Positions 1 through 64,000 of a stretch of DNA of 64,000 nt are shown in pieces. The notes beneath the pieces were generated by a model. It was given only the letters and a program-made list of their open reading frames with translations, searched no databases and was not told the DNA's origin. The position numbers and the translations under genes are program-made. Source of the stretch: Butyrivibrio hungatei NK4A153 (lineage in GTDB: Bacteria; Bacillota; Clostridia; Lachnospirales; Lachnospiraceae); the NCBI RefSeq assembly GCF_000424465.1, contig NZ_AUJY01000012.1, positions 148,956 through 212,955 on the forward strand. The letters run 5' to 3'. The number at the start of each line of letters is the position of its first letter. The first letter of the stretch is position 1.

Positions 1-181
1 CCGCTTCTTTGGAAGATACGTTTTTTGTATCACTTTCCTCAGATTTTTCGTACACGGCTGCAGCTTGGGTCTTTTCCTTTACTTCATCGTTTTTACTCTT
101 CTCGTCTACTGACGGATTAACTGATGAAGCATAGGTGGTTGCGATGTTGTTAGTAACCTCGGTAATTCCGTTTACGCCCAT
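1..181 (-). CDS. Unknown protein, N-terminal fragment (runs off the left edge)
   Basis: Only the first 60 codons are in the window. The frame is open from the ATG at 181-179 to the edge. The start is supported by an AAGGAG ribosome binding site a few bases upstream on the minus strand. The visible part begins MGVNGITEVTNN and continues into a Ser/Lys/Glu-rich, probably disordered stretch, with no signal peptide or membrane segment. I do not recognise a family. Short polar N-termini of the form M-x-x-NGIT occur in uncharacterised Lachnospiraceae proteins, but that is recollection and not a domain match. It is divergently transcribed from ispE across about 190 bp of AT-rich DNA. Confidence 0.6.
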   Translation of the reverse strand, partial: MGVNGITEVTNNIATTYASSVNPSVDEKSKNDEVKEKTQAAAVYEKSEESDTKNVSSKEA

Positions 182-374
182 ATCGAACTCCTTTTCTGCG
201 ACAGGGTACTAAATACCGCGCTGAAACGAAACTATGGTTTACCTAATCCTCATATCGGTAATTATACAAAAAACTTTAGCGAAATATCGAAAATTTTTAA
301 AAATTTTATTTTTTCCTTGAGTTTGATCCTTCGGAGTGAGAAGATGAAGAAAAATAATTTCGGAGTATATAATT

Positions 375-1250
375 ATGAAGCTTGAGAGAAAAGCATATGC
401 AAAGATTAATCTCGGACTTGATGTTACGGGAGTTCGTGAGGACGGATATCACATTGTAAAGATGATAATGCAGAATGTGGATCTGTACGATACGCTTACA
501 TTTGAGGATAATGACAGCGGCGATATCATTTTGACCGCGTCTACGGATAAGATCGAAACTGATGAAAGGAACCTTATCTGCAAGGTGGCCGGGCAGCTTA
601 AGGACAAATTTAATGTGAAAAAAGGTGTTACCATGCACCTTGTAAAGAGAATCCCTGTAGCTGCGGGAATGGCAGGTGGAAGTACAGACGGTGCGGCAGC
701 ATATCTGGCTTTGAATGAGTTATGGGGACTTAACCTCAGTAAAAAAGAGCTTTGTGAGCTTGCTGTGTCTCTGGGTGCCGATATCCCGTATTGTATAATC
801 GGAGGAACGGCGCTTGCAGAGGGAATCGGTGAGGAACTGACAACTATAAGCGACATGCCGGATTGTTATCTTGTTATCGCAAAGCCTGCGATAGATGTTT
901 CAACAGGCTGGGTTTATAAAGAGCTGGACAGCAGGGAAGTGATAACACATCCGGATATAGACGGAATCAAGGTTGCAATAGAAGCAGGTAATCTTAAGGA
1001 GATGTGCTCTCTTATAGGAAATGTTCTTGAAGATGTCACTGCATCCAAATACAAAGAGGTAGGGCAGATTGAAGAGATACTCAGAAATGAGGGCGCTGTA
1101 GGTGCATTCATGACAGGAAGCGGTCCCACAGTATTTGGCGTATTCGACAAAAAAGAAGCGGCAGAAGCGGGGTATAAGGCAGTTGTTGAAAGTAAGCTTG
1201 CGCCGGAAGCTTTTTTGTCCGCACCCATTAATCCCGGTAAAGAGGACTGA
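375..1250 (+). CDS. ispE: 4-diphosphocytidyl-2-C-methyl-D-erythritol kinase
   Basis: IspE phosphorylates the 2-hydroxyl of CDP-methylerythritol with ATP in the non-mevalonate isoprenoid (MEP) pathway, in the cytoplasm. The 291-residue length is normal. GHMP-kinase signatures are present: the N-terminal KAYAKINLGLDV segment, the glycine-rich ATP loop PVAAGMAGGSTDGAAAYLAL near residues 95-114, and the C-terminal motif TGSGPTVFG. The ATG at 375 follows GGAG at a 9-nt spacing. A DUF1934 gene follows 9 bp downstream in the same direction, so the two are probably co-transcribed. No other MEP-pathway gene is in the window. Confidence 0.95.
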   Translation: MKLERKAYAKINLGLDVTGVREDGYHIVKMIMQNVDLYDTLTFEDNDSGDIILTASTDKIETDERNLICKVAGQLKDKFNVKKGVTMHLVKRIPVAAGMAGGSTDGAAAYLALNELWGLNLSKKELCELAVSLGADIPYCIIGGTALAEGIGEELTTISDMPDCYLVIAKPAIDVSTGWVYKELDSREVITHPDIDGIKVAIEAGNLKEMCSLIGNVLEDVTASKYKEVGQIEEILRNEGAVGAFMTGSGPTVFGVFDKKEAAEAGYKAVVESKLAPEAFLSAPINPGKED

Positions 1251-1259
1251 GATAGTAAA

Positions 1260-1700
1260 ATGAAGAAAAAAGTTGATATAAACGTGGCAGGAATCCACAT
1301 AAGAGACGGAAACGAAGAAGAGCGCATTGATACAAACTCAAGAGGAATCTACGAGGCGCTTTCGGACGGTTCTGTATGTATAGAATATGATGAAGTGCAG
1401 GATGTGGGCGGCCAGAGAATAAAGGTGGCCAACAAAGTCACTGTACCTGCCGATTTAAAGTGCGTAGAGATCGTGCGCACAGGCGCTATGAATTCGAAGA
1501 TGGTATTTGGCGCCGAAGAATATGTCATGGATTACAAGACACCGTACGGATCGATGCAGATGGAAGTTATCACCAAGAGCCTTGATTTTAAGAATGAAGA
1601 AAACGGTGTGATCGGTGAAATTTCTGCGGAATACATAATTAAATCCGGAGATGAGGTTTTATCCGACTCTAAAATGATAATAGAAATAAAAGCAAGATAA
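1260..1700 (+). CDS. DUF1934 family protein (YwiB-like calycin fold)
   Basis: This 146-residue protein has the features of the DUF1934 family (B. subtilis YwiB): a small beta-rich, calycin-like fold with alternating strands and turns, an early DVNVAGIH-like strand, the segment MNSKMVFG and an acidic C-terminal half. The length fits the family. No signal peptide or membrane helix is seen, so it is likely cytoplasmic. The biochemical function of the family is unknown. It starts 9 bp after ispE and a strong hairpin terminator follows its stop codon, so the pair looks like a two-gene operon. An ispE neighbourhood is compatible with, but does not prove, a link to isoprenoid or cell-envelope synthesis. 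Confidence 0.8.
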   Translation: MKKKVDINVAGIHIRDGNEEERIDTNSRGIYEALSDGSVCIEYDEVQDVGGQRIKVANKVTVPADLKCVEIVRTGAMNSKMVFGAEEYVMDYKTPYGSMQMEVITKSLDFKNEENGVIGEISAEYIIKSGDEVLSDSKMIIEIKAR

Positions 1701-1710
1701 GGCAAAAAAA

Positions 1711-1757
1711 GAGCTCTCATATCGCGTGATATATTATCATCGCTTGCGAGAGCTTTA
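1711..1757. terminator. Bidirectional hairpin terminator between convergent genes
   Basis: AGCTCTC at 1712-1718 pairs with GAGAGCT at 1748-1754. An A-rich run precedes the left arm and a T-rich stretch follows the right arm. It lies between the DUF1934 gene and the convergent minus-strand gene, so it can serve both. Confidence 0.7.
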
Positions 1758-1772
1758 TATTTTGAGCAAATA

Positions 1773-2246
1773 TTATTTAACCATCTTAGCGCCGGCTTTT
1801 TCCTGAGCCTTAGCAACAAGGTTCTTAAAGAAGCCTTTCTTTTTCTCAGGAGTAACAGTCTTACCACGAAGGCCTTTAACTTCTGTTACGTAGATACCGC
1901 TGACAGAAGCCTTAACTTCCTTCTTAACGGGAACTGAATCGAAAATCTTTTCATCACAGATAAGGCTCATAACCCTGTTTCCGACTCTTACCTTAAGGAT
2001 TGGAAGCTTGGATCTGCGAAGAAGCTTGGGAGTCTGGTCGATAACGGCCTGCGGAAGACCTGCTTCGTTGATCTTCATTCTCTTTTTGTCAATGATAAGC
2101 ATAGACATGCTCTGCTTCATGGAATCGAGCTGAACCTGCTGTTCTTCCTGCTTCTTCTGGGCTTTTCTTCCGATTATCATAAGTGCAATGATTATTGCGA
2201 CTAAAATTACTGCTATTACGATAAATACAATTAAACCGGTACTCAA
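1773..2246 (-). CDS. Conserved membrane-anchored protein of unknown function
   Basis: This 157-residue protein starts with one hydrophobic helix (residues about 4-26, IVFIVIAVILVAIIIALMII), followed by a KKQEEQQ-rich coiled segment and then a basic soluble domain. The C-terminal tail is Lys/Ala-rich. The topology suggests a single-pass N-terminal anchor with the rest in the cytoplasm. I recognise it only as the kind of short anchored protein seen in Lachnospiraceae and cannot name a family. The start is supported by GGAGG upstream, and a TATAAT-like -10 lies about 30 bp further upstream on the minus strand. It is monocistronic: convergent with the DUF1934 gene and divergent from the FKBP lipoprotein. 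Confidence 0.7.
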   Translation of the reverse strand: MSTGLIVFIVIAVILVAIIIALMIIGRKAQKKQEEQQVQLDSMKQSMSMLIIDKKRMKINEAGLPQAVIDQTPKLLRRSKLPILKVRVGNRVMSLICDEKIFDSVPVKKEVKASVSGIYVTEVKGLRGKTVTPEKKKGFFKNLVAKAQEKAGAKMVK

Positions 2247-2438
2247 TCTATTATCCTCCGAAAATCAATATACTATATTATAGCAAAAAGTATTGTAGCA
2301 TTCTTTAGGAAGATAGGCAAATAAAATACTTTAATCATTTTGGAAGGTGTGGTAGTATAAGAAATATTGTTTTGATATGAAATAGCAAGATATTCTATAT
2401 TCTTGAATATATCAAATTATTTTAAAGGAGAAAGCATT

Positions 2439-3656
2439 ATGAAAAAGAATCTTTCTGTATTGTTGGTCGTGGCAATGGCAGTAACTTCACTTACAGCATG
2501 TGGCTCAAAGTCTAAAGAGGCTGCAAGCGATGCGGCATCTGAGAGCTCATCTACAGAAGCAGTTGCAGCAGCTGCTGCAGCAGGCTCAAACGACATTGCA
2601 TCTTTGCAGAATTTGGACAAACTTGAAGTGAAGACTCTTAATGATATAAATCCTATGGATTACATCACATTGGGCGAGTATAAAGGGTTTACTGTCGAGG
2701 TTGCTCCCGTATCTGTGACAGATGAGGATGTTGACGGATATATCAATAATCTTATTGAGTCCAATCCTGCCAAGACAGAGATTACAGACAGACCTATACA
2801 GAAGGGTGATATTGCAAATATAGATTACGAAGGAAAATACGCTGACACCGGAGTTGCTTTTGATGGCGGAACAGCGAAGGGATTCGATCTTGATATCGGA
2901 TCCGGTATGTTTATCCCCGGATTCGAAGACGGACTTGTCGGTGTAAAACTTGGAGATACAGTAGATCTTGACCTTACATTCCCTGAAGAATACGGTTCAA
3001 AGGATCTTGCAGGTAAGAAGGTTGTATTTACAGTTAAAGTTAACAAGATAAGTGAAAAGTCAAAAGAGCCTACAGATGAGTGGGCAGCCGGCCTTGGAAT
3101 GGAAGGTGTTACAAATCTTGAGCAGCTTAAGGAAACATCTAAGCAGCAGCTTACAGAAGAAGCAGAGGCAACACACAAAGCTGATGTTGAGTCTGCAGTT
3201 ATTGAGAAAGTTATTGAAATCTCAGAGTTTAAGGATTTCCCTCAGGAACTTCTCAATTATTACCTTGTTCAGGAGAATGAGCAGCTTGAGAATTATGCTC
3301 AGATGTACACAGCATACGGACAGCCTACAACAGCAAGCGATATTGTTCGCATTATGATGCAGAATACCGCTCCTGATCAGACAGATGCCGATGCATTTTT
3401 GAAGAACATGGTAAATGAGGTAGCTCAGCAGTTTATTGCATTCGCAGCAATTGCTAAGAATGAAAATATTGCAATTTCTGATGAGGATGTTGAGAATTAT
3501 CTTAAGGAAGCTTTTGATGCAGGAACTACAGGATACAGCTCACTTGATGAACTTAAGGGTGATGTTGATCCCAAGACTATTAGGGAAGGCCTTATGGCAG
3601 ATAAGGTTGTAGCATTCCTTGTTGATAATGCAAATGTGGTTGAGCCTGCTAATTGA
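2439..3656 (+). CDS. FKBP-type peptidyl-prolyl isomerase lipoprotein (trigger-factor-like)
   Basis: The ATG at 2439 follows AAAGGAG (2424-2430) and begins MKKNLSVLLVV. An in-frame start 36 nt upstream has no such site. The signal peptide ends in the lipobox LTAC, so Cys becomes the lipidated N-terminus and the protein sits outside the membrane. An Ala/Ser/Glu-rich linker follows, then an FKBP domain (about residues 105-200) with the typical GDIANIDYEGK and GSGMFIPGFEDGLVG segments, then a helical region like the C-terminal domain of trigger factor. It most likely folds secreted proteins as a prolyl isomerase and chaperone. At 405 residues it is longer than a bare FKBP and close to a trigger factor without its ribosome-binding domain. 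Confidence 0.88.
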   Translation: MKKNLSVLLVVAMAVTSLTACGSKSKEAASDAASESSSTEAVAAAAAAGSNDIASLQNLDKLEVKTLNDINPMDYITLGEYKGFTVEVAPVSVTDEDVDGYINNLIESNPAKTEITDRPIQKGDIANIDYEGKYADTGVAFDGGTAKGFDLDIGSGMFIPGFEDGLVGVKLGDTVDLDLTFPEEYGSKDLAGKKVVFTVKVNKISEKSKEPTDEWAAGLGMEGVTNLEQLKETSKQQLTEEAEATHKADVESAVIEKVIEISEFKDFPQELLNYYLVQENEQLENYAQMYTAYGQPTTASDIVRIMMQNTAPDQTDADAFLKNMVNEVAQQFIAFAAIAKNENIAISDEDVENYLKEAFDAGTTGYSSLDELKGDVDPKTIREGLMADKVVAFLVDNANVVEPAN

Positions 3657-3701
3657 TAAAGCGTTTTATTTGTTGGGAAATATTTTTAATTGGAGGATGT
3701 C

Positions 3702-5093
3702 ATGGAACTTACAGATATAAAAGCATTATTTACAGAACAAGAAAAATATGTCGGACAGAAAGTGACAGTCGGAGGATGGATCAGAAGTATCCGTGATTCT
3801 AAGGCTATCGGATTTATAGTTTTGAATGACGGTACATACTTTAAACCACTTCAGATCGTATATTCGGATGCACTTTCAAACTTTGCACAGATCAGTAAGC
3901 TCAACGTAGGTGCTGCGGTTATCGCAACAGGAACAATCGTTGCAACACCCGGCGCAAAGCAGCCTTTCGAGATGCAGGCTCAGGAAGTTGAGATTGAGGG
4001 AACATCTACTTCAGATTATCCTCTTCAGAAGAAGAGACACACTCTTGAGTTCCTCAGAACAATTCCTCATCTTCGTGCAAGAACAAATACTTTTGAGGCA
4101 GTATTCAAGGTTCGTTCAGTTGCTGCATATGCTATTCATTCTTTCTTCCAGGAGAGAAATTTCGTATATGTTCATACTCCTCTTATTACAGGAAGTGACT
4201 GTGAAGGTGCCGGAGAGATGTTCCAGGTAACAACTCTCGATCTTAACAACGTTCCCAAGACTGAGGACGGAGCTGTTGATTTCTCAAAGGATTTCTTCGG
4301 AAAGCCTGTTAACCTCACTGTTAGCGGACAGCTCAATGTTGAGACTTATGCTTTTGCATTTAAGAACGTATATACATTCGGACCTACATTCCGTGCTGAG
4401 AACTCCAATACAACAAGACATGCCGCTGAGTTCTGGATGATCGAGCCTGAGATGTGTTTTGCAGATCTTAAGGATGATTGTGACACAGCAGAAGCTATGC
4501 TTAAGTACGTTATCAACTATGTTCTTGAGCATTGCCCTGAAGAGATGGCATTCTTTAACGAGTTCATTGACAAAGGGCTTATCGACAGACTTAACAACGT
4601 TGTAGGTAACGAGTTTGGTCGTATCACTTATACAGAAGCTATCGATATTCTTACAAAGAACAATGATAAGTTTGATTACAAGGTATCATGGGGATGCGAT
4701 CTTCAGACAGAGCATGAGAGATATCTCACTGAAGAAGTATTCAAGAAGCCTGTTTTTGTAACAGATTATCCTAAGGATATCAAGGCGTTCTATATGAAGC
4801 TTAATCCCGATGGAAAGACTGTTGCAGCGGCAGATTGTCTTGTTCCCGGAATCGGAGAGATTATTGGCGGAAGCCAGAGAGAAGACGACCTTGAGATTCT
4901 CGAGAAGCGTATGGATGAGCTTGGAATGAAGAAGGATGATTACCAGTTCTATCTTGACCTTAGAAAGTACGGAAGTGTAAGACACGCCGGATTTGGTCTC
5001 GGATTTGAGCGTTGCGTAATGTACCTCACAGGAATGGGAAATATCAGAGACGTTGAGTCATTCCCGAGAACAGTCGGAAATTGCGATCTTTGA
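3702..5093 (+). CDS. asnS: Asparaginyl-tRNA synthetase
   Basis: This class II aminoacyl-tRNA synthetase charges tRNA-Asn with asparagine using ATP. The N-terminal OB-fold anticodon-binding domain covers about residues 15-100 ([14 protein letters not shown]). The catalytic domain carries motif 2 ([23 protein letters not shown]), where the Asn form has the characteristic N-T-x-R-H-A-A-E-F, and motif 3 ([15 protein letters not shown]). The 463-residue length is normal. The ATG at 3702 lies 5 nt after GGAGG; an in-frame TTG 12 nt upstream overlaps that site and is less likely. It is not obviously in an operon. Confidence 0.96.
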
Positions 5094-5174
5094 TGTGAAG
5101 AAACAAGGAATTTCTTGATATCACGTGTTATAATTATATAGAGATACTGAATAATGAGGGACAAGGAGGATGAA

Positions 5175-6500
5175 ATGAAAAAAGGTAAATTTTTTTCTGC
5201 TATAGCTCTTTCCTTAGTCCTTAGTATGCTGGTGGTGGACCCTGTCTGGGCTACCACCAGTACTGATTTACAGCAAAAACAGAACAAGCTGGAACAGGAA
5301 GAACAGACATTAAAGAATCAGAAAAAAGAGCTTGAGAAGAAAAAGAACGAGAGTCAGAAAAATCTCAATAACGCAAACGGCAAGGTAAATTCGATTGCTG
5401 CAGATCAGGGAAAGACAAAAGCAGCCATGGATGAAACTTCAAGTGCAATTGTTTCCATGATGGCTGATATAGATCTTATAAAAGAAGAAATTGAGCGAAC
5501 CGAAGAGCAGATAAAAATTAAAACAGCTGAGTACGAGGAAGCAAAGAAAAAAGAAGACACTTTGTATGAAGCAATGGTGCAGAGAATAAAGTATTTGTAT
5601 GAGCAGGGAGAATCATCTTATATACAGATTCTTTTGACCGCTGCAGATTATTCGGATGCACTTAATAAAGCTCAGTACATTGAGCAGATTTATGAATATG
5701 ACAGAGAAAAGCTTAAGGAATATGTTGAGGTGAAGACGGCTGCTGATAAAGCAAAGACACAGCTCGAAGAGGAGAAGGGACAGCTTGAAACTTCTAAATT
5801 TGAGATGGAAGAAGAACAGCAGCAGATGGAAGAAGTCCTTAAGGAGTACAAGGCTAAATACTCGGATTACGAGGTAAAGCTTGCTAAAGCCAAACAGGAT
5901 GCTGCGTTATATACGGCACAGATCAAGAGCCAGCAGGCTGATATGGCGGCTCTTCAGAAACAGATTGCATCCAAGCAGAATGAGGTCAATGAGACCAAGA
6001 AAGCAGCGCAGGCTGCCCGTGAGGCGGAAGAAGCTGAGAGGAAGCGTAAGAGTGAAGAAGCTCAGAGAGCAAGCGCAGATAACGGAGGTGGCTCGGGAGA
6101 TTCTACATCTTCAGGCGGTTCCAAGAACTCATCTCCTCCACCGGCACCTTCGGGAGGCGGTTCAGGCTCTAATATTGCGAGCTATGCTTGCCAGTTCGTC
6201 GGTAATCCATATGTGTCCGGCGGAACAAGTCTTACAAACGGCGCAGATTGTTCAGGATTTGTATATTCTGTTTACAAGGCGTTTGGAATATCGGTGCCCA
6301 GAACATCATGGGAGCAGGGAAATTACGGAACGGAAGTTTCATATTCCGATGCACAACCGGGAGATGTTATCTACTACGGTGGGCATGTCGGAATATATAT
6401 AGGCGGAGGACAGATTGTTCACGCAAGTACGCAGAAGACGGGAATTAAGTATAGTTCAGCGATGTACAGACCGATTATCTGTGTCAGAAGATTTGTGTGA
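5175..6500 (+). CDS. Secreted coiled-coil NlpC/P60 peptidoglycan endopeptidase (CwlO/PcsB-like)
   Basis: The ATG at 5175 follows AAGGAGG. A signal peptide ending near PVWA is followed by two long coiled-coil blocks (about residues 30-300, rich in Lys, Glu and Gln). A Ser/Gly/Pro-rich linker comes next, then a C-terminal NlpC/P60 domain with catalytic Cys359 (GADCSGFVYS) and His404 (GHVGIYIGGG). The family cleaves cross-links or stem peptides of peptidoglycan. The coiled-coil plus NlpC/P60 layout matches CwlO and PcsB proteins, which are activated at the membrane by FtsEX during elongation or division. No ftsEX is in the window. The 441-residue length is typical. A TATAAT at 5129-5134 is a possible -10 without a clear -35. 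Confidence 0.9.
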   Translation: MKKGKFFSAIALSLVLSMLVVDPVWATTSTDLQQKQNKLEQEEQTLKNQKKELEKKKNESQKNLNNANGKVNSIAADQGKTKAAMDETSSAIVSMMADIDLIKEEIERTEEQIKIKTAEYEEAKKKEDTLYEAMVQRIKYLYEQGESSYIQILLTAADYSDALNKAQYIEQIYEYDREKLKEYVEVKTAADKAKTQLEEEKGQLETSKFEMEEEQQQMEEVLKEYKAKYSDYEVKLAKAKQDAALYTAQIKSQQADMAALQKQIASKQNEVNETKKAAQAAREAEEAERKRKSEEAQRASADNGGGSGDSTSSGGSKNSSPPPAPSGGGSGSNIASYACQFVGNPYVSGGTSLTNGADCSGFVYSVYKAFGISVPRTSWEQGNYGTEVSYSDAQPGDVIYYGGHVGIYIGGGQIVHASTQKTGIKYSSAMYRPIICVRRFV

Positions 6501-6508
6501 TGTGCCAA

Positions 6509-6537
6509 TTGTTAGCCTTTATACCATAGTGTATAAT
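6509..6537 (+). promoter_or_regulatory. Sigma-A-type promoter of guaA
   Basis: TTGTTA at 6509-6514 and TATAAT at 6532-6537 are separated by exactly 17 bp. Transcription would start near 6544, leaving a leader of about 35 nt. That is too short for a purine riboswitch. Confidence 0.7.
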
Positions 6538-6578
6538 CGAGCATAATTATTGTTGTAAAATTTTTTTCGGGAGGAACC

Positions 6579-8129
6579 ATGACTGCAGAAGAGAAAGTAA
6601 TAGTTCTTGATTTCGGCGGACAGTACAATCAGCTTGTAGCTCGTCGTGTCAGGGAATGTAATGTCTATTGTGAGATTTATTCATATCGCACTCCGATAGA
6701 GCAGATAAAGGCGATGGAGCCTAAGGGAATTATTTTGACGGGAGGTCCCAACTCATGTTATGAGGATGGAGCGCCTACATATACCAAGGAATTGTTCGAG
6801 CTTGGCATTCCTGTTTTGGGACTTTGCTACGGAGCACAGCTCATGATGCATGTGCTTGGCGGTAAGGTTGAGAAAGCGCCTGTAAGAGAGTACGGTAAGA
6901 CACAGACATTTATTGACGGATCTAAGGATAAGTTGTTTGCAGGTGTTGAGGATGACACTATCGTATGGATGAGTCACTTCGACTATATCAGCAAAGTTGC
7001 ACCGGGATTTGATATCATTGCTCACACAGCGGATTGTCCCGTAGCTGCAGCGGCTTGTGAAGATAAGAAACTGTACGCTATTCAGTTCCATCCCGAAGTA
7101 TTACATACAGTTAAAGGCAAAGAGATTCTCCATAACTTCGTAAGAAATATCTGCGAGACTGCAGGTACATGGAGAATGGATTCTTTCGTAGAGAATACAA
7201 TTAAAGATATCAAGGCTAAGGTTGGAGACGGCAAGGTGCTTCTTGCTCTTTCAGGTGGTGTTGATTCATCTGTTCTTGCAGCACTCCTTGCTAAAGCAAT
7301 CGGTAAGCAGCTTACATGCGTATTCGTAGATCACGGTCTTCTTCGTAAGAATGAAGGTGATGAGGTTGAAGGCGTATTCGGTGAAAAAGGAAACTTCGAC
7401 ATCAACTTTATCCGTGTGAATGCTGCGGACAGATATTACGCAAAGCTTGCAGGTGTAGAAGAGCCTGAGCGCAAGCGTAAGATCATTGGTGAAGAATTTA
7501 TCCGTGTGTTCGAGGAAGAGGCCAAGAAGATCGGCGCAGTTGACTTCCTTGCACAGGGGACAATATATCCTGACGTTGTAGAATCCGGACTTGGCGGTGA
7601 GTCAGCCGTTATCAAGTCACATCACAATGTAGGAGGACTTCCTGATTTCGTTGATTTTAAGGAAATCATTGAGCCCCTTAAGACATTGTTTAAGGACGAG
7701 GTTCGTAAGGCGGGACTTGAGCTCGGACTTCCCGAGTATCTTGTTTTCCGTCAGCCCTTCCCCGGTCCCGGACTTGGTATCCGTATCATCGGCGAAGTTA
7801 CGGCCGATAAGGTTCGTATCGTTCAGGATGCTGACTACATCTACAGAGAAGAGATCGCGGCAGCCGGCTTATCAAAGCTTCCCGATCAGTACTTCGCAGC
7901 TCTTTCAAACATGCGCTCTGTAGGCGTTATGGGCGATGAGAGAACTTACGATTACGCAATTGTTCTCCGCGCAGTTGAGACGGTAGACTTCATGACAGCC
8001 GAGGCTTCCGAGATTCCTTTCGAAGTTCTCCAGAAAGTCATGAGCAGAATCATCAATGAGGTTAAGGGCGTTAACCGCGTAATGTATGACCTTACTTCTA
8101 AGCCGCCGGGAACAGTGGAATTAGAGTGA
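6579..8129 (+). CDS. guaA: GMP synthase (glutamine-hydrolysing)
   Basis: GuaA converts XMP to GMP using ATP and ammonia from glutamine, the last step of guanine nucleotide synthesis. The N-terminal class I glutamine amidotransferase has nucleophile Cys83 ([10 protein letters not shown]) and the QFHPEV His/Glu pair. The ATP-pyrophosphatase domain has the P-loop LSGGVDSSV. The C-terminal dimerisation domain ends in the canonical [10 protein letters not shown]. The 516-residue length is standard. The ATG follows GGGAGG. It is monocistronic, with its own promoter and a cluster of hairpins immediately downstream. Confidence 0.97.
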
Positions 8130-8186
8130 TAACGAGCCGGGCACGAGACAATTTTAAATGAAAAACACGTAGTGTTTTAGCATAAG

Positions 8187-8230
8187 ATAGGAGGTAGGAC
8201 AAATGCTTGCATTTATGTCCTGCCTCCTAT
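8187..8230. terminator. Strong hairpin terminator downstream of guaA
   Basis: ATAGGAGGTAGGACA at 8187-8201 pairs with TGTCCTGCCTCCTAT at 8216-8230 with a single mismatch, and the stem continues into the loop (AATG/CATT). TTTTATG follows the right arm, so it can act as an intrinsic terminator for guaA. It is the second of five hairpins in this gap. Its left arm contains AGGAGG only as part of the stem. Confidence 0.6.
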
Positions 8231-8287
8231 TTTATGCGTGAAATCCCGAAGGGATTTTCATATAAATTGTCGAAGCATCCGGCGACA

Positions 8288-8337
8288 ACTCCTATAATAG
8301 AAAACGCTGTATTTCAAGCGATTTCTATTATAGGAGT
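8288..8337. repeat. Long near-perfect palindrome
   Basis: ACTCCTATAATAGAAA at 8288-8303 is the exact reverse complement of TTTCTATTATAGGAGT at 8322-8337, a 16-bp perfect stem. After one mismatch CGCT/AGCG adds four more pairs, leaving an 8-nt loop. No T-run follows, so it is not a typical terminator. It could be cruciform-forming DNA, an RNA hairpin or a remnant of a small palindromic element. Confidence 0.75.
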
Positions 8338-8561
8338 AAAGGAGCAAAGCCCGCAACCTCTAGTATTTATAGGGGATGCGGGCTCTTTGGCGCGAGGCTG
8401 AAAACTTGTAGTTGCTTTTTTGTATGTGTTGGAGTATATTCTTATTCAGTTTCAGGATTTCTATAATTTTTTCTTTGAGTGGTTATATTTGTCTTACCAC
8501 AAAAATCCTTGATATGTGATGTGTTGTGATTTTAGTGTTGCGTGCTGAGAAGCCGAGATTG

Positions 8562-8940
8562 AGGGTGCTGTTGGAAAAAGCACATAAGCTTTATATATGG
8601 CGGCGGAAAAGCTATTTTTTAATATTCCGCTGTCGGAAATTAAGTAAATAAAACATCTATGACAGCGGAAAAAGTAGGTTTTTATAATCTCGCTGTTAGA
8701 AAATGCGAATGATGCTTATATACGGCGGCGAAAAAGCAATTTTTTAAAATTTCGATGTTGGAAACTAGGTAGATAAACAATTTATGACAGCGGATAAGCC
8801 AGCTTTCATAATCTCGCTGTTATAAAAAGTAAATGATGATTATCTATTGCAACGAAAATGCCATTTTTCACAATTCCGCTGTCCGAGCATGAAAGGCATG
8901 ATTGACAAGTGGCAGAAAAAAAGAACAACTTAGCTGCATA
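8562..8940. repeat. Degenerate tandem array of about 62-bp hairpin units
   Basis: The left-arm motif (GGCGGCGG or GACAGCGG type) occurs at 8599, 8661, 8724, 8786 and 8849, with a weak copy at 8911, so the steps are 62, 63, 62, 63 and 62. The matching right-arm motif (CGCTGT type) occurs at 8566, 8628, 8691, 8753, 8815 and 8877, again in steps of 62-63. In each unit the two arms can pair as a stem around an A/T-rich loop. Units 1 and 3 resemble each other more than units 2 and 4, and the linkers follow the same alternation, so the array also has a period of about 125 bp. Linkers are similar between units, unlike CRISPR spacers. No gene overlaps it. Confidence 0.75.
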
Positions 8941-8946
8941 GTACAA

Positions 8947-8985
8947 GCTTTTATAATTTTATTTGCAATTTAGGCTTTTATAATT
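8947..8985 (+). repeat. Direct repeat containing two TATAAT boxes
   Basis: GCTTTTATAATT occurs at 8947-8958 and again at 8974-8985, 27 bp apart, just upstream of the nuclease-like gene. Each copy contains TATAAT and could serve as a -10, but neither has a clear -35 at 17 bp. Confidence 0.4.
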
Positions 8986-9018
8986 CAAGTCTTTTTATAT
9001 TTTTAAGGAGGAATCATT

Positions 9019-9852
9019 ACGAAGAAGCAACGAAATTTATTAACGACTAAATATACCAATCTATATTCTGAAGCAAAGCGGAGGTACAACGAGCTGCTTT
9101 TGATCAAGAATTCAAAAGAGGAAGCATTAGAAAAAGCGCCGCCGGGGAAAATACATGTGAGCAGAACTGCGCATGGAGTCCAGTTTTATTTGCGAAGAGA
9201 AAGTTCGGAAAAATCCGGAAAATATATTCATAAATCTGAAATTTCTATGATTAAACAATATCTTCAAAAAGCTTATGACGAAAAGATTAATAAGCTTGTC
9301 ACGGTAGAGGTTCAATGCCTGAAAAAACTCATCGACAAATCGGAAAATACAATAGATAAGATTCAAAAAGCATATTCATCGTTTCCTACTGAAGCGAAAG
9401 AATTAATAACACCTATTGATGTCTCGGACGAGGACTATGTGCAACTCTGGTTAAAAGAGCCATATCAAAGAAAACCTATTCCGGAATATCTTCCTTTTTT
9501 TGAAACTAAACGAAAAGAAAGGGTTCGATCAAAGTCAGAACTCAATATAGCCAATGCACTTGCGGACAAGGGGATTCCATATAAATATGAATGTCCATTA
9601 AAACTAAGTGGCGGGGGAATAATTCATCCTGACTTCACTGTTTTGGATGTCAAAAGAAGAAAAGTATTATATTGGGAACATCGTGGCATGTTAGACGATA
9701 AAGAATATGCGAAGAATTCAGTACAAAGGTTAAAATCTTTGATGAAGGAAGATATTTTTATAGGAGTAAATTTGATAATTACAGAGGAAACATCAATCAG
9801 TCCCTTAGGAACTAATGAGATTGATGCTATAATAAAAAAGTTCTTTCTCTAA
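9019..9852 (+). CDS. PD-(D/E)XK nuclease-like protein with atypical start codon
   Basis: The frame is open from a TAA at 9004 to the stop at 9852. AAGGAGGA (9005-9012) sits at the right distance for a start at 9016-9021, but the codons there are ATT (9016) and ACG (9019). The first usual start codon is TTG at 9102-region position 9100, which would cut off a coding-looking, Lys/Glu/Leu-rich helical N-terminus. I therefore place the start at 9019 and flag it. The C-terminal domain has the order expected for PD-(D/E)XK nucleases: SKSE (Glu), HPDFTV (Asp), then YWEHRG (Glu/His), followed by an LIITEE strand. Stand-alone proteins with a coiled N-terminus and this C-terminal domain are common in Firmicutes; their substrate is unknown to me. 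It is either translated from a non-standard start, N-terminally shortened, or decaying. Confidence 0.65.
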   Translation, partial: TKKQRNLLTTKYTNLYSEAKRRYNELLLIKNSKEEALEKAPPGKIHVSRTAHGVQFYLRRESSEKSGKYIHKSEISMIKQYLQKAYDEKINKLVTVEVQCLKKLIDKSENTIDKIQKAYSSFPTEAKELITPIDVSDEDYVQLWLKEPYQRKPIPEYLPFFETKRKERVRSKSELNIANALADKGIPYKYECPLKLSGGGIIHPDFTVLDVKRRKVLYWEHRGMLDDKEYAKNSVQRLKSLMKEDIFIGVNLIITEETSISPLGTNEIDAIIKKFFL

Positions 9853-9906
9853 GTATTCGTTAGAATATGCATAAAAATATGGAATAAGCTTGATTAAGGA
9901 GCAACG

Positions 9907-10869
9907 ATGGACTTTCAGACGGCATTGAAACAAGAAAAACTTGATGATATCCGCAAATGCCCAAAGGCGGATCTACACAACCACTTTGTACTTGGCGGAA
10001 GCAGGCGATTTTTGAAAGAACAGACAGGAAAAGATATACAACCAATCAAAGAGCCACTTAATTCCATGGATGAAATGCATGCTTGGAATGCGCAGAATAT
10101 AGGAGAATTCTTTAATTCACCTGAAGGGCGTAGAATGTTGATACGGGCTACATTTGTGCAGGCAAAGGAGGACGGTGTCAGCGTACTTGAAATAGGAGAA
10201 GATGTCTGGGGGCTGGGTGAGTTTTTTCATGAGAATATAGATGAACTTGTTGAAGCGTTTGAATTATCACATAAAGAAATCGCACCGGAAATTGAGCTTA
10301 GGCTTCAGATTGGGTTATCCAGGCATTGTGATGTAGCGTATTTGGAAGATTGCCTTTCTCATTTCTGGGGATGTAAAGCGTTTTATTCAATTGATCTGTA
10401 TGGAGATGAGTTGGCACAGCCAATAGAGAATTTCAAACCAATCTATCGACGCGCAAAAGCAGAAGGGCTTAGACTTAAGGCGCACGTAGGCGAGTGGGGA
10501 ACAGCTGAAGATGTGCGTAGAGCGGTTGAGTGCCTTGAACTTGATGAGATACAGCATGGAATTGCGGCGGTGGAAGATCCTTCTGTGATCCGCTTTATAG
10601 TGGATAATAACATCAGACTGAACATTACGCCTACAAGTAATTATCTTCTTGGAAGAGTTAAAGACTTTAAAACTCATCCAATTGCGGAACTTTATCGTAG
10701 CGGTGTTGATGTGACAATTAATTCCGATGATGTGTTGATCTTTGATTCAGATGTATCTAAGGAGTATCTGAGACTTTATCAGAGCGGTTGCCTGAATGCA
10801 GAGGAATTGGACAACATTAGAAAGAACGGATTGAAAAAAGTTATAAATCAATTGCGGGGGAGTTTATGA
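9907..10869 (+). CDS. Adenosine deaminase family amidohydrolase
   Basis: Metal-dependent adenosine/AMP deaminase superfamily enzymes hydrolyse the 6-amino group of adenine nucleosides or related aminopurines. The TIM-barrel metal ligands are visible: HxH in KADLHNHF, His and catalytic Glu in KAHVGE, His in IQHG, and the Asp pair in TINSDD. At 320 residues it is slightly shorter than E. coli Add (333). The substrate (adenosine, adenine or another) cannot be fixed from the sequence. The ATG lies 5 nt after AAGGAG. Its stop overlaps the start of a methyltransferase gene by 4 bp (ATGA), so the two are translationally coupled. Confidence 0.85.
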   Translation: MDFQTALKQEKLDDIRKCPKADLHNHFVLGGSRRFLKEQTGKDIQPIKEPLNSMDEMHAWNAQNIGEFFNSPEGRRMLIRATFVQAKEDGVSVLEIGEDVWGLGEFFHENIDELVEAFELSHKEIAPEIELRLQIGLSRHCDVAYLEDCLSHFWGCKAFYSIDLYGDELAQPIENFKPIYRRAKAEGLRLKAHVGEWGTAEDVRRAVECLELDEIQHGIAAVEDPSVIRFIVDNNIRLNITPTSNYLLGRVKDFKTHPIAELYRSGVDVTINSDDVLIFDSDVSKEYLRLYQSGCLNAEELDNIRKNGLKKVINQLRGSL

Positions 10870-11654
10870 AAAAAGCATCAGGAATAGATGGTTCCAGAGA
10901 TTGGGGATCGGAAAAGGTATATTTACATAGTACAAGGCAGAACCTGTGGAATAATGATTATTTTGAGTTCCTTGTAAAATGCGTATGGAAGATAGATAAG
11001 CCGGTGAAAATAATTGATTTTGGCTGCGGATATGGATTCTTGGCGCAGATGCTGTTGCCGTTAGTCCCGAAGGAAAGCTTATATAAGGGAGTTGATATAT
11101 CTGAAAATCTTATCGATGAAGCGCGTGAAATCTTTTCTGGCAGCAAGGAGGTATGCTTTGAAGTTGCAGACTTAAATGAGTATAAGCCTGATGCTGAATA
11201 TGATATAGCTATATGCCAGGCTGTACTTCGGCATGTTACAAAACCGGAAGATATAATGAAGAAGATGATCGGGGCTGTAAAAGAGAACGGATTGGTAATA
11301 TGTATCGAACCAAGCAGGCGTATGGAGAATGCAGGGATTTATATAGACAATAGGACATATGATCCGTTTGAAAACGATGATTTTCTAAAACAGAGGTGGC
11401 TATCAGAGGAACAATCCGGTGGAAGAGATTATCAAATTGGGATGAAAGCGCCGGTCTTTATGGAGAAACTTGGGCTAAAGAATATCGGAGTGAGAATCAA
11501 TGATTATGTTGATTTCGTTAGCGCAGGTACTGATGATTTTGAATCAGAGCAAAAGAGATTCATGATTGACCACGGAGTGGATGAAAAATATGCTGGTTCA
11601 AACGGATACTTGGCTGCGCGATGTCATGTGATTTCTTATGGTTATAAAAAATGA
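10866..11654 (+). CDS. Class I SAM-dependent methyltransferase
   Basis: The 262-residue protein has SAM-binding motif I (IIDFGCGYGFLAQML, about residues 44-58), an acidic residue after strand 2 (GVDISENLIDEA) and motif III/IV (DIAICQAVLRHV). This is the Methyltransf_11/25 type that acts on small molecules or, less often, proteins. The acceptor is not identifiable. It overlaps the upstream adenosine-deaminase-family gene by 4 bp with a GGGGGAG binding site, so the two proteins are probably made together. That suggests, without proof, a purine-related or salvage-linked acceptor. Confidence 0.82.
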   Translation: MKKASGIDGSRDWGSEKVYLHSTRQNLWNNDYFEFLVKCVWKIDKPVKIIDFGCGYGFLAQMLLPLVPKESLYKGVDISENLIDEAREIFSGSKEVCFEVADLNEYKPDAEYDIAICQAVLRHVTKPEDIMKKMIGAVKENGLVICIEPSRRMENAGIYIDNRTYDPFENDDFLKQRWLSEEQSGGRDYQIGMKAPVFMEKLGLKNIGVRINDYVDFVSAGTDDFESEQKRFMIDHGVDEKYAGSNGYLAARCHVISYGYKK

Positions 11655-11681
11655 AATTGTTTTATTTGTGAGGTGACATCC

Positions 11682-12188
11682 ATGAGAACAAAACATGTAG
11701 TAGTGCTTCCGTATGATGAGAAGTGGAAGCAAGATTTTATAGATATAAAGAATGAGCTGTCAGCGGTGCTTGGCGAAGTTGCAATTTCTATTGAGCATGT
11801 TGGAAGCACATCTGTTGAGGGACTGGCAGCGAAGCCGGTTATTGATATTGACGTGGTTGTAAAGCCAAATGATGTCAAAAAGGCTATCGCGGCGCTTGAA
11901 ACCATTGGATATACACATGAAGGAAATCTTGGGATTGAAGGACGCGAAGCCTTTGCATATGAGGGAAAAGAGCATTTGCAGACACATCATTTATATGTAT
12001 GTCCGGAAGATTCTGCAGAGCTTAAAAGACATCTTGCGTTCAGGGATTATTTGAGAAGTCATCCGGACGACAAGGAAAAATATGGAAATATAAAACTTGA
12101 GGCAGCAACGCTATACCCTGATGATATAGATAAATACATTGAGCATAAATCGCCGGTAATAGAGAAGATTTATGCTGCTTTAAATTGA
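11682..12188 (+). CDS. GrpB family protein (UPF0157, nucleotidyltransferase fold)
   Basis: The family signature IEHVGSTSVEGLAAKPVIDI is clear (about residues 34-53), followed by the conserved THHLYVCPEDS and LAFRDYLRSHPD segments. GrpB proteins share the nucleotidyltransferase fold, with Gly-Ser and Asp-x-Asp active-site-like residues, but their substrate is not established. At 168 residues it is standard. An in-frame GTG at 11673 is less likely than the ATG at 11682, because GAGGTG fits the latter. It probably belongs to the operon starting at 9907, 27 bp behind the methyltransferase. Confidence 0.88.
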   Translation: MRTKHVVVLPYDEKWKQDFIDIKNELSAVLGEVAISIEHVGSTSVEGLAAKPVIDIDVVVKPNDVKKAIAALETIGYTHEGNLGIEGREAFAYEGKEHLQTHHLYVCPEDSAELKRHLAFRDYLRSHPDDKEKYGNIKLEAATLYPDDIDKYIEHKSPVIEKIYAALN

Positions 12189-12256
12189 ATTTTTTCCATC
12201 CTTATAAATTCCTTATAATTACCATCTATCCTGTATTCAACAGGAGGATGACGGAA

Positions 12257-13120
12257 ATGTTTAATATCAAGGAAAAAGGTCTTACAGGTTTTGGTTTGAA
12301 ATATCTTGCGCTGGTGTTTATGGTGCTGGATCATATTCACTACTTTTTTGAATTTACGGGAAAGGTGCCGATCGCGTTTTCGTGGATAGGTCGATTGGCG
12401 GCGCCGCTGTTCTTGTTTTGCTTTGTGGAAGGTTTTATTCACACACATGACAGAAAGAAATATTTTTTGAAAATATATCTGATCTCAGTTGTAATGGGAG
12501 TGATTCAGTCTGGATTTTATTTCGTCTTGTCGCCTGCGGTCAGAGGCGATGGATTCTTTCCGCAGAACGGGATGTTATCAAGCTTTGCGATACTGTTTGT
12601 TGTAATGCAGGGGATAGAGTGGATCAGGGAAAAGAAATGGGTAAAAGGCCTGACAGCTTTGATAGTGCCTTTGATATGGCCGATAATCGCATATTATTGC
12701 GTGTTTGTACCATTTATGAATGCGAATAACAGTACCGGATTGGCATTGGCAAATATGTGTGCACTTTCATTTTTGCCAATGCATACGGCAATTGCTGATG
12801 GCGGAACTATCACAGTGATTGAGGGAATAATACTTCTTCTTTTCAGCTATTGTAAGAATAAGAAAATTCGCATTTATGCATGGGCTGTTATGTGCCTTTT
12901 GATAAATGTGGGCGCTCTTGCGGTAATGGGAATGCAGCTGAATGTGCAGACACTGTTTTTTGATGCATATGAATGGCTCAGCGTTTTTTCAATAATACTC
13001 ATGTTATGCTACAATGGTGAGCGTGGAAAGGGAAATGCCAAGTTGTTCTACTGGTTTTATCCCGCACATGTCTATGTTTTATATGGACTATCATTTATTC
13101 TTTACATGGTGATGCGATGA
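12257..13120 (+). CDS. TraX family integral membrane protein
   Basis: The 287-residue protein has about eight hydrophobic helices and the TraX-type opening (LKYLALVFMVLDHIHYFF, then GRLAAPLFLFCFVEGF with a HTHDRKKYF turn). TraX in the F plasmid is linked to N-acetylation of pilin; chromosomal homologues in Firmicutes are probably membrane acyltransferases of unknown target. The ATG at 12257 lies 9 nt after AGGAGG; the ATG at 12248 abuts that site. The stop overlaps the start of a response regulator by 4 bp, forming an operon with a two-component system next to a peptide-type ABC exporter. That suggests surface modification in response to envelope stress (inference). Confidence 0.82.
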   Translation: MFNIKEKGLTGFGLKYLALVFMVLDHIHYFFEFTGKVPIAFSWIGRLAAPLFLFCFVEGFIHTHDRKKYFLKIYLISVVMGVIQSGFYFVLSPAVRGDGFFPQNGMLSSFAILFVVMQGIEWIREKKWVKGLTALIVPLIWPIIAYYCVFVPFMNANNSTGLALANMCALSFLPMHTAIADGGTITVIEGIILLLFSYCKNKKIRIYAWAVMCLLINVGALAVMGMQLNVQTLFFDAYEWLSVFSIILMLCYNGERGKGNAKLFYWFYPAHVYVLYGLSFILYMVMR

Positions 13121-13782
13121 GAATTTTAGCAATTGATGATGAAAAAGAAATTTTGATTCTTATAGAAAAAGCATTAAGAGGGCAGTATCAGGTAGATACT
13201 GTCCTTTCTCCGACTCAGGCTCTTCCGCAGGATCTGTCTGTATATAGTTTGATAATAATGGATGTTATGATGCCCGGCGAAAGCGGATACGATCTGCTGG
13301 CGAAGATAAGAGCAGTCGTTGATTGTCCGATTATTTTCCTTAGTGCGAAGGCGCTGGAAGAAGACATAGTATACGGGCTTTCGATAGGAGCGGATGATTA
13401 TATCAGGAAGCCTTTTTCCATAGCAGAGCTTAGAGCCAGAATTGTGGCTCATATCAGAAGGGACAATAGAGATTCCGCAGGTGTGGTGTTAAGAGATGAA
13501 AATGTTTTGCTATATCCAAATGAGTGCCGCTTGAAGGTCAGAGGCGAACTCGTGGAGCTTACGAAAAGTGAGTTTGATATTGTGACACTGTTGTTTAAGA
13601 ACAAAGGGCAGGTTTTTTCGAAAGGTCAGATTTATGAGATCATATACGGATATGATAAAGACGGCGATGAATCGGCCATCACGGAACATATTAAGAACCT
13701 CAGAAGAAAGCTTAAACAGTACGAAATTGAACCTATAGAAACGGTGTGGGGTGTTGGCTATCGATGGAAAAAACAGATGTAA
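13117..13782 (+). CDS. OmpR/PhoB-type response regulator
   Basis: The receiver domain (residues 1-115) has acidic pocket residues in AIDDEKE, phospho-acceptor Asp49 (IIMDVMMPG), a Ser switch in IFLSAK and the conserved Lys in YIRKPF. The C-terminal winged helix (about 128-220) ends with VWGVGYRWKK. The 221-residue length is typical. It overlaps the TraX gene upstream by 4 bp and the truncated kinase gene downstream by 19 bp. This arrangement resembles regulators of lantibiotic/bacitracin immunity transporters, and such a transporter lies directly downstream on the other strand. Confidence 0.93.
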   Translation: MRILAIDDEKEILILIEKALRGQYQVDTVLSPTQALPQDLSVYSLIIMDVMMPGESGYDLLAKIRAVVDCPIIFLSAKALEEDIVYGLSIGADDYIRKPFSIAELRARIVAHIRRDNRDSAGVVLRDENVLLYPNECRLKVRGELVELTKSEFDIVTLLFKNKGQVFSKGQIYEIIYGYDKDGDESAITEHIKNLRRKLKQYEIEPIETVWGVGYRWKKQM

Positions 13783-14483
13783 AATTCAGCGGAGTTTTGG
13801 GAATATATTTTTTGATAATTTCAAGCTTATTATGTGTTGTGACGGTAGTTGCCGTAATCGTCTTTCAAAATATGACGGCGGTCAGGGCAGACGATACCGA
13901 AAAGAAGGTTGAGACATGGATTAAAAATGCTGAAGCTACGGGCAAAATTGATACTAATTCTTTTCCCGAAAATGCGGATTATGTTGCCGAAAAAGACGGC
14001 GAAGAAATTGCTTCAGGGATCAATGACGGAAATGAAGAGAAGCTAAGAAAGTACATTTCACAGTATAAATCGAATGGGAAAGAAAAATATCTTGACGGTC
14101 AGGAAGCTTATATGGCCAAAAAGATAGGCGATTCTATAATCTATATCCATTACAGCGTTGGCGTTTCGGGAGAGTGGACGGCGTTTGGACTTACGGCTTT
14201 GGCATATATTCTGGTTATCCTGGTTCCTTCTGTCGTTCTGATAAACAGGCTAAAAAAGCTTATATATACTTTGGCTGAGGAAAAGTGGCGCAAAGATTAT
14301 GAGACAAAACAGGAGATGGCGCAGATAGCGCACGACCTTAAAACTCCGCTTACTATCATCAGGGGGAACGCGGATCTTCTTTTGGAAAAAGACCCTGACG
14401 AAGACAGCAAAGAGAGTATTGATGCGATAATTAGCAGTGCTGAACGCATTGCAAAAAGCGTTTTGGAAATTCTTGAAAAATAA
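13764..14483 (+). CDS. Sensor histidine kinase lacking its ATP-binding domain
   Basis: The ATG at 13764 lies inside the end of the regulator gene. Two membrane helices (about residues 10-32 and 135-158) flank a short extracellular domain. The dimerisation/phospho-acceptor domain follows, with His190 in QIAHDLKTPLTIIRG. The protein stops at residue 240, about 50 residues after the His. No N, G1 or G2 box is present in it or in any frame of the 53 bp before the next gene. A normal kinase of this class has roughly 120 more residues. It cannot phosphorylate itself alone. It might be phosphorylated by another kinase (the full one at 17644 is close by), act as a phosphatase-like partner, or be a deletion remnant. 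Confidence 0.85.
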   Translation: MEKTDVKFSGVLGIYFLIISSLLCVVTVVAVIVFQNMTAVRADDTEKKVETWIKNAEATGKIDTNSFPENADYVAEKDGEEIASGINDGNEEKLRKYISQYKSNGKEKYLDGQEAYMAKKIGDSIIYIHYSVGVSGEWTAFGLTALAYILVILVPSVVLINRLKKLIYTLAEEKWRKDYETKQEMAQIAHDLKTPLTIIRGNADLLLEKDPDEDSKESIDAIISSAERIAKSVLEILEK

Positions 14484-14536
14484 ACGCTTCGCAATATCGC
14501 TCGCACGCTAGCATTTAGAGAATAAAAGAGTAAAAC

Positions 14537-16057
14537 TCATTCGTTAGATCTTACATCACTGCGACTAAGATACAGGATAGAAATCATGATAAACACTACA
14601 ATAAATATCACAGACGAGAGTGTAAATGCGCCGATATTCGCATTTCCCAATTCCCGCTGATTCATGGCAAGGTCGAACAAGGAGAACGGTGTCAGGTAAG
14701 GCATATCCTTTGCAATACAGGAAAGACCTGCGAACCCTCCAAGGAATGCGACAGTTATGGGAAGGACAAAGTTTCTTATAACAAGCGAAACAAGAACCTG
14801 GAAGGCGCAAATAACCCACGAACTAAGGATTCCCAAGCCAATCCACTGAATGATTCCCGAAGGCAATTCTCCGTCTATGTGAATCATTGATCCGGCAATG
14901 AGATACAAGGCAACGACCCAGATCAGTGAAACAGATGTGATAAAGCAAGTGGCCGCATATTTGCCGAGTACTATCATTGCAGGCCTTTGATGAGTCATTA
15001 ATAGGTTCATATTTGTTCCGCTGTGTTCAACTCGCCAGATACAGACTGTAAAAATCCCAATGATGACAGGCATGAAGAAATAGCACAAGAACAGCGTGTG
15101 CTGAGTCCACAGTGAGTACCAGCCTTCTTTTAAGATGCTCAGATTGGCGAGATAGTTCACGGTTCCGATTGCCGCCGATATTGCAGGAACTATGAAAAAG
15201 GCAATCCAAGCAGGTGACCCCTTCAATTTCAGAATCTCAACAGGACGTCTGTGTAGCGCTATCTTCGTTGTCTTTCGTTTGCTCTTTATTTTTTCCGCCT
15301 CTTCAACACCGGATTTCTTGAGCAGCATAAGTGTGATACAGGTTAAAAGAACTATCCATCCAATGCAGATGATTGTTGATGTGTAGTCGGGGGTTCCAAG
15401 CGCGTATTTTACTTCCCTCGTGTTACGATTCCAGTCCATTGTGACAAAGCCCGATGTCACGAAAGTTGCCCAGGGGAGGAACTTCTGTATGATTGATTCA
15501 GGAAGGACCAATGAGAAAAATGCAGTGAAACTTCCAAGAATTCCCACTGAAATACTAAGAGCCTGATTCCTGTAAAAAAACGACAAAAGCAAGTGTATGC
15601 TTAGCAGAGTCATGCTGGTTATATAAGTGATCAGCCCGTGTATAAGCAGATATTTAAGCGGGAAGTCGCTGTCAAAACCAAGAATTCCGCAGCAGAGTAT
15701 GATCGAGCCGCATTGCATTGCGACCAGGATAAGTGTGCATATCGCTCCATAAAGATATTTTGTGAAAAAAATCTTTTGCGGTGTGGAGAAGGTGTATAGG
15801 CATTTCAGCATCTCGCCCTTGTGCTCAATGTCCATTAGCCTGGAAGCAAATCCAGCGATCGCAACCGGGAAAAACACGCAGTTTATGATGGGAATATTAT
15901 AAAAGAGGAGCATCCATCCGGCGGAAGTAGCTTCTTTTCCATGGAAATTTCCGTATAAAAATGTCATCTCGGCAACAATCACCGCAATGAATAACAGCAG
16001 ATTACAGCGGCGTTTATGTTTTTTGAGTTCGATAAAAAGATTTCCTATAATGCCCAT
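14537..16057 (-). CDS. Double-length ABC-2 type permease (lantibiotic/bacitracin-exporter type)
   Basis: This 506-residue protein has two similar halves, each with about six membrane helices, joined by a charged KSKRKTTK linker near residues 258-270. Each half starts with a short amphipathic segment and a long first helix, as in the roughly 250-residue permeases LanE and LanG (MutE/MutG, SpaE/SpaG). I infer a fused permease pair that exports or expels antimicrobial peptides from the membrane. It lies 3 bp behind the ATPase gene on the minus strand and is convergent with the truncated kinase. Precise substrate unknown. Confidence 0.82.
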   Translation of the reverse strand: MGIIGNLFIELKKHKRRCNLLLFIAVIVAEMTFLYGNFHGKEATSAGWMLLFYNIPIINCVFFPVAIAGFASRLMDIEHKGEMLKCLYTFSTPQKIFFTKYLYGAICTLILVAMQCGSIILCCGILGFDSDFPLKYLLIHGLITYITSMTLLSIHLLLSFFYRNQALSISVGILGSFTAFFSLVLPESIIQKFLPWATFVTSGFVTMDWNRNTREVKYALGTPDYTSTIICIGWIVLLTCITLMLLKKSGVEEAEKIKSKRKTTKIALHRRPVEILKLKGSPAWIAFFIVPAISAAIGTVNYLANLSILKEGWYSLWTQHTLFLCYFFMPVIIGIFTVCIWRVEHSGTNMNLLMTHQRPAMIVLGKYAATCFITSVSLIWVVALYLIAGSMIHIDGELPSGIIQWIGLGILSSWVICAFQVLVSLVIRNFVLPITVAFLGGFAGLSCIAKDMPYLTPFSLFDLAMNQRELGNANIGAFTLSSVIFIVVFIMISILYLSRSDVRSNE

Positions 16058-16060
16058 TTT

Positions 16061-16780
16061 TTAAGCTCCTTTTGTCATTTCGAGGAAGACTTCTTCAAGA
16101 GAAGCATCTCCGATTTCAAGTTCCGATAAGAGTCCCTGGTAGATTATTTTTCCTTTATTTATAATGCCCACATAATCGGCAATCTGCTCAACTTCAGAGA
16201 GAAGGTGACTTGAGATGATAACCGTTGAACCATATTTTTCGGGAATACTTTTTGCCAGATTCCTGATCTCGTTTATTCCTGCGGGATCGAGACCGTTTGT
16301 CGGCTCATCCAGAATAATAAGCTCGGGCTTTCCCATAAGAGCCATTGCTATACCAAGCCGCTGCTTCATTCCAAGCGAATAGTTTTTTACCTTATCATCC
16401 TTTCTGTCATAGAGACTGACTGTGTAAAGAGCCTCTTTTATGTCGGCGGAACCAAGATTTTTATAACGAGCGATTATCTCAAGGTTTTCCTGTCCGGTGA
16501 GATGCCCGTAGAAGCCGGGACTTTCTATAAGGCTTCCTGTTCGCATGTTTATATCGAACCTGCTTCCGGGAGACATCTTTTGACCAAGAATCTCCACAGT
16601 TCCGCCATCGGGCTGTATAAGTCCCAGAAGAAGCTTCATTGTTGTGGTTTTACCCGCGCCGTTGGGGCCGAGAAAGCCGTATATACATCCTTTTGGAACC
16701 GCCAGATTTACGTCTTTTACCCTGAATTTATGACCGCCTTTTTTGCATAGATCATAGGTTTCGATTATATATTTCTTCAT
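16061..16780 (-). CDS. ABC transporter ATP-binding protein (BcrA/LanF type)
   Basis: The 239-residue ATPase has Walker A GPNGAGKTT, the signature YSLGMKQRLGIA (the S-L-G-M-K-Q-R form is typical of BcrA/LanF exporters), Walker B LIILDEPTNGLDP and the switch His in IISSHLLSEVE. It powers the adjacent double permease, probably in peptide antibiotic immunity or export. GGAGG lies at a good distance before the ATG. The gene is divergent from a complete two-component system, and the shared control region contains an 11-bp-period direct repeat. Confidence 0.93.
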   Translation of the reverse strand: MKKYIIETYDLCKKGGHKFRVKDVNLAVPKGCIYGFLGPNGAGKTTTMKLLLGLIQPDGGTVEILGQKMSPGSRFDINMRTGSLIESPGFYGHLTGQENLEIIARYKNLGSADIKEALYTVSLYDRKDDKVKNYSLGMKQRLGIAMALMGKPELIILDEPTNGLDPAGINEIRNLAKSIPEKYGSTVIISSHLLSEVEQIADYVGIINKGKIIYQGLLSELEIGDASLEEVFLEMTKGA

Positions 16781-16811
16781 GATTTTTCCTCCGCATATTG
16801 TTGATAAATAC

Positions 16812-16865
16812 AGTATAAAAAGGAAAGCTTACCTGAACATGACAGCTACATTACAATTACATTAC
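16812..16865 (-). promoter_or_regulatory. ABC-operon promoter with regulator-type direct repeat
   Basis: ACATTAC occurs at 16848-16854 and 16859-16865, a period of 11 bp (one helical turn), as in sites bound by OmpR/PhoB-type dimers. Read on the minus strand, a -10 TATACT lies at 16817-16812 and the corresponding -35 position (16840-16835) is poor (ATGTTC). The repeat sits just upstream of that -35, the usual layout of a regulator-activated promoter. Confidence 0.5.
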
Positions 16866-16939
16866 GCTGTGGGCACGGTTATTTCATTGCAAAAGATATG
16901 TGTGTATACTGATTATTGAAAAGAAAAAGAGGAAAAAAT

Positions 16940-17644
16940 ATGGTTTTAACAGATTGCAGCATCCTTCTCGTAGATGATGAAAAGCAGATATTGGAGATTA
17001 ACGACAGGCTCCTGTCAGAGAATGGATTTAAGAATATATTGCGCGCTTCAAACGGGAAAGAAGCAGATGAGATTATGGGAAAAAATCAGGTGGATCTGGT
17101 TGTTCTGGATATAATGATGCCTGATATCAGCGGACTTTCGCTCTATGAGCAGTGGACGAAGCAAGGACTTAATGTACCGGTGATTTTTCTTTCCGCGAGG
17201 GATGAGGAAACAAGCAGGTTAAAAGGACTCGGACTTGGTGCCGACGATTATGTGACAAAGCCCTATACGCCTGAGGAACTGCTCCTTAGGATAAAAGCGG
17301 TTTTGCGAAGGACGTATCACTTAACAGAGAATAAGATTGTCAATCTCGGGGCTGTGAGAGTGGATCTTTACTCGGGAATCGTGATAAGACCTGACGGAGA
17401 GGCGGAGCTGACCGCAAAAGAGTTTCAGCTCTTTTCCAAACTATATGATAATCAGGGAAAAATTGTGTCGCTGAATGTCCTGATGGATACACTATGGCCG
17501 GATGGGAGCTATGGACTTGAGAATTCGCTTATAGTACACGTCAGAAGGCTTAGGGAAAAAATTGAAGAAGATCCGTCGAAACCTGAGTATCTGCAGACTG
17601 TTCGAGGACTGGGATACAGGCTAAACATAAGAGGTAGAAAGTAA
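16940..17644 (+). CDS. OmpR/PhoB-type response regulator
   Basis: This 235-residue regulator has a receiver with DD in LVDDEKQ, phospho-acceptor Asp57 (VVLDIMMPD), SAR switch (FLSARDE) and Lys in YVTKPYTPEE, plus a winged-helix domain ending in TVRGLGYRLN. The ATG at 16940 is preceded by AGAGG; a TTG 24 nt upstream is unlikely. Its TAA overlaps the ATG of the kinase gene (TAATG). Being divergent from the ABC transporter, it is the best candidate activator of that operon through the direct repeat at 16848-16865 (inference). Confidence 0.93.
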   Translation: MVLTDCSILLVDDEKQILEINDRLLSENGFKNILRASNGKEADEIMGKNQVDLVVLDIMMPDISGLSLYEQWTKQGLNVPVIFLSARDEETSRLKGLGLGADDYVTKPYTPEELLLRIKAVLRRTYHLTENKIVNLGAVRVDLYSGIVIRPDGEAELTAKEFQLFSKLYDNQGKIVSLNVLMDTLWPDGSYGLENSLIVHVRRLREKIEEDPSKPEYLQTVRGLGYRLNIRGRK

Positions 17645-18795
17645 TGAAAAAATTATCCGGATACATCTTTTCCATGATGCTGGTTCTGGTGTCACTTATA
17701 GTGATCGATGTTTTGGTGATGTTCTTTATATGTGTGCAGAAAGAGAAGGAATATCTTGATACGTATCGAATAGAAAAAGTATCGGAGAAGATCGTTAACG
17801 AAGGCGGCGTGTATAATGTGGATCAATCCATATATGACCGTTTGGACAGGACAGGCTCTTTTGCCATGATAATTGATGATTCCGGGAACGTGATCTGGAA
17901 TTATAATAAGCCGGCGGAAATTCCGGATTTCTATGGGATAAAAGAGGTGGCTTCTTTTTCACATTGGTATCTGAATGATTATCCCATTTATAACTGGGCG
18001 AGGGACGACGGCATTTTGGTGGTCGGACATCCCAAGGGCAGCATATGGAAGTACATTTTGGAAATAAATATGGAAACTATGGATGGCATGATCAGATTTG
18101 GTCCGTATATGCTTATTGCAAATATGCTTATCCTGTTGCTGTTGCCGGTTCTGATAACGCGTAAGTGGATGCTTGCAAGAGAGAAAGCAAGGACTGAGTG
18201 GATTGCCGGAGTTTCGCATGATATAAGGACGCCGCTCAGCATAGTTATGGGCTCTGTGGAAAAGGGAAGCATCGAGGAAAAGCAGTGCTTTAAGATAAGA
18301 GACCTGATAGGGAATCTCAACACCGAGAACAAGCTGGAGTCGGGAACGGGTAAGTGGAGTAGCGAAAAGATAAATCTCACATCGATCCTGAGAGATATAT
18401 TGTGCGATTATATAAATACTTATGAAGATTATTCTTTTGACCTGGAAGTGGATGAGCAGCTTGAGAACTACAGTATCCAGGCGGACGTAACGCTGATCAG
18501 GCGCATGATCGAGAACCTTATTACAAATTCAATTGTTCATAATGAAAAAGGCTGTGAGATGAAGGTTACGTTATCTGAGCGCGGTAATGGTAAGGCTAAA
18601 CTTGCTATATGTGACAACGGACAGGGCGCACCGGAGCAGAAAATCAAGGTACTTAACGAAAGAATAAAGAATGCATATCTTCCCGAGCATGGCCTTGGAA
18701 TCCGCGTTGTTAAGCAGGTGGCAAAAAAATATAAATATGCCGTAAAGTTCTCGGCAGAGGAAAATGAGTACTTTAAATGTGAGATAGATTTGTGA
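17644..18795 (+). CDS. Membrane sensor histidine kinase (complete)
   Basis: The 383-residue kinase has two membrane helices (about residues 7-30 and 152-174) around an extracellular sensor of about 120 residues. The His-containing domain follows with His192 (GVSHDIRTPLSIV), then a full ATPase domain: N box NLITNSIVHNEKG, G1 DNGQGAP and G2 HGLGIRVVKQ. It pairs with the regulator at 16940 (1-bp overlap). The segment between the H box and N box is short, as in the small kinases of peptide-sensing systems. It may also supply phosphate to the incomplete kinase or regulator at 13117-14483 (inference). Confidence 0.92.
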   Translation: MKKLSGYIFSMMLVLVSLIVIDVLVMFFICVQKEKEYLDTYRIEKVSEKIVNEGGVYNVDQSIYDRLDRTGSFAMIIDDSGNVIWNYNKPAEIPDFYGIKEVASFSHWYLNDYPIYNWARDDGILVVGHPKGSIWKYILEINMETMDGMIRFGPYMLIANMLILLLLPVLITRKWMLAREKARTEWIAGVSHDIRTPLSIVMGSVEKGSIEEKQCFKIRDLIGNLNTENKLESGTGKWSSEKINLTSILRDILCDYINTYEDYSFDLEVDEQLENYSIQADVTLIRRMIENLITNSIVHNEKGCEMKVTLSERGNGKAKLAICDNGQGAPEQKIKVLNERIKNAYLPEHGLGIRVVKQVAKKYKYAVKFSAEENEYFKCEIDL

Positions 18796-18841
18796 GACTA
18801 TTATAGGTGACAAAATATTACCGGCATGGGAGGACAAACAC

Positions 18842-19429
18842 ATGAAAGAAATCTCGGCAAGACACAGCATCAGGAAATATAAAGCAGATGCGGTTAATAA
18901 GGATGATATAAAAAAGATAATTGAAGCGGGAATTCTTGCGCCTTCTGCGAAGAACAGACAACCGTGGAAGTTCATTGTGATGGAAGGCGAGAAGAAAGAA
19001 GACGCTCTTAATGTTATGGAGAAGGGACTTGAAAGGTCTCGCGAAGAGCTTAAGGATGTGCCCGGAATCGAACCGCTTATTTCGGATGCCTTCAATACTT
19101 TGGGGATAATGAGGCAGGCTCCTGTGGTTATCTTTGTGGAAAACTCCAACGGAAAAATCCCTTTTGTGGATATCAATGTCAATGACAGAATTACGGAGAT
19201 TTGTGATTCACTTTCCATAGGTGCGGCAATTCAAAATATGCTTCTTGCTGCGACAGAACTTGGATATGGAACGCTTTGGATCGCCAACACATTTTATGCT
19301 TATCAGGAGCTTGCAAGCTATCTTGGAATAGCGGGACAGCTAATAAGCGCCGTTATAGTGGGAGTTCCGGATGAGACACCAAATCCCAGACCGAGGAAGA
19401 GTTTTGACGAGGTGGTGGAATTTAGATGA
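18842..19429 (+). CDS. FMN-dependent nitroreductase family protein
   Basis: The 195-residue protein starts with the FMN-phosphate-binding pattern ARHSIRKYK and continues with AGILAPSAKNRQPWKFIV, both typical of the nitroreductase superfamily. AAIQNMLLAATELGYGT and the C-terminal VGVPDETPNPRPRKS complete the fold. Members reduce nitro compounds, quinones or flavins with NAD(P)H. The substrate is not predictable. The ATG follows GGGAGG. The stop overlaps the start of the DNA glycosylase gene by 4 bp, so the two are coupled. Confidence 0.9.
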   Translation: MKEISARHSIRKYKADAVNKDDIKKIIEAGILAPSAKNRQPWKFIVMEGEKKEDALNVMEKGLERSREELKDVPGIEPLISDAFNTLGIMRQAPVVIFVENSNGKIPFVDINVNDRITEICDSLSIGAAIQNMLLAATELGYGTLWIANTFYAYQELASYLGIAGQLISAVIVGVPDETPNPRPRKSFDEVVEFR

Positions 19430-19899
19430 TAGTACATCCGATACCGCCTCTTTTTGACAAGGATTCGAGAGTGCTTATTCTTGGGAGTTTTCCTTCGGTG
19501 AAATCACGAGAAGCGCAGTTTTTCTACGGACATCCGCAAAATAGATTCTGGAAAGTCATTGCGGCGGTTTTTGAGGAGGAAGTTCCGAAGACAATAGATG
19601 AGAAGAAAGCGCTACTTAAGCGAAACAACATAGCGCTCTGGGACGTCATTCATTCGTGTGATATAACGGGATCCTCGGATTCCAGCATAAAGAACGTAAC
19701 GGCGAATGATCTTAAGATAATCCTTGATAACGCTGATATTGAGGCAATATACGTAAACGGTAAGACGGCAGAGAAGTATTACAAGAAATACACCGAAAAA
19801 AATATAGAAAGATCCGCAATCTGCCTGCCATCCACAAGCCCAGCCAATGCGGCGTGGAATGTGGATAAGCTGGTTGAGGCATGGAAGATTATAAGGTGA
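19426..19899 (+). CDS. Uracil/hypoxanthine-DNA glycosylase superfamily protein (HDG-like)
   Basis: The 157-residue protein has the conserved opening LILGSFPSVKSREAQFFYGH and NRFWKV, the ALWDVI strand and the C-terminal STSPANAAW loop. This pattern matches the family-6 glycosylases described as hypoxanthine-DNA glycosylases, which remove deaminated adenine, and is related to MUG/UDG enzymes. It lacks the GQDPYH loop of family 1. The likely role is base-excision repair of deaminated bases. It overlaps the nitroreductase gene by 4 bp and is convergent, one base apart, with a GNAT gene. Confidence 0.85.
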   Translation: MIVHPIPPLFDKDSRVLILGSFPSVKSREAQFFYGHPQNRFWKVIAAVFEEEVPKTIDEKKALLKRNNIALWDVIHSCDITGSSDSSIKNVTANDLKIILDNADIEAIYVNGKTAEKYYKKYTEKNIERSAICLPSTSPANAAWNVDKLVEAWKIIR

Positions 19900-19900
19900 A

Positions 19901-20359
19901 TCAGTTTCCCAGCTCCATTTCTGCATTCATGGGAACAAAGCCATATTTTTCATATAGTGGTCTCCCCATGTCTGTTGCTTCAAGTGATATCTGCGTAATT
20001 CCGCGCTTTTTGGCATCCTGAACGAGCATATCCAAGGTTTTAAAGGCAATTCCCTGCCGACGATATGCGGGATTGGTGTACATGTTCATGATATAGGCTT
20101 TCTTGCCGCTTGGATTGTGATATGTCGGCATGACTTCATAGTAGCTTACTCCGCCTGCGCCGACAAAAGAGTTGCCTTCCATGACGAGGATAGCCACATG
20201 GGTTCCGTTTGCCAGAGCTCTTTTATAATATTCTTTTGAAGAAGTCTCAACCTCAGACATATCTACTGAGTCGTCAAGCTTGTTGGCTGCACGTAATACC
20301 TCAATTCGTGAAGTGGTCAAGAGGTCTATATCTTCTAAAGTAGCTATTCTATAATCCAT
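19901..20359 (-). CDS. GNAT family N-acetyltransferase
   Basis: The 152-residue protein has the GNAT fold: the acetyl-CoA loop appears as YTNPAYRRQGIAFKTLDML (motif A, Q/R-x-x-G-x-A), followed by GITQISLEATDMGRPLYEKYGF (motif B). It transfers an acetyl group from acetyl-CoA to an amine on an unknown small molecule or protein. AAAGGA lies 9 nt before the ATG. Standard length, monocistronic. Confidence 0.92.
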   Translation of the reverse strand: MDYRIATLEDIDLLTTSRIEVLRAANKLDDSVDMSEVETSSKEYYKRALANGTHVAILVMEGNSFVGAGGVSYYEVMPTYHNPSGKKAYIMNMYTNPAYRRQGIAFKTLDMLVQDAKKRGITQISLEATDMGRPLYEKYGFVPMNAEMELGN

Positions 20360-20516
20360 GATGCAAAATCCTTTCAGCTGAATAAATGTAAAAACATTTT
20401 ATATCACCGTATCATTTGATGTCCATACATCAGAGAATATGAATAGTTGAAGATGATGACTATGGATGTAATGAAAAATCGCGTATAATAAATTATAAAC
20501 CTTAAGGGAGGACACC

Positions 20517-21047
20517 ATGGTACTACTTGTAATCGACACGCAAAAAGGGATAACGGATGACAGGCTCTATGAGTTTGAAAAGCTAAAATCCAACATCAAG
20601 GATCTTATCGCTCTTGCAAGAGAGAACAACAAAGAAGTAATTTTTGTTCGGCATGATGACGGCCCCGGAACGGGATTCAGCGTAGGGGATGAAGATTTTG
20701 AGATATTCGATGAATTTGCACCAAACGATGGGGAAAAGATATTTACTAAGAACGTAAACAGTGCACTTCACCCGTCGACAGGTCTTTTGGATTATCTTAA
20801 GGGAAAAGGTGTAAAAACTGTGATGATGGTGGGTATCATGACAAACTTTTGCATAGATGCGACGATCAGAACAGGTTTTGACAACGGATTTGAGGTTCTG
20901 GTTCCCGAATATACCAATTCGACCTATGACAATGAGTTTATGGACAGGGCATCGTGCTACCGCTACTATAACGAATTCATGTGGCCGAAAAGATATGCAA
21001 AATGTATCACTATGGAAGAAGCAAGAAGCCGTATGCAGGGTAAATGA
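20517..21047 (+). CDS. Isochorismatase family cysteine hydrolase
   Basis: The 176-residue protein has the family triad pattern: Asp7 in LLVIDTQKG, a Lys in the TKNVNSAL region and a Cys in GIMTNFCIDATIRTGFDNGF. Members hydrolyse amides such as nicotinamide or vinyl ethers such as isochorismate. The substrate is not determinable. The ATG follows AAGGGAGG. A TATAAT-like box lies at about 20483-20488 upstream. Standard length, single gene. Confidence 0.9.
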   Translation: MVLLVIDTQKGITDDRLYEFEKLKSNIKDLIALARENNKEVIFVRHDDGPGTGFSVGDEDFEIFDEFAPNDGEKIFTKNVNSALHPSTGLLDYLKGKGVKTVMMVGIMTNFCIDATIRTGFDNGFEVLVPEYTNSTYDNEFMDRASCYRYYNEFMWPKRYAKCITMEEARSRMQGK

Positions 21048-21283
21048 GCGTATTGATACGCCTGAGAGCCTCGAATCTAGCCGCAGAGTATTGTATGATA
21101 ATGTATAAATATTAAATAACGATAAAGAATACAGCAAGTGTTCGTTGCACAACCTAAAACGTGCTAAAATATTTACGAAAAGTTGATTATTTCAGTTTTT
21201 TTATGTTGCATTTTTTTAGGGTGACGAAGTTATGTTGTTTTTTCAGAGTCGAATCTTGCGATTTGTTATATATGATTATGATA

Positions 21284-21327
21284 TGCCAAGAGATGGAGAA
21301 TGTAAGAAATTTGTTCCATCTTTTGGC
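21284..21327 (+). promoter_or_regulatory. Leader hairpin in front of the HD-GYP operon
   Basis: CCAAGAGATGGA at 21284-21295 pairs with TCCATCTTTTGG at 21316-21327 with one G-T wobble, giving a 12-bp stem with a 20-nt loop. A T-rich stretch follows, then GGAGG at 21342-21346 and the TTG start at 21355. It could attenuate transcription or control access to the ribosome binding site. The rest of 21048-21354 is AT-rich and holds a small GCGTAT/ATACGC hairpin just after the preceding stop. No gene or known riboswitch pattern is seen. Confidence 0.45.
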
Positions 21328-21354
21328 ATTTTGCGTTTTTTGGAGGTATAGGGG

Positions 21355-23490
21355 TTGAAAATTACTTTACAAAAAACAAATCATAATAGATTACTTCGCG
21401 TGTTGACCATCTTTTTCGGAATCGCAATGAATGTAGCTATGTCATTTGTTGCCCGCAAGTATGATTTGCCTATTTACCTCGATGCAGTCGGAACTATATT
21501 TGTATCGCTGATTGGAGGTCTTTTTCCGGGAATAGTAACTGCGGTACTGACGAATGCGGTCAGCACTATATTTAACAGAGAGGCGATTTATTTTGGCTTT
21601 ATAAGCGCGCTTGTGGCAATTTATACGGCGTGGTTTGTAAGAGAAAAAAAGTTCGATCATATAAAAAAGATACTTATATTTGTATTTACCGTTGGAATAG
21701 GAAGCGGTGCTCTTGGCGCGGCTATTCAGTGGGGCGCTATGGGAAGGCCACAGACCCAGTCGTTTGATGCTTTGGTCGAGGCCTTTACAATACAGTTTGG
21801 AATCGGCGATTTTTGGTCCTATTTCATCATCGATATTTTGCTGAATATTCTGGATAAGGGCGTGTCAATTTTTGTGGCGCTTCTTCTGCTACATTTTATT
21901 CCTGACAGAACATGTGAAAATATTAGGAACAGCGGGTGGAAACAGAGGCCGCTATCGATAAGCGAAGTAAAAAGAATAGGTTCACTTAGTTTTTCTTCGA
22001 TACATTCTCTTAGGATAAGAATAACAGTGATGCTTGTCGGATGTTCATTGGCACTTACCGTGATAATGGGAATCGTTGGAATAACTCTGTACTTTAAAAA
22101 TGCAAAAGCGGAAAAGGCAGAAATTGCCTTAAATGTGGCACGTTTCGCAGCTCAAAAAGTCGATCCCAATATCATAGATGAATGTATTGCCAAGGGCATA
22201 TATGCGGATGCATATGAGGGAACGGAAAGAGAACTTATCAGTATCAAAGAAGCAGTTACGGGAGTTGACCGTATCTATATAAATCAGCTCAGTAGTGACG
22301 GCTGGTACATCGTATTTGATATAGTTCCGGATGGCGTAAGAAAGCACATTCCGGGCGAAAAAGAGAAATTTGATGAAAATATGCAGCCGTATGTCGGAGC
22401 GCTGTTTAAAGGAGAAGAGGTTGCGCCTGTTGAAATTCTGTCGCATTCCGGTTGGTTTATGAGCGCATATTGTCCGATCATAGACAAAAATGGAATCTGT
22501 ATGGGTTATGCGGTAGCAGAGACATCACTTGCGTTTCTTTCAGATTATATGCAGGGCTTTTTGCTACGTGTGTTATTCATAATGACATCTTTTTTTATCC
22601 TGATAATAGCGTTTGGTCTGTGGAGTACCGGAACAGGTATGGTATACCCGATAAACAGTATAGAAAAGAGTGTTGAGAACTTCATCAAGGCCGGAGATGA
22701 CCAGGTGGAACTTGATGAGGCGGTAAGACAGATGAGAGCCATTGATATTCAGACAGGCGACGAGATTGAGAAGATGTACAGGATAATATGCGATATGGCG
22801 CTCAATCAGACAGAGAAGATCCGTAGTGTAAGAAGATTTTCAGAGGCAACGCTGAAGATGCAGGACGGACTTATCATCACAATGGCGGATCTTGTCGAGA
22901 ACAGGGATTCCGATACAGGTGCGCATGTCCAGAAAACTTCCGAATATGTAAAGATAATCGTGGAGGGCCTTGAAAAGAAAGGCTACTATCCCGAAAAGAT
23001 CAGTGCCAAGTTTAAGTCCGATGTTGTCAGAAGTGCTCCTCTTCATGATGTGGGTAAGATCAATATATCCGACAAGATCCTTAATAAACCAGGCAAACTG
23101 ACACCTGAAGAATTTGAAATAATGAAAACTCACACCACCGCAGGTAGAGAGATTATCGAGAAGGCAATCAATACGGTAAAAGGTGAGGTATATCTTAAAG
23201 AAGCAAGGAATATGGCTGCATACCACCATGAGCGCTGGGATGGAAAAGGCTATCCCGAAGGACTACACGGAGAAGTTATACCGCTGTCTGCAAGGATCAT
23301 GGCTGTTGCGGATGTTTTTGATGCGCTTTCTTCGCCGCGTGTATATAAGGAGGCATTCCCTTTGGATAAAGCGCTGGATATCATAAGCGAGGGTGCGGGA
23401 ACTCAGTTTGACCCCAAGTGTGTAGAGGTATTTATGGATTCAATCCCTGAGATAAAGGTAATCCTTAATAAATATAATCAGAAGGTTTGA
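21355..23490 (+). CDS. Membrane HD-GYP phosphodiesterase with ECF-like membrane domain
   Basis: The TTG at 21355 lies 8 nt after GGAGG. Residues about 10-185 form several membrane helices (like the substrate-binding part of ECF transporters or a MASE-type sensor). A second helix pair (about 220-242 and 400-425) encloses an extracellular sensor domain. The C-terminal HD-GYP domain (about 500-700) is complete: His564-Asp565 in LHDVGK, MKTHTTAG, His624-His625 and GYP at 632-634 (HHERWDGKGYP), VADVFDALSS. It is predicted to hydrolyse c-di-GMP. It heads a four-gene cluster and the next gene starts 12 bp after its stop. Confidence 0.88.
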   Translation: MKITLQKTNHNRLLRVLTIFFGIAMNVAMSFVARKYDLPIYLDAVGTIFVSLIGGLFPGIVTAVLTNAVSTIFNREAIYFGFISALVAIYTAWFVREKKFDHIKKILIFVFTVGIGSGALGAAIQWGAMGRPQTQSFDALVEAFTIQFGIGDFWSYFIIDILLNILDKGVSIFVALLLLHFIPDRTCENIRNSGWKQRPLSISEVKRIGSLSFSSIHSLRIRITVMLVGCSLALTVIMGIVGITLYFKNAKAEKAEIALNVARFAAQKVDPNIIDECIAKGIYADAYEGTERELISIKEAVTGVDRIYINQLSSDGWYIVFDIVPDGVRKHIPGEKEKFDENMQPYVGALFKGEEVAPVEILSHSGWFMSAYCPIIDKNGICMGYAVAETSLAFLSDYMQGFLLRVLFIMTSFFILIIAFGLWSTGTGMVYPINSIEKSVENFIKAGDDQVELDEAVRQMRAIDIQTGDEIEKMYRIICDMALNQTEKIRSVRRFSEATLKMQDGLIITMADLVENRDSDTGAHVQKTSEYVKIIVEGLEKKGYYPEKISAKFKSDVVRSAPLHDVGKINISDKILNKPGKLTPEEFEIMKTHTTAGREIIEKAINTVKGEVYLKEARNMAAYHHERWDGKGYPEGLHGEVIPLSARIMAVADVFDALSSPRVYKEAFPLDKALDIISEGAGTQFDPKCVEVFMDSIPEIKVILNKYNQKV

Positions 23491-23502
23491 TGGAGGTTGC
23501 CT

Positions 23503-26500
23503 GTGAAGAATGTACACAAAAAAATAGCATTCATGGCTATAGTAGCAGGCTGCCTAATGATGCTGATGCATATAAACGTATATGCTAAGTATGATACGGT
23601 AGTCGGCACTCATTCTTACTATGGCGGAGGATATGCGGTAACCGGACAGATTCCGGGTGTCTCGTATTCTTATGAAATATATGATGCATCGAATGGTCTT
23701 CCGACTTCCGATGCAATGTTTCTTATGGGTGCAAGAAATGGATATATATGGATTGGCGGTTACAGCGGAGTTATTCGCTACGACGGTTCGACTTTTGACA
23801 GGATTGATGCGCATTCATATCTTACAAGCGCAAGAGGTTTCTTTGAGGACAGTAAGGGTAGAATCTGGGTCGGAACAAATGATAACGGTGTAGTGGTTCT
23901 TGATGGTACGGAGAGTATACACTATTCGTACAAAGAAGGTCTGCCTTCATCATCAATCAGAATATTTGAGGAAGACAACAACGGAAACATCTTTATCGGA
24001 ACGACATCAGGAGTATGTTATGTTGATCAGACCAATACGCTTCGCGTTCTTAACGATGAAAGAATAGCTGAAGAGCGAGTCCTTAAACTGGACAAAGACA
24101 CTTCGGGAAGAATATACGGGCAGACTGCCAACGGTATAGTATTTGCGATAGATGACTGTGCGATCACAGAGTTGTACCAAAGCTCAGATCTTGGAATCGG
24201 AAAGATAACAACTATCCTTGCCGATCCGTATGATGCCGGAAATTTATACTTTGGAACGGACGAAAGCGTCATATATTACGGGAAATTTGGAGATTCGGCT
24301 AATAATCTGGAAAGAATATCAGTGGATCCGCTTAGTAACGTGCACTGGCTTAACTACGACTGCAACAGAGTCTGGGTTTCATCAACAAGTATGATAGGTT
24401 ACATTGACACGGACAGTTCTTTTAAAGAACTTACCAATGTTGCGTTTGACAGCGGAATTGAGATGGTTACGTCTGATTATCAGGGAAATCTGTGGGTGGC
24501 TTCGTCTACTCTCGGAGTTATGAAAGTTGTTGCAAATAACTTTATCGACATAACTCATGTGACGGGAGTGACTACGGGAGTAACCAACGCTGTTGCTCTG
24601 CATGACGGGGATATTTACATCGGAACAGAGATGGGCCTTGATATTATTGGGAAAAACGGCGAATCAATAGAGAATGATCTGACTTTTTATCTGGGTGATG
24701 CGAGAATTCGAAGTATTGCGGAGGATAACGATGGAAATATGTGGGTTTCCACGTATACGCATGACCTCGGGCTTGTATGTTATGAAACTAATGGCGAGAT
24801 TATTTCATATACGACAGAAAACGGAATGCCCAGCAATCAGATAAGGTGCATAACCATTGGAAAAGACGGAAGTATTCTTGTGGGTACGAATGGCGGACTT
24901 GCCGTTATAAAAGATTTTGAGATCGTTCGTACGGTAGGCGCTTCCGATGGCGCTAAGAACACAGTTTTTTTGACTCTGGTAGAAAATGATGAAGGCGCAA
25001 TTCTTGCGGGTACCGACGGCGACGGAATATATGTAATTGAAGAAGACCGTATCAAAAAAATCGGCAGAGATAACGGTCTTACAAGCGATGTCGTCATGCG
25101 GATTGTAAAGGATGAAAAGCGAGATATCGCTTGGATCGTCACGTCTAATTCCATTGAATATATGAAAAACGGATTGGTGACGAATGTTACATCTTTTCCT
25201 TATAACAACAATTACGATATGTATTTTGACAACAGCGATAACGCATGGATACTGTCATCTTACGGTGTCTATGTGGTAAATGCCGATGATATGGAAGATG
25301 ATGCCATAACTGATTTTAAGATATACACGATAGCTAACGGACTTCCGTATGCGATAACAAGTAATTCTTTCGGATATAAGGATCAGGACGGAAATCTATA
25401 CATGGCCGGAAGAAATGGTGTGGCAAAAGTAAATATCAATAAGTATTATGACGGCACGCTGGAAGTTTTGATGGATGTAAAGTCCATATATTGTGATAAC
25501 CAAAAAATAGAGCAGGATGAAAACGAAGTTTATCAGATACCTGCTTCGGACGGACGTGTACAGATATCTGCATCTGTAATGGATTATTCTATGATGAATC
25601 CCGATGTGCGTCTGTATCTGGAAGGCGGACCCGATGATGGAATTATCACTCAAAGGAGCAAGTTGTCGGCTCTTGAATATACGGGACTTCCGTATGGAAA
25701 TTATAAATTGCATGTCCAGATCTTAAGTGCCGGAGGGCGTGAAGTACTTCAGGAAGATGTATTCAACATAAGAAAGGCTCCGAGACTTTTGGAGCTGGTG
25801 GTAGTAAGACTCATTCTTTTGATACTTGTTGCATCGATAGCCGGTTTTATCGTATGGCAGGTAATGAGACTTACTGTTATAAAAACTCAGTATGAAGAGA
25901 TAAAGAAGTCGAAGGAAGAGGCAGAGAACGCGAACACGGCAAAGTCCAGATTCCTTGCCAATATATCCCATGAGATCAGAACTCCTATCAATACTATCAT
26001 GGGAATGAATGAAATGATAATGAGAGAAGATCCGACAAGTGTGCCCAAAGGGTATTTCATGTCGGTCATGAACTATGCTTTTGATATCAGGAATGCTGCA
26101 GAATCGCTGCTTGGTCTTATTAATGACCTTCTTGATATATCCAAGATAGAGTCGGGAAAGATGCACCTTGTGGAGCGCGAATATGACACGCAGGAACTTC
26201 TGCGTTCCATTGTATCAATGATCAGAATAAGGGCTACGGAAAAAGCGCTAAGCTTTGACGTGGTTATTGATGAGATTCTTCCCAAGAGGATGTATGGAGA
26301 TGCCGAGAAAATAAAACAGGTAGTACTCAACCTCCTTACCAATGCCGTGAAATATACTGCAGTCGGAGGCTTTTCACTAAACGTGTCGATGGAAGAGCGC
26401 AATGACAGGGAGGCAGTTATTCGCATTTCGGTAAAAGATACCGGAATAGGAATAAAAAAAGAAGATATGGACAAACTTTTTACAGCATATGAAAGACTTG

Positions 26501-27732
26501 ATGAAGAACAGAACAGCGGTATACAAGGAACAGGCCTTGGACTGGATATTTCGAGAAAATTCGCGGAGCTCATGGGAGGAACTATCTTTTGTGACAGCGT
26601 ATATGGAGAAGGGTCTGAATTTATCTTTATAATATCGCAGAAGATTGTAGATGCCACATCAATCGGCATATTTATCGAGCATGATGAAAGCAAGGCGGGT
26701 GGACCGTATGTACCTAAGTTTATTGCGCCCGATGCCGACATTTTGGTTGTTGATGATAACCCTATGAACCTGAGCGTTATTAAGGGGCTTCTTAAAGCAA
26801 CCAAAGTATTTGTGACAACTTCTGAAAGCGGCGCGGATGCTATAGATAAGATAAAAGACGGCGATTTTGACGTAGTTCTTTTGGATCACATGATGCCCGG
26901 ACTTGACGGAGTAGAGACGCTTGCAAAAATAAGGGAAATAAAGCCCGATATTCCCGTATATGCGCTTACTGCAAATTCGGTTTCAGGTGAGGAATATTAT
27001 AAGTCGAAGGGCTTTAACGGGTATCTTGCAAAGCCTGTGGATATAGAGACTTTGGAAACTACCATTATGAAGCATATTCCCGAGAATAAGATGGAAAAGT
27101 CTGAGAGTGTGGATGCAACAGAAGAACTTACCGAACTGCCTAAGGATATGCTGTGGATATATGATGTAAAAGATATATCTGTTCCTGAAGGAATAAAGAA
27201 CTCGGGAGGAATTTCGAGTTATCTTTTCGGACTGGATCTTTTCTTTGAAACAATTGATGAGAATTCAAGGGTATTAAATAATGCATATGATGAGGGAAAT
27301 ATAAGACTGTTTACGATCAAAGTTCATGCGCTTAAGAGTTCTGCTCGAATCATAGGTGCACTCGGGCTTGAAGAATTCGCTGCCAAGATGGAAGAGGCGG
27401 GCAATAATAACGATAGGGTCTATATTGACAGCTATAAAGACGATCTCATGAAAGAGTATGCTTCTTATAAAGAAAAGCTTGGAAGGATTAAGGATGCCAA
27501 TGTATCAGATTCTTCGAAAGAGATGATACCTGAGGATGAGCTAAAAGATGCATACGGAGCGCTGGCCGATCTTATACCGCAGATGGACTATGATTCTGTT
27601 GAAATGATTTTGGAAAGTATATCGAAGTATTCTCTTCCCGATAAGGATGCAGAGTTTTTCAAGGAACTTGGCAGGTTGTTCAAACTGTTTGACTGGGACG
27701 GAATGGAAGCACTGATCAACACTTCAAAGTAA
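23503..27732 (+). CDS. Hybrid histidine kinase with extracellular beta-propeller, receiver and HPt domain
   Basis: The GTG at 23503 lies 6 nt after GGAGG; the TTG at 23497 is too close. After a signal peptide, residues about 40-680 are repeats of the two-component-regulator propeller type (GYIWIGGYSGVIRYD, GRIWVGTNDNGV and so on), followed by a Y_Y_Y-like beta-sandwich. A membrane helix lies at about 764-785. Cytoplasmic parts: His823 (NISHEIRTPINTI), ATPase boxes (NLLTNAVKY, DTGIGIKKED, GTGLGLDISRK), a receiver with Asp1128 (VVLLDHMMPG) and an HPt domain with His1275 (KVHALKSSARI). It is therefore a self-contained phosphorelay. This propeller architecture is best known from Bacteroides polysaccharide sensing, and a glycan ligand is possible but unproven. 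Confidence 0.92.
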   Translation: MKNVHKKIAFMAIVAGCLMMLMHINVYAKYDTVVGTHSYYGGGYAVTGQIPGVSYSYEIYDASNGLPTSDAMFLMGARNGYIWIGGYSGVIRYDGSTFDRIDAHSYLTSARGFFEDSKGRIWVGTNDNGVVVLDGTESIHYSYKEGLPSSSIRIFEEDNNGNIFIGTTSGVCYVDQTNTLRVLNDERIAEERVLKLDKDTSGRIYGQTANGIVFAIDDCAITELYQSSDLGIGKITTILADPYDAGNLYFGTDESVIYYGKFGDSANNLERISVDPLSNVHWLNYDCNRVWVSSTSMIGYIDTDSSFKELTNVAFDSGIEMVTSDYQGNLWVASSTLGVMKVVANNFIDITHVTGVTTGVTNAVALHDGDIYIGTEMGLDIIGKNGESIENDLTFYLGDARIRSIAEDNDGNMWVSTYTHDLGLVCYETNGEIISYTTENGMPSNQIRCITIGKDGSILVGTNGGLAVIKDFEIVRTVGASDGAKNTVFLTLVENDEGAILAGTDGDGIYVIEEDRIKKIGRDNGLTSDVVMRIVKDEKRDIAWIVTSNSIEYMKNGLVTNVTSFPYNNNYDMYFDNSDNAWILSSYGVYVVNADDMEDDAITDFKIYTIANGLPYAITSNSFGYKDQDGNLYMAGRNGVAKVNINKYYDGTLEVLMDVKSIYCDNQKIEQDENEVYQIPASDGRVQISASVMDYSMMNPDVRLYLEGGPDDGIITQRSKLSALEYTGLPYGNYKLHVQILSAGGREVLQEDVFNIRKAPRLLELVVVRLILLILVASIAGFIVWQVMRLTVIKTQYEEIKKSKEEAENANTAKSRFLANISHEIRTPINTIMGMNEMIMREDPTSVPKGYFMSVMNYAFDIRNAAESLLGLINDLLDISKIESGKMHLVEREYDTQELLRSIVSMIRIRATEKALSFDVVIDEILPKRMYGDAEKIKQVVLNLLTNAVKYTAVGGFSLNVSMEERNDREAVIRISVKDTGIGIKKEDMDKLFTAYERLDEEQNSGIQGTGLGLDISRKFAELMGGTIFCDSVYGEGSEFIFIISQKIVDATSIGIFIEHDESKAGGPYVPKFIAPDADILVVDDNPMNLSVIKGLLKATKVFVTTSESGADAIDKIKDGDFDVVLLDHMMPGLDGVETLAKIREIKPDIPVYALTANSVSGEEYYKSKGFNGYLAKPVDIETLETTIMKHIPENKMEKSESVDATEELTELPKDMLWIYDVKDISVPEGIKNSGGISSYLFGLDLFFETIDENSRVLNNAYDEGNIRLFTIKVHALKSSARIIGALGLEEFAAKMEEAGNNNDRVYIDSYKDDLMKEYASYKEKLGRIKDANVSDSSKEMIPEDELKDAYGALADLIPQMDYDSVEMILESISKYSLPDKDAEFFKELGRLFKLFDWDGMEALINTSK

Positions 27733-27741
27733 AGGAGCAAA

Positions 27742-28515
27742 ATGGAAAAAATCATATCAGGCAAAAAAATCATATTCACCGGAGAAAAAGAGACGTTTAT
27801 TTTGAGAGCCATTATTGAGAAGGTACAGGCGGTTGGGCTTGAGTGCGCTTTTGTTCCTTTTACAGTAGATGCCCTCAACGCTTCCGGAGAAGACATATCG
27901 CTGTACATCCTTTATATGGACGAAGAGGTCAGTCCAAGAGAAGATGCACTGCATTTCCTGATTGATACCATGGAAGAAAACGGCAGCAAGCTTATACTTA
28001 TAGGCGAGCAGATAGACCTTAACAATACAGCGAAGCATTTGAGCGAGAATCTGCTGTACAAGACATTTTCCAGACCAGTCAATAATGATGAATTCATTAA
28101 AGCCATAAGGGAATTTTTTGATAAATCCGAATCGGGAGAGTACAGAAAGAGCATACTGATCGTTGATGACGATCCGCAGTATCTTTCTCTTGTAAGACAG
28201 TGGCTGAAAGATACGTACAGAGTATTTATGGCTAATTCAGGGCTTCAGGCCATCAAGTATCTTGGAAAAAGCAAGGTCGATCTGATACTTCTGGATCATG
28301 AGATGCCGGTAACGAGCGGACCGCAGGTTCTTGAGATGCTAAGGAGCGATTCGGAGACATCTTCGATACCTGTTATTTTTCTTACGGGTAAAAGCGATAA
28401 GGAGAGCGTTATGGCTGTTGTTGAACTTCGGCCTGAGGGATATTTTTTAAAGAATATAAAGAAAGAGGAGCTCTTGGAAAAGCTTAAAGAGTTTTTTGTT
28501 CTGCATGGAGTATAG
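27742..28515 (+). CDS. Tandem receiver-domain protein without an output domain
   Basis: The 257-residue protein has two receiver-like halves. The second (about residues 134-257) is canonical: LIVDDDPQY, Asp185 in LILLDHEMP, Thr in FLTGKSD and Lys in FLKNIKKEE. The first (about 1-125) has the same strand/helix pattern but no acidic pair at its first strand and no clear phospho-acceptor, so it looks degenerate. There is no DNA-binding or enzymatic output. It probably receives phosphate from the hybrid kinase upstream (9 bp apart) through its HPt domain, and acts by protein contact, possibly on the neighbouring HD-GYP proteins. Confidence 0.85.
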   Translation: MEKIISGKKIIFTGEKETFILRAIIEKVQAVGLECAFVPFTVDALNASGEDISLYILYMDEEVSPREDALHFLIDTMEENGSKLILIGEQIDLNNTAKHLSENLLYKTFSRPVNNDEFIKAIREFFDKSESGEYRKSILIVDDDPQYLSLVRQWLKDTYRVFMANSGLQAIKYLGKSKVDLILLDHEMPVTSGPQVLEMLRSDSETSSIPVIFLTGKSDKESVMAVVELRPEGYFLKNIKKEELLEKLKEFFVLHGV

Positions 28516-28533
28516 TACAAGGAGCAGGTGGAA

Positions 28534-30918
28534 ATGTTTGAGATTATAGAGAAGTATCAACTGGATATTATGCTGGGCCTTTCCTCTACGTGTATGGCAT
28601 TTGCATTTCTGTTGTTCTTTACGCAGTTTCTGGAGAAAAAAAGAAGATTGATAATTTTTACTGTAGAGTCATCTGCGGCAATTCTTATCTTCTTCGATCG
28701 TTTGTCGTATATCTATTCCGGAAATACGACAATGACGGGATATATTATGGTCAGGCTCAGTAATTTCCTTGTATTTGCGATGACTCCGGTGGTTATATTG
28801 GGACTGAATCTTTACATAGTCGATCTGCTGAGGGTTGAAGCAAATCAAAAAACTATGCTCAAAAGACTTAGATTTGTGAATATTGCGGCAATTGTACAGA
28901 TAATGTTTGTAGTAATCTCGCATTTTACCGGATGGATCTATTACATTGATGAAAGAAATATATATAACAGAGGATCGCTGTTTTTGCTGTGTTACATTAT
29001 GCCTGTGCTGTGTCCGCTTATACAGTTAACGGTTATACTAGAGTTTCAAAAGGCTATAAGCAGATTGGCACGCGTTTCTATCGTGACCTGCATATTTGCG
29101 CCTATCATAGCGGGAATTATTCAGATATTTGCGTTTGGAATATCTATTGTTGATATTTTCATGGTTCTGGTTGCGATCTTCTTGTATGTATTTAGCTATA
29201 TCGATGTAAACCGTGCGGTAATAAGGGCACACAAGATCGAGATAGGCGAGCTGAAGGACGGAGAAAAGCGCATGAAGCGTCTGTTTGACCAGACAACATC
29301 AGCTCTTGTAAAAGCAATAGAAAATAAAGACGAATATGCACAAGGCCATTCCCAAAGAGTTGCTGATATTGCAAAAGAGATCGCAATGCGCTCGGGCATG
29401 GATGAACAGAAGTGTGAAGGCGTGTACTATGCAGCGCTTCTCCACGATATAGGTATGGTCGGAATTCCTGACAGTATTATTGAGAAGCAGAAAGATCTTA
29501 CAGAGGATGAACAAAAGATACTTAAGAAGAAGCCGATAATAAGCGGCGAGATCTTGGCAGATATCAAGGAATATCCGTATCTGCGGGACGGGGTTCTTTA
29601 CAGCAATGAAAAGTATGACGGCAGTGGTTATCCTGAGGGACTTAAGGGAGAAGAAATTCCCGATGTTGCAAGGATCATTGCGGTTGCGGATGCGTATGTC
29701 TCCATGACTTCGAATAAAAGGTACCGTGAACCGCTTCCGTATATCATGGTCAGGCAGGAATTTGTTGAGATGTCCGGAACGCAGTTCGATCCTGTCTATT
29801 CCAAGATAATGCTCCATATAATGGATAGAGAAAACTCGTGTAAAAAAGACGACAGAGTTATGGATTCTGAGATTGTCTGCAGGGCATACAAGGAGCAGGT
29901 TTCTCTTGGAGTTCATATAACAGATGTTGTAAAGAAGATATATTTTGACTGCGATCAGCTTGAACTTAAGGAAGGGGAATATTCATCGCCTTCGATTATT
30001 TTGTTTGATTCCTATGACAAGCGATTTCATAAGAGCATAAAAGCAATAAACGCATACAGATATCTGGAGTACGGAGAAATCTGGCCGGACGGACATTATG
30101 TTTCAACTGCGGCAAGGAATATGAAAATTGAAGTAGTTGAGATTCCGGAAAAAAAGAAAAAGCGAAGGGCTGTAAAGAAGGAGAAGAAAAAAGGGCAGTA
30201 TGAGATAGGAATGGCCAAATATGACGATCACATAACGCTTGAGATGAAGTACATGAATCACAAGGTCAAGGCGGTCATATCTCTTCAAGACAATACCAAA
30301 GAAGCATATATTGGTATTACGGGTGAAAATTGCCATATAAAAAATATTATTGTTGAAGAGACCGGCAAAAAAATCGGCGAAGGTGATATAGAGCGAATTT
30401 CAGATGTTATAAGATATACAGATCGTATCGAGTCTGACCTTCCTAATATCCAGATTGACAGGACAAGGTCTGCATATACTGAAGGAATCGAGCTTGAAGA
30501 TGAGGTAAGGCTTTATTTCCATTCCATGAGCCTTCCGGCAGCCAATCTTGTGTGGCATTGTCCTTATATCGTGCTGTTTTATTCCTCGGACGGTAAGGTT
30601 GGAGGCGAGGATTATCGTGAATACGCAATGATAAAGATAAACGGCGAAGTGTCGGGCGATGAAGATATTGCGGAAAACAAAGTATTTATGAAGAAAAATG
30701 AGAATTTTAAAGGTTGGGAAAAATGGAAAGAAGAGACAAAGGAAGGCATAGACTGTTTTGTACTCTTTGAAAGACATGGAAATAAGATTACAACGGAGAC
30801 GGAAAATCTTGGTATTGCCATAGAAAATACGACCACCTTCCACGGTGAATATGATGAAGTTTATGTGGCACTTACGGGTGATGAAGTCGCAATTACGGAT
30901 ATCCGCATTATGAAATAA
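28534..30918 (+). CDS. 7TM protein with degenerate HD-GYP domain and unknown duplicated C-terminal module
   Basis: The ATG at 28534 lies 9 nt after AAGGAG. Seven membrane helices (about residues 12-235) precede an HD-GYP domain (about 250-440). His304-Asp305 (LLHDIGM) and GYP at 365-367 are kept, as is the distal VADAYVSM Asp. The MKxH His is replaced (KKKPIISG) and the HH pair is Ser357-Asn358 (YSNEKYDGSGYP). Three metal ligands are thus missing, so phosphodiesterase activity is doubtful and a c-di-GMP receptor role is possible. The last 300 or so residues are not recognised. They include a lysine-rich linker (EKKKKRRAVKKEKKK) and two similar segments (AYIGITGENCHIKNIIV and VYVALTGDEVAITDIRI), which points to an internal duplication. 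It ends the cluster begun at 21355. Confidence 0.85.
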   Translation: MFEIIEKYQLDIMLGLSSTCMAFAFLLFFTQFLEKKRRLIIFTVESSAAILIFFDRLSYIYSGNTTMTGYIMVRLSNFLVFAMTPVVILGLNLYIVDLLRVEANQKTMLKRLRFVNIAAIVQIMFVVISHFTGWIYYIDERNIYNRGSLFLLCYIMPVLCPLIQLTVILEFQKAISRLARVSIVTCIFAPIIAGIIQIFAFGISIVDIFMVLVAIFLYVFSYIDVNRAVIRAHKIEIGELKDGEKRMKRLFDQTTSALVKAIENKDEYAQGHSQRVADIAKEIAMRSGMDEQKCEGVYYAALLHDIGMVGIPDSIIEKQKDLTEDEQKILKKKPIISGEILADIKEYPYLRDGVLYSNEKYDGSGYPEGLKGEEIPDVARIIAVADAYVSMTSNKRYREPLPYIMVRQEFVEMSGTQFDPVYSKIMLHIMDRENSCKKDDRVMDSEIVCRAYKEQVSLGVHITDVVKKIYFDCDQLELKEGEYSSPSIILFDSYDKRFHKSIKAINAYRYLEYGEIWPDGHYVSTAARNMKIEVVEIPEKKKKRRAVKKEKKKGQYEIGMAKYDDHITLEMKYMNHKVKAVISLQDNTKEAYIGITGENCHIKNIIVEETGKKIGEGDIERISDVIRYTDRIESDLPNIQIDRTRSAYTEGIELEDEVRLYFHSMSLPAANLVWHCPYIVLFYSSDGKVGGEDYREYAMIKINGEVSGDEDIAENKVFMKKNENFKGWEKWKEETKEGIDCFVLFERHGNKITTETENLGIAIENTTTFHGEYDEVYVALTGDEVAITDIRIMK

Positions 30919-31033
30919 CAAGATATGCATAATATTTGATAGAATGTTCATAAAAATTTTAATGAATATGAGATGCGGGGGTGATAGAATAATCTGCATA
31001 TCAGAATGCAACAAAAAGTAACAAGAAGAACGA

Positions 31034-32056
31034 ATGAAAGAACAGATAGTAACGAATAGATTAAAAGAAATGGACATATATAAAGCTATAGCGATCATCA
31101 TGGTTGTTTATGGTCATGTAGCTTCAAATACGGTAGGAGTGTATTCGGGTTTTATCAGCTTTGTGCACATGCCGATCTTCTATTTTGTGAGCGGTTTTTT
31201 CCTGTATAAGGAACTTAAGAAGTATTCGGAAAAAGAGCTTGTGAAAAAGAAGTGCTTGCGATTGATCGTTCCGTATATTACATGGTCATTCGTCGCCTTT
31301 ATGGCAAACGCTGTGGTAACAGTAGCGGGAAAAGGCATGGATATGGGCATTCTCATAGATGATGCCGTGCAGATATTTATATATGCAAGAAGTGTGTGGT
31401 TTTTTATTCAGCTCTTTTTTGCACATATGCTTTTTATACTGATCCACAAAGTGACGGACAAGAAGGCGCTGAGAGCGGCTTTGAATATAGGCATATGGGC
31501 GCTTTTGATTATCTTTTGCACTACGGAAATTTTCTGTATGTGGAAAATTAAATGGCTGTATGGCTTTTTGCTTCTGGGGTATGTATGCGGCGAATATGAT
31601 GTGCTCCCTAAGATTGGGACGATCAAGCCGAAAATGCGGGGCGCTATATTTATCTTTTGCCTTGCAGGATGGATAGCGGTTACGGTTATGGCTTCCGGAT
31701 GCTATTCAACGGACCTTGTCTACGGCTTTGACGATATGCCATTTTCGTTTAAGACGTTTGGAATTGAACTTTCTGTCTGGGCATGCGGACTTTTGGGTAT
31801 GACTACGATATATTTTGTGAGCCGTTTTATTGCCGGATTCAGAATTTTTGATATACTGTACCGGATGGGAAGCTATACTTTGGATATATATGTGGGCCAT
31901 ATGCTTCTTTTGTTTGTAATAAAAAGGATAACTATGCCTCAGGATCTTGTATTTGTATTATCGTTTATTATTGCGTTTTTCTTTATAAGTGTGCCGCTTT
32001 ACGTATTGTCAAAATATTTTTTGAGAAAAATAGAACTATACAGAATGGTCACATAA
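31034..32056 (+). CDS. Acyltransferase 3 family membrane protein
   Basis: The 340-residue protein has about ten membrane helices and the acyltransferase-3 start (MDIYKAIAIIMVVYGHVAS, with the His of the first helix, then FVHMPIFYFVSGFFL). Such enzymes acetylate or succinylate surface polysaccharides or peptidoglycan. The specific acceptor is unknown. The ATG at 31034 has only a weak AGAAG-type binding site; a start at 31070 (MDIYKAI) is possible. It stands alone between the signalling cluster and a lipoprotein gene. Confidence 0.87.
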   Translation: MKEQIVTNRLKEMDIYKAIAIIMVVYGHVASNTVGVYSGFISFVHMPIFYFVSGFFLYKELKKYSEKELVKKKCLRLIVPYITWSFVAFMANAVVTVAGKGMDMGILIDDAVQIFIYARSVWFFIQLFFAHMLFILIHKVTDKKALRAALNIGIWALLIIFCTTEIFCMWKIKWLYGFLLLGYVCGEYDVLPKIGTIKPKMRGAIFIFCLAGWIAVTVMASGCYSTDLVYGFDDMPFSFKTFGIELSVWACGLLGMTTIYFVSRFIAGFRIFDILYRMGSYTLDIYVGHMLLLFVIKRITMPQDLVFVLSFIIAFFFISVPLYVLSKYFLRKIELYRMVT

Positions 32057-32147
32057 TTGCCAAAATATATGGGTGTTCAGAATAGTAGAAAAATAAGCGA
32101 ATAACGGTAGGGGAACCGGCTTATTGGTTAATGGAAAGGGTGAAATT

Positions 32148-32672
32148 ATGTATAGGACAGTAAAAAAGAAGTATATCATTACAATGCTTCTTATATCGGT
32201 AGCATGCGCGTTTTTGTTCGCAGGATGCGGGAATGGCGGAGCGGAAGATCTTTATCTTAGCAAGGTGAGCTACGTTGTTTGCCCGGTGGACGGTCAGGAT
32301 ATCGATATGTATGTAGTGTCATCGGATTGTTCGGTGATACATTATTTGATAAGAGCAACCGATGACCTTGATATCAAGGAGCTCTTTGAAGGCAAATTCC
32401 CTGAAGGGGGATTTTCAAGCGAAAGGCAGCAGATAACCGAACAGGACTGGGAGAAGCTCCAAAGCGTAGTGAATGAGACGGAGTTTATCTATTTGCCCGG
32501 TGAAGTGTCAGATTCCGAGATGGCAGCCGATTCAGGCAGCAGCTATATAGAGATAAAGACGGATATGATAAAGCACCTGGCCGGCGGGCATAATGCAGGC
32601 TTTGGCAGAGATAAGGCGAATAAGAAATACAGGAGCGTCGCTGATGTGCTTAACACTGCGCTGGGTAACTGA
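32148..32672 (+). CDS. Small lipoprotein of unknown function
   Basis: The ATG at 32148 (MYRTVKKKYIITMLLISVA) is preferred over one 24 nt upstream because AAAGGGTG lies at the right distance. The signal peptide ends in the lipobox LFAGC. The mature part of about 145 residues is acidic with no known motif; it has predicted strand-rich segments (SYVVCPVDGQDIDMYVVS) and an LYLSKVSY opening. It is probably an outer-face membrane lipoprotein. A strong terminator follows the stop. I do not recognise the family. Confidence 0.78.
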   Translation: MYRTVKKKYIITMLLISVACAFLFAGCGNGGAEDLYLSKVSYVVCPVDGQDIDMYVVSSDCSVIHYLIRATDDLDIKELFEGKFPEGGFSSERQQITEQDWEKLQSVVNETEFIYLPGEVSDSEMAADSGSSYIEIKTDMIKHLAGGHNAGFGRDKANKKYRSVADVLNTALGN

Positions 32673-32718
32673 CGGCCTGAGGTTATACTTTTTTATAAAA
32701 AAAGAAATGATAGTAGAA

Positions 32719-32748
32719 GGAAGCTTTGTGAAAAGAGCTTCCTTTTTT
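32719..32748 (+). terminator. Intrinsic terminator after the lipoprotein gene
   Basis: GGAAGCT at 32719-32725 pairs with AGCTTCC at 32736-32742, followed by a six-T run. Confidence 0.85.
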
Positions 32749-32771
32749 GTGCGCTCATTTTTTAAAATACA

Positions 32772-32831
32772 GAAAAGTGCACATAAATATACGAATAACA
32801 ATTGACTGTATGTGCATTTTTCATATAAGAT
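32772..32831 (+). promoter_or_regulatory. Promoter of the alcohol dehydrogenase gene inside a long inverted repeat
   Basis: GAAAAGTGCACATA at 32772-32785 is the reverse complement, with one mismatch, of TATGTGCATTTTTC at 32809-32822. TTGACT at 32802-32807 and TATAAG at 32824-32829 (16-bp spacing; or TAAGAT at 18) form a promoter that overlaps the right arm. The repeat is placed like an operator. Confidence 0.5.
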
Positions 32832-32880
32832 GATATCAACACTCAATTTTGCATAATTAAATAAAGGAGGAGAACATCTT

Positions 32881-33960
32881 ATGGAGCAGAAGACAATGAA
32901 GGGTTTTGCAATGCTTAAGATCGGTGAGGTCGGATGGATTACAAAAGACGTTCCGAAGTGTGGACCGCTCGATGCAATCTGCAAACCGCTTGCCATTGCA
33001 ATATGTACTTCAGATGTGCATACGGTATGGGAAGGTGCTGTTGGTGATCGTCATAACATGATCCTTGGTCATGAAGGTTGTGCGGAAGTTGTGGAAGTAG
33101 GTGAACTTGTTAAGGACTTTAAGCCCGGTGACAGAGTTTTGGTACCTGCTATCACACCCGATTGGAGTTCGCTTGAGGCTCAGGCCGGATATTCCATGCA
33201 CTCAGGTGGAATGCTTGCAGGATGGAAGTTCTCCAACTTTAAAGATGGCTTGGATTCAGAGTTTTTCCACGTTAATGATGCGGACGGAAACCTTGCACAT
33301 ATGCCGGAAAACATCAACATTGTAGATGCATGTATGCTTTCTGATATGGTTCCCACAGGATTCCACGGAGTAGAGCTTGCAGATGTTCAGTTTGGTGATA
33401 CCGTTCTTGTAATCGGTATCGGTCCCGTAGGACTTATGAGTGTAGCCGGGGCGTCACTACGAGGTGCGTCAAGGATCATTGCTGTAGGAACACGTCCTAA
33501 ATGTGTGGAAGCAGCTAAGAAGTACGGTGCAACCGACTTTATAAATTACAAAAACGGATCTATAGAAGATCAGGTTATGGAACTTACATCAGGAAAAGGT
33601 GTAGATAGAGTAGTTATCGCGGGTGGTAATGTCGATACTTTTGAGTCGGCAGTTAAATCGGTTAAGCCCGGCGGACTTATCGGTAACGTTAACTACCTCG
33701 GAAGCGGTGACTATATCAGCATTCCCAGAACCGACTGGGGTGTTGGAATGGGACACAAGCAGATCCGTGGAGGACTTATGCCGGGTGGAAGACTTCGTAT
33801 GGAGAAACTAGGGGCATTGGTATCTTCAGGAAGACTTGATGTAAGCCCGCTTGCAACACATATATTTGAAGGATGGGATCACATTCCCGAGGCATTGCAG
33901 CTCATGAAAGATAAGCCGGCAGACCTTATCAAGCCGGTTGTAAAGCTCGTAAAAGAGTAA
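32881..33960 (+). CDS. adh: NADP-dependent secondary alcohol dehydrogenase (TbADH-like, zinc)
   Basis: The protein aligns by eye almost end to end with Thermoanaerobacter brockii ADH (shared MKGFAML, LGHE, TPDWSSLEAQAG, MLAGWKFSNFKDG, TGFHGAELA-like segments). It oxidises secondary alcohols or reduces ketones and aldehydes with NADP(H). The single catalytic zinc ligands are Cys42, His64 and Asp155, matching Cys37/His59/Asp150 of TbADH with an offset of five. The Rossmann loop VIGIGPVGLM and the AVGTRPKC segment keep the Arg that contacts the NADP phosphate. The 359-residue length is normal. The ATG lies 8 nt after AAGGAGGAG. It is a single-gene unit. Confidence 0.93.
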   Translation: MEQKTMKGFAMLKIGEVGWITKDVPKCGPLDAICKPLAIAICTSDVHTVWEGAVGDRHNMILGHEGCAEVVEVGELVKDFKPGDRVLVPAITPDWSSLEAQAGYSMHSGGMLAGWKFSNFKDGLDSEFFHVNDADGNLAHMPENINIVDACMLSDMVPTGFHGVELADVQFGDTVLVIGIGPVGLMSVAGASLRGASRIIAVGTRPKCVEAAKKYGATDFINYKNGSIEDQVMELTSGKGVDRVVIAGGNVDTFESAVKSVKPGGLIGNVNYLGSGDYISIPRTDWGVGMGHKQIRGGLMPGGRLRMEKLGALVSSGRLDVSPLATHIFEGWDHIPEALQLMKDKPADLIKPVVKLVKE

Positions 33961-33987
33961 TGATTATTTTTGGTTAAAAAACATAGG

Positions 33988-34018
33988 GCAGTCGCAGATT
34001 TTTAAAGTTTGCGACTGC
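33988..34018. terminator. Hairpin after the alcohol dehydrogenase gene
   Basis: GCAGTCGCA at 33988-33996 pairs perfectly with TGCGACTGC at 34010-34018. Only a short TCTT follows, so its strength as an intrinsic terminator is uncertain. Confidence 0.5.
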
Positions 34019-34148
34019 TCTTGCTGAGAGAACCTGCTGAGGTTTTTTTGAGGCTGGTTCGAACGTCTTACGGCGAACGAAGTGAGAGCGGAAGTTCCTT
34101 ATACCCTTATTAAGAAGGAGAATACGCCGACGCACCGGCGATGATCAT

Positions 34149-35123
34149 ATGAAAGTACTGATAGTTACAGGCTTTTTGGGAGCCGGAAAGACCACATTTA
34201 TAAAAGAGTTGTTAAAGCATACTAATCGCTATACTGCGGTTCTGGAGAATGAATTCGGCGATACAAATCTGGACAGCCGCGAAATTTCAGGCTCTACAGA
34301 TAATAAGGATATGCAGGTTCTTGAGTTCATGGAAGGCTGTGTTTGCTGCAGCAAGAAAGATTCTTTTTTGTACTCAATCCTTACAGTATCAACGGGAATC
34401 GCACCCGAGTATCTGATCGTAGAACCGTCGGGCGTTGCCAAACTGAGTAATATTCTTGCCGGCCTTGAAAAAGTTAGGTACGAGAAAATTATTCCGGTGA
34501 GTCCGATTGTAATAGTATCTGCGAAGTCTTTTTTGGCAAATCTTCATGAGTACAGGGAGCTTATGCGAGACCAGATTTTGAACGCGGGGCACGTAATCTT
34601 CTCAAAGACTGAGGGAATGGATGCTGATGAGCTGGAAGAAGTAAAGAAGCAGATAAGAGAGATAAATCCCGATGCGAAGATAACGGAATCTTACCAAGAT
34701 GGCAAGAGCGAGGATTGGTGGACGGAGGTTATGTCGGATGAGGAAGCGCACGCAGTCGGTGACGGCGTGGATGAAGGTGCAGATAATAGTGGGCAGCAGG
34801 CTTTTGAGCAGATGACGACTGGATGCATCGAATTTCCTGCAATTGGTGAATTTGTGAGATTTTGCGAGAGCTTGCTTTCGGGGAATTACGGCGATATAGC
34901 TCGCGCCAAAGGTGTTGTTAAAGTGGGCGATGAAGCTCTTCGTTTCGACATCGCCGACAATTCATACGTGATCACAGGCGGAGAAGAGCCTTTCCAATCA
35001 GTATTTATCGGATCTAGCATAGAGCGGGAGAAACTGCTTACAGATCATGCGAAGTATTCACTCGCGCAAAATATGTCGAAGAAGGTTGCAGATAAGGGCT
35101 ATACAAAGATAAGACCAAGGTGA
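34149..35123 (+). CDS. CobW/COG0523 family GTP-dependent metal chaperone
   Basis: The 324-residue protein has the Walker A motif GFLGAGKTT (residues 8-16), ENEFGD, the family metal site C-x-C-C (Cys64-Val-Cys66-Cys67 in EGCVCCSKKD) and VEPSGVAKL. COG0523 GTPases insert or traffic metals such as zinc, cobalt or iron. The metal here is unknown. The AAGGAG at 34115-34120 is 28 nt from the ATG, with a small hairpin (CGCCG/CGGCG, 34125-34140) between them that would bring the two close. A three-codon frame (ATG ATC ATA TGA, 34141-34152) overlaps the start. A zinc-type ABC importer lies about 6 kb downstream. Confidence 0.88.
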   Translation: MKVLIVTGFLGAGKTTFIKELLKHTNRYTAVLENEFGDTNLDSREISGSTDNKDMQVLEFMEGCVCCSKKDSFLYSILTVSTGIAPEYLIVEPSGVAKLSNILAGLEKVRYEKIIPVSPIVIVSAKSFLANLHEYRELMRDQILNAGHVIFSKTEGMDADELEEVKKQIREINPDAKITESYQDGKSEDWWTEVMSDEEAHAVGDGVDEGADNSGQQAFEQMTTGCIEFPAIGEFVRFCESLLSGNYGDIARAKGVVKVGDEALRFDIADNSYVITGGEEPFQSVFIGSSIEREKLLTDHAKYSLAQNMSKKVADKGYTKIRPR

Positions 35124-35161
35124 TATAGTCTGTTATTAAAGAGACATCTTAGGGGGACGAC

Positions 35162-36466
35162 ATGAATAACAAGACTAATTATATTTCTTTCTGGTTAAGC
35201 CAAGCTGTCTCAGAACTTGGAAGTATGATGACAAGCTATGCGCTTATCATTTGGGCCTATCAGCAGAGTAGGTCCGTTATGCAGGTATCTCTGCTCACTT
35301 TTTTCACTTTTGCACCAAAGGCAATAACAAGCTTTTTTATAGGCGGATTTGTGGATCGCCATGATAAGAAAAAAATCATCATGCTTACGGATACGGCTTC
35401 TGCGCTTTGTTCCGTTATTGTATGTGTGCTTCTTTATACACAGAAAATGAACTTGTCGTATATATATGTTATAAATATTGTGCTGGGCGTCATGGAAGCT
35501 ATACAATCACCGGCTTCATCAGTAGCGCTAGGCTTGATCGTACCTGAGGATAAGTATGAGAAGATCAGCGGATTAAGTTCTATATCAGAGAATGTAAGCG
35601 TTGTGCTTTATCCAATGCTTGCCAGTGCTTTGATGGGATTTTTTGGAATTGCGTCTGTGCTTATGTTTGATATAGCGACATTCCTTTTTGCAATCACAGT
35701 AATGTTCTTTGTTATACAGATTCCCAAGGAAAGTGACCCCGAGGAAGAAGAGGGAATGTTTGACGGTTTCTTTGGCGGAGTGAAGTTTTTGAAAGAGAAC
35801 AAAGGAGTCCTCTATATCATCATCTGCATGACCTTAATGAATTTCCTTTCACGTTTATCTTATGAAAATATTTTGTCACCTATGATTCTTGCAAGAAGCA
35901 ATGACAATGAAATGGTACTTGGCATTGTAACGTCATTCATCGGAGCAGGTGGAATTGTTGGAGGAGTTTTGGTTAGCACATTGAAAATGCCGAAGAACAA
36001 AGTGAAGATGCTGTTTTATTCCGCAGCGCTTTCATTCGCATTCGGCGATTTGCTCATGGCATTTGGACAGAATGTTTTTGTATGGAGCATTGCAGGAATT
36101 GCGGCAAGTTTGCCGATTCCGTTTACTATGGCGGCGCAGTCGGTACTGATATATACAAATGTGCGCGAAGATATACAGGGCAGAGTGTTTGCGGTAAGGA
36201 ATGCGATGAAGTTTGCTGCAATCCCTATGGGAATCTTGCTGGGCGGCGCGCTGTCTGAGTACCTCTTTGAACCATTTGTAAATAGTGGAACGGAAGTATC
36301 CTCTATGATTGTACGTTTGCTTGGAAATACAGACGGAACCGGAATGGCGATTATGTTCTTGTGTACCGGCATTACAGGATTTGCAAGCTGCATGTTGCTT
36401 TCAAGAAGTAAGCAGGTAAAAGAACTGTCTATGCCTGTGGAGGAAGATGAGACTCAAGCAGCATAA
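35162..36466 (+). CDS. MFS transporter (MefA/MFS_3-like efflux family)
   Basis: The 434-residue protein has about 12 membrane helices, the loop-2/3 motif GGFVDRHDKKKII (G-x-x-x-D-R-x-x-R/K-R/K) and the opening NYISFWLSQAVSELGSMM, all typical of the macrolide-efflux-like MFS branch in Firmicutes. It probably exports a small molecule, and the substrate is not predictable. GGGGG precedes the ATG at 8 nt. It lies 38 bp behind the CobW gene in the same direction, so co-transcription is possible, and a strong terminator follows. Confidence 0.88.
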   Translation: MNNKTNYISFWLSQAVSELGSMMTSYALIIWAYQQSRSVMQVSLLTFFTFAPKAITSFFIGGFVDRHDKKKIIMLTDTASALCSVIVCVLLYTQKMNLSYIYVINIVLGVMEAIQSPASSVALGLIVPEDKYEKISGLSSISENVSVVLYPMLASALMGFFGIASVLMFDIATFLFAITVMFFVIQIPKESDPEEEEGMFDGFFGGVKFLKENKGVLYIIICMTLMNFLSRLSYENILSPMILARSNDNEMVLGIVTSFIGAGGIVGGVLVSTLKMPKNKVKMLFYSAALSFAFGDLLMAFGQNVFVWSIAGIAASLPIPFTMAAQSVLIYTNVREDIQGRVFAVRNAMKFAAIPMGILLGGALSEYLFEPFVNSGTEVSSMIVRLLGNTDGTGMAIMFLCTGITGFASCMLLSRSKQVKELSMPVEEDETQAA

Positions 36467-36515
36467 GAGGAACGCAATATGGTCCAAAGGGATGTGGTTA
36501 ATGGACCACTGATGA

Positions 36516-36566
36516 AAGGGATAATTGGCTATAGTATTTTATAGCTGATTATCCCTTCTTTTTTTG
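36516..36566 (+). terminator. Strong intrinsic terminator after the MFS gene
   Basis: AAGGGATAAT at 36516-36525 pairs perfectly with ATTATCCCTT at 36548-36557, with an inner GCTATA/TATAGC stem, followed by C-TT-TTTTTTT. Confidence 0.9.
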
Positions 36567-36589
36567 ATCAAATAAGCGGAATTCCCCAT

Positions 36590-36646
36590 CTTAAACAATT
36601 CTTAAAGATTTCCCCTATTGGAACTTAAAAATTTTTTCAATACAAT
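36590..36646 (+). promoter_or_regulatory. Promoter of the third two-component operon with 11-bp direct repeats
   Basis: TTGGAA at 36618-36623 and TACAAT at 36641-36646 are 17 bp apart. Upstream, CTTAAA occurs at 36590 and 36601 (11-bp period) and again at 36624 inside the spacer. The spacing fits binding by an OmpR/PhoB-type regulator, suggesting autoregulation by the gene at 36686. Confidence 0.55.
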
Positions 36647-36685
36647 GTATCTATGATTAATCATTGAAAATATATGGGAGAAAAA

Positions 36686-37420
36686 ATGAACAATATTCTT
36701 ATTTGTGATGATGAAAAGGACATCGTATCCGCGCTTAGGATTTACCTTGAAAGTGAAGGCATGAGTGTTACGGCGGCTTATAACGGAAAAGAAGCGCTTG
36801 AAATAATGCAGAGTCCTATCGGAAATGACATTCATCTTATCCTTATGGATGTGATGATGCCTGAGATGGACGGAATAACTGCAATGGCAGAGATCAGAAG
36901 GATATCCAATGTACCTATAATCATGCTCACTGCAAAAAGTGAGGATGCAGATAAAGTTGTGGGGCTGACGGTCGGAGCAGATGACTATGTTACCAAGCCG
37001 TTTAATCAGGTTGAGCTTATGGCGAGAGTAAAATCCCAGATTCGTCGTTATACAATGCTTGGGGCTAAAGGGACTTCGGAAGTAATAACAAATACAGACA
37101 TGATCACTATCGGCGGTATCGAATTAAATGATAAGGCAAAAGAAGTAACGCTGGATGGAAATCCTGTTTCGCTCACTCCCTTGGAATATGACATATTGAA
37201 ACTATTGATGACTCATCCGGGTGAAGTTTTTTCTCCAAAAGAAATATATACAAGTGTCTGGAAAGAAAACATGATAGGCGCCGAAAGTACGGTAGCTGTT
37301 CATATCAGACATCTTAGAGAGAAATTGGAATATGACAGTACAGATCCCAGATATTTAATAGCTGTCTGGGGGCGAGGATATAAGATTGAGAAGGGAACAC
37401 CTCGGGAAAGGAAAGTGTAA
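36686..37420 (+). CDS. OmpR/PhoB-type response regulator
   Basis: The 244-residue regulator has a receiver with ICDDEKDI, Asp55 (ILMDVMMPE), MLTAKSE and Lys in YVTKPFNQ, and a winged-helix DNA-binding domain ending AVWGRGYKIEK. The ATG at 36686 is preceded by GGGAG; the in-frame ATG 12 nt upstream overlaps that site. Its stop overlaps the start of the lipoprotein gene (TAATG). It is probably the partner of the kinase at 38109 and may bind the CTTAAA repeats in its own promoter. Confidence 0.94.
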   Translation: MNNILICDDEKDIVSALRIYLESEGMSVTAAYNGKEALEIMQSPIGNDIHLILMDVMMPEMDGITAMAEIRRISNVPIIMLTAKSEDADKVVGLTVGADDYVTKPFNQVELMARVKSQIRRYTMLGAKGTSEVITNTDMITIGGIELNDKAKEVTLDGNPVSLTPLEYDILKLLMTHPGEVFSPKEIYTSVWKENMIGAESTVAVHIRHLREKLEYDSTDPRYLIAVWGRGYKIEKGTPRERKV

Positions 37421-38091
37421 TGAAAAAAAGAACTGGTTTTTTAATAATATCTGCTATGGTGCTTACACTTGCAGGCTGTGGACAGGCGAATCAATCAAAT
37501 ACATCTGATGCATCGAATGCGTCTGACACATCGAATGTGTCAAGTACACCTGAAATATCGAATACATCTGACACATCAAATACACCTGAAATATCGAATG
37601 TAGCAAATACATCGGATACACTGAATGCGGTGGTTATATCTGATCCATCGTATACGATACCGGAATCAGATCTATCTTTTGAATATAACGGAAAGAGCGT
37701 TTCCGTCAAAAATGATGCAAAGAAAAATATTGAAGCTCTCGGTAATCCAACTGAGGAAAAGACTTCACCATATAATGAACTTGACAAATCATATATATTT
37801 GGCAATGCTCCTGATTCAATAGAGCTTTTAACTATTAAAGATAAAACACAGGCAATAGTAATCCATGATTCAAATGTAAAAACTTCCAGAGGCATAGGAG
37901 TGGGAAGTACTTGCGATGATGTAATAGCTGCGTACGGTGGTAAAGCTCCTACCGGCGTGGATGGTATTGATATCTCGATAAAATTCTCTTATAGTTACAA
38001 GAATTACTCGGTTTCATTTGATATTGATGATAAGGACCGTGTGGTAACAGCAATTACCTATTCAAACAATACTATGACCCGTCTGTGGTGA
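37420..38091 (+). CDS. Lipoprotein with Ser/Thr/Asn-rich repeat linker
   Basis: The 223-residue protein has a signal peptide with lipobox LAGC. Residues about 25-75 form a repetitive linker built from (N/D)TS(D/N) units such as SNTSDASNASDTSN and TPEISNTSDTSNTPEIS. A globular C-terminal domain of about 130 residues follows (YTIPESDLSFEYNGKSVSV and a VGSTCDDVIAAYG segment). It sits between a response regulator and its sensor kinase and is coupled to the regulator by overlap, so it may be an extracytoplasmic partner of the kinase. The fold is not recognised. Confidence 0.82.
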   Translation: MKKRTGFLIISAMVLTLAGCGQANQSNTSDASNASDTSNVSSTPEISNTSDTSNTPEISNVANTSDTLNAVVISDPSYTIPESDLSFEYNGKSVSVKNDAKKNIEALGNPTEEKTSPYNELDKSYIFGNAPDSIELLTIKDKTQAIVIHDSNVKTSRGIGVGSTCDDVIAAYGGKAPTGVDGIDISIKFSYSYKNYSVSFDIDDKDRVVTAITYSNNTMTRLW

Positions 38092-38108
38092 CGGATTGAG
38101 GAAAGAAG

Positions 38109-40529
38109 ATGAAACGTTTTTACAGTATAAAAGCAAAAATATTATTGGCAATAGCATGTATATTCTTTACAGTGTGTTTTTTAGTGAGTATAGTTGCAAG
38201 TTATATTATTGGTGCAAAAACATATCATAGTGATGGTTCAACGACATACTCATTTAGAAAAGAAGTTTTTGATGATGCGGGAAAAGCATATGCTGTGCTA
38301 GCTCTTTCTAAATATGATTCCGGATTCAATACCGATCTTTTGAATGGGATGAACTGTTACTATGGAGTTATTGACGGGGCTATATCGGAAGATGCAGATT
38401 TAAATGATAACAGCATATACCTTTATCGAAATTTTGCCGGTGTTTCAGTGCCATCATGGAATAATGAATTATTTATTAATTCATATACAGTAAATGACAA
38501 AACAGTTTTTAATAGAAGTGAACAATTCTTAGGAATGTTCGGGGCGCAGAATAGCATACTTACAGATGCAAGCAGACGTGAGGAAGTATTTGAAGTTCAA
38601 GGTATAGGATACGATACCTTGGGAAGTAAAGCATATGCTTATGCCAATGATCGATTCTTTGCTCTGGATTCATTTTGGTATGGGAGGGTAATGGATGATT
38701 ATGTTGCTGAAGCTCACAATATGGATAGCACTTTTAGTAAAATATGGTCCATGAATAACACGAATGGCGAAGAAGCTACAGAAGAAAATGAAAAGCTTTT
38801 TATTGCAGGCAATGCGTATGATCCTATTTCAAAGTCTATAGAAGACTATAAATTGTGTTTGAATAGTTCCTATGGCCAAAAAGGTATATTGGATGGGGAT
38901 TATGTGGCGGATTTGTCTCCGATTCATGATACTTTAAAAGACATTGACTCTTTTGATGCGGTTGGAACACGTTTTACTTATTTGAATGATCCACCAAAAA
39001 TCAGAAGCGAAGTGGAAAATTCCCAAAACAAGCGTTTTACTTTCATTTGTTTTCCCAATGAAGCTAAACTTTCCACCAAAGGTCATGCAAATGATTATTA
39101 TGCAAAGGCTAAGAAGATTGTCAGCGTAGCATATACGATTAAGCCTTTCATTCCTATAGTCAGTATTATTTCTTTTGTAATGATATGGGTATGTTTGGGG
39201 TTATTTATTAAAGCAGCAGGCCATACAAAGCAGAGCAAAAAAATTGTGGCAGGTCCGTTTGATTGGATTCCGGTAGATTTAGCATTTATTGCGACAGTAG
39301 CTTTGGAACTTATATTCTTAGTAATAATAGCTGAGCTGAAAAATAGATTGGATTATTTGCCGTTTTATAAGGCGCTGGTTGGTATAGGTGGAAGCTTTAT
39401 ACTTGGAATGGCGGTAGGGCTTTGTTTTTGTTCGTTATTTGCAGTAAATTTCAAGCTTCATAGATTGAATAAGAACATGTTTATTATAAAGCTAATGATG
39501 AAATTTGGATGGAAGACGCGGATATGGATTGCTTATGTTTTAATACCTATAATTCTGATTGTGATAAATGTAGCTTTAGAATGGTATGTAGGTGTATGGT
39601 TCGATGGTTTATTTGTTTATTTAATGGATAAGGTGGTACTCGCAGCCTTTATATTCTGGGGAATTCGAAGCTATTCGAAGATAAAAGACTCTGCAGAAAA
39701 ACTTGCGGCGGGAGATATGACAGCACATGTTGATGTAAGGGGAATGCCGCAGTTTATGGAAGAAACCGGAACAGCCCTCAACGATATTCAGGCGGGAATT
39801 GAGATAGCTTTGGCGGAGCGCACAAAGAGTGAGCGCATGAAGACAGAGCTTATTACAAATGTATCTCATGATGTTAAGACGCCTATCACATCCATAATAA
39901 ATTACGTTGATCTTCTCGGTAAAGAGAACCTGGAAAACGAGAATGCAAAAGAATATCTTGAAGTTCTGAACAGACAGTCGCTTCGTCTTAAAAAACTTGT
40001 TGAAGATATTATTGAAGCATCAAAAATCTCCAGCGGAAATATTGAGCTTAATATGGAGGAAGTAAATGCGGAGGTTTTGCTGGATCAGTCTATCGGAGAA
40101 TTCGCGGAACGACTTAAGGAAAAGAAAATAGAAGTCGTTGTTAACAGCTGTGACAGTGAAATGCACCTCATGGCAGACAACAGGTATTTGTGGAGAGTGT
40201 TCGATAATATTATGAGTAATATTGTCAAATATGCTCAGGCAGATACAAGAGCTTATGTAGACCTTGAAAACAATGGCGATAAACTTAGATTTACTTTTAG
40301 GAACACATCCCGTGAACAATTAAACATCTCACCTGAAGAACTGATGGAAAGATTTGTCAGAGGAGATAAATCAAGATATACAGACGGAAACGGACTCGGA
40401 CTCTCTATCGCGAACAGTCTCACTCAGGCAATGGGTGGAACAATGAATATCTTCATAGACGGTGACTTCTTCAAGGTAATTCTTGAATTTGATGCGATTA
40501 TAGAAAATGTTACAGAAAACGAGGATTAA
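38109..40529 (+). CDS. Large membrane sensor histidine kinase
   Basis: The 806-residue kinase has a first membrane helix (residues 10-32), an extracellular domain of about 310 residues, then five further helices (about 350-520), a HAMP-like segment (KLAAGDMTAHVDV), His587 (NVSHDVKTPITSI) and a complete ATPase domain with N box (DNIMSNIVKYA) and G2 (GNGLGLSIANSLTQAMGG). The G1 region is atypical (FRNTSREQLNIS). Position and spacing (17 bp after the lipoprotein) tie it to the regulator at 36686. The ligand is unknown. A 23-codon membrane peptide follows 4 bp after its stop. Confidence 0.92.
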   Translation: MKRFYSIKAKILLAIACIFFTVCFLVSIVASYIIGAKTYHSDGSTTYSFRKEVFDDAGKAYAVLALSKYDSGFNTDLLNGMNCYYGVIDGAISEDADLNDNSIYLYRNFAGVSVPSWNNELFINSYTVNDKTVFNRSEQFLGMFGAQNSILTDASRREEVFEVQGIGYDTLGSKAYAYANDRFFALDSFWYGRVMDDYVAEAHNMDSTFSKIWSMNNTNGEEATEENEKLFIAGNAYDPISKSIEDYKLCLNSSYGQKGILDGDYVADLSPIHDTLKDIDSFDAVGTRFTYLNDPPKIRSEVENSQNKRFTFICFPNEAKLSTKGHANDYYAKAKKIVSVAYTIKPFIPIVSIISFVMIWVCLGLFIKAAGHTKQSKKIVAGPFDWIPVDLAFIATVALELIFLVIIAELKNRLDYLPFYKALVGIGGSFILGMAVGLCFCSLFAVNFKLHRLNKNMFIIKLMMKFGWKTRIWIAYVLIPIILIVINVALEWYVGVWFDGLFVYLMDKVVLAAFIFWGIRSYSKIKDSAEKLAAGDMTAHVDVRGMPQFMEETGTALNDIQAGIEIALAERTKSERMKTELITNVSHDVKTPITSIINYVDLLGKENLENENAKEYLEVLNRQSLRLKKLVEDIIEASKISSGNIELNMEEVNAEVLLDQSIGEFAERLKEKKIEVVVNSCDSEMHLMADNRYLWRVFDNIMSNIVKYAQADTRAYVDLENNGDKLRFTFRNTSREQLNISPEELMERFVRGDKSRYTDGNGLGLSIANSLTQAMGGTMNIFIDGDFFKVILEFDAIIENVTENED

Positions 40530-40533
40530 TGCT

Positions 40534-40605
40534 ATGCTGGATTACTTATTTTACTTTTGTGTAATTATATGGTTCATAGTGCTATATCACTTCGCAGATA
40601 ACTAA
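40534..40605 (+). CDS. Putative 23-residue single-pass membrane peptide
   Basis: ATG at 40534 to TAA at 40603-40605 encodes 23 residues, almost all hydrophobic or aromatic (LDYLFYFCVIIWFIVLYHF core), ending HFADN. GAGG (40521-40524) lies 9 nt upstream, a plausible binding site. It lies 4 bp behind a sensor kinase gene. Small membrane peptides that modulate kinases are known elsewhere. This one is an inference from length, hydrophobicity and position only. Confidence 0.45.
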   Translation: MLDYLFYFCVIIWFIVLYHFADN

Positions 40606-40671
40606 TACTACCGGCCATCCCCTTCATTAAAGGCACAACCTTCGCCTGAAACTTCCCCCCGGCCATACGGC

Positions 40672-40713
40672 TTGACATTTTTGCAAACAATGAACTAAAC
40701 TTGAGGAAGTTTT
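40672..40713 (+). promoter_or_regulatory. Promoter of the metal-uptake operon with overlapping inverted repeat
   Basis: TTGACA at 40672-40677 and TAAACT at 40696-40701 are 18 bp apart. AAACTT-N4-AAGTTT (40698-40713) overlaps the -10 and the start site, a position typical of a repressor operator. The motif is not a standard Zur or AdcR box known to me. Confidence 0.5.
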
Positions 40714-40725
40714 AGGAGAAGTAGC

Positions 40726-41049
40726 ATGAATTATAATGGCGCAGTTGAGAAACATAATAATGTGCGCAGAGTGATAGCGGTATTTGTGGCGGTAGCACTC
40801 AGTTTTACCATGCTCTTTTCCACAATATATATAGTTAAGGAACAGCATCATGAGTGCCATGGCGTAGAGTGTCCCGTATGTCACAATATTGCAAGGTGCG
40901 AGCAGTTTCTTAATCAGATTTCTACAGGTCTTATACATCTTGCTATAAGTGTAGTTGCGGTAATGATCGTCTCGATTATTTTGCCCAGAGAAAATGAGAA
41001 CATTTCTCATCCTACACTTGTCAGCTTCAAGGTACGTCTCGATAATTGA
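40726..41049 (+). CDS. Small membrane protein with Cys/His metal-binding-like segment
   Basis: The 107-residue protein has two membrane helices (about residues 17-38 and 70-90). Between them lies a Cys/His-rich segment, EQHHECHGVECPVCHNIARC, which looks suited to binding zinc. AGGAGAAG lies at a good distance before the ATG. It is the first gene behind the metal-uptake promoter, 91 bp before the substrate-binding protein. Similar short proteins with a C-x(4)-CPxC pattern occur next to zinc transporters in Clostridia (recollection). A role in metal capture or sensing is plausible. A longer open frame on the opposite strand is not supported. Confidence 0.72.
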   Translation: MNYNGAVEKHNNVRRVIAVFVAVALSFTMLFSTIYIVKEQHHECHGVECPVCHNIARCEQFLNQISTGLIHLAISVVAVMIVSIILPRENENISHPTLVSFKVRLDN

Positions 41050-41140
41050 AGTAACCTCTTTTGTGTAGCGTTTTGCTGCTACATGATCATATTTTTTATC
41101 CAATACAATAATAAAAAAATGAATAAGAAAGAGGAATATT

Positions 41141-42229
41141 ATGAAGAAATATATTTCAGTTTTGGTTGCTGCCGTAATGGCAAGCAGCATTATTTGCGCA
41201 TGCGGAAATGGAAATGCTCAGGATGCATCAGCTGCAGGAACATCAGCAGGAAATGCTTCGGAAGCTGTATCTGAGGCAGCAGGCGACAGTGATATAAGCA
41301 TTGTGACAACTATTTTCCCTGAATATGACTGGGTTAAGAATATAGCAGGAGAGAACCCTGCAAATGCAGACATTACAATGCTTCTTGATAGCGGTGTAGA
41401 CCTTCATAGCTATCAGCCCACAGCAGAAGATATTGCTAAGATCTCAAAATGCGACATGTTCATTTATGTTGGCGGAGAGTCTGATGAATGGGTAGATGAT
41501 GCGCTTAAGGAAGCAACCAATAAAGATATGGTAGTTATCAACCTTCTCGACGTACTTGGCGATGACATCAAGGAAGAAGAGATTGTTGAAGGTATGGAGC
41601 ACGAGCACGAACATGAAGAGGGCGAAGAACACGAAGAAGGTGAAGAGCACGAACATGAAGAGGGCGAAGAACACGAAGAAGGTGAAGAAGTAGAATACGA
41701 CGAGCACGTATGGCTCTCACTTAAGAATGCGGCTAAACTTTGCAGTGCCATAAAAGACGGAATGGTTTCTGTTGATGAAGCTAACAAAGACGTTTATGAG
41801 AAGAACGCAAACGACTACATTACAAAGCTTGAAGCTCTTGACGCAGAATATGAGAATGCGGTTAAGGCAGGAAGCAAGAAGACAGTTCTTTTCGCAGACC
41901 GTTTCCCGTTCCGTTACCTTGTTGATGATTACGGACTTGAATATTATGCAGCATTTGTAGGTTGCTCAGCAGAGACTGAAGCAAGCTTTGAAACAATAAC
42001 ATTCCTTTCAAAGAAAGTAGATGAACTCGGACTTGGTTCCATCCTGACCATTGAAGGAAAGGACAAGAAGATTGCCGATACTGTAAAGCAGAACACAGCA
42101 AAGAAGGATCAGAACATCCTTACAATGGATTCTTTGCAGTCAACAACTTCTGATGATGTGGCAAAGGGAGTAACTTATATTTCTGTGATGGAAGGAAATC
42201 TTGAAGTACTTAAGGAAGCGCTTAAATAA
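41141..42229 (+). CDS. znuA: Zinc/manganese ABC transporter substrate-binding lipoprotein (ZnuA/AdcA-like)
   Basis: The 362-residue protein has a signal peptide with lipobox ICAC and a Ser/Ala-rich linker, then the cluster A-1 metal-binding fold: IVTTIFPEYDWVKNIAG, the first ligand in GVDLHSYQPT, a long His/Glu-rich loop (about residues 155-185, repeats of EHEEGEEH) and the second His in DEHVWLSL. The His-rich loop is characteristic of zinc-specific members. It captures metal outside the membrane and hands it to the permease encoded at 42953. AGAGGAA precedes the ATG. Confidence 0.93.
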   Translation: MKKYISVLVAAVMASSIICACGNGNAQDASAAGTSAGNASEAVSEAAGDSDISIVTTIFPEYDWVKNIAGENPANADITMLLDSGVDLHSYQPTAEDIAKISKCDMFIYVGGESDEWVDDALKEATNKDMVVINLLDVLGDDIKEEEIVEGMEHEHEHEEGEEHEEGEEHEHEEGEEHEEGEEVEYDEHVWLSLKNAAKLCSAIKDGMVSVDEANKDVYEKNANDYITKLEALDAEYENAVKAGSKKTVLFADRFPFRYLVDDYGLEYYAAFVGCSAETEASFETITFLSKKVDELGLGSILTIEGKDKKIADTVKQNTAKKDQNILTMDSLQSTTSDDVAKGVTYISVMEGNLEVLKEALK

Positions 42230-42245
42230 AGCGGGAGGTGTTATC

Positions 42246-42956
42246 ATGTCGTTCATTTCCGCGCAGAATCTGTCGCTTGGATACGATAGGACTGTGGTTG
42301 TTGATGATTTAAATTTCATAGTTGAAAAAGGAAACTATCTTTGCATTGTTGGAGAGAATGGCTCAGGTAAGACAACTCTCATGAAAACAATGCTGGGATT
42401 ACAGGCATCTATTGGTGGACAGATTCTGTTCGGTGATGGGCTAAAAAAGAATGAGATAGGCTATCTGCCTCAGCAGACGGTTGTTCAAAGAGATTTTCCG
42501 GCATCCGTATTTGAGATTGTTCTTTCGGGATGTCAGTCTCACATGGGACTACGACCTTTTTATACGGAAAAAGAAAGGAAGATTGCCCGTGAGAATATGG
42601 AGAGGATGGGTATTACCGATCTGAAAAACAGGTGTTACAGAGAGTTATCAGGTGGTCAGCAGCAAAGAGTTCTTTTGGCAAGGGCTCTTTGTGCCACCAC
42701 AAAAGTTCTTCTTCTGGATGAGCCTGTTTCCGGACTTGATCCCAAAGTTACGTTTGAGATGTACGAACTTATAAAAGAACTGAATGACAGCGGAGTTACG
42801 ATAATCATGGTATCGCATGATATAGCCGCTGCCGTTAAGTATGCAAGCCACATACTTCATATCGGGAAAACTTTGTTTTTTGGCACCAAGGATGAGTATG
42901 TATCGAGTAATGTCGGAAAGTTCTTTATGAATATGGAAGGAGGCGAGCTTGCATGA
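42246..42956 (+). CDS. znuC: Zinc/manganese ABC transporter ATP-binding protein
   Basis: The 236-residue ATPase has Walker A GENGSGKTT, Q-loop QQTVVQRDF, signature LSGGQQQRVLLARAL, Walker B VLLLDEPVSGLDP and switch His in MVSHD. The ATG at 42246 follows GGGAGG; the upstream in-frame start lies inside the previous gene. Its stop overlaps the permease start by 4 bp. It energises metal import with the proteins at 41141 and 42953. Confidence 0.93.
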   Translation: MSFISAQNLSLGYDRTVVVDDLNFIVEKGNYLCIVGENGSGKTTLMKTMLGLQASIGGQILFGDGLKKNEIGYLPQQTVVQRDFPASVFEIVLSGCQSHMGLRPFYTEKERKIARENMERMGITDLKNRCYRELSGGQQQRVLLARALCATTKVLLLDEPVSGLDPKVTFEMYELIKELNDSGVTIIMVSHDIAAAVKYASHILHIGKTLFFGTKDEYVSSNVGKFFMNMEGGELA

Positions 42957-43795
42957 TAGAGAAGTTAGTGGAATACTTCCAATATCCGTTTGTTGTTTAT
43001 GCATTTATAGTAGGAACGCTTATAGCACTGTCGTCGTCGCTTCTAGGAGTGACACTTGTTCTTAAGAGATATTCATTTATTGGAGACGGACTTTCGCACG
43101 TTGCTTTCGGAGCGATGGCGATTGCAACTGTATTAAAGATTGCAAACCAGACCGCCGTTATTTTGCCGATAACCGTTATATGCGCCGTTTTCCTTTTAAG
43201 GAGCGGAAATAACGCAAAGATAAAGGGCGATGCCGCAATTGCGATGATCTCTGTCGGAGCGTTGGCATTTGGTTATCTTATCGTAAATAAATTTTCAACC
43301 TCCGCGAATCTTTCGGGAGATGTGTGCAGTACATTGTTTGGTTCGATGTCTATACTTACACTTACGATGTCGGAAGTTATGGTATGTGTGGTGTTGTCGA
43401 TCATTGTTGTGGTATTATTTCTTTTTATGTACAACAAGATATTTGCGGTTACTTTTGATGAGGATTTTGCAAAGGCTACAGGTGTAAAAGCCGATGCCTA
43501 TAACTTTATCATTGCGGTAATGATTGCAGTGATAATAGTGCTTTCCATGAATCTTGTAGGTTCGCTGCTTATATCGGCGCTTGTGATATTCCCCGCGCTC
43601 TCTGCCATGAGTATATTAAAGAATTTCAAAAGCGTTACGATATTTTCGGCAATCTCATCCGTTATATGTGCAATATCAGGAATGCTCATATCGATGCTTG
43701 CCGGAACGCCTGTCGGATCTACTATTGTAGCGGTTGATGTTTTTGTATTTGCGGTGGCTTATTTTATCGGAAAAGGAACAGGAGGAAAAGCATGA
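42953..43795 (+). CDS. znuB: Zinc/manganese ABC transporter permease (ABC-3 family)
   Basis: The 280-residue protein has about eight membrane helices and the ABC-3 pattern: the early SSLLGVTLVLKRYSFIGDGL, ALGxxxVA-like SHVAFGAMAI and the late GSLLISALVIFPALSA. It forms the membrane channel of the importer. It overlaps the ATPase gene upstream and the lipoprotein gene downstream, each by 4 bp, so the operon is tightly coupled. Confidence 0.93.
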   Translation: MIEKLVEYFQYPFVVYAFIVGTLIALSSSLLGVTLVLKRYSFIGDGLSHVAFGAMAIATVLKIANQTAVILPITVICAVFLLRSGNNAKIKGDAAIAMISVGALAFGYLIVNKFSTSANLSGDVCSTLFGSMSILTLTMSEVMVCVVLSIIVVVLFLFMYNKIFAVTFDEDFAKATGVKADAYNFIIAVMIAVIIVLSMNLVGSLLISALVIFPALSAMSILKNFKSVTIFSAISSVICAISGMLISMLAGTPVGSTIVAVDVFVFAVAYFIGKGTGGKA

Positions 43796-44424
43796 TGAAA
43801 AAAATGAGATATATAGCAGTGATGACATTGGTTGTGCTTATTACTTCGGGATGCGCAGATGATTCAAGTGCGGTAAGCTCAAGGCCCGGAAGCGGTGCAA
43901 AAACTGTTGATGATGTGATCGCTGAGCAGATGGCTGCAAGTGATATGTCGTCTTTGATCGCAGAGTACGGAGAATATGAAGAGGATGATGATGCTTCTTA
44001 TGGTGACACTTCGGGCGCTTCGGATAACTCGGCGGCTGCAACAAGTTTTCATACCGCGGAAGAGATTAAGGTGGACGGAGATTACGTCGATCTGACCAAA
44101 CAGTCTTCGACAATGATATACACAACTGTTTATAACATGATGTATTATCCTGAAAATTTCGTTGGAAAGACTATCAAGATGACGGGAAATTATTCCGAGT
44201 ATGTTGCCGAGGATACGGGTAAGCGCTATTTTGCCTGCATTATAAAAGATGCCACGGCGTGCTGCTCGCAGGGAGTTGAGTTTGAACTTACAAGTGATTA
44301 CAAATTTCCCGATAATTACCCGAAGGAAGAGGATCCGATAACGGTAGAAGGAGTCTTTGATTTGTATGAAGAGGGGCAGTATCAGTACTGTACACTCAGA
44401 AATGCCAAACTATGTGAATCATAG
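43792..44424 (+). CDS. Lipoprotein with OB-fold-like domain in the metal-uptake operon
   Basis: The 210-residue protein has a signal peptide with lipobox ITSGC, an acidic Ser/Asp/Glu-rich linker (about residues 30-85) and a C-terminal domain (about 110-208) with the strand pattern of an OB fold (FVGKTIKMTGNYSEY, then FACIIKDATACCSQGVEFEL). The Cys-Cys pair in that domain resembles the C-terminal part of YcgQ/TIGR03943-like proteins often found with zinc genes (recollection). It overlaps the permease gene by 4 bp and is probably an accessory to metal uptake. The stop codon overlaps the stop of the convergent GGDEF gene by 6 bp. Confidence 0.75.
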   Translation: MMKKMRYIAVMTLVVLITSGCADDSSAVSSRPGSGAKTVDDVIAEQMAASDMSSLIAEYGEYEEDDDASYGDTSGASDNSAAATSFHTAEEIKVDGDYVDLTKQSSTMIYTTVYNMMYYPENFVGKTIKMTGNYSEYVAEDTGKRYFACIIKDATACCSQGVEFELTSDYKFPDNYPKEEDPITVEGVFDLYEEGQYQYCTLRNAKLCES

Positions 44425-46110
44425 TCTGGCATCTATTCCAAGTTTTTCATGCATGATTTTCTTGGTTTCATACATACGGCGATCGGCCAGAAGGTATACC
44501 TCGTGCGAGCCCTTTTCGGGGCATTCGTGCCGGTATGCGTAACCTGCCGCAACGCTTCGTACGTAATCAGGGTAGATTGCATTCATAACATCAAGGGCGC
44601 TGTTCATTCGACTTATCAGATCATCGATGTCGAGTGAAACGGCGTCTTTTATTATTACAAGAAATTCGTCTCCGCCTATTCTGGCGCACATTCCGTATTG
44701 GGCGAAGGTGCCGGTGAGTATCTTTGAGAAATCCAAAATATATTTATCGCCTTCGGGGTGACCCATTTTGTCATTTACGGGTTTAAGCCCGTTTAAGTCG
44801 ATACTGATTATGCAGTAGTCCCGCTGGGATCTGTCGAGCGCCTTCATTTCTCTGTCGGCACTTGCCCTGTTGGGGAGATCTGTCAGTCCGTCTGCATAAG
44901 CAAGGTGGACAAGCGATTCACGCTCTTTTTTCTGAGCAAAAGTTTTTGTTATGTACAGCAGGTAGTATGCAAGCTGTGACATTGCAAAGATGATTGCGCC
45001 CAGACCTATTATCGGGAAAGTCGCCGTCTGCGCGGGCAAGACGCGAATGGTTGTCAGCGTATATCCTATAAGGTGTATGAATCCTGAAGTTGAAAGTGCG
45101 AACATACCTATCATCTGCAGGTTTTCTATAAAGAGAGCTTTCTTTTTTACAATTGTCCTTACAAAGCAATAGACAATCAGAACGTAGATTATAAGCGCAT
45201 TTATGTCGAACAGTACAAGGGTGCGTTTTAAGTGAATGGAAAAAATAAAGTACAAAATCTGCTGAAGAATAGGCACTACTATACTTGCAACAAACAGTCC
45301 GATCACTGTCTTTTTCAGCTTTATCTCATTCATGAAGTATAGGATTATGTAGCACAGAGGAACAAAGAGAAATAGCGTGAAATACTCCAGTTCGGTCTCA
45401 ATGTCGGTGTTTATAAACAGCGAAAGCATATTTGAATAGCACATGAGATAAAAGCCTATGTTTATACATAGGATTGATGCAAATATCTGTATCTTTAATT
45501 CCGGCAGGTACGTGACAAACAAAAGGCTCAGTGTCAGCAAAAAGAGACCGAAAGTAAACAGGAACATTCCGATCAGAATGACAAACTGGTTATTGCTGAT
45601 AATGAATGTCAAAAGGTCGGGGTGGTTTCCGAAATACACCGGGTCAAAGAATGAAAAAGCGTCTTTTTCACACGCGGTGAGCTTGAATGTTAAGTAGCTT
45701 TTTCTATACTTGCGCGGAATTGTTATGAAGTGATATCTTCTTCCGACAAATTTGTTGTTGTCATATTTGTCCATTCCGTATTCATATATGAGTTTGCCGT
45801 CAAGGTAGCATTTGATCGCAGAATAATTAGTTCTAAATACTATTGCGGGAAGCGGAATATCACCTATAAACGGCATGTTAAGCGACATGATGACTGTGTC
45901 ACCACGTTTTGGAGGAACGGAGAAAAGAGTATTGATCTCTGTGAGCTTTACATGCGGAAATTCTTCATTGCCTACTCTTACGGTCCAGTTTGAATTGAAC
46001 TGAACGGAAGGATAGTCGTGAGTCATATCAAGAAACCAAAAGCATGCAAGGAATATTACGACGACGGTTATGCCGCTGAGCGCAATGATTGAAAGAAGAC
46101 GTTTACGCAT
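44419..46110 (-). CDS. Membrane-bound diguanylate cyclase (GGDEF)
   Basis: The 563-residue protein has a first membrane helix (residues 10-28), an extracellular beta-rich domain of about 140 residues, about seven more helices (175-390) and a GGDEF domain with GGDEF at 479-483 (CARIGGDEFLVII) and the substrate segment DLNGLKPVNDKMGHPEGD. It is predicted to make c-di-GMP from two GTP. The RxxD inhibitory site five residues before the motif is absent. A GGAGGTG site precedes the ATG. It overlaps the paralogous gene upstream by 8 bp, so the two are co-expressed. Confidence 0.92.
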   Translation of the reverse strand: MRKRLLSIIALSGITVVVIFLACFWFLDMTHDYPSVQFNSNWTVRVGNEEFPHVKLTEINTLFSVPPKRGDTVIMSLNMPFIGDIPLPAIVFRTNYSAIKCYLDGKLIYEYGMDKYDNNKFVGRRYHFITIPRKYRKSYLTFKLTACEKDAFSFFDPVYFGNHPDLLTFIISNNQFVILIGMFLFTFGLFLLTLSLLFVTYLPELKIQIFASILCINIGFYLMCYSNMLSLFINTDIETELEYFTLFLFVPLCYIILYFMNEIKLKKTVIGLFVASIVVPILQQILYFIFSIHLKRTLVLFDINALIIYVLIVYCFVRTIVKKKALFIENLQMIGMFALSTSGFIHLIGYTLTTIRVLPAQTATFPIIGLGAIIFAMSQLAYYLLYITKTFAQKKERESLVHLAYADGLTDLPNRASADREMKALDRSQRDYCIISIDLNGLKPVNDKMGHPEGDKYILDFSKILTGTFAQYGMCARIGGDEFLVIIKDAVSLDIDDLISRMNSALDVMNAIYPDYVRSVAAGYAYRHECPEKGSHEVYLLADRRMYETKKIMHEKLGIDARL

Positions 46111-47869
46111 TACTTGTGCTCACCTCCTTCATTGCCTGGTTTTTCATGAGGTCATTGTATAGTCTGCCGAGTGATTCGTTGTGATGTTTCTTTTTCATGG
46201 AATACATTCTCTTATCGGCAAGCAGGTATACAAGCTGAGCAGAAGGGTTATTCAGTGAGGGATCGATACTTTCGGCGTATCCCCAGGAGGCAGAATAATG
46301 TATCCTACTGCTTTTGCCATTTCTGTAGCTCATCAGGTCTTCTAGGATTGCCAGATCGGTGTCTCTTCTCGGCGCATCAATATATGGAAGTACGACTATA
46401 AATTCGTCGCCGCCCATTCTTCCGACAAGTGAAGCGTCTATGAAACTGCTTTTTAGCATGGTTGCAAAACCGCTAAGCAAGGTATCGCCCGCGGAATGGC
46501 CGTAGTTATCGTTTGTGTATTTGAGATAATCAAGGTCAACACTTATTATTGTGTAGCGGCCTCTTGTATTGGCAAGGGACAGCTCGCACTTTGCCCTGTT
46601 TGCCAGTCTTGTCAGGGAATCTGTGTATGCAAGACCTTCAAGCTGGCTCTGTACGGTTGCTTCATTGATATATTCGATACAGTGATAGAAGTAGTTGACC
46701 AAAAGGCAGAGCATGAAGAAGAACGAGCCTATCGTCATAAAGTTGATGGTGGCATTTATTTCGCCCATCTTAAAATATTTAAGGACATTAAATTTGATGA
46801 TGTCTATCATTGCACAGCCGAGCAAAAGGATAAATCCGATAATGAGCAGATTGGTGGAATAGATTCTTGTTTCAAACTCGTTTCTTGCTTTGGTTCTGGA
46901 TATAACCGTAATTACTATTGAGCTTATAATGGTCACGCCTTCCAGTATGGCAAGTATATGTAGGAACAGTATAAATTTGCATATGTGAATGATATTTAAA
47001 ATGTGCAGAGTTGAAGTCACAACAATGAAAATAGTGTCAACTATCAAAAATATTTTACAGAGCAATATATGCTTGGTCTGCTTGGAAAACATGACAAATC
47101 CTGCAATAGAAGCAGGGAGCGTGAAAAGAGAAAAATATTCCAAAAAGTTTGCTATGCTGGCGTGGTCTGTGAAAAACCAGAATATGTCATTATAGCAAAG
47201 AACATATATGCCAATTGCAAGAGATATAAAGGCACTGAAGATAATACTGTAATCATGAAAGTCTGAGAAAATAAGGATTGGCGCCAATATGGCAAGTACA
47301 AAGCCAAAAATGCACAGAAAGGCACCGATTATGAGGGACAGCCTGTTTTTCTGAATGAGATATGTTGATATGTCGCCGAATGTTCCGAAGTATATTTCTG
47401 AAAATCCTGAAAAGGCTTCATCTTCGCAGGATACCATTACTATCTTTATTTTTTTTCCGGAGTAGCCTTCGGGAAGAGAAATAAAGTTCTGCATTTTGGG
47501 GACCATTTTTTTATTATCAGCAATAAGATGACCGTAGTTATAGACAAGGTCGTTGTCAATATATACGTCAACCGTTGCAAGGATGGAGCGAAAGTGGATT
47601 GATGCCGGATATATGTTTGACTCGGGAAGCGTGTTCTCGATAATAACAATTTCATTTTTATTGACCATGCCGAGATTTGCATCTTTCAAGGATACGGCCG
47701 TAAAAGATTTGTGTCCATGCGAAACAGTCCAACCGGAATCCAGCTGAACCATATCTTTTTTGGGCGGTGTATTCAGTTTTGGCGATCCGAGAAATAAGAT
47801 AACAGTAGTCATTATGGCAATAGCCAATATACCTAAAATGGCTGCCTGCATCTTTGTACCTTTTTTCAA
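46103..47869 (-). CDS. Membrane-bound diguanylate cyclase (GGDEF), paralogue of the downstream gene
   Basis: The TTG at 47869 lies 7 nt after AGGAGG; the next ATG is 18 nt further and poorly spaced. The 588-residue protein has the same layout as its neighbour: one helix, an extracellular domain opening with LDSGWTVSHGHKSF (compare the neighbour's FNSNWTVRVGNEEF), seven helices and a GGDEF domain with the motif at 486-490 (GRMGGDEFIVVL). The RxxD I-site is not present. The pair is a clear tandem duplication. The extracellular domain resembles 7TMR-DISM sensors, so a soluble ligand such as a carbohydrate is possible. Confidence 0.92.
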   Translation of the reverse strand: MKKGTKMQAAILGILAIAIMTTVILFLGSPKLNTPPKKDMVQLDSGWTVSHGHKSFTAVSLKDANLGMVNKNEIVIIENTLPESNIYPASIHFRSILATVDVYIDNDLVYNYGHLIADNKKMVPKMQNFISLPEGYSGKKIKIVMVSCEDEAFSGFSEIYFGTFGDISTYLIQKNRLSLIIGAFLCIFGFVLAILAPILIFSDFHDYSIIFSAFISLAIGIYVLCYNDIFWFFTDHASIANFLEYFSLFTLPASIAGFVMFSKQTKHILLCKIFLIVDTIFIVVTSTLHILNIIHICKFILFLHILAILEGVTIISSIVITVISRTKARNEFETRIYSTNLLIIGFILLLGCAMIDIIKFNVLKYFKMGEINATINFMTIGSFFFMLCLLVNYFYHCIEYINEATVQSQLEGLAYTDSLTRLANRAKCELSLANTRGRYTIISVDLDYLKYTNDNYGHSAGDTLLSGFATMLKSSFIDASLVGRMGGDEFIVVLPYIDAPRRDTDLAILEDLMSYRNGKSSRIHYSASWGYAESIDPSLNNPSAQLVYLLADKRMYSMKKKHHNESLGRLYNDLMKNQAMKEVSTSNA

Positions 47870-47971
47870 AAAAAGCCTCCTTTGAACTTATATCTAGTAT
47901 AGCTCAAAGAAGACTTAATTTACATAAAACAGTTAATAAAGAAATGATAAAAAATAAATATACAGATTATA

Positions 47972-48865
47972 TCAGAAGTGTCCGTGGCTTCCTCCGTGAG
48001 AATGCCCGGAACTTGAGGTGTGAAAAGAACTGCCGCCTCCGGAGTGGCTTTTGGAGCCGTTGTCTTCGGATTTTCTTACCCTTGATACGCTGCTTGTAAT
48101 GAAAGTGTCGGTATGAACTTTCATATGAATTCCGTCATGGGTGCGGTATTCCGATGCACTGTTGTTGATGTGAACGGTATTTAGCTTCGCTGCCATAACG
48201 CCTATAGGTATGATCGCGGTTGCAAGTCCTATGAGGATGCTCAGAAAAATGTGGCTCTTAGGATCGTAGGTGCTTCCGGAATCATATGAAGTTCCCGAGC
48301 CCTCCTCGATATCATACGGTGTTCCTGCGTAAAACAGATCAAGGTAATGGTCGGCTTTCTCGATATAGACTTCAAATGCACCGTAGTAGTCGCCGTCTTT
48401 TAGATAGGGCAGCATTTCGTCGGTCATTTCCGCCTGGCCGTAGTCGGTGAAAGCAGAAATTCCGTCGCCTGATGTGCTTATGGCCCATTCTCTTGTATCC
48501 ATGGAAAGAACAAAGAGAACACCGGCATCGTTGTAATCGGCACCAAATCCGTTGTAATCAAAATAATCGTCAGCAAAAGCTTCAATGCTTCCCGAGTGGG
48601 AAGTTACGGTCAGGATGACTACGTTGCAGTGCTGTTTTTCGCTGAGTTCGTTAAGCTTGCTGAGTATTGTGGCTTTTTCGGATGAACTAAGCAGTTCGGC
48701 CTGGTCAAGGAGTCTTTCTTTTTGCCTCGTTGCGGGAATCGAGTAATCGTCCCAAAGAGGCGTCTGGTCGGCATGAACAGGAAGACTTGTGAAAAAGCAG
48801 ATAAATACTGCAACAAGAAGTCCCAATATATGTATATGTTTGTTTATAAAAATTATTTTTTTCAT
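47972..48865 (-). CDS. TPM-domain membrane protein (YgcG/YdjH-like)
   Basis: The 297-residue protein has a signal peptide, a TPM domain (about residues 50-170; LLDQAELLSSSEKATILSKL, NVVILTVTS, DAGVLFVLSMDTREW), a membrane helix (about 210-232) and a C-terminal tail rich in Ser, Gly and His (HTSSSGHSHGGSHGHF). TPM domains occur in Psb32 and YgcG and are linked to membrane or photosystem maintenance. With the SPFH and zinc-ribbon genes upstream it matches the B. subtilis ydjG-ydjH-ydjI set, where the YdjH role is in envelope-stress response (family knowledge). Third gene of the minus-strand set. Confidence 0.83.
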   Translation of the reverse strand: MKKIIFINKHIHILGLLVAVFICFFTSLPVHADQTPLWDDYSIPATRQKERLLDQAELLSSSEKATILSKLNELSEKQHCNVVILTVTSHSGSIEAFADDYFDYNGFGADYNDAGVLFVLSMDTREWAISTSGDGISAFTDYGQAEMTDEMLPYLKDGDYYGAFEVYIEKADHYLDLFYAGTPYDIEEGSGTSYDSGSTYDPKSHIFLSILIGLATAIIPIGVMAAKLNTVHINNSASEYRTHDGIHMKVHTDTFITSSVSRVRKSEDNGSKSHSGGGSSFHTSSSGHSHGGSHGHF

Positions 48866-48901
48866 ATTGTTTTACTGTAATAACCTTTTGGTATAGCGAA
48901 G

Positions 48902-49957
48902 TTACATGAAAAAGAACATGGCAATATAAGCAAGTGCGGTAAATCCGAGTGCAAACGGTATATAGTACTTCAAAGCCTGCGTGAAACTAAAAGGAAGTTT
49001 TCCTACAAATTTACCGGTTTGTCCGTTCATGGCAAAAAGATAGTTTTGGCCATTCCAGCTCGTGTTAAGTATGTACACGGGGTAGAGTGCATATTTGTGG
49101 GAAGAGTTAACCGTACTGCACGTAACATTCACGGGAGTAACAGAGTCGTACCCTGAAACTGTCTGCTGGAAGTCGATGGTAGTCGTATGTTCCATTCGTG
49201 ACAGGGCTCTGGATATCGATTCTTCAGAAGTTACATTGTATTTGTTTGCCAGGAAACCTGCGAGATAGCCCATGTTAAACGAGAGCATCTTGCTTCTGTC
49301 AAACGGTTCAAGGGAATCCATGAGGTCGTCAGGCATTTCCTTTGAAGCATCAACGGGAACCTGCTTGAAACTTTCGCTACCTTCGCGAAGCACACTGTAG
49401 TACTTGGTCTCCGTGTAATAATATCTTGAATCGGACCATGATCTGTGCTTTGTTGCCTTGTATTCGCCGCTGAAATGTTCGGTAGCATCGTAGAGCCAGA
49501 AAGGGACATAAATTCCGCGTATCTCATCGATGTGATTTTTTTCCGCAAAAACCGGCGGCACCAGCTTTCTTTCAGCTACATAGCTTTTGTAGGTGCTTAC
49601 CGCGTCCTCTTTTGTCTTGGCAAAAGGAATTATGTAGTCCGGCTTGAATTCGCCGGTAAATTTCTCTTTTACTACGATGTTATTGCTGCAAAAAGGGCAT
49701 TTGGTAGAGCCAAGTGATTCTGTAGTGATGATCTCACCGCCGCAGGAACCGCATGAATAGATAAAAAGAGGTTCGCTTTCTCCGGTTTCGGAAGAAGTGC
49801 TTTCTGTCGGCGTGCCGGTGCTGCTTGAGTTGTGGTTTGCCACATAGTCTTTTACATCAAATTCAGAATCGCAATATGGACATTTCAGTTTCTGGGTTTT
49901 GGGATTAAATTCCATAGCCCCGCCACAGGCGGGGCATTCATATTCTTGTAAAGCCAT
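48902..49957 (-). CDS. TFIIB-type zinc-ribbon membrane protein (YdjG-like)
   Basis: The 351-residue protein opens with two zinc ribbons: CPACGG...CPYC (residues 9-29) and CGSCGG...CPFC (about 72-96). These are separated by a Ser/Thr/Glu-rich linker and followed by a central domain (YIIPFAKTKEDAVSTYKSYV, GIYVPFWLYDA) and a C-terminal membrane helix (FALGFTALAYIAMFFFM). The layout fits B. subtilis YdjG, which with YdjH anchors YdjI at the membrane. It lies 15 bp behind the SPFH gene and 36 bp before the TPM gene. Confidence 0.83.
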   Translation of the reverse strand: MALQEYECPACGGAMEFNPKTQKLKCPYCDSEFDVKDYVANHNSSSTGTPTESTSSETGESEPLFIYSCGSCGGEIITTESLGSTKCPFCSNNIVVKEKFTGEFKPDYIIPFAKTKEDAVSTYKSYVAERKLVPPVFAEKNHIDEIRGIYVPFWLYDATEHFSGEYKATKHRSWSDSRYYYTETKYYSVLREGSESFKQVPVDASKEMPDDLMDSLEPFDRSKMLSFNMGYLAGFLANKYNVTSEESISRALSRMEHTTTIDFQQTVSGYDSVTPVNVTCSTVNSSHKYALYPVYILNTSWNGQNYLFAMNGQTGKFVGKLPFSFTQALKYYIPFALGFTALAYIAMFFFM

Positions 49958-49972
49958 ATTATCCTCAATAAA

Positions 49973-51163
49973 TCAATTTGCTTTGGGTGAACCGCAGCTT
50001 GTGCAGAAGTTTCCTTCATTTACAGTTCCGCAAGAGCAGGTCCATGAAGTTGAAGGCTTCTTGGCACCGCAGTTAGAGCAGAAGTTACCTGTATTTACAG
50101 AACCGCATGAACATGTCCACGATCCTGCAGATGCCTGAGCGGGCTGAGCCTGCTGTTGTGCGCCCATTGCAAAGAGCTGGTTTGCGTTCATTCCACCTGC
50201 CTGCTGAGCCATGTTCATTCCTGCGAATGCCATCATAGGGCCTGCTGCGGTGTTTTTTGCTGCATCTTGCATAGCCTGTGCCTGTGCACTTGCGATAGTG
50301 GCGGCGGCCATGTTGGGATTTCTGAGTGCGCCTGCGCGCTGAAGCTCTTTTATAGTCTTTTCATCTTCTTCGTTTGCGATTACAGAGCTTACGCCAAAGC
50401 TTGTAATGGTGATTCCGTAGAATCCTGCCCATTTATCTGAAAGAACTTCGTTGAGAGCGTTTGCAATCTCGGTTGTGTGACCGGGAAGCGCGCTGTATCT
50501 TATGCCCATCTCGGAGATCTTTGCAAATGCGGGCTGAAGAGCTGTGAGAAGCTCACTCTTAAGCTGCGAATCTATTTTTTCCTTGGTGAAAGATCCCTCC
50601 ACGTTTCCGCAGATGTTCTTGTAGAAAAGAACGGGATCAACAACTCTGTAACTGTATTCGCCGTGACATTTGATGCTTACATCCATATCAAGGCCGATAT
50701 TTGTGTCAACTACGCGGAATGGAACGGGATTGACCGTGCCGTATTTGTTTCCGAGGATTTCTTTTGTATTTATGAAATATACGCGCTGGTCTTTGGGAGC
50801 AACTCCGCCGAATCCAACTCTTTTTCCGAATTCCTTGAAACTGTTTACGATAGATTCGCTTAAGTTTCCGTAAAAGATTGAAGATTCGGTTGAAACGTCG
50901 TATACGAATTCGCCTGCCTCGGCGCAGATCTCGGTAATCTGTCCCTGATCAACAAGGATCATGCACTGACCTTCGTTGATAGCGATGATTGATCCGTCTG
51001 AGATCACGTTGTCGGATCCTTTTTTATTTGAGCCTCTTCCGGCCTTTTTTTCACCTTTTGTAAGTAATGTGTCGTTTGATAATGAAGGACAGTAAAAATA
51101 CTCTCTCCACTGATCGGCGAGTACGCTGCCTCCGGCTGCCATTGCTGCTTGAATAAGCCCCAT
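49973..51163 (-). CDS. SPFH-domain protein with C-terminal zinc ribbons (YdjI-like)
   Basis: The 396-residue protein has an N-terminal SPFH (band 7-like) domain (residues about 25-260) and a Gln/Ala/Met-rich segment (about 285-345). Two C-terminal zinc ribbons follow, WTCSCGSVNTGNFCSNCG and WTCSCGTVNEGNFCTSCG. This is the virion-core-like/YdjI family, which in B. subtilis works with YdjG, YdjH and the phage-shock protein PspA under envelope stress. AAGGAG lies just before the ATG. It is the first gene of the three-gene set, and no pspA homologue is in the window. Confidence 0.88.
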   Translation of the reverse strand: MGLIQAAMAAGGSVLADQWREYFYCPSLSNDTLLTKGEKKAGRGSNKKGSDNVISDGSIIAINEGQCMILVDQGQITEICAEAGEFVYDVSTESSIFYGNLSESIVNSFKEFGKRVGFGGVAPKDQRVYFINTKEILGNKYGTVNPVPFRVVDTNIGLDMDVSIKCHGEYSYRVVDPVLFYKNICGNVEGSFTKEKIDSQLKSELLTALQPAFAKISEMGIRYSALPGHTTEIANALNEVLSDKWAGFYGITITSFGVSSVIANEEDEKTIKELQRAGALRNPNMAAATIASAQAQAMQDAAKNTAAGPMMAFAGMNMAQQAGGMNANQLFAMGAQQQAQPAQASAGSWTCSCGSVNTGNFCSNCGAKKPSTSWTCSCGTVNEGNFCTSCGSPKAN

Positions 51164-51342
51164 AACTGTCTCCTTTCATAACTAAAATTCAGAGTATATT
51201 GTGGAAAACCTCTGTTTATTTTAGATTTTTTGTGAGTTTACAAGTAATATTTTCGCACATTTAATCTTAAAAAACTATAATATCGGGAAAATAATGGTAT
51301 GATACTCTAAAGTAGAAAAAAACAGTTTGCGCGGTGGTATGA

Positions 51343-52902
51343 GTGAAGAAAATCAGGGTCGGCATTGAATACAAAAATAATAATGTTACTCTTGAAACCC
51401 TTAAAGGAAAGCAGTTAAAAGGGCTTCTTGCGGATGCGGGTTTTGAGGCATCTTATCCGTGCGGCGGAGTGGGCAGATGCGGAAAGTGCAAAGTGCGATT
51501 CACGGAGGGCGCGCCTTATCCGAATACACTCGATAAGAGTTTTTTAAGTGAAAAAGAAATTGCGCAGGGCGTAAGACTTTTGTGCAGGTGCAGCCTTGAA
51601 ACGGATTGCAAGGTGTGTATCGATGGCGCGGGATCTTCCGAAGAGGATATCGTGGCGGAGACGGCAAAGAGCTCTTTTTCCGGAAAAAAATATGATAAGT
51701 ACGGCATAGCTGTCGACATCGGTACAACGACGATCGCGGCGGCGCTTGTGGGAGTGTCGCTTGACGGGGAAAAAGAAATAATAGATACGGCAGGCGGTAT
51801 AAATCATCAGAGGCGTGTCGGCGCGGATGTTATATCGAGGATTGCGTATGCGTCCGGATTAGGTAGTGTGGGAAACAAGGAAAAGCTTGATGAACTCAGA
51901 GAGTTGGTGCTTGATGATATTTCAGCATTGATTGAAAAACTTGGTAAAAGAGCTTCTGGAGACTTGGCCGCGATAGTTGTTACGGGGAATACCACGATGC
52001 TTCATATTTTCAGAGGTCTTGATATCGAGGGACTCGGAAAATATCCGTATAAGCCGGTTGATAACTGCGTATATGAAACTGAGATGTTTGGGACAAAGCT
52101 TGTGACAATGCCGGGAATATCTGCATTTGTCGGAGCGGATATCGTTTCAGGAATTTACTGTTCGGAAATTATAAATAAAGATAACAGAAAAGAACTGCTC
52201 TTGGATCTTGGAACCAACGGGGAGATGGCCTTTTTTGACGGAAAAAATCTTAAGGTGACTTCGACTGCGGCGGGTCCAGTATTTGAAGGCGGCGGAATAT
52301 CCTGCGGAACTGCGTCCGTGCCCGGCGCGATATGCAGGGTTTATATAGATGGTAGCCGCGACAACGGCTTTTTTACGAAAATAAGTACTATAGGTGGTAA
52401 GGCACCCATAGGACTGTGCGGAACGGGCATAATGGAGGCGGTTTCTGAGCTTGTACGAAATGGGATTGTTGATAAAAGCGGACTTCTTGCAGATGAATTT
52501 TTTGACAGGGGTTTCGCCCTTACGGACGACGCTGAACTGACTGTGATTCAGCAGGATATAAGAATGATCCAGCTTGCAAAGGGTGCGGTCTACACAGGAC
52601 TTAAAGAACTTGTAGGAGATGATGCTCCTGACAAGGTGTATGTTGCAGGCGGATTTGGAACGAATCTTAATTATGATAGGATAAGGTATATCAGGCTTTT
52701 TCCCGACAGCTTTGCAGGAAAAGCCGAGAGTATCGGGAACAGTGCACTAAAAGGCGCAGTGAAATTGCTTTCTGAGATTATTACCGGAAGAAAAGAGGAA
52801 GCTTTATCTAATCTGAATAAGATAAGTGAATGTGCAACGGAGGTTGTGCTCGCCAATAAAGAAGACTTTGACGATTCTTTTGTTGATGCTATGAATTTCT
52901 GA
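51343..52902 (+). CDS. Ferredoxin-ASKHA ATPase (corrinoid protein reductive activator, RACo/DUF4445 type)
   Basis: The 519-residue protein starts at GTG 51343. The N-terminal [2Fe-2S] domain has Cys40, Cys46, Cys49 and Cys81 (C-x5-C-x2-C...C). The ASKHA ATPase part has VDIGTTTIAAAL, VVTGNTTMLHI, LLLDLGTNGEM and the late VAGGFGTNL. Proteins of this architecture use ATP to re-reduce inactive Co(II) corrinoid cofactors of methyltransferases. No corrinoid protein or methyltransferase gene is next to it, so its partner is elsewhere or is different. The flanking genes are unrelated. Confidence 0.87.
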   Translation: MKKIRVGIEYKNNNVTLETLKGKQLKGLLADAGFEASYPCGGVGRCGKCKVRFTEGAPYPNTLDKSFLSEKEIAQGVRLLCRCSLETDCKVCIDGAGSSEEDIVAETAKSSFSGKKYDKYGIAVDIGTTTIAAALVGVSLDGEKEIIDTAGGINHQRRVGADVISRIAYASGLGSVGNKEKLDELRELVLDDISALIEKLGKRASGDLAAIVVTGNTTMLHIFRGLDIEGLGKYPYKPVDNCVYETEMFGTKLVTMPGISAFVGADIVSGIYCSEIINKDNRKELLLDLGTNGEMAFFDGKNLKVTSTAAGPVFEGGGISCGTASVPGAICRVYIDGSRDNGFFTKISTIGGKAPIGLCGTGIMEAVSELVRNGIVDKSGLLADEFFDRGFALTDDAELTVIQQDIRMIQLAKGAVYTGLKELVGDDAPDKVYVAGGFGTNLNYDRIRYIRLFPDSFAGKAESIGNSALKGAVKLLSEIITGRKEEALSNLNKISECATEVVLANKEDFDDSFVDAMNF

Positions 52903-52940
52903 TGGCGTTGTATTAACGAAGATATTATATTGTTTATTTA

Positions 52941-52976
52941 CTGAAACTTCGCTGTTTTGCAACTGCGAAGTTTCAG
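52941..52976. terminator. Hairpin terminator after the RACo-like gene
   Basis: CTGAAACTTCGC at 52941-52952 pairs perfectly with GCGAAGTTTCAG at 52965-52976, followed by TTGGTTT. The stem is strong and the T-run weak. Confidence 0.65.
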
Positions 52977-53004
52977 TTGGTTTAATATATGGTGGGGGGA
53001 TATC

Positions 53005-53907
53005 ATGCAAAGAATCACAAGAAAAAAGGCGTGGATGTTTGGATATGTGCTTTTGTTATTTTTGCTGGGCTGTTCAGAAAATGAATTACACAAGAGCAAT
53101 GATATGCAGGATGCTTATGCTATGTGTGAGGGTATTTGGAGCACAGATGGAAAAACTTATGATGAAATTGTTGCTAATGGCGGAATGATATTCACGATTG
53201 AAAAAAGTAGCAATGGAGAACTTAAAGGGAATGTTTTTTATCAACAAGCAGAGAGCCAGCGGGTGGCTACTATAGAAAATATAGTCGGAGTTATAGAGAA
53301 TGGAAAAGTTATGCTTGATTATACAGATGATGGATGGGGAAATAATGGATCAATAGAAGTGCTTCTTTCACAAGAAGAAGTAATTGTGAAAATTGATATA
53401 GATGATGAAGTTAGTAGTGAATATGCGTTAGATGGTACTTTTTCTTTAAAAAGAATGAACTCAGGTAATATGAATGTTGAAAAACAATGTGAGATTGATG
53501 AGGAAAGCGAAGAAAAATATCAATCTTATTGGTCTGCGGAGCAGATTATGGAGGAGAAGAAAAAGCGAGAGAATATAGTTAATGATAAGGAATATTATGA
53601 ATTTGTAAATGGATATAAAGAAAGTCAGATGGTTACGGATGGTTCGTGGATTTTTGAACCATTACTTTCCACAGATAGTGTTGTGTATTCAAAGGAACAA
53701 TTTGAAGAAATGCCTAAATTGATGATACATATTATCAAAAATGAAATATATGCCAGACATGGATATGTTTTTAATGATGATAAGTTGCAGAATTATTTTG
53801 AAATGCAATTATGGTATGTCCCTGACAAAGAAAAATCATTTGAACCTGATGTTTTAAATTTGTATGAGAAAGCAAATTTGGAAGTTTTGGCAGAATTGGA
53901 CAGATAG
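53005..53907 (+). CDS. YARHG-domain lipoprotein
   Basis: The ATG at 53005 (MQRITRKKAWMFGYVLLLFL) is preceded by a GGTGGGGGG stretch. The signal peptide has lipobox LLGC. A central beta-rich domain (about residues 30-155, GIWSTDGKTYDEIVANGG) precedes a Glu/Lys-rich linker. A C-terminal YARHG domain (IKNEIYARHGYVFNDDKLQNYF, about residues 248-270) closes the protein. YARHG is an extracellular domain of unknown function common in Firmicutes lipoproteins. The 300-residue protein is more AT-rich than its neighbours, which may indicate a different origin. Monocistronic. Confidence 0.82.
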   Translation: MQRITRKKAWMFGYVLLLFLLGCSENELHKSNDMQDAYAMCEGIWSTDGKTYDEIVANGGMIFTIEKSSNGELKGNVFYQQAESQRVATIENIVGVIENGKVMLDYTDDGWGNNGSIEVLLSQEEVIVKIDIDDEVSSEYALDGTFSLKRMNSGNMNVEKQCEIDEESEEKYQSYWSAEQIMEEKKKRENIVNDKEYYEFVNGYKESQMVTDGSWIFEPLLSTDSVVYSKEQFEEMPKLMIHIIKNEIYARHGYVFNDDKLQNYFEMQLWYVPDKEKSFEPDVLNLYEKANLEVLAELDR

Positions 53908-53970
53908 TAGTATGCAATTTATATATGTTTATATTTTTATTGCGTAAGTAAAAAAAGAATGGAATCATAT

Positions 53971-53997
53971 CTCTATCTTTGTTATCTTGAGATAGAG
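53971..53997 (+). terminator. Hairpin terminator after the YARHG lipoprotein gene
   Basis: CTCTATCT at 53971-53978 pairs with AGATAGAG at 53990-53997, followed by GTTTGTT. Confidence 0.65.
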
Positions 53998-54031
53998 GTT
54001 TGTTCTGTAAAATTATTTTGGAGGTATATTC

Positions 54032-54364
54032 ATGTTAGATGATAGATGGGTTTTTTATGATGATGTTAAGCCTGAGGATCAGGGTAATGGCGTAGTGAGA
54101 AGGGTTCTTGCGTACAGCAAAGACCTGATGTGCGTTGAGAATACTTTTGAGGAAGGTGCTATAGGAGCCCTTCATCACCATCCGCATACGCAGATTACTT
54201 ATGTTGTGAGCGGAAAGTTTGAATTTGAGATCGATGGTGTAAAAAAGGTGGTTAAAGCAGGGGATACAATGCTTAAGACAGACAGCGTCGAGCACGGATG
54301 CGTGTGTCTTGAGAAGGGTGTTCTTCTTGATATCTTTAATCCAATGAGAGAGGATTTTGTATGA
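54032..54364 (+). CDS. Small cupin-domain protein
   Basis: The 110-residue protein is a single cupin barrel: motif 1 is G-x5-HHHPH-x4 (ALHHHPHTQITYVVSG), motif 2 is GDTMLKTDSVEHG. The three His and Glu/Gln residues of motif 1 would bind a divalent metal. Function (isomerase, sensor, sugar binding) is not predictable. GGAGG precedes the ATG. The stop overlaps the start of a 56-residue Cys protein by 4 bp, and a NUDIX gene follows, so the three form an operon. Confidence 0.87.
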   Translation: MLDDRWVFYDDVKPEDQGNGVVRRVLAYSKDLMCVENTFEEGAIGALHHHPHTQITYVVSGKFEFEIDGVKKVVKAGDTMLKTDSVEHGCVCLEKGVLLDIFNPMREDFV

Positions 54365-54531
54365 TCTGTGATACTTGTGCAAATTATGTCTATGACGAAG
54401 ACTGGGAATGTTATACGTGCATGGTCAATATGGACGAAGATGATTATTATAGGCTTATGTCCGGAAACAACAAGGATTGCCCGTATTATCAGGACAATGA
54501 TGAATACAAAGTGGTAAGACATCAGATGTGA
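54361..54531 (+). CDS. Small Cys-rich protein (56 residues, DUF6472-like)
   Basis: ATG at 54361 overlaps the cupin stop (ATGA) and the frame runs to TGA at 54529-54531. The protein has six Cys residues in the pattern CDTCANYVYDEDWECYTC followed later by DCPYYQDNDEYKVVRHQ. It is very acidic and likely binds a metal. I relate it, from memory, to the short Lachnospiraceae family DUF6472. It is coupled to both neighbours: the NUDIX start lies 9 bp after its stop, and the GAGGTGGGG of the NUDIX gene overlaps its last codons. Confidence 0.72.
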   Translation: MICDTCANYVYDEDWECYTCMVNMDEDDYYRLMSGNNKDCPYYQDNDEYKVVRHQM

Positions 54532-54539
54532 GGTGGGGT

Positions 54540-55205
54540 ATGGAAGGACCAAAGATTACAAAAGAAAAAGTTAAGCCCGTGTTCGATGAAAAGTTTATCA
54601 GGGTTTTTGATCTTCAGTACGATGAAGGAAGACATTATTTTAATGCGACAAGAAGGCCGCTTGATGAGCTTGCTTCTATTAAGAGTGATGAAGAGTTTAA
54701 GAAAATGGTTCCCGATGCCGTCAGCTGTGTAGTGGTTATTGAAGACGGCGATGAGCCGAAGCTTCTTCTTTCATATGAGTACAGATATCCTGTCGGAAGA
54801 TTTTTGCTCGGAGTTCCTGCGGGACTTGTAGATCCCGAAGATAAGGACGGCGGTTCTCCGGTTATCACTACTGCAATCAGGGAAATCCACGAGGAGACGG
54901 GAATTGTTGTCGATGAATCAAGGGATGAAGTATATGTTATCAATCCGCTTTTGTTCAGCACTCCCGGAATGACGGATGAGAGCAATGCTCTTGTCGGAGT
55001 CGTTTTGAAGGGGCACGATCTGTCTGATCTTACGCAGTCGGGAGCTGAAGGGCAGGAGTGCTTTGACGGATTTGTTTTTGTTGATAAGGCTAAGGCAAAA
55101 GATCTTTTGAAAAAAGGAATGGATGACAGAGGACACTTCTATTCAGTATATACGTGGTCGGCACTGATGTATTTTGTAAGCGACATGTGGAAAGAACATA
55201 GATAA
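54540..55205 (+). CDS. NUDIX hydrolase (ADP-ribose pyrophosphatase-like)
   Basis: The 221-residue protein has a Nudix box near residues 103-132 (PAGLVDPEDKDGGSP...AIREIHEETGIVV, with REIHEETG exact and an insert before it). YEYRYPVGRFLLGVPAG precedes it, typical of ADP-ribose or nucleoside-diphosphate-sugar hydrolases. It removes such metabolites with a divalent metal. The ATG at 54540 follows GAGGTGGGG; the GTG at 54528 overlaps the upstream gene. Last gene of a cupin-Cys protein-NUDIX operon, followed by a terminator. Confidence 0.88.
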   Translation: MEGPKITKEKVKPVFDEKFIRVFDLQYDEGRHYFNATRRPLDELASIKSDEEFKKMVPDAVSCVVVIEDGDEPKLLLSYEYRYPVGRFLLGVPAGLVDPEDKDGGSPVITTAIREIHEETGIVVDESRDEVYVINPLLFSTPGMTDESNALVGVVLKGHDLSDLTQSGAEGQECFDGFVFVDKAKAKDLLKKGMDDRGHFYSVYTWSALMYFVSDMWKEHR

Positions 55206-55235
55206 CACTTTTTTAACAGAATAAATTTTTATTAA

Positions 55236-55278
55236 AATACCGATTATAAGCGAATTTGCTTGTGATCGGTATTATTTT
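55236..55278 (+). terminator. Intrinsic terminator after the NUDIX gene
   Basis: AATACCGAT at 55236-55244 pairs perfectly with ATCGGTATT at 55265-55273, with an inner AAGC/GCTT stem, followed by ATTTTT. Confidence 0.85.
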
Positions 55279-55301
55279 TCGTAGATTATTACAAATACAT
55301 A

Positions 55302-55370
55302 TTGACGTAATGGTAACAAGAATGGTAACATAAGTATACTTGGAATGTTAATTTGCAAGTAAAGTATAAT
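55302..55370 (+). promoter_or_regulatory. Promoter region of the zinc-ribbon membrane protein gene
   Basis: TTGACG at 55302-55307 with TAACAT at 55326-55331 (18 bp), or a downstream TATAAT near 55365 with TTGGAA 19 bp before it, are the candidates. AATGGTAACA is repeated at 55309-55318 and 55321-55330 (12-bp period). Confidence 0.35.
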
Positions 55371-55449
55371 TATCAATTTAGAAACAGGCTATCAGACACT
55401 TTATTCAAGGCATGCGATAGAGGGGGATGGATAGCAGGAGGTAATACAG

Positions 55450-56595
55450 ATGGGTGTATGCGAATATTGTGGAAAAGAACTTGCGGACGGAGAACTTTGT
55501 ACATGTGCGCAAGCGCAGAATAAACGTGAAGCCAATGACGAGATAAGAAAAGTTTTCGATATGATGGATAAAAGAGAATTCGGAGAGGAAGAGCGTAAGG
55601 CTAAGCCTAAGAGAAAATCCACACGTGCCAAGAAGAACGAAACATTTGCTGAAGAGATGAAGACATTTGACGAATCATCAGAGGAAAAACTTGAAGAGAA
55701 GGCTGTAAAAAAGACAAGAGCAAAGGCTAAAGCAGAGCCGAAGGCTGAGATGAAAGCTGAAACAACAGAAGAAACTTCTGAAGTAAAAGAAGAGACTGCC
55801 GAAGCAAAAGCTGAAGAGGCAATAGAAACAAAGGCTGAAGGATTAGTTAATACCAAGCCGGTATTCAGTGTTGTTTCAAATGCGGAAGTTAAGGAAGAAC
55901 CTGCCAAGAAGGAAGTAAAGAGTAAAAAGGAGCGTTCTGCAAAGAAGCCTGAGGTTGATTTTGTTGCGATCAAAGAGGATGCATCTGAAGCATTTGCAAG
56001 ATTTGTTGACTTGTTCAGCAAGCCCGTTACCAACGGTGCAACTTTTGCCGCAGGAAAGAATTTTACTTCCGCGCTTATATTTATGGTTGCTCAGATTATA
56101 TTCTCATCAATTTTTGTGGCTGTAGTTATTTGTAAGATAAACAATGAGATGCAGGAACAGGTATTTCCGTTCATGGATCTGTCAGGATATACATTTTCGG
56201 CAGGAGGATCTTTTATCCTTGCCATGTTGTTCTCTGCTTTGCTTGCGGTAGTATTTGCACTTCTTATGTTTGCCGCAGGAAGAGCAATGAATATTGATAT
56301 CGAATTTAAGGAAGCTGTTGCGATTGCGGGTATCAAGTCAGCATTTATGATTCCCTGCATAATACTTGCAATATTCTTTACTATGATAAAAGCAATGCTT
56401 GGAATCGGCATCTATCTTATCTTTGGAATAGTGGTGCTCTGTATGGTATTCGGTATTGTATTTGAGAAATATAAGAGAAACAAGAACGCTATGCTGTATC
56501 TATACTCTGCAGTAATATTGATGTTCCTGATAATTCTTTTTGTTATCTATTCAAACTCAGTTAAATTGTACATTCCCGATGCATTCCTTAAGTAG
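55450..56595 (+). CDS. Zinc-ribbon membrane protein with charged linker
   Basis: The 381-residue protein begins with a small zinc ribbon (C-x2-C...C-x-C in CEYCGKELADGELCTC), then a Lys/Glu/Ala-rich, probably disordered or coiled region (about residues 25-175; KAKAEPKAEMKAETTEE). Five membrane helices follow (about residues 205-370), resembling Yip1-type integral membrane proteins. Function unknown. It has its own promoter region and a strong terminator, so it is monocistronic. The zinc-ribbon plus membrane-domain layout recurs in several proteins of this window. Confidence 0.8.
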   Translation: MGVCEYCGKELADGELCTCAQAQNKREANDEIRKVFDMMDKREFGEEERKAKPKRKSTRAKKNETFAEEMKTFDESSEEKLEEKAVKKTRAKAKAEPKAEMKAETTEETSEVKEETAEAKAEEAIETKAEGLVNTKPVFSVVSNAEVKEEPAKKEVKSKKERSAKKPEVDFVAIKEDASEAFARFVDLFSKPVTNGATFAAGKNFTSALIFMVAQIIFSSIFVAVVICKINNEMQEQVFPFMDLSGYTFSAGGSFILAMLFSALLAVVFALLMFAAGRAMNIDIEFKEAVAIAGIKSAFMIPCIILAIFFTMIKAMLGIGIYLIFGIVVLCMVFGIVFEKYKRNKNAMLYLYSAVILMFLIILFVIYSNSVKLYIPDAFLK

Positions 56596-56663
56596 TCCGC
56601 ATGAATGTATAGTGGGAAATGTGCTTTTGCCATTCAAAGGGGCTGTGAAATAATCAGTTCATG

Positions 56664-56710
56664 AAAAAAGAGAAGTGATAGCTGGAAACAGCCAATTACT
56701 TCTCTTTTTT
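56664..56710. terminator. Bidirectional terminator
   Basis: AAAAAAGAGAAGT at 56664-56676 is the perfect reverse complement of ACTTCTCTTTTTT at 56698-56710. It can stop transcription from the membrane protein gene on one side and from the minus-strand tRNA on the other. Confidence 0.9.
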
Positions 56711-56730
56711 CATGGTAAAATATTACCATG
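56711..56730. repeat. Palindrome next to the terminator
   Basis: CATGGTAA and TTACCATG (56711-56718 and 56723-56730) form an 8-bp stem with a 4-nt loop, directly abutting the preceding terminator. Role unknown. Confidence 0.6.
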
Positions 56731-56782
56731 ATCAAACAAACCAATTCTTATTACTGATTAAAACAGCATTTTTACAATATAG

Positions 56783-56869
56783 CGGAGTCGGAGGGATTCG
56801 AACCCTCGTGCCCAAAAAGGACAAACGCATTTCGAGTGCGCCTCATTACGACCACTTTGATACGACTCC
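56783..56869 (-). tRNA. tRNA-Ser (anticodon CGA)
   Basis: On the minus strand the 87-nt sequence has a 7-bp acceptor stem (GGAGTCG/CGACTCC), a D arm, the anticodon loop CTCGAAA with anticodon CGA (reads UCG), a long class-II variable arm (TTTGTCCTTTTTGGGCACG) and the T arm GAGGGTTCGAATCCCTC. The long variable arm confirms Ser. The 3' CCA is not encoded. It has a strong promoter at 56910-56882. Confidence 0.95.
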
Positions 56870-56881
56870 AGAACGTTTTAC

Positions 56882-56910
56882 ATTATACTTATTATACAGG
56901 CCTTCGTCAA
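56882..56910 (-). promoter_or_regulatory. Promoter of tRNA-Ser
   Basis: On the minus strand TTGACG (56910-56905) and TATAAT (56887-56882) are 17 bp apart, placing the start about 6 nt before the tRNA. Confidence 0.85.
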
Positions 56911-56921
56911 TCGGTATTAAC

Positions 56922-56950
56922 TTGGCATTGGGAATATTATTTTGTATAAT
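56922..56950 (+). promoter_or_regulatory. Promoter of the phosphofructokinase gene
   Basis: TTGGCA at 56922-56927 and TATAAT at 56945-56950 are 17 bp apart. The leader to the ATG is about 37 nt and contains GGAGGAGG. It is back-to-back with the tRNA promoter. Confidence 0.85.
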
Positions 56951-56993
56951 TAACGGTAGTATGCGATAAAAAATAGGAGGAGGCCTATTCATT

Positions 56994-58067
56994 ATGATTA
57001 GAATCGGGATGTTGACCAGCGGTGGTGACTGTCAGGCTTTGAATGCTGCTATGAGGGGCGTTGTTAAATGCATCGCCAACAGTGGTGAAGAAGTTGAGTT
57101 CTACGGTTTTTTGAATGGCTACAAAGGGCTTATATACGGCGATTTTCGTATGCTTACTTCCAGGGATTTTTCGGGCATACTTACAAAAGGTGGCACAATA
57201 CTCGGAAGTTCGAGAACACCTTTTAAGACGATCAAGGATCCGGATGAGAACGGACTTGATAAAGTTGAGGCAATGAAGCAGAACTATTACAAGTTAAAGC
57301 TGGATTGTCTCGTGATACTCGGAGGAAACGGTTCACAGAAGACTGCGAATCTTTTGAGCGAAGAAGGACTTAATATTGTTTCTCTTCCGAAGACTATCGA
57401 CAACGATCTGTGGGGAACGGATATGACATTCGGCTTCCAGAGTGCGGTTGATATTGCGACGGGCGTAATTGATAACATCCATACTACGGCCGATTCGCAC
57501 GGACGAGTATTTATCATTGAAGTAATGGGACATAAGGTAGGCTGGCTTACTCTTAACGCAGGAATTGCGGGCGGAGCGGATGTAGTCCTTATACCTGAGA
57601 TTCCTTATGATATAGACAAGGTGTGCAATGCGATAAGAGCTCGTGATGAGCACGGCAGCAGATTTACCATTATCGCGGTTGCAGAGGGCGCGATTTCCAA
57701 GAAGGACGCCAAGCTTTCCAAGAAAGAATATAAAGAGAAGGTAGCAAACCGCAAATATCCTTCTGTTTCATATGAGATTGCCGATGCGATCCAGAAAAAG
57801 ACCGGACACGAAGTAAGAGTTACCGTTCCCGGCCACATGCAAAGAGGTGGAGCGCCTGATCCTTATGACAGAGTTTTTGCATCGAGACTCGGTGCGGAAG
57901 CCGGCTGGCTTGTGCTTAAAAAGCAGTACGGATATATGGTGGCTTACAAGAACAGAGAGATAGTTAAGGTTCCGCTTAAGGAAATTGCGGGCAAGCTTAA
58001 ATCTGTGGCACCTGATGCCGGAATAATCAAAGAGGCCAAGGCTTTGGGAGTTTGCTTCGGAGATTAA
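56994..58067 (+). CDS. pfkA: 6-phosphofructokinase (mixed-substrate type)
   Basis: The 357-residue enzyme phosphorylates fructose 6-phosphate in glycolysis. Motifs: TSGGDCQALNAAMRG for phosphate donor binding, PKTIDNDLWGTDMTFGFQSA with the catalytic Asp of TIDND, MGHKVGWL and PGHMQRGG for substrate. Two specificity positions disagree with a simple assignment: LGGNGSQ replaces GGDGS (ATP type) or GGDDS (PPi type), and PKTIDND has the Lys typical of PPi or mixed-substrate enzymes instead of the Gly of E. coli PFK. The donor (ATP or pyrophosphate) is therefore open. It has its own promoter; dnaX follows 36 bp downstream. Confidence 0.92.
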   Translation: MIRIGMLTSGGDCQALNAAMRGVVKCIANSGEEVEFYGFLNGYKGLIYGDFRMLTSRDFSGILTKGGTILGSSRTPFKTIKDPDENGLDKVEAMKQNYYKLKLDCLVILGGNGSQKTANLLSEEGLNIVSLPKTIDNDLWGTDMTFGFQSAVDIATGVIDNIHTTADSHGRVFIIEVMGHKVGWLTLNAGIAGGADVVLIPEIPYDIDKVCNAIRARDEHGSRFTIIAVAEGAISKKDAKLSKKEYKEKVANRKYPSVSYEIADAIQKKTGHEVRVTVPGHMQRGGAPDPYDRVFASRLGAEAGWLVLKKQYGYMVAYKNREIVKVPLKEIAGKLKSVAPDAGIIKEAKALGVCFGD

Positions 58068-58103
58068 GCAATAAAAAAGTTTTGTTTGGAGCAATTATTT
58101 TAG

Positions 58104-59702
58104 ATGAGTTATGTTGCATTATACAGAAAATTCAGACCACCTGTTTTTGAAGATGTAAAAGGACAGGATCATATAGTAACCACGCTGAAAAATCAGATCA
58201 GATCTGACAGAGTCGGACACGCTTACCTGTTTTGCGGAACACGCGGAACAGGTAAGACTTCTGTTGCCAAGATTCTGGCAAAAGCCGTAAATTGTGAACA
58301 TCCGATAGACGGAAGCCCCTGTGGTGAATGCGAGATGTGCAGGGAGATTGCCGCCGGAAACAGCATGAATGTGATAGAGATCGATGCTGCGTCGAACAAC
58401 GGTGTTGATAATGTAAGAGAGATTATAGACGAAGTTTCTTATTCTCCGACAAAGGGAAAGCGCAAAGTGTACATCATAGACGAGGTTCACATGTTGTCTA
58501 CGGGTGCTTTTAACGCGCTTTTGAAAACTCTGGAGGAACCTCCGTCATATGTAATGTTTATTCTGGCAACAACGGAAGTTCATAAGATTCCTATCACAAT
58601 TCTTTCAAGATGTCAGAGATATGACTTCCATAGGATTACAGTGGACAGTATTGAGCAGCGCCTCAGAGAAGTTGTTGATTCGGAAGGAATCACGGTCGAG
58701 GAGAGGGCGCTCAGATATATTGCAAAGACTGCAGACGGATCTATGAGAGATTCTCTGAGTCTACTTGATCAGTGCGTTGCGTTTAATTATGGCGAAGAGC
58801 TTACCTACGATAAGGTGCTGAATGTGCTCGGAGCCGTTGACACTGAGGTGTTTAGCAAGCTCTTTTCCGCAATATATAGTCAGAACGCGGATGAAGCACT
58901 CAAGATATTGGCAGATGTAGTCGTTCAGGGACGAGAGCTTTCGCAGTTTGTAAATGATTTTGTCTGGTATCTGCGCAATCTTATGCTTATTCAGGCTTCG
59001 GATCAGATGGAAGATGTTGTTGATATTTCCACCGATAACCTGAAAGTGCTGAAGGAACAGGCAGAAGGCGTTGATGTAGACGTTCTTCTTAGATATATCA
59101 GAATTTTTTCCGAACTTTCTTCTCAGCTGCGCTTTGCTACGCAGAAGAGGGTACTTATAGAAATAACTCTTATCAAGATGTGTAAGCCGCAGATGGAGCC
59201 GGGTGAAGATTCGCTCGAGGACAGGCTTAGGATCCTGGAGAAGAATGCCGAAGAGAATTCGAAGCTGTTAAAGGGAATTCAGGGTGGACAGATCGCTGTT
59301 ACAACGAGTGCTGCGGCCGCCTCCGGGAGTTCTGATATTGTAAGGGAAAAGAAGGTGCTGGACAGGGCTGTTCCCGATGATATAAAGCGAATTGTTTCGA
59401 ATTGGCCGAGGGTTATCGCGGGAATGGAAAATCCCATGAAGACCTACCTGCAGAGAGCAAAGTTGAGTCTTGGAAACAACGATGCACTGCAGATTGTTTT
59501 TGACAACAAGCAACTCGCCGATAAATATTCTTCGGGACAGTCGGCTGAGGATCTTCAAAATGTTCTTGATAATTCTATCGGCAAGCATGTGGCATTTGAG
59601 ACGCGCTATGTTGAGCCACAGCAGACTTTTGAAGAAAACTTCGTAAATTTGCAAGCTATAAATTTTGATATAGTTACAGAAGATGAAGAAAAGGAGAACT
59701 AG
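58104..59702 (+). CDS. dnaX: DNA polymerase III gamma/tau subunit
   Basis: The clamp-loader subunit opens the sliding clamp with ATP. AAA+ features: Walker A GTRGTGKTS, a zinc site (CEHPIDGSPCGECEMC), Walker B VYIIDEVHML, sensor 1 ATTEVHKIP and the Arg finger SRCQRYDF. The 532-residue length fits a Firmicute form with a short tau tail. I see no A-AAA-AAG slippery site for frameshifting. The binding site is weak (GGAG about 12-15 nt upstream). First gene of the classic dnaX-ybaB-recR operon. Confidence 0.95.
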   Translation: MSYVALYRKFRPPVFEDVKGQDHIVTTLKNQIRSDRVGHAYLFCGTRGTGKTSVAKILAKAVNCEHPIDGSPCGECEMCREIAAGNSMNVIEIDAASNNGVDNVREIIDEVSYSPTKGKRKVYIIDEVHMLSTGAFNALLKTLEEPPSYVMFILATTEVHKIPITILSRCQRYDFHRITVDSIEQRLREVVDSEGITVEERALRYIAKTADGSMRDSLSLLDQCVAFNYGEELTYDKVLNVLGAVDTEVFSKLFSAIYSQNADEALKILADVVVQGRELSQFVNDFVWYLRNLMLIQASDQMEDVVDISTDNLKVLKEQAEGVDVDVLLRYIRIFSELSSQLRFATQKRVLIEITLIKMCKPQMEPGEDSLEDRLRILEKNAEENSKLLKGIQGGQIAVTTSAAAASGSSDIVREKKVLDRAVPDDIKRIVSNWPRVIAGMENPMKTYLQRAKLSLGNNDALQIVFDNKQLADKYSSGQSAEDLQNVLDNSIGKHVAFETRYVEPQQTFEENFVNLQAINFDIVTEDEEKEN

Positions 59703-59704
59703 AA

Positions 59705-60052
59705 ATGGCTAAAAGAGGCGGTTTCCCCGGAGGCGGAATGCCCGGAAACATGAACAATCTTATGAAACAGGCGCAGAGAATGCAGCGTCAGATGGAGGAG
59801 AGTCAGAAAGAACTTGAGACCAAAGAATTCACTGCCAAATCCGGCGGCGGTGCTGTAGAGGCGACTGTATATGGAAATAAGACTTTAAAGAGCGTTGTTA
59901 TATCACCTGATGCGGTTGATCCCGATGATGTTGAGATGCTTCAGGATATGATAGTTGCCGCAGTTAACGAGGCTATGAAGCAGGCTGACGAAGCAAGCGG
60001 AGCCATGATCGGCAAGATGACAGGCGGATTAGGCGGAGGATTTCCTTTCTGA
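59705..60052 (+). CDS. ybaB: YbaB/EbfC nucleoid-associated protein
   Basis: The 115-residue protein has the family core: [20 protein letters not shown], then [18 protein letters not shown] and [12 protein letters not shown] Gly-rich N-terminus and C-terminal GGLGGGFPF extend it. It binds DNA as a dimer and is almost always next to recR, as here. It starts 2 bp after dnaX and its stop overlaps the recR start (TGATG). Confidence 0.94.
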
Positions 60053-60651
60053 TGGATCTTTACAGCGGACATATTAATCGGCTGATAGATGAACTTGCTT
60101 CCCTGCCGGGAATAGGTGGCAAATCGGCGCAGAGGCTTGCTTTTTATATAATCAATCTCCCTAAGGACAGGGTAAAAAAGCTTGCCGATTCAATAACAAG
60201 TGCGAGAGAAAATGTGCATTACTGCAAAGTGTGCTGTACTCTTACCGATGAAGACATCTGCCCTATATGCGGTAATCAGAACAGAAATCACAAGATTATT
60301 ATGGTTGTGGAAAATGCCAGAGATCTGGCGGCATATGAGAAAACCGGGAAGTACGAAGGGGTGTATCATGTACTGCATGGTGCGATCTCTCCGATGTTGG
60401 GAATTGGTCCGGGGGATATAAGACTGGCTGAGCTTATGCAGAGGCTTCAGACAGAAGATGTTGAGGAAGTTATTGTAGCGACCAATTCAAGTCTTGAAGG
60501 TGAAACAACAGCAATGTATATAAGTAAGCTGATCAAACCCACAGGCATTAAAGTTACGAGAATAGCCAGTGGTGTTCCTGTAGGCGGAGACTTGGAATAT
60601 ATTGATGAAGTTACTTTGCTCAGGGCTTTGGAAGGTAGAACAGAACTGTAA
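60052..60651 (+). CDS. recR: Recombination mediator protein RecR
   Basis: The 199-residue protein has the helix-hairpin-helix [19 protein letters not shown], the four-Cys zinc finger ([17 protein letters not shown]) and the Toprim domain ([29 protein letters not shown]). RecR acts with RecO and RecF to load RecA on gaps. Length is standard. Last gene of the dnaX-ybaB-recR unit. Confidence 0.96.
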
Positions 60652-60681
60652 TGTTCACGAATTATGGAGGTAATGTAAAAA

Positions 60682-61719
60682 ATGGCAGTAAAAAAAGTGT
60701 TATTTGGAGAAACACCAAATAAGGAGCAGGTGTTTGAGTATCATATCTCAAACAAGAACAATGTTGAGGTTGTTGTTATCAACTTCGGAGTTACTATCAA
60801 GAATATTTTTGTACCTGATAAGGATGGAAAGGTTGTTGACGTTGTTCTTGGATATGACGATCTTGCCGGATATCTTGAGAACTCATGCTTCCTCGGATCG
60901 ACTGTAGGACCTACAGCTAACAGAATCTGCGAAGCTAAGTACAAGATTGACGGAAAAGAATTCTCTCTTCCTGTTAATGATGGACCCAATAACCTTCACA
61001 CAGATATGAATAACGGATTCCATAAGAGAGTATGGGATGCCGTAGAAGGTGATGACAGCGTTAAATTCACTCTTAAATCAGAGGATGGCGACCTTGGATT
61101 TGCCGGAAACAGAGTATTTGAAGTTACATATTCTCTTTCAGACGACAATTCATTGTCTATCCATTACAATGCAACAAGTGATGCAAATACACTTATCAAT
61201 ATGACAAATCACGCATACTTTAACTTGAACGGTCAGGGATCGATCCTTGATCATACACTTAAGCTTAATGCGTCACACTATACACCTGTAATCGATTCTG
61301 CAGCTATTCCTACAGGCGAGATTGCAAGTGTTGTCGGAACACCTTTTGATTTCCTTGCAGAGAAGACTATCGGAAAAGATATCAATGCAGATAACGAGCA
61401 GCTTAAGGCTGTTGGCGGATACGATCACAACTACGTTGTTGATAATGCTGACGGTTCTATCAATGAGATCGCTGTTCTTTCATCAGCTCAGACAGGTATC
61501 ACAATGAAGTGCTTCACCGATCTTCCGGGTGTTCAGCTCTATGCAGGGAACTTCCTTAGCGGAGAAAATTGCAAGGGTGGAGTAAGCTATAAGAGCAGAG
61601 AAGGAGTGTGCCTTGAGACACAGTTCTATCCCAACTCTATCAATCAGGAAGGCTTCCCTAAGCCTGTTTTTGGTCCTGATAAGGTTTATGATACAACAAC
61701 AATCTATCAGTTCGTATAA
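60682..61719 (+). CDS. galM: Aldose 1-epimerase (galactose mutarotase)
   Basis: The 345-residue enzyme interconverts alpha and beta anomers of galactose and glucose. Signatures: VVINFGVTIKNIFVPDKDGKV start, SCFLGSTVGPTANRI, NDGPNNLHTDMNNGFHK with the first catalytic His, TNHAYFNLNG with the second His, and QFYPNSINQEGFP with the catalytic Glu near LETQFYPNS. GGAGG precedes the ATG. Codon use looks more biased than in the neighbours, fitting high expression. No other Leloir-pathway gene is in the window. Confidence 0.95.
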   Translation: MAVKKVLFGETPNKEQVFEYHISNKNNVEVVVINFGVTIKNIFVPDKDGKVVDVVLGYDDLAGYLENSCFLGSTVGPTANRICEAKYKIDGKEFSLPVNDGPNNLHTDMNNGFHKRVWDAVEGDDSVKFTLKSEDGDLGFAGNRVFEVTYSLSDDNSLSIHYNATSDANTLINMTNHAYFNLNGQGSILDHTLKLNASHYTPVIDSAAIPTGEIASVVGTPFDFLAEKTIGKDINADNEQLKAVGGYDHNYVVDNADGSINEIAVLSSAQTGITMKCFTDLPGVQLYAGNFLSGENCKGGVSYKSREGVCLETQFYPNSINQEGFPKPVFGPDKVYDTTTIYQFV

Positions 61720-61773
61720 TTCTGATAAATTAGAAAAAAGCTTTTTGCGAAGCTGATATTATGGAGGTTTGTC

Positions 61774-62997
61774 TTGGCAGAAGTACGTGACTTTAGTACA
61801 TATGCTGGTAAATTGAATAGCAGGAAAAAGAGCGGTGCATCTGACAGGCAGACCTCTTACAAAGAAAAAATCAGGAGCCACAAGCTTAAAGTTTTTATAA
61901 GAGCGGTGGTTCTTATCGTATTTTGTACGGTTATGATCTCGGTCATATACATAAGTTGGCGTGACAAGGTGTATTCTGAAGCGATTACGGTAAAAGGCGT
62001 GCCTATATCTATTGAAGACGATACTAAGATAGTAAGTCTCGGCGGACACATGGTGCGGTGCAGTAAGGACGGTGTGAGTTGCTATGATTCATCCGGAAAG
62101 GCACTTTGGACTCAGCCGTATCAGATGCAGAATCCAAAAGCAAGAACATGCGCCAATACCATAGCTATCGGAGATGATAACGGCCACGAGATCTATGTGG
62201 GCGATATCAACGGTCTGTTGGGAAAAGTGGATATAAACATGCCTATGAGAGATTTTTGCGTGTCATCGCAGGGTGTGGTTGCTGCGGTTCTTGACGGAGA
62301 AGACGTTGCCTGGATATATCTTTACAGCGCGCAAGGTGAAGAACTTGCCAGATTCAGAACAACAATGAAAGATTATGGATATCCGCAGAAGATCAGTATT
62401 TCTCCGAACGGTCAGCTTGTGTGCGTATCGTACCTCGGACCTGAAGATGGAAATATAATATCGAAAGTTGCTTTTTATAATTTTGGCGATGTTGGAAAAA
62501 ATGTAGAAGATAATCTGGTCAGCTCTTACAATTATAATAATTCCGTTGCTCCTTTTGTTCAGTTTTTTGACTCTGATAAGTCATTTTCAGTTTCCAATGA
62601 CAAGATCATGTTCTATTCAGGATCGCAGAAACCTGAGAAGCAGGCGGAGGAAACAATAGAGAACGATGAAATAAGATCTGTGCGTTACAGTGATTCTTAT
62701 GTCGGACTTGTGTTTGCTGAAGGTTCCGATAAGGGAGCATACAGGCTTGAAGTGTATAACACGGCGGGAAATCACGTGTTGACCACATATTATGATATCG
62801 ACGGCGCGGATATTATTTTTAGTAATAAGCAGATTGTTATCTATAATCAAAATGATTATCTGATAAAAGATATGAACGGAAGAGTCAAGTATCAGGGAAC
62901 ATTTGAAGAACCGGTAAGGACAATGATACCTACAGGTTCAAAGAGTAATTTCATTTTGGCAACAAGAGAAAGCATTGATACATTGGTACTTAAGTGA
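61774..62997 (+). CDS. DUF5711 family membrane beta-propeller protein
   Basis: The TTG at 61774 lies 6 nt after GGAGG; the ATG at 61761 is out of frame. The 407-residue protein has one membrane helix (about residues 42-64) and an extracellular beta-propeller-like domain with repeated short strands (VSLGGHMVRCSKDG, VCVSYLGPEDGN). This layout fits DUF5711, a Lachnospiraceae family of unknown function. A CvpA-like gene follows, its upstream frame overlapping the end of this one. Confidence 0.82.
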   Translation: MAEVRDFSTYAGKLNSRKKSGASDRQTSYKEKIRSHKLKVFIRAVVLIVFCTVMISVIYISWRDKVYSEAITVKGVPISIEDDTKIVSLGGHMVRCSKDGVSCYDSSGKALWTQPYQMQNPKARTCANTIAIGDDNGHEIYVGDINGLLGKVDINMPMRDFCVSSQGVVAAVLDGEDVAWIYLYSAQGEELARFRTTMKDYGYPQKISISPNGQLVCVSYLGPEDGNIISKVAFYNFGDVGKNVEDNLVSSYNYNNSVAPFVQFFDSDKSFSVSNDKIMFYSGSQKPEKQAEETIENDEIRSVRYSDSYVGLVFAEGSDKGAYRLEVYNTAGNHVLTTYYDIDGADIIFSNKQIVIYNQNDYLIKDMNGRVKYQGTFEEPVRTMIPTGSKSNFILATRESIDTLVLK

Positions 62998-63044
62998 GTT
63001 TATATTGTTGTGCTTGTATTAAGAAGCACGGACAGAGGATTATT

Positions 63045-63509
63045 ATGAGTATAGACATTTCACAGATTGTAATTACAGTTGCGGTAGTCTGTATTATTTT
63101 ATGGAGAATATCATACGGATCAAATATTGGCCTGGTTGCGGAAGCGGCAGGCTTAATTGCTGTCTTGGCGACATTTGCATCGGTGTATTTTATTATGGGC
63201 ATAATGGAAAATGTCCTGGATAAGAGCTTTGGAGGCATAATTCCAAAGATTGGATATCTGATTGTGGCGTTCGTTGTTTACAGAGTAATGACCGCGATCG
63301 GGGAAAACCTTCGGAAAATGAAGGAAATACCTGTGTTGGGAAGCTTTGACAGGATTCTTGGAGCGGTGCTTGGATTGATTGAAGCAATTGCGATTTTATA
63401 CCTGATAGAATACATTACTGATATAAAACTCTTGACAACCCTCCAGGCCGCATGGGAAGAGGTTTTTGGGAGTTTTAAAGACCAATTTTTAAAAAGTTTT
63501 ATAAAATAA
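63045..63509 (+). CDS. CvpA family membrane protein
   Basis: The ATG at 63045 follows AGAGGA. The 154-residue protein has four membrane helices and the CvpA segment VLGSFDRILGAVLGLIEAIAIL. CvpA was named for colicin V production, but in most bacteria it is an envelope protein of unclear role. It lies directly behind the DUF5711 gene and ends 22 bp before the rRNA promoter. Confidence 0.86.
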   Translation: MSIDISQIVITVAVVCIILWRISYGSNIGLVAEAAGLIAVLATFASVYFIMGIMENVLDKSFGGIIPKIGYLIVAFVVYRVMTAIGENLRKMKEIPVLGSFDRILGAVLGLIEAIAILYLIEYITDIKLLTTLQAAWEEVFGSFKDQFLKSFIK

Positions 63510-63531
63510 TCAAAAAATTTTAAAAAAGGTG

Positions 63532-63560
63532 TTGACACGGCCTATACCCTGTGATATTCT
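63532..63560 (+). promoter_or_regulatory. rRNA operon promoter
   Basis: TTGACA at 63532-63537 and TATTCT at 63555-63560 are 17 bp apart. The perfect -35 fits a strong ribosomal promoter. The AT-rich stretch upstream (63505-63530) may act as an UP element. Confidence 0.85.
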
Positions 63561-63566
63561 AAGTAA

Positions 63567-63714
63567 GCTGTCGCTGAGGACAGCGCAAACAAAGCACTTT
63601 GACAAATAAACAGTAATGCAACCCTGAAAGATTCCAAGAGAATAATTCAGAAAAATGTAAATTAACGGACAGAACGAAAAGCCAAGCTTAAGTTCTTAGC
63701 CGGATTAAACTTTT
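63567..63714 (+). promoter_or_regulatory. rRNA leader with hairpin and antitermination box
   Basis: GCTGTC/GACAGC (63567-63584) forms the first hairpin of the transcript. AAAGCACTTTGACAAATAAA at about 63594-63613 resembles a boxA antitermination element. The remaining leader is AT-rich and precedes the mature 16S end. Confidence 0.6.

Positions 63715-64000
<286 letters not shown>

Follow-up and report, generated by a model that had tools for sequence, protein, structure and literature searches.

We report that a tandem array of hairpins in Butyrivibrio hungatei NK4A153 lies directly upstream of a predicted nuclease gene (9016-9852), and that the association between this gene family and hairpin arrays is well supported across the loci compared. 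The array is situated in a stretch of 64,000 nucleotides of contig NZ_AUJY01000012.1, here called the window, and all positions without further label refer to it. Since most relatives of the gene that were examined across the genus have a hairpin row beside them, often in other letters, one undescribed module is a likely explanation; by analogy with REP/RAYT systems we give an even chance to the reading that array and gene form such a module and that the nuclease would act on the repeats by recognising their arms, and would spread or maintain them. Among the open-access matches listed in our literature search we found no report of such repeats in Butyrivibrio or of an array-nuclease pairing.

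The array gave the top Tandem Repeats Finder (TRF) score in the window (period 125, 2.5 copies, 8567-8883, score 359), and over 8542-8900 it matched itself at 0.521 at lag 125 and at 0.505 at lag 62, while 1000 dinucleotide shuffles reached at best 0.411 at any lag from 20 to 159; the tandem repeat described in a first-pass annotation of the letters is thus real. It consists of five clear hairpins on the forward strand, 35 or 36 nt each: hairpin 1 (8599-8633, arms GGCGGCGG/CCGCTGT), hairpin 2 (8661-8696, GACAGCG/CGCTGT), hairpin 3 (8724-8758, GGCGGCG/CGATGT), hairpin 4 (8786-8820, GACAGCGG/CGCTGT) and hairpin 5, the last (8848-8882, GCAACG/CGCTGT). Between them, in 8634-8847 of the same strand, are four 27-nt spacers (8634-8660, 8697-8723, 8759-8785 and 8821-8847). 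By eye, a decayed first hairpin can be recognised at about 8541-8572 on the forward strand, and homology with the genome G032 stops at its left edge, 8541. The annotation had counted five clear and two weak units, the second weak one of which could not be found convincingly. The alternation of units that it had proposed is borne out, with 81% identity between units 1 and 3, 76% between 2 and 4, and 56-62% for the remaining pairs. Its statement that the arms are kept while the loops drift is only partly true, with a mean identity of 0.86 in the right arm and 0.71 in the left, versus 0.70 in the loop and 0.52 in the spacer. Also in keeping with the annotation, neither the window array nor four element loci reached the gathering score of any Rfam family, and the one sub-threshold match is due to chance. 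Promoter-like hexamer pairs are present inside two units (8659-8688, ATGACA-18-TATAAT, 11 of 12; 8784-8812, ATGACA-17-CATAAT), and sites of this kind are not more numerous than in shuffles. Elsewhere in the window there is a perfect 42-bp tandem repeat (41603-41690), which is probably coding.

A BLASTN search of the window array against its own genome identified further arrays with 62/63-bp steps. The covariance-model check suggested by the annotation was carried out with a model of the unit that included the window units (R1), and it matched further arrays in the genome and the genus: at least 29 hits with an E no higher than 1 were distributed over eight places in the own genome (best 150 of 2774 first-look candidates scored), and as part of the candidates was scored in R1 searches these counts are lower bounds. 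Because R1 contained the window units, a second model (R2) was built without them; searched against both strands of the 64-kb window, its top three matches were array units, i.e. hairpins 2 (E 1e-4), 1 (E 9e-4) and 4 (E 5e-3), while hairpin 3 is absent from its matches. Besides the window array, the genome carries six arrays with window-type arms, on C6 (C6a at 139.0-139.6 kb, 10 hairpins, and a second at 145.5 kb, 3 hairpins), C1 (300.5 and 305.7 kb, 3 hairpins each), C4 (4 hairpins) and C17 (3 hairpins), and one degenerate array with mixed arms on C5. In six of the eight elements the first hairpin (loop like GGTGAATCTATGATTTT) and the last one are each of a special type, such that distinct 5' and 3' modules enclose a variable core; the last hairpin of C6a is degenerate, and the window and C5 copies are too decayed for this architecture to be scored. 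Orthologous arrays vary in their number of whole units: the C1a array has three hairpins in the own genome versus two in G034, and C6a has 10 versus eight in G072, with the degenerate last one counted. A clean empty site was sought in the relatives and none was found, the element-less sites mostly looking like deletion scars, and when the elements were compared with MITEs, which have terminal inverted repeats and a target-site duplication, the outer arms proved to be inverted yet identical to the inner arms.

In the genus, R1 gave matches in 6 of 79 genomes, with arrays in four (G000, G072, G032 and G034) and one weak match each, which reads like chance, in the other two. The own genome was the only match in an order-wide sample (1/295, strict filters), and a pattern scan of genome contigs returned nine stretches, in which R1 recognised units only in the two from Butyrivibrio. 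The C6a array had no match in phage and plasmid collections, and the array pattern was not found on viral contigs. A coding repeat was rejected because the 62-bp units break the frame; a 188-aa minus-strand frame over C6a is present only where the units are 63 bp. Other repeats were seen as well. A separate dispersed repeat of about 148 bp (L045:15212-15359 on C6 and L048:8319-8467 on C4 of the own genome) has at least 20 matches in G072, and its two copies are followed by hairpin arrays after about 160 and 300 bp. Solo start-type hairpins, flanked by A and T runs and resembling bidirectional terminators, are present at L049:9906-9943 and L050:6443-6480. The degenerate C5 array (L047 6609-6690) and the G014 array (L101 2427-2517) have in common a leader, roughly 90 bp long, that ends in a strong GGGGCATCGAA stem, and in L101 this scores as a terminator.

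The gene downstream of the window array (9016-9852, forward strand) is predicted to encode a DNA-cutting enzyme of the EDxHD/PD-(D/E)XK type, 278 aa if counted from an ATT at 9016; the first start listed is TTG at 9100. The frame is preceded by a good ribosome-binding-site-like run, AAGGAGG at 9005-9011 on the same strand, but the N-terminus shared with homologues begins at the ATT and not at an ATG, and this ATT is possibly a rare start or a sequence change. Its product is a member of an unnamed family (at least 1697 relatives), and the family proteins named among the matches listed are all called hypothetical. E175, D206, H222 and D227 are invariant over 18 sequences and conserved to at least 90% over 52, and we take these residues to be the catalytic motif of EDxHD nucleases; on sequence grounds the protein is a predicted EDxHD/Vsr-like member. 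On its predicted structure it has a restriction-endonuclease-like fold, the C-terminal half being predicted to fold like the EDxHD homing endonuclease I-Bth0305I, its top VIA-align match, tied with TnsA and Bax1; the match to TasH is weak. Unlike I-Bth0305I, which is known as a homing endonuclease, the array-linked protein is known here from its sequence and predicted fold. The N-terminal half is without clear known relative: an AP2-like domain, guessed from the strand order, was not supported, since several unrelated proteins match residues 1-130 with long helical coils, and no PDB sequence gave a match better than E 0.05. Neither Y1_Tnp, nor the Nop domain, nor the ToxN family was among the Pfam matches of the protein and seven homologues. 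Eight relatives on viral contigs match the C-terminal half only, and upstream of a 27%-identical homologue in MT839528.1 no array was seen by eye within 1.2 kb.

For the association, all matches of the gene part were fetched and combined with the loci already found, and 20 of these encode a homologue by tblastn. Fourteen of the 20 have at least three hairpins of 33-39 nt with one exact 5-nt arm type within 1.2 kb upstream. The loci that fail this rule are two with a known array (the window and L077, both with two exact hairpins), two with upstream (L132, L134) and two with downstream (L130, L135) tandem repeats by TRF. Eight arrays were present in a background of 800 kb sampled from G034 and G068, one of which looks like a coding repeat (L186) and one is nuclease-linked (L156). 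With hairpin spans limited to 900 bp in the locus scan and 400 bp in the background, the approximate Fisher p was 2e-19, and 9e-16 with 16 merged clusters (11 positives). At least three hairpins were also found in 6 of 199 windows of an alternative control; as these include real arrays, one of them nuclease-linked, the 800-kb sample was used as background. Four homologues were added later, with an array in G068 and at one G034 locus and irregular or decayed hairpins, by eye, in G018 and at another G034 locus; together 16/24 loci pass. About half of the 24 are downstream of guaA, and among the 12 on contigs without a guaA match seven pass. The 3' flank of guaA (8118-8541 in the window) is itself variable; it carries a 21-bp inverted repeat at 8288-8337, kilobases are inserted there in G072 and G032, and the nuclease-array modules at this place differ between species. 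In L128 (G097) 73-bp hairpin arrays flank one nuclease gene on both sides (843-1397 and 2297-2845), and four clean arrays with other arm types (65, 74, 74 and 64 bp) in L161, L165 and L168 (G034) have no nuclease homologue in the stretch.

The arms vary across nuclease lineages and are common within clades: in the nuclease tree, loci with 53-55-bp units cluster in one clade with a support of 0.99, and the GCATCG/ACAGCG group constitutes a second clade (support 1.0). Unit length and arms agree in part with the tree, on which arms and periods were assigned by hand from the sequence (two are uncertain and two are downstream arrays). The expected match of dispersed arrays to the local nuclease is only partly borne out. 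The arms agree with those of a same-genome nuclease array in G000, G072 and G068 and for a second nuclease of G034. A GCATC array was absent from 400 kb of G034 and a GACACT-arm array from the 400 kb of G068, and G025 shows a mismatch. At the C17 site, the homologue in G025 of the same lipoprotein gene is preceded by an array, the arms of which are different.

The main rival is that the hairpins act as RNA, i.e. as a transcribed leader that controls or neutralises the nuclease by autoregulation or in the manner of a type III antitoxin, with the dispersed arrays as leaders of other genes under the same protein; we regard this as unlikely, yet it has several observations in its favour. The covariation score of 38 distinct hairpins is 0.229 (shuffle mean 0.191; 0/500 shuffles as high), in line with the selection on structure at which the annotation had hinted; structure is further backed by same-arm hairpins, which other species also have next to homologues of the downstream gene. 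However, double changes occur in three of the six stem pairs in two sequences each and therefore represent few events, so that few independent changes lie beneath the score. In the six inner stem pairs of 29 distinct stems G.U exceeds A.C by 19 to 3 (by 13 to 3 when the own genome is taken by itself, and by 37 to 13 when all eight stem pairs are counted), and the bias in unpaired columns is the opposite (G>A 93, C>T 23); this excess hints at sense-strand pairing, with the stem cells being related sequences and not independent. Whole elements nevertheless fold better than shuffles about equally on both strands (z-scores of eight elements, sense -1.4 to -7.6, antisense -2.7 to -8.0). All eight own-genome arrays are co-oriented with the next plausible gene, defined as a frame of at least 100 aa with overlapping antisense frames set aside by hand, and in four junctions (L128, L129, L125 and L101) the last hairpin ends no more than about 20 nt from a ribosome-binding-site-like run. 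The RNA-regulating protein FASTKD4 is described as having a Vsr-like fold (PMC11879112). In the account of type III toxin-antitoxin systems (ToxIN, CptIN) in PMC5086642, tandem repeats upstream of a nuclease gene follow the protein tree, which resembles the upstream arrays reported here, but a rho-independent terminator separates array and gene; there is none between them in the window, L128, L129 or L101, the only sense-strand terminator site being at the upstream end of the L101 array (2489-2517). Membership of these systems fails on the terminator, and the Vsr/TnsA-like fold and the arrays without a gene are further differences.

A plain BOX-like or MITE-like family, moved by an unrelated transposase and next to the nuclease because both share a hot spot downstream of guaA, was our first reading and has been demoted to a rival that we consider distinctly improbable. 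The start-core-end architecture, the unit differences between orthologues and the guaA-downstream position of about half of the loci agree with it. As described in PMC3049150, BOX of Streptococcus pneumoniae is likewise modular and varies in length at orthologous sites, but it belongs to an unrelated genus, no nuclease partner is described for it in the cited passages, and the elements here occupy eight places. BrickBuilt of Porphyromonas gingivalis, an intergenic minisatellite inside a leader-tail MITE, has 23-nt units without spacers and, in the passages cited, no partner nuclease (PMC4596501). Against such a family stand the arrays on contigs without a guaA match, the partial agreement with the nuclease tree, and G032, which has the element and no Y1 transposase, the one transposase family examined; a RAYT as mover is not supported either, and Y1 genes are found elsewhere in the other seven of eight genomes. 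That loops or spacers serve as guides in an RNA-guided system like CRISPR or TIGR is hardly credible. In TIGR-Tas, tandem arrays specific to the locus adjoin a nuclease gene (PMC12045711), but its Nop domain was not detected by Pfam in our eight proteins, and the 53-85-bp units differ from two 8-12-nt repeats with 9-nt spacers. Spacers, expected to be unrelated in CRISPR, are related within the window and C6a arrays and near-identical or visibly related in G000, G007 and G097 arrays; they are hardly related in the G032 array and one G034 array. A neutral satellite from slippage, without function, is disfavoured and has very little probability in our view: the window copy is degenerate, its units averaging 54% identity to those of C6a, and the annotation's word 'decayed' suits this copy, but cleaner copies occur elsewhere in the genome and genus. 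Against a satellite stands the repeated position of arrays next to one gene family, with a hairpin size that is nearly constant. The readings listed in the annotation, which named a decayed satellite, a structured RNA, a protein-binding array and a site of replication or segregation, are partly supported, with putative protein binding by the array now favoured, and the link to the downstream gene had been missed.

The module reading likens the arrays to REP/RAYT, where small, often tandem and mostly intergenic palindromes are the recognition and cleavage targets of an associated enzyme (PMC8266576). The arrays here similarly adjoin an enzyme gene and are dispersed elsewhere. Membership fails on enzyme and tag: the REP partner is a HuH/Y1 transposase, which the enzyme here is not, and its hairpin follows a conserved tetranucleotide, usually GTAG, none of which was seen on inspection before the own-genome arms. 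Moreover, the hairpins here are in direct orientation and each kind has far fewer copies. If array and nuclease are one module, we infer that the protein may bind or cut the hairpins in the form of single-stranded DNA, a cruciform or RNA, that the arm letters would set its specificity, and that the dispersed arrays would be non-autonomous copies, with the window array as an old, partly decayed resident copy.

In its wider form, to which we give slightly less than an even chance, a large unnamed EDxHD-type family would be paired with lineage-specific arrays, each enzyme reading its own hairpins and seeding and resizing arrays genome-wide. Repeats and enzyme would then be partners as in REP/RAYT, but with an enzyme of another class, the second among bacterial partnerships of this kind, and the pairing would explain the origin of at least some intergenic tandem hairpin repeats in these bacteria. 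If each of the at least 1697 proteins has a cognate array, its substrate could be read from the DNA beside its gene, and a test of function would therefore be immediate.
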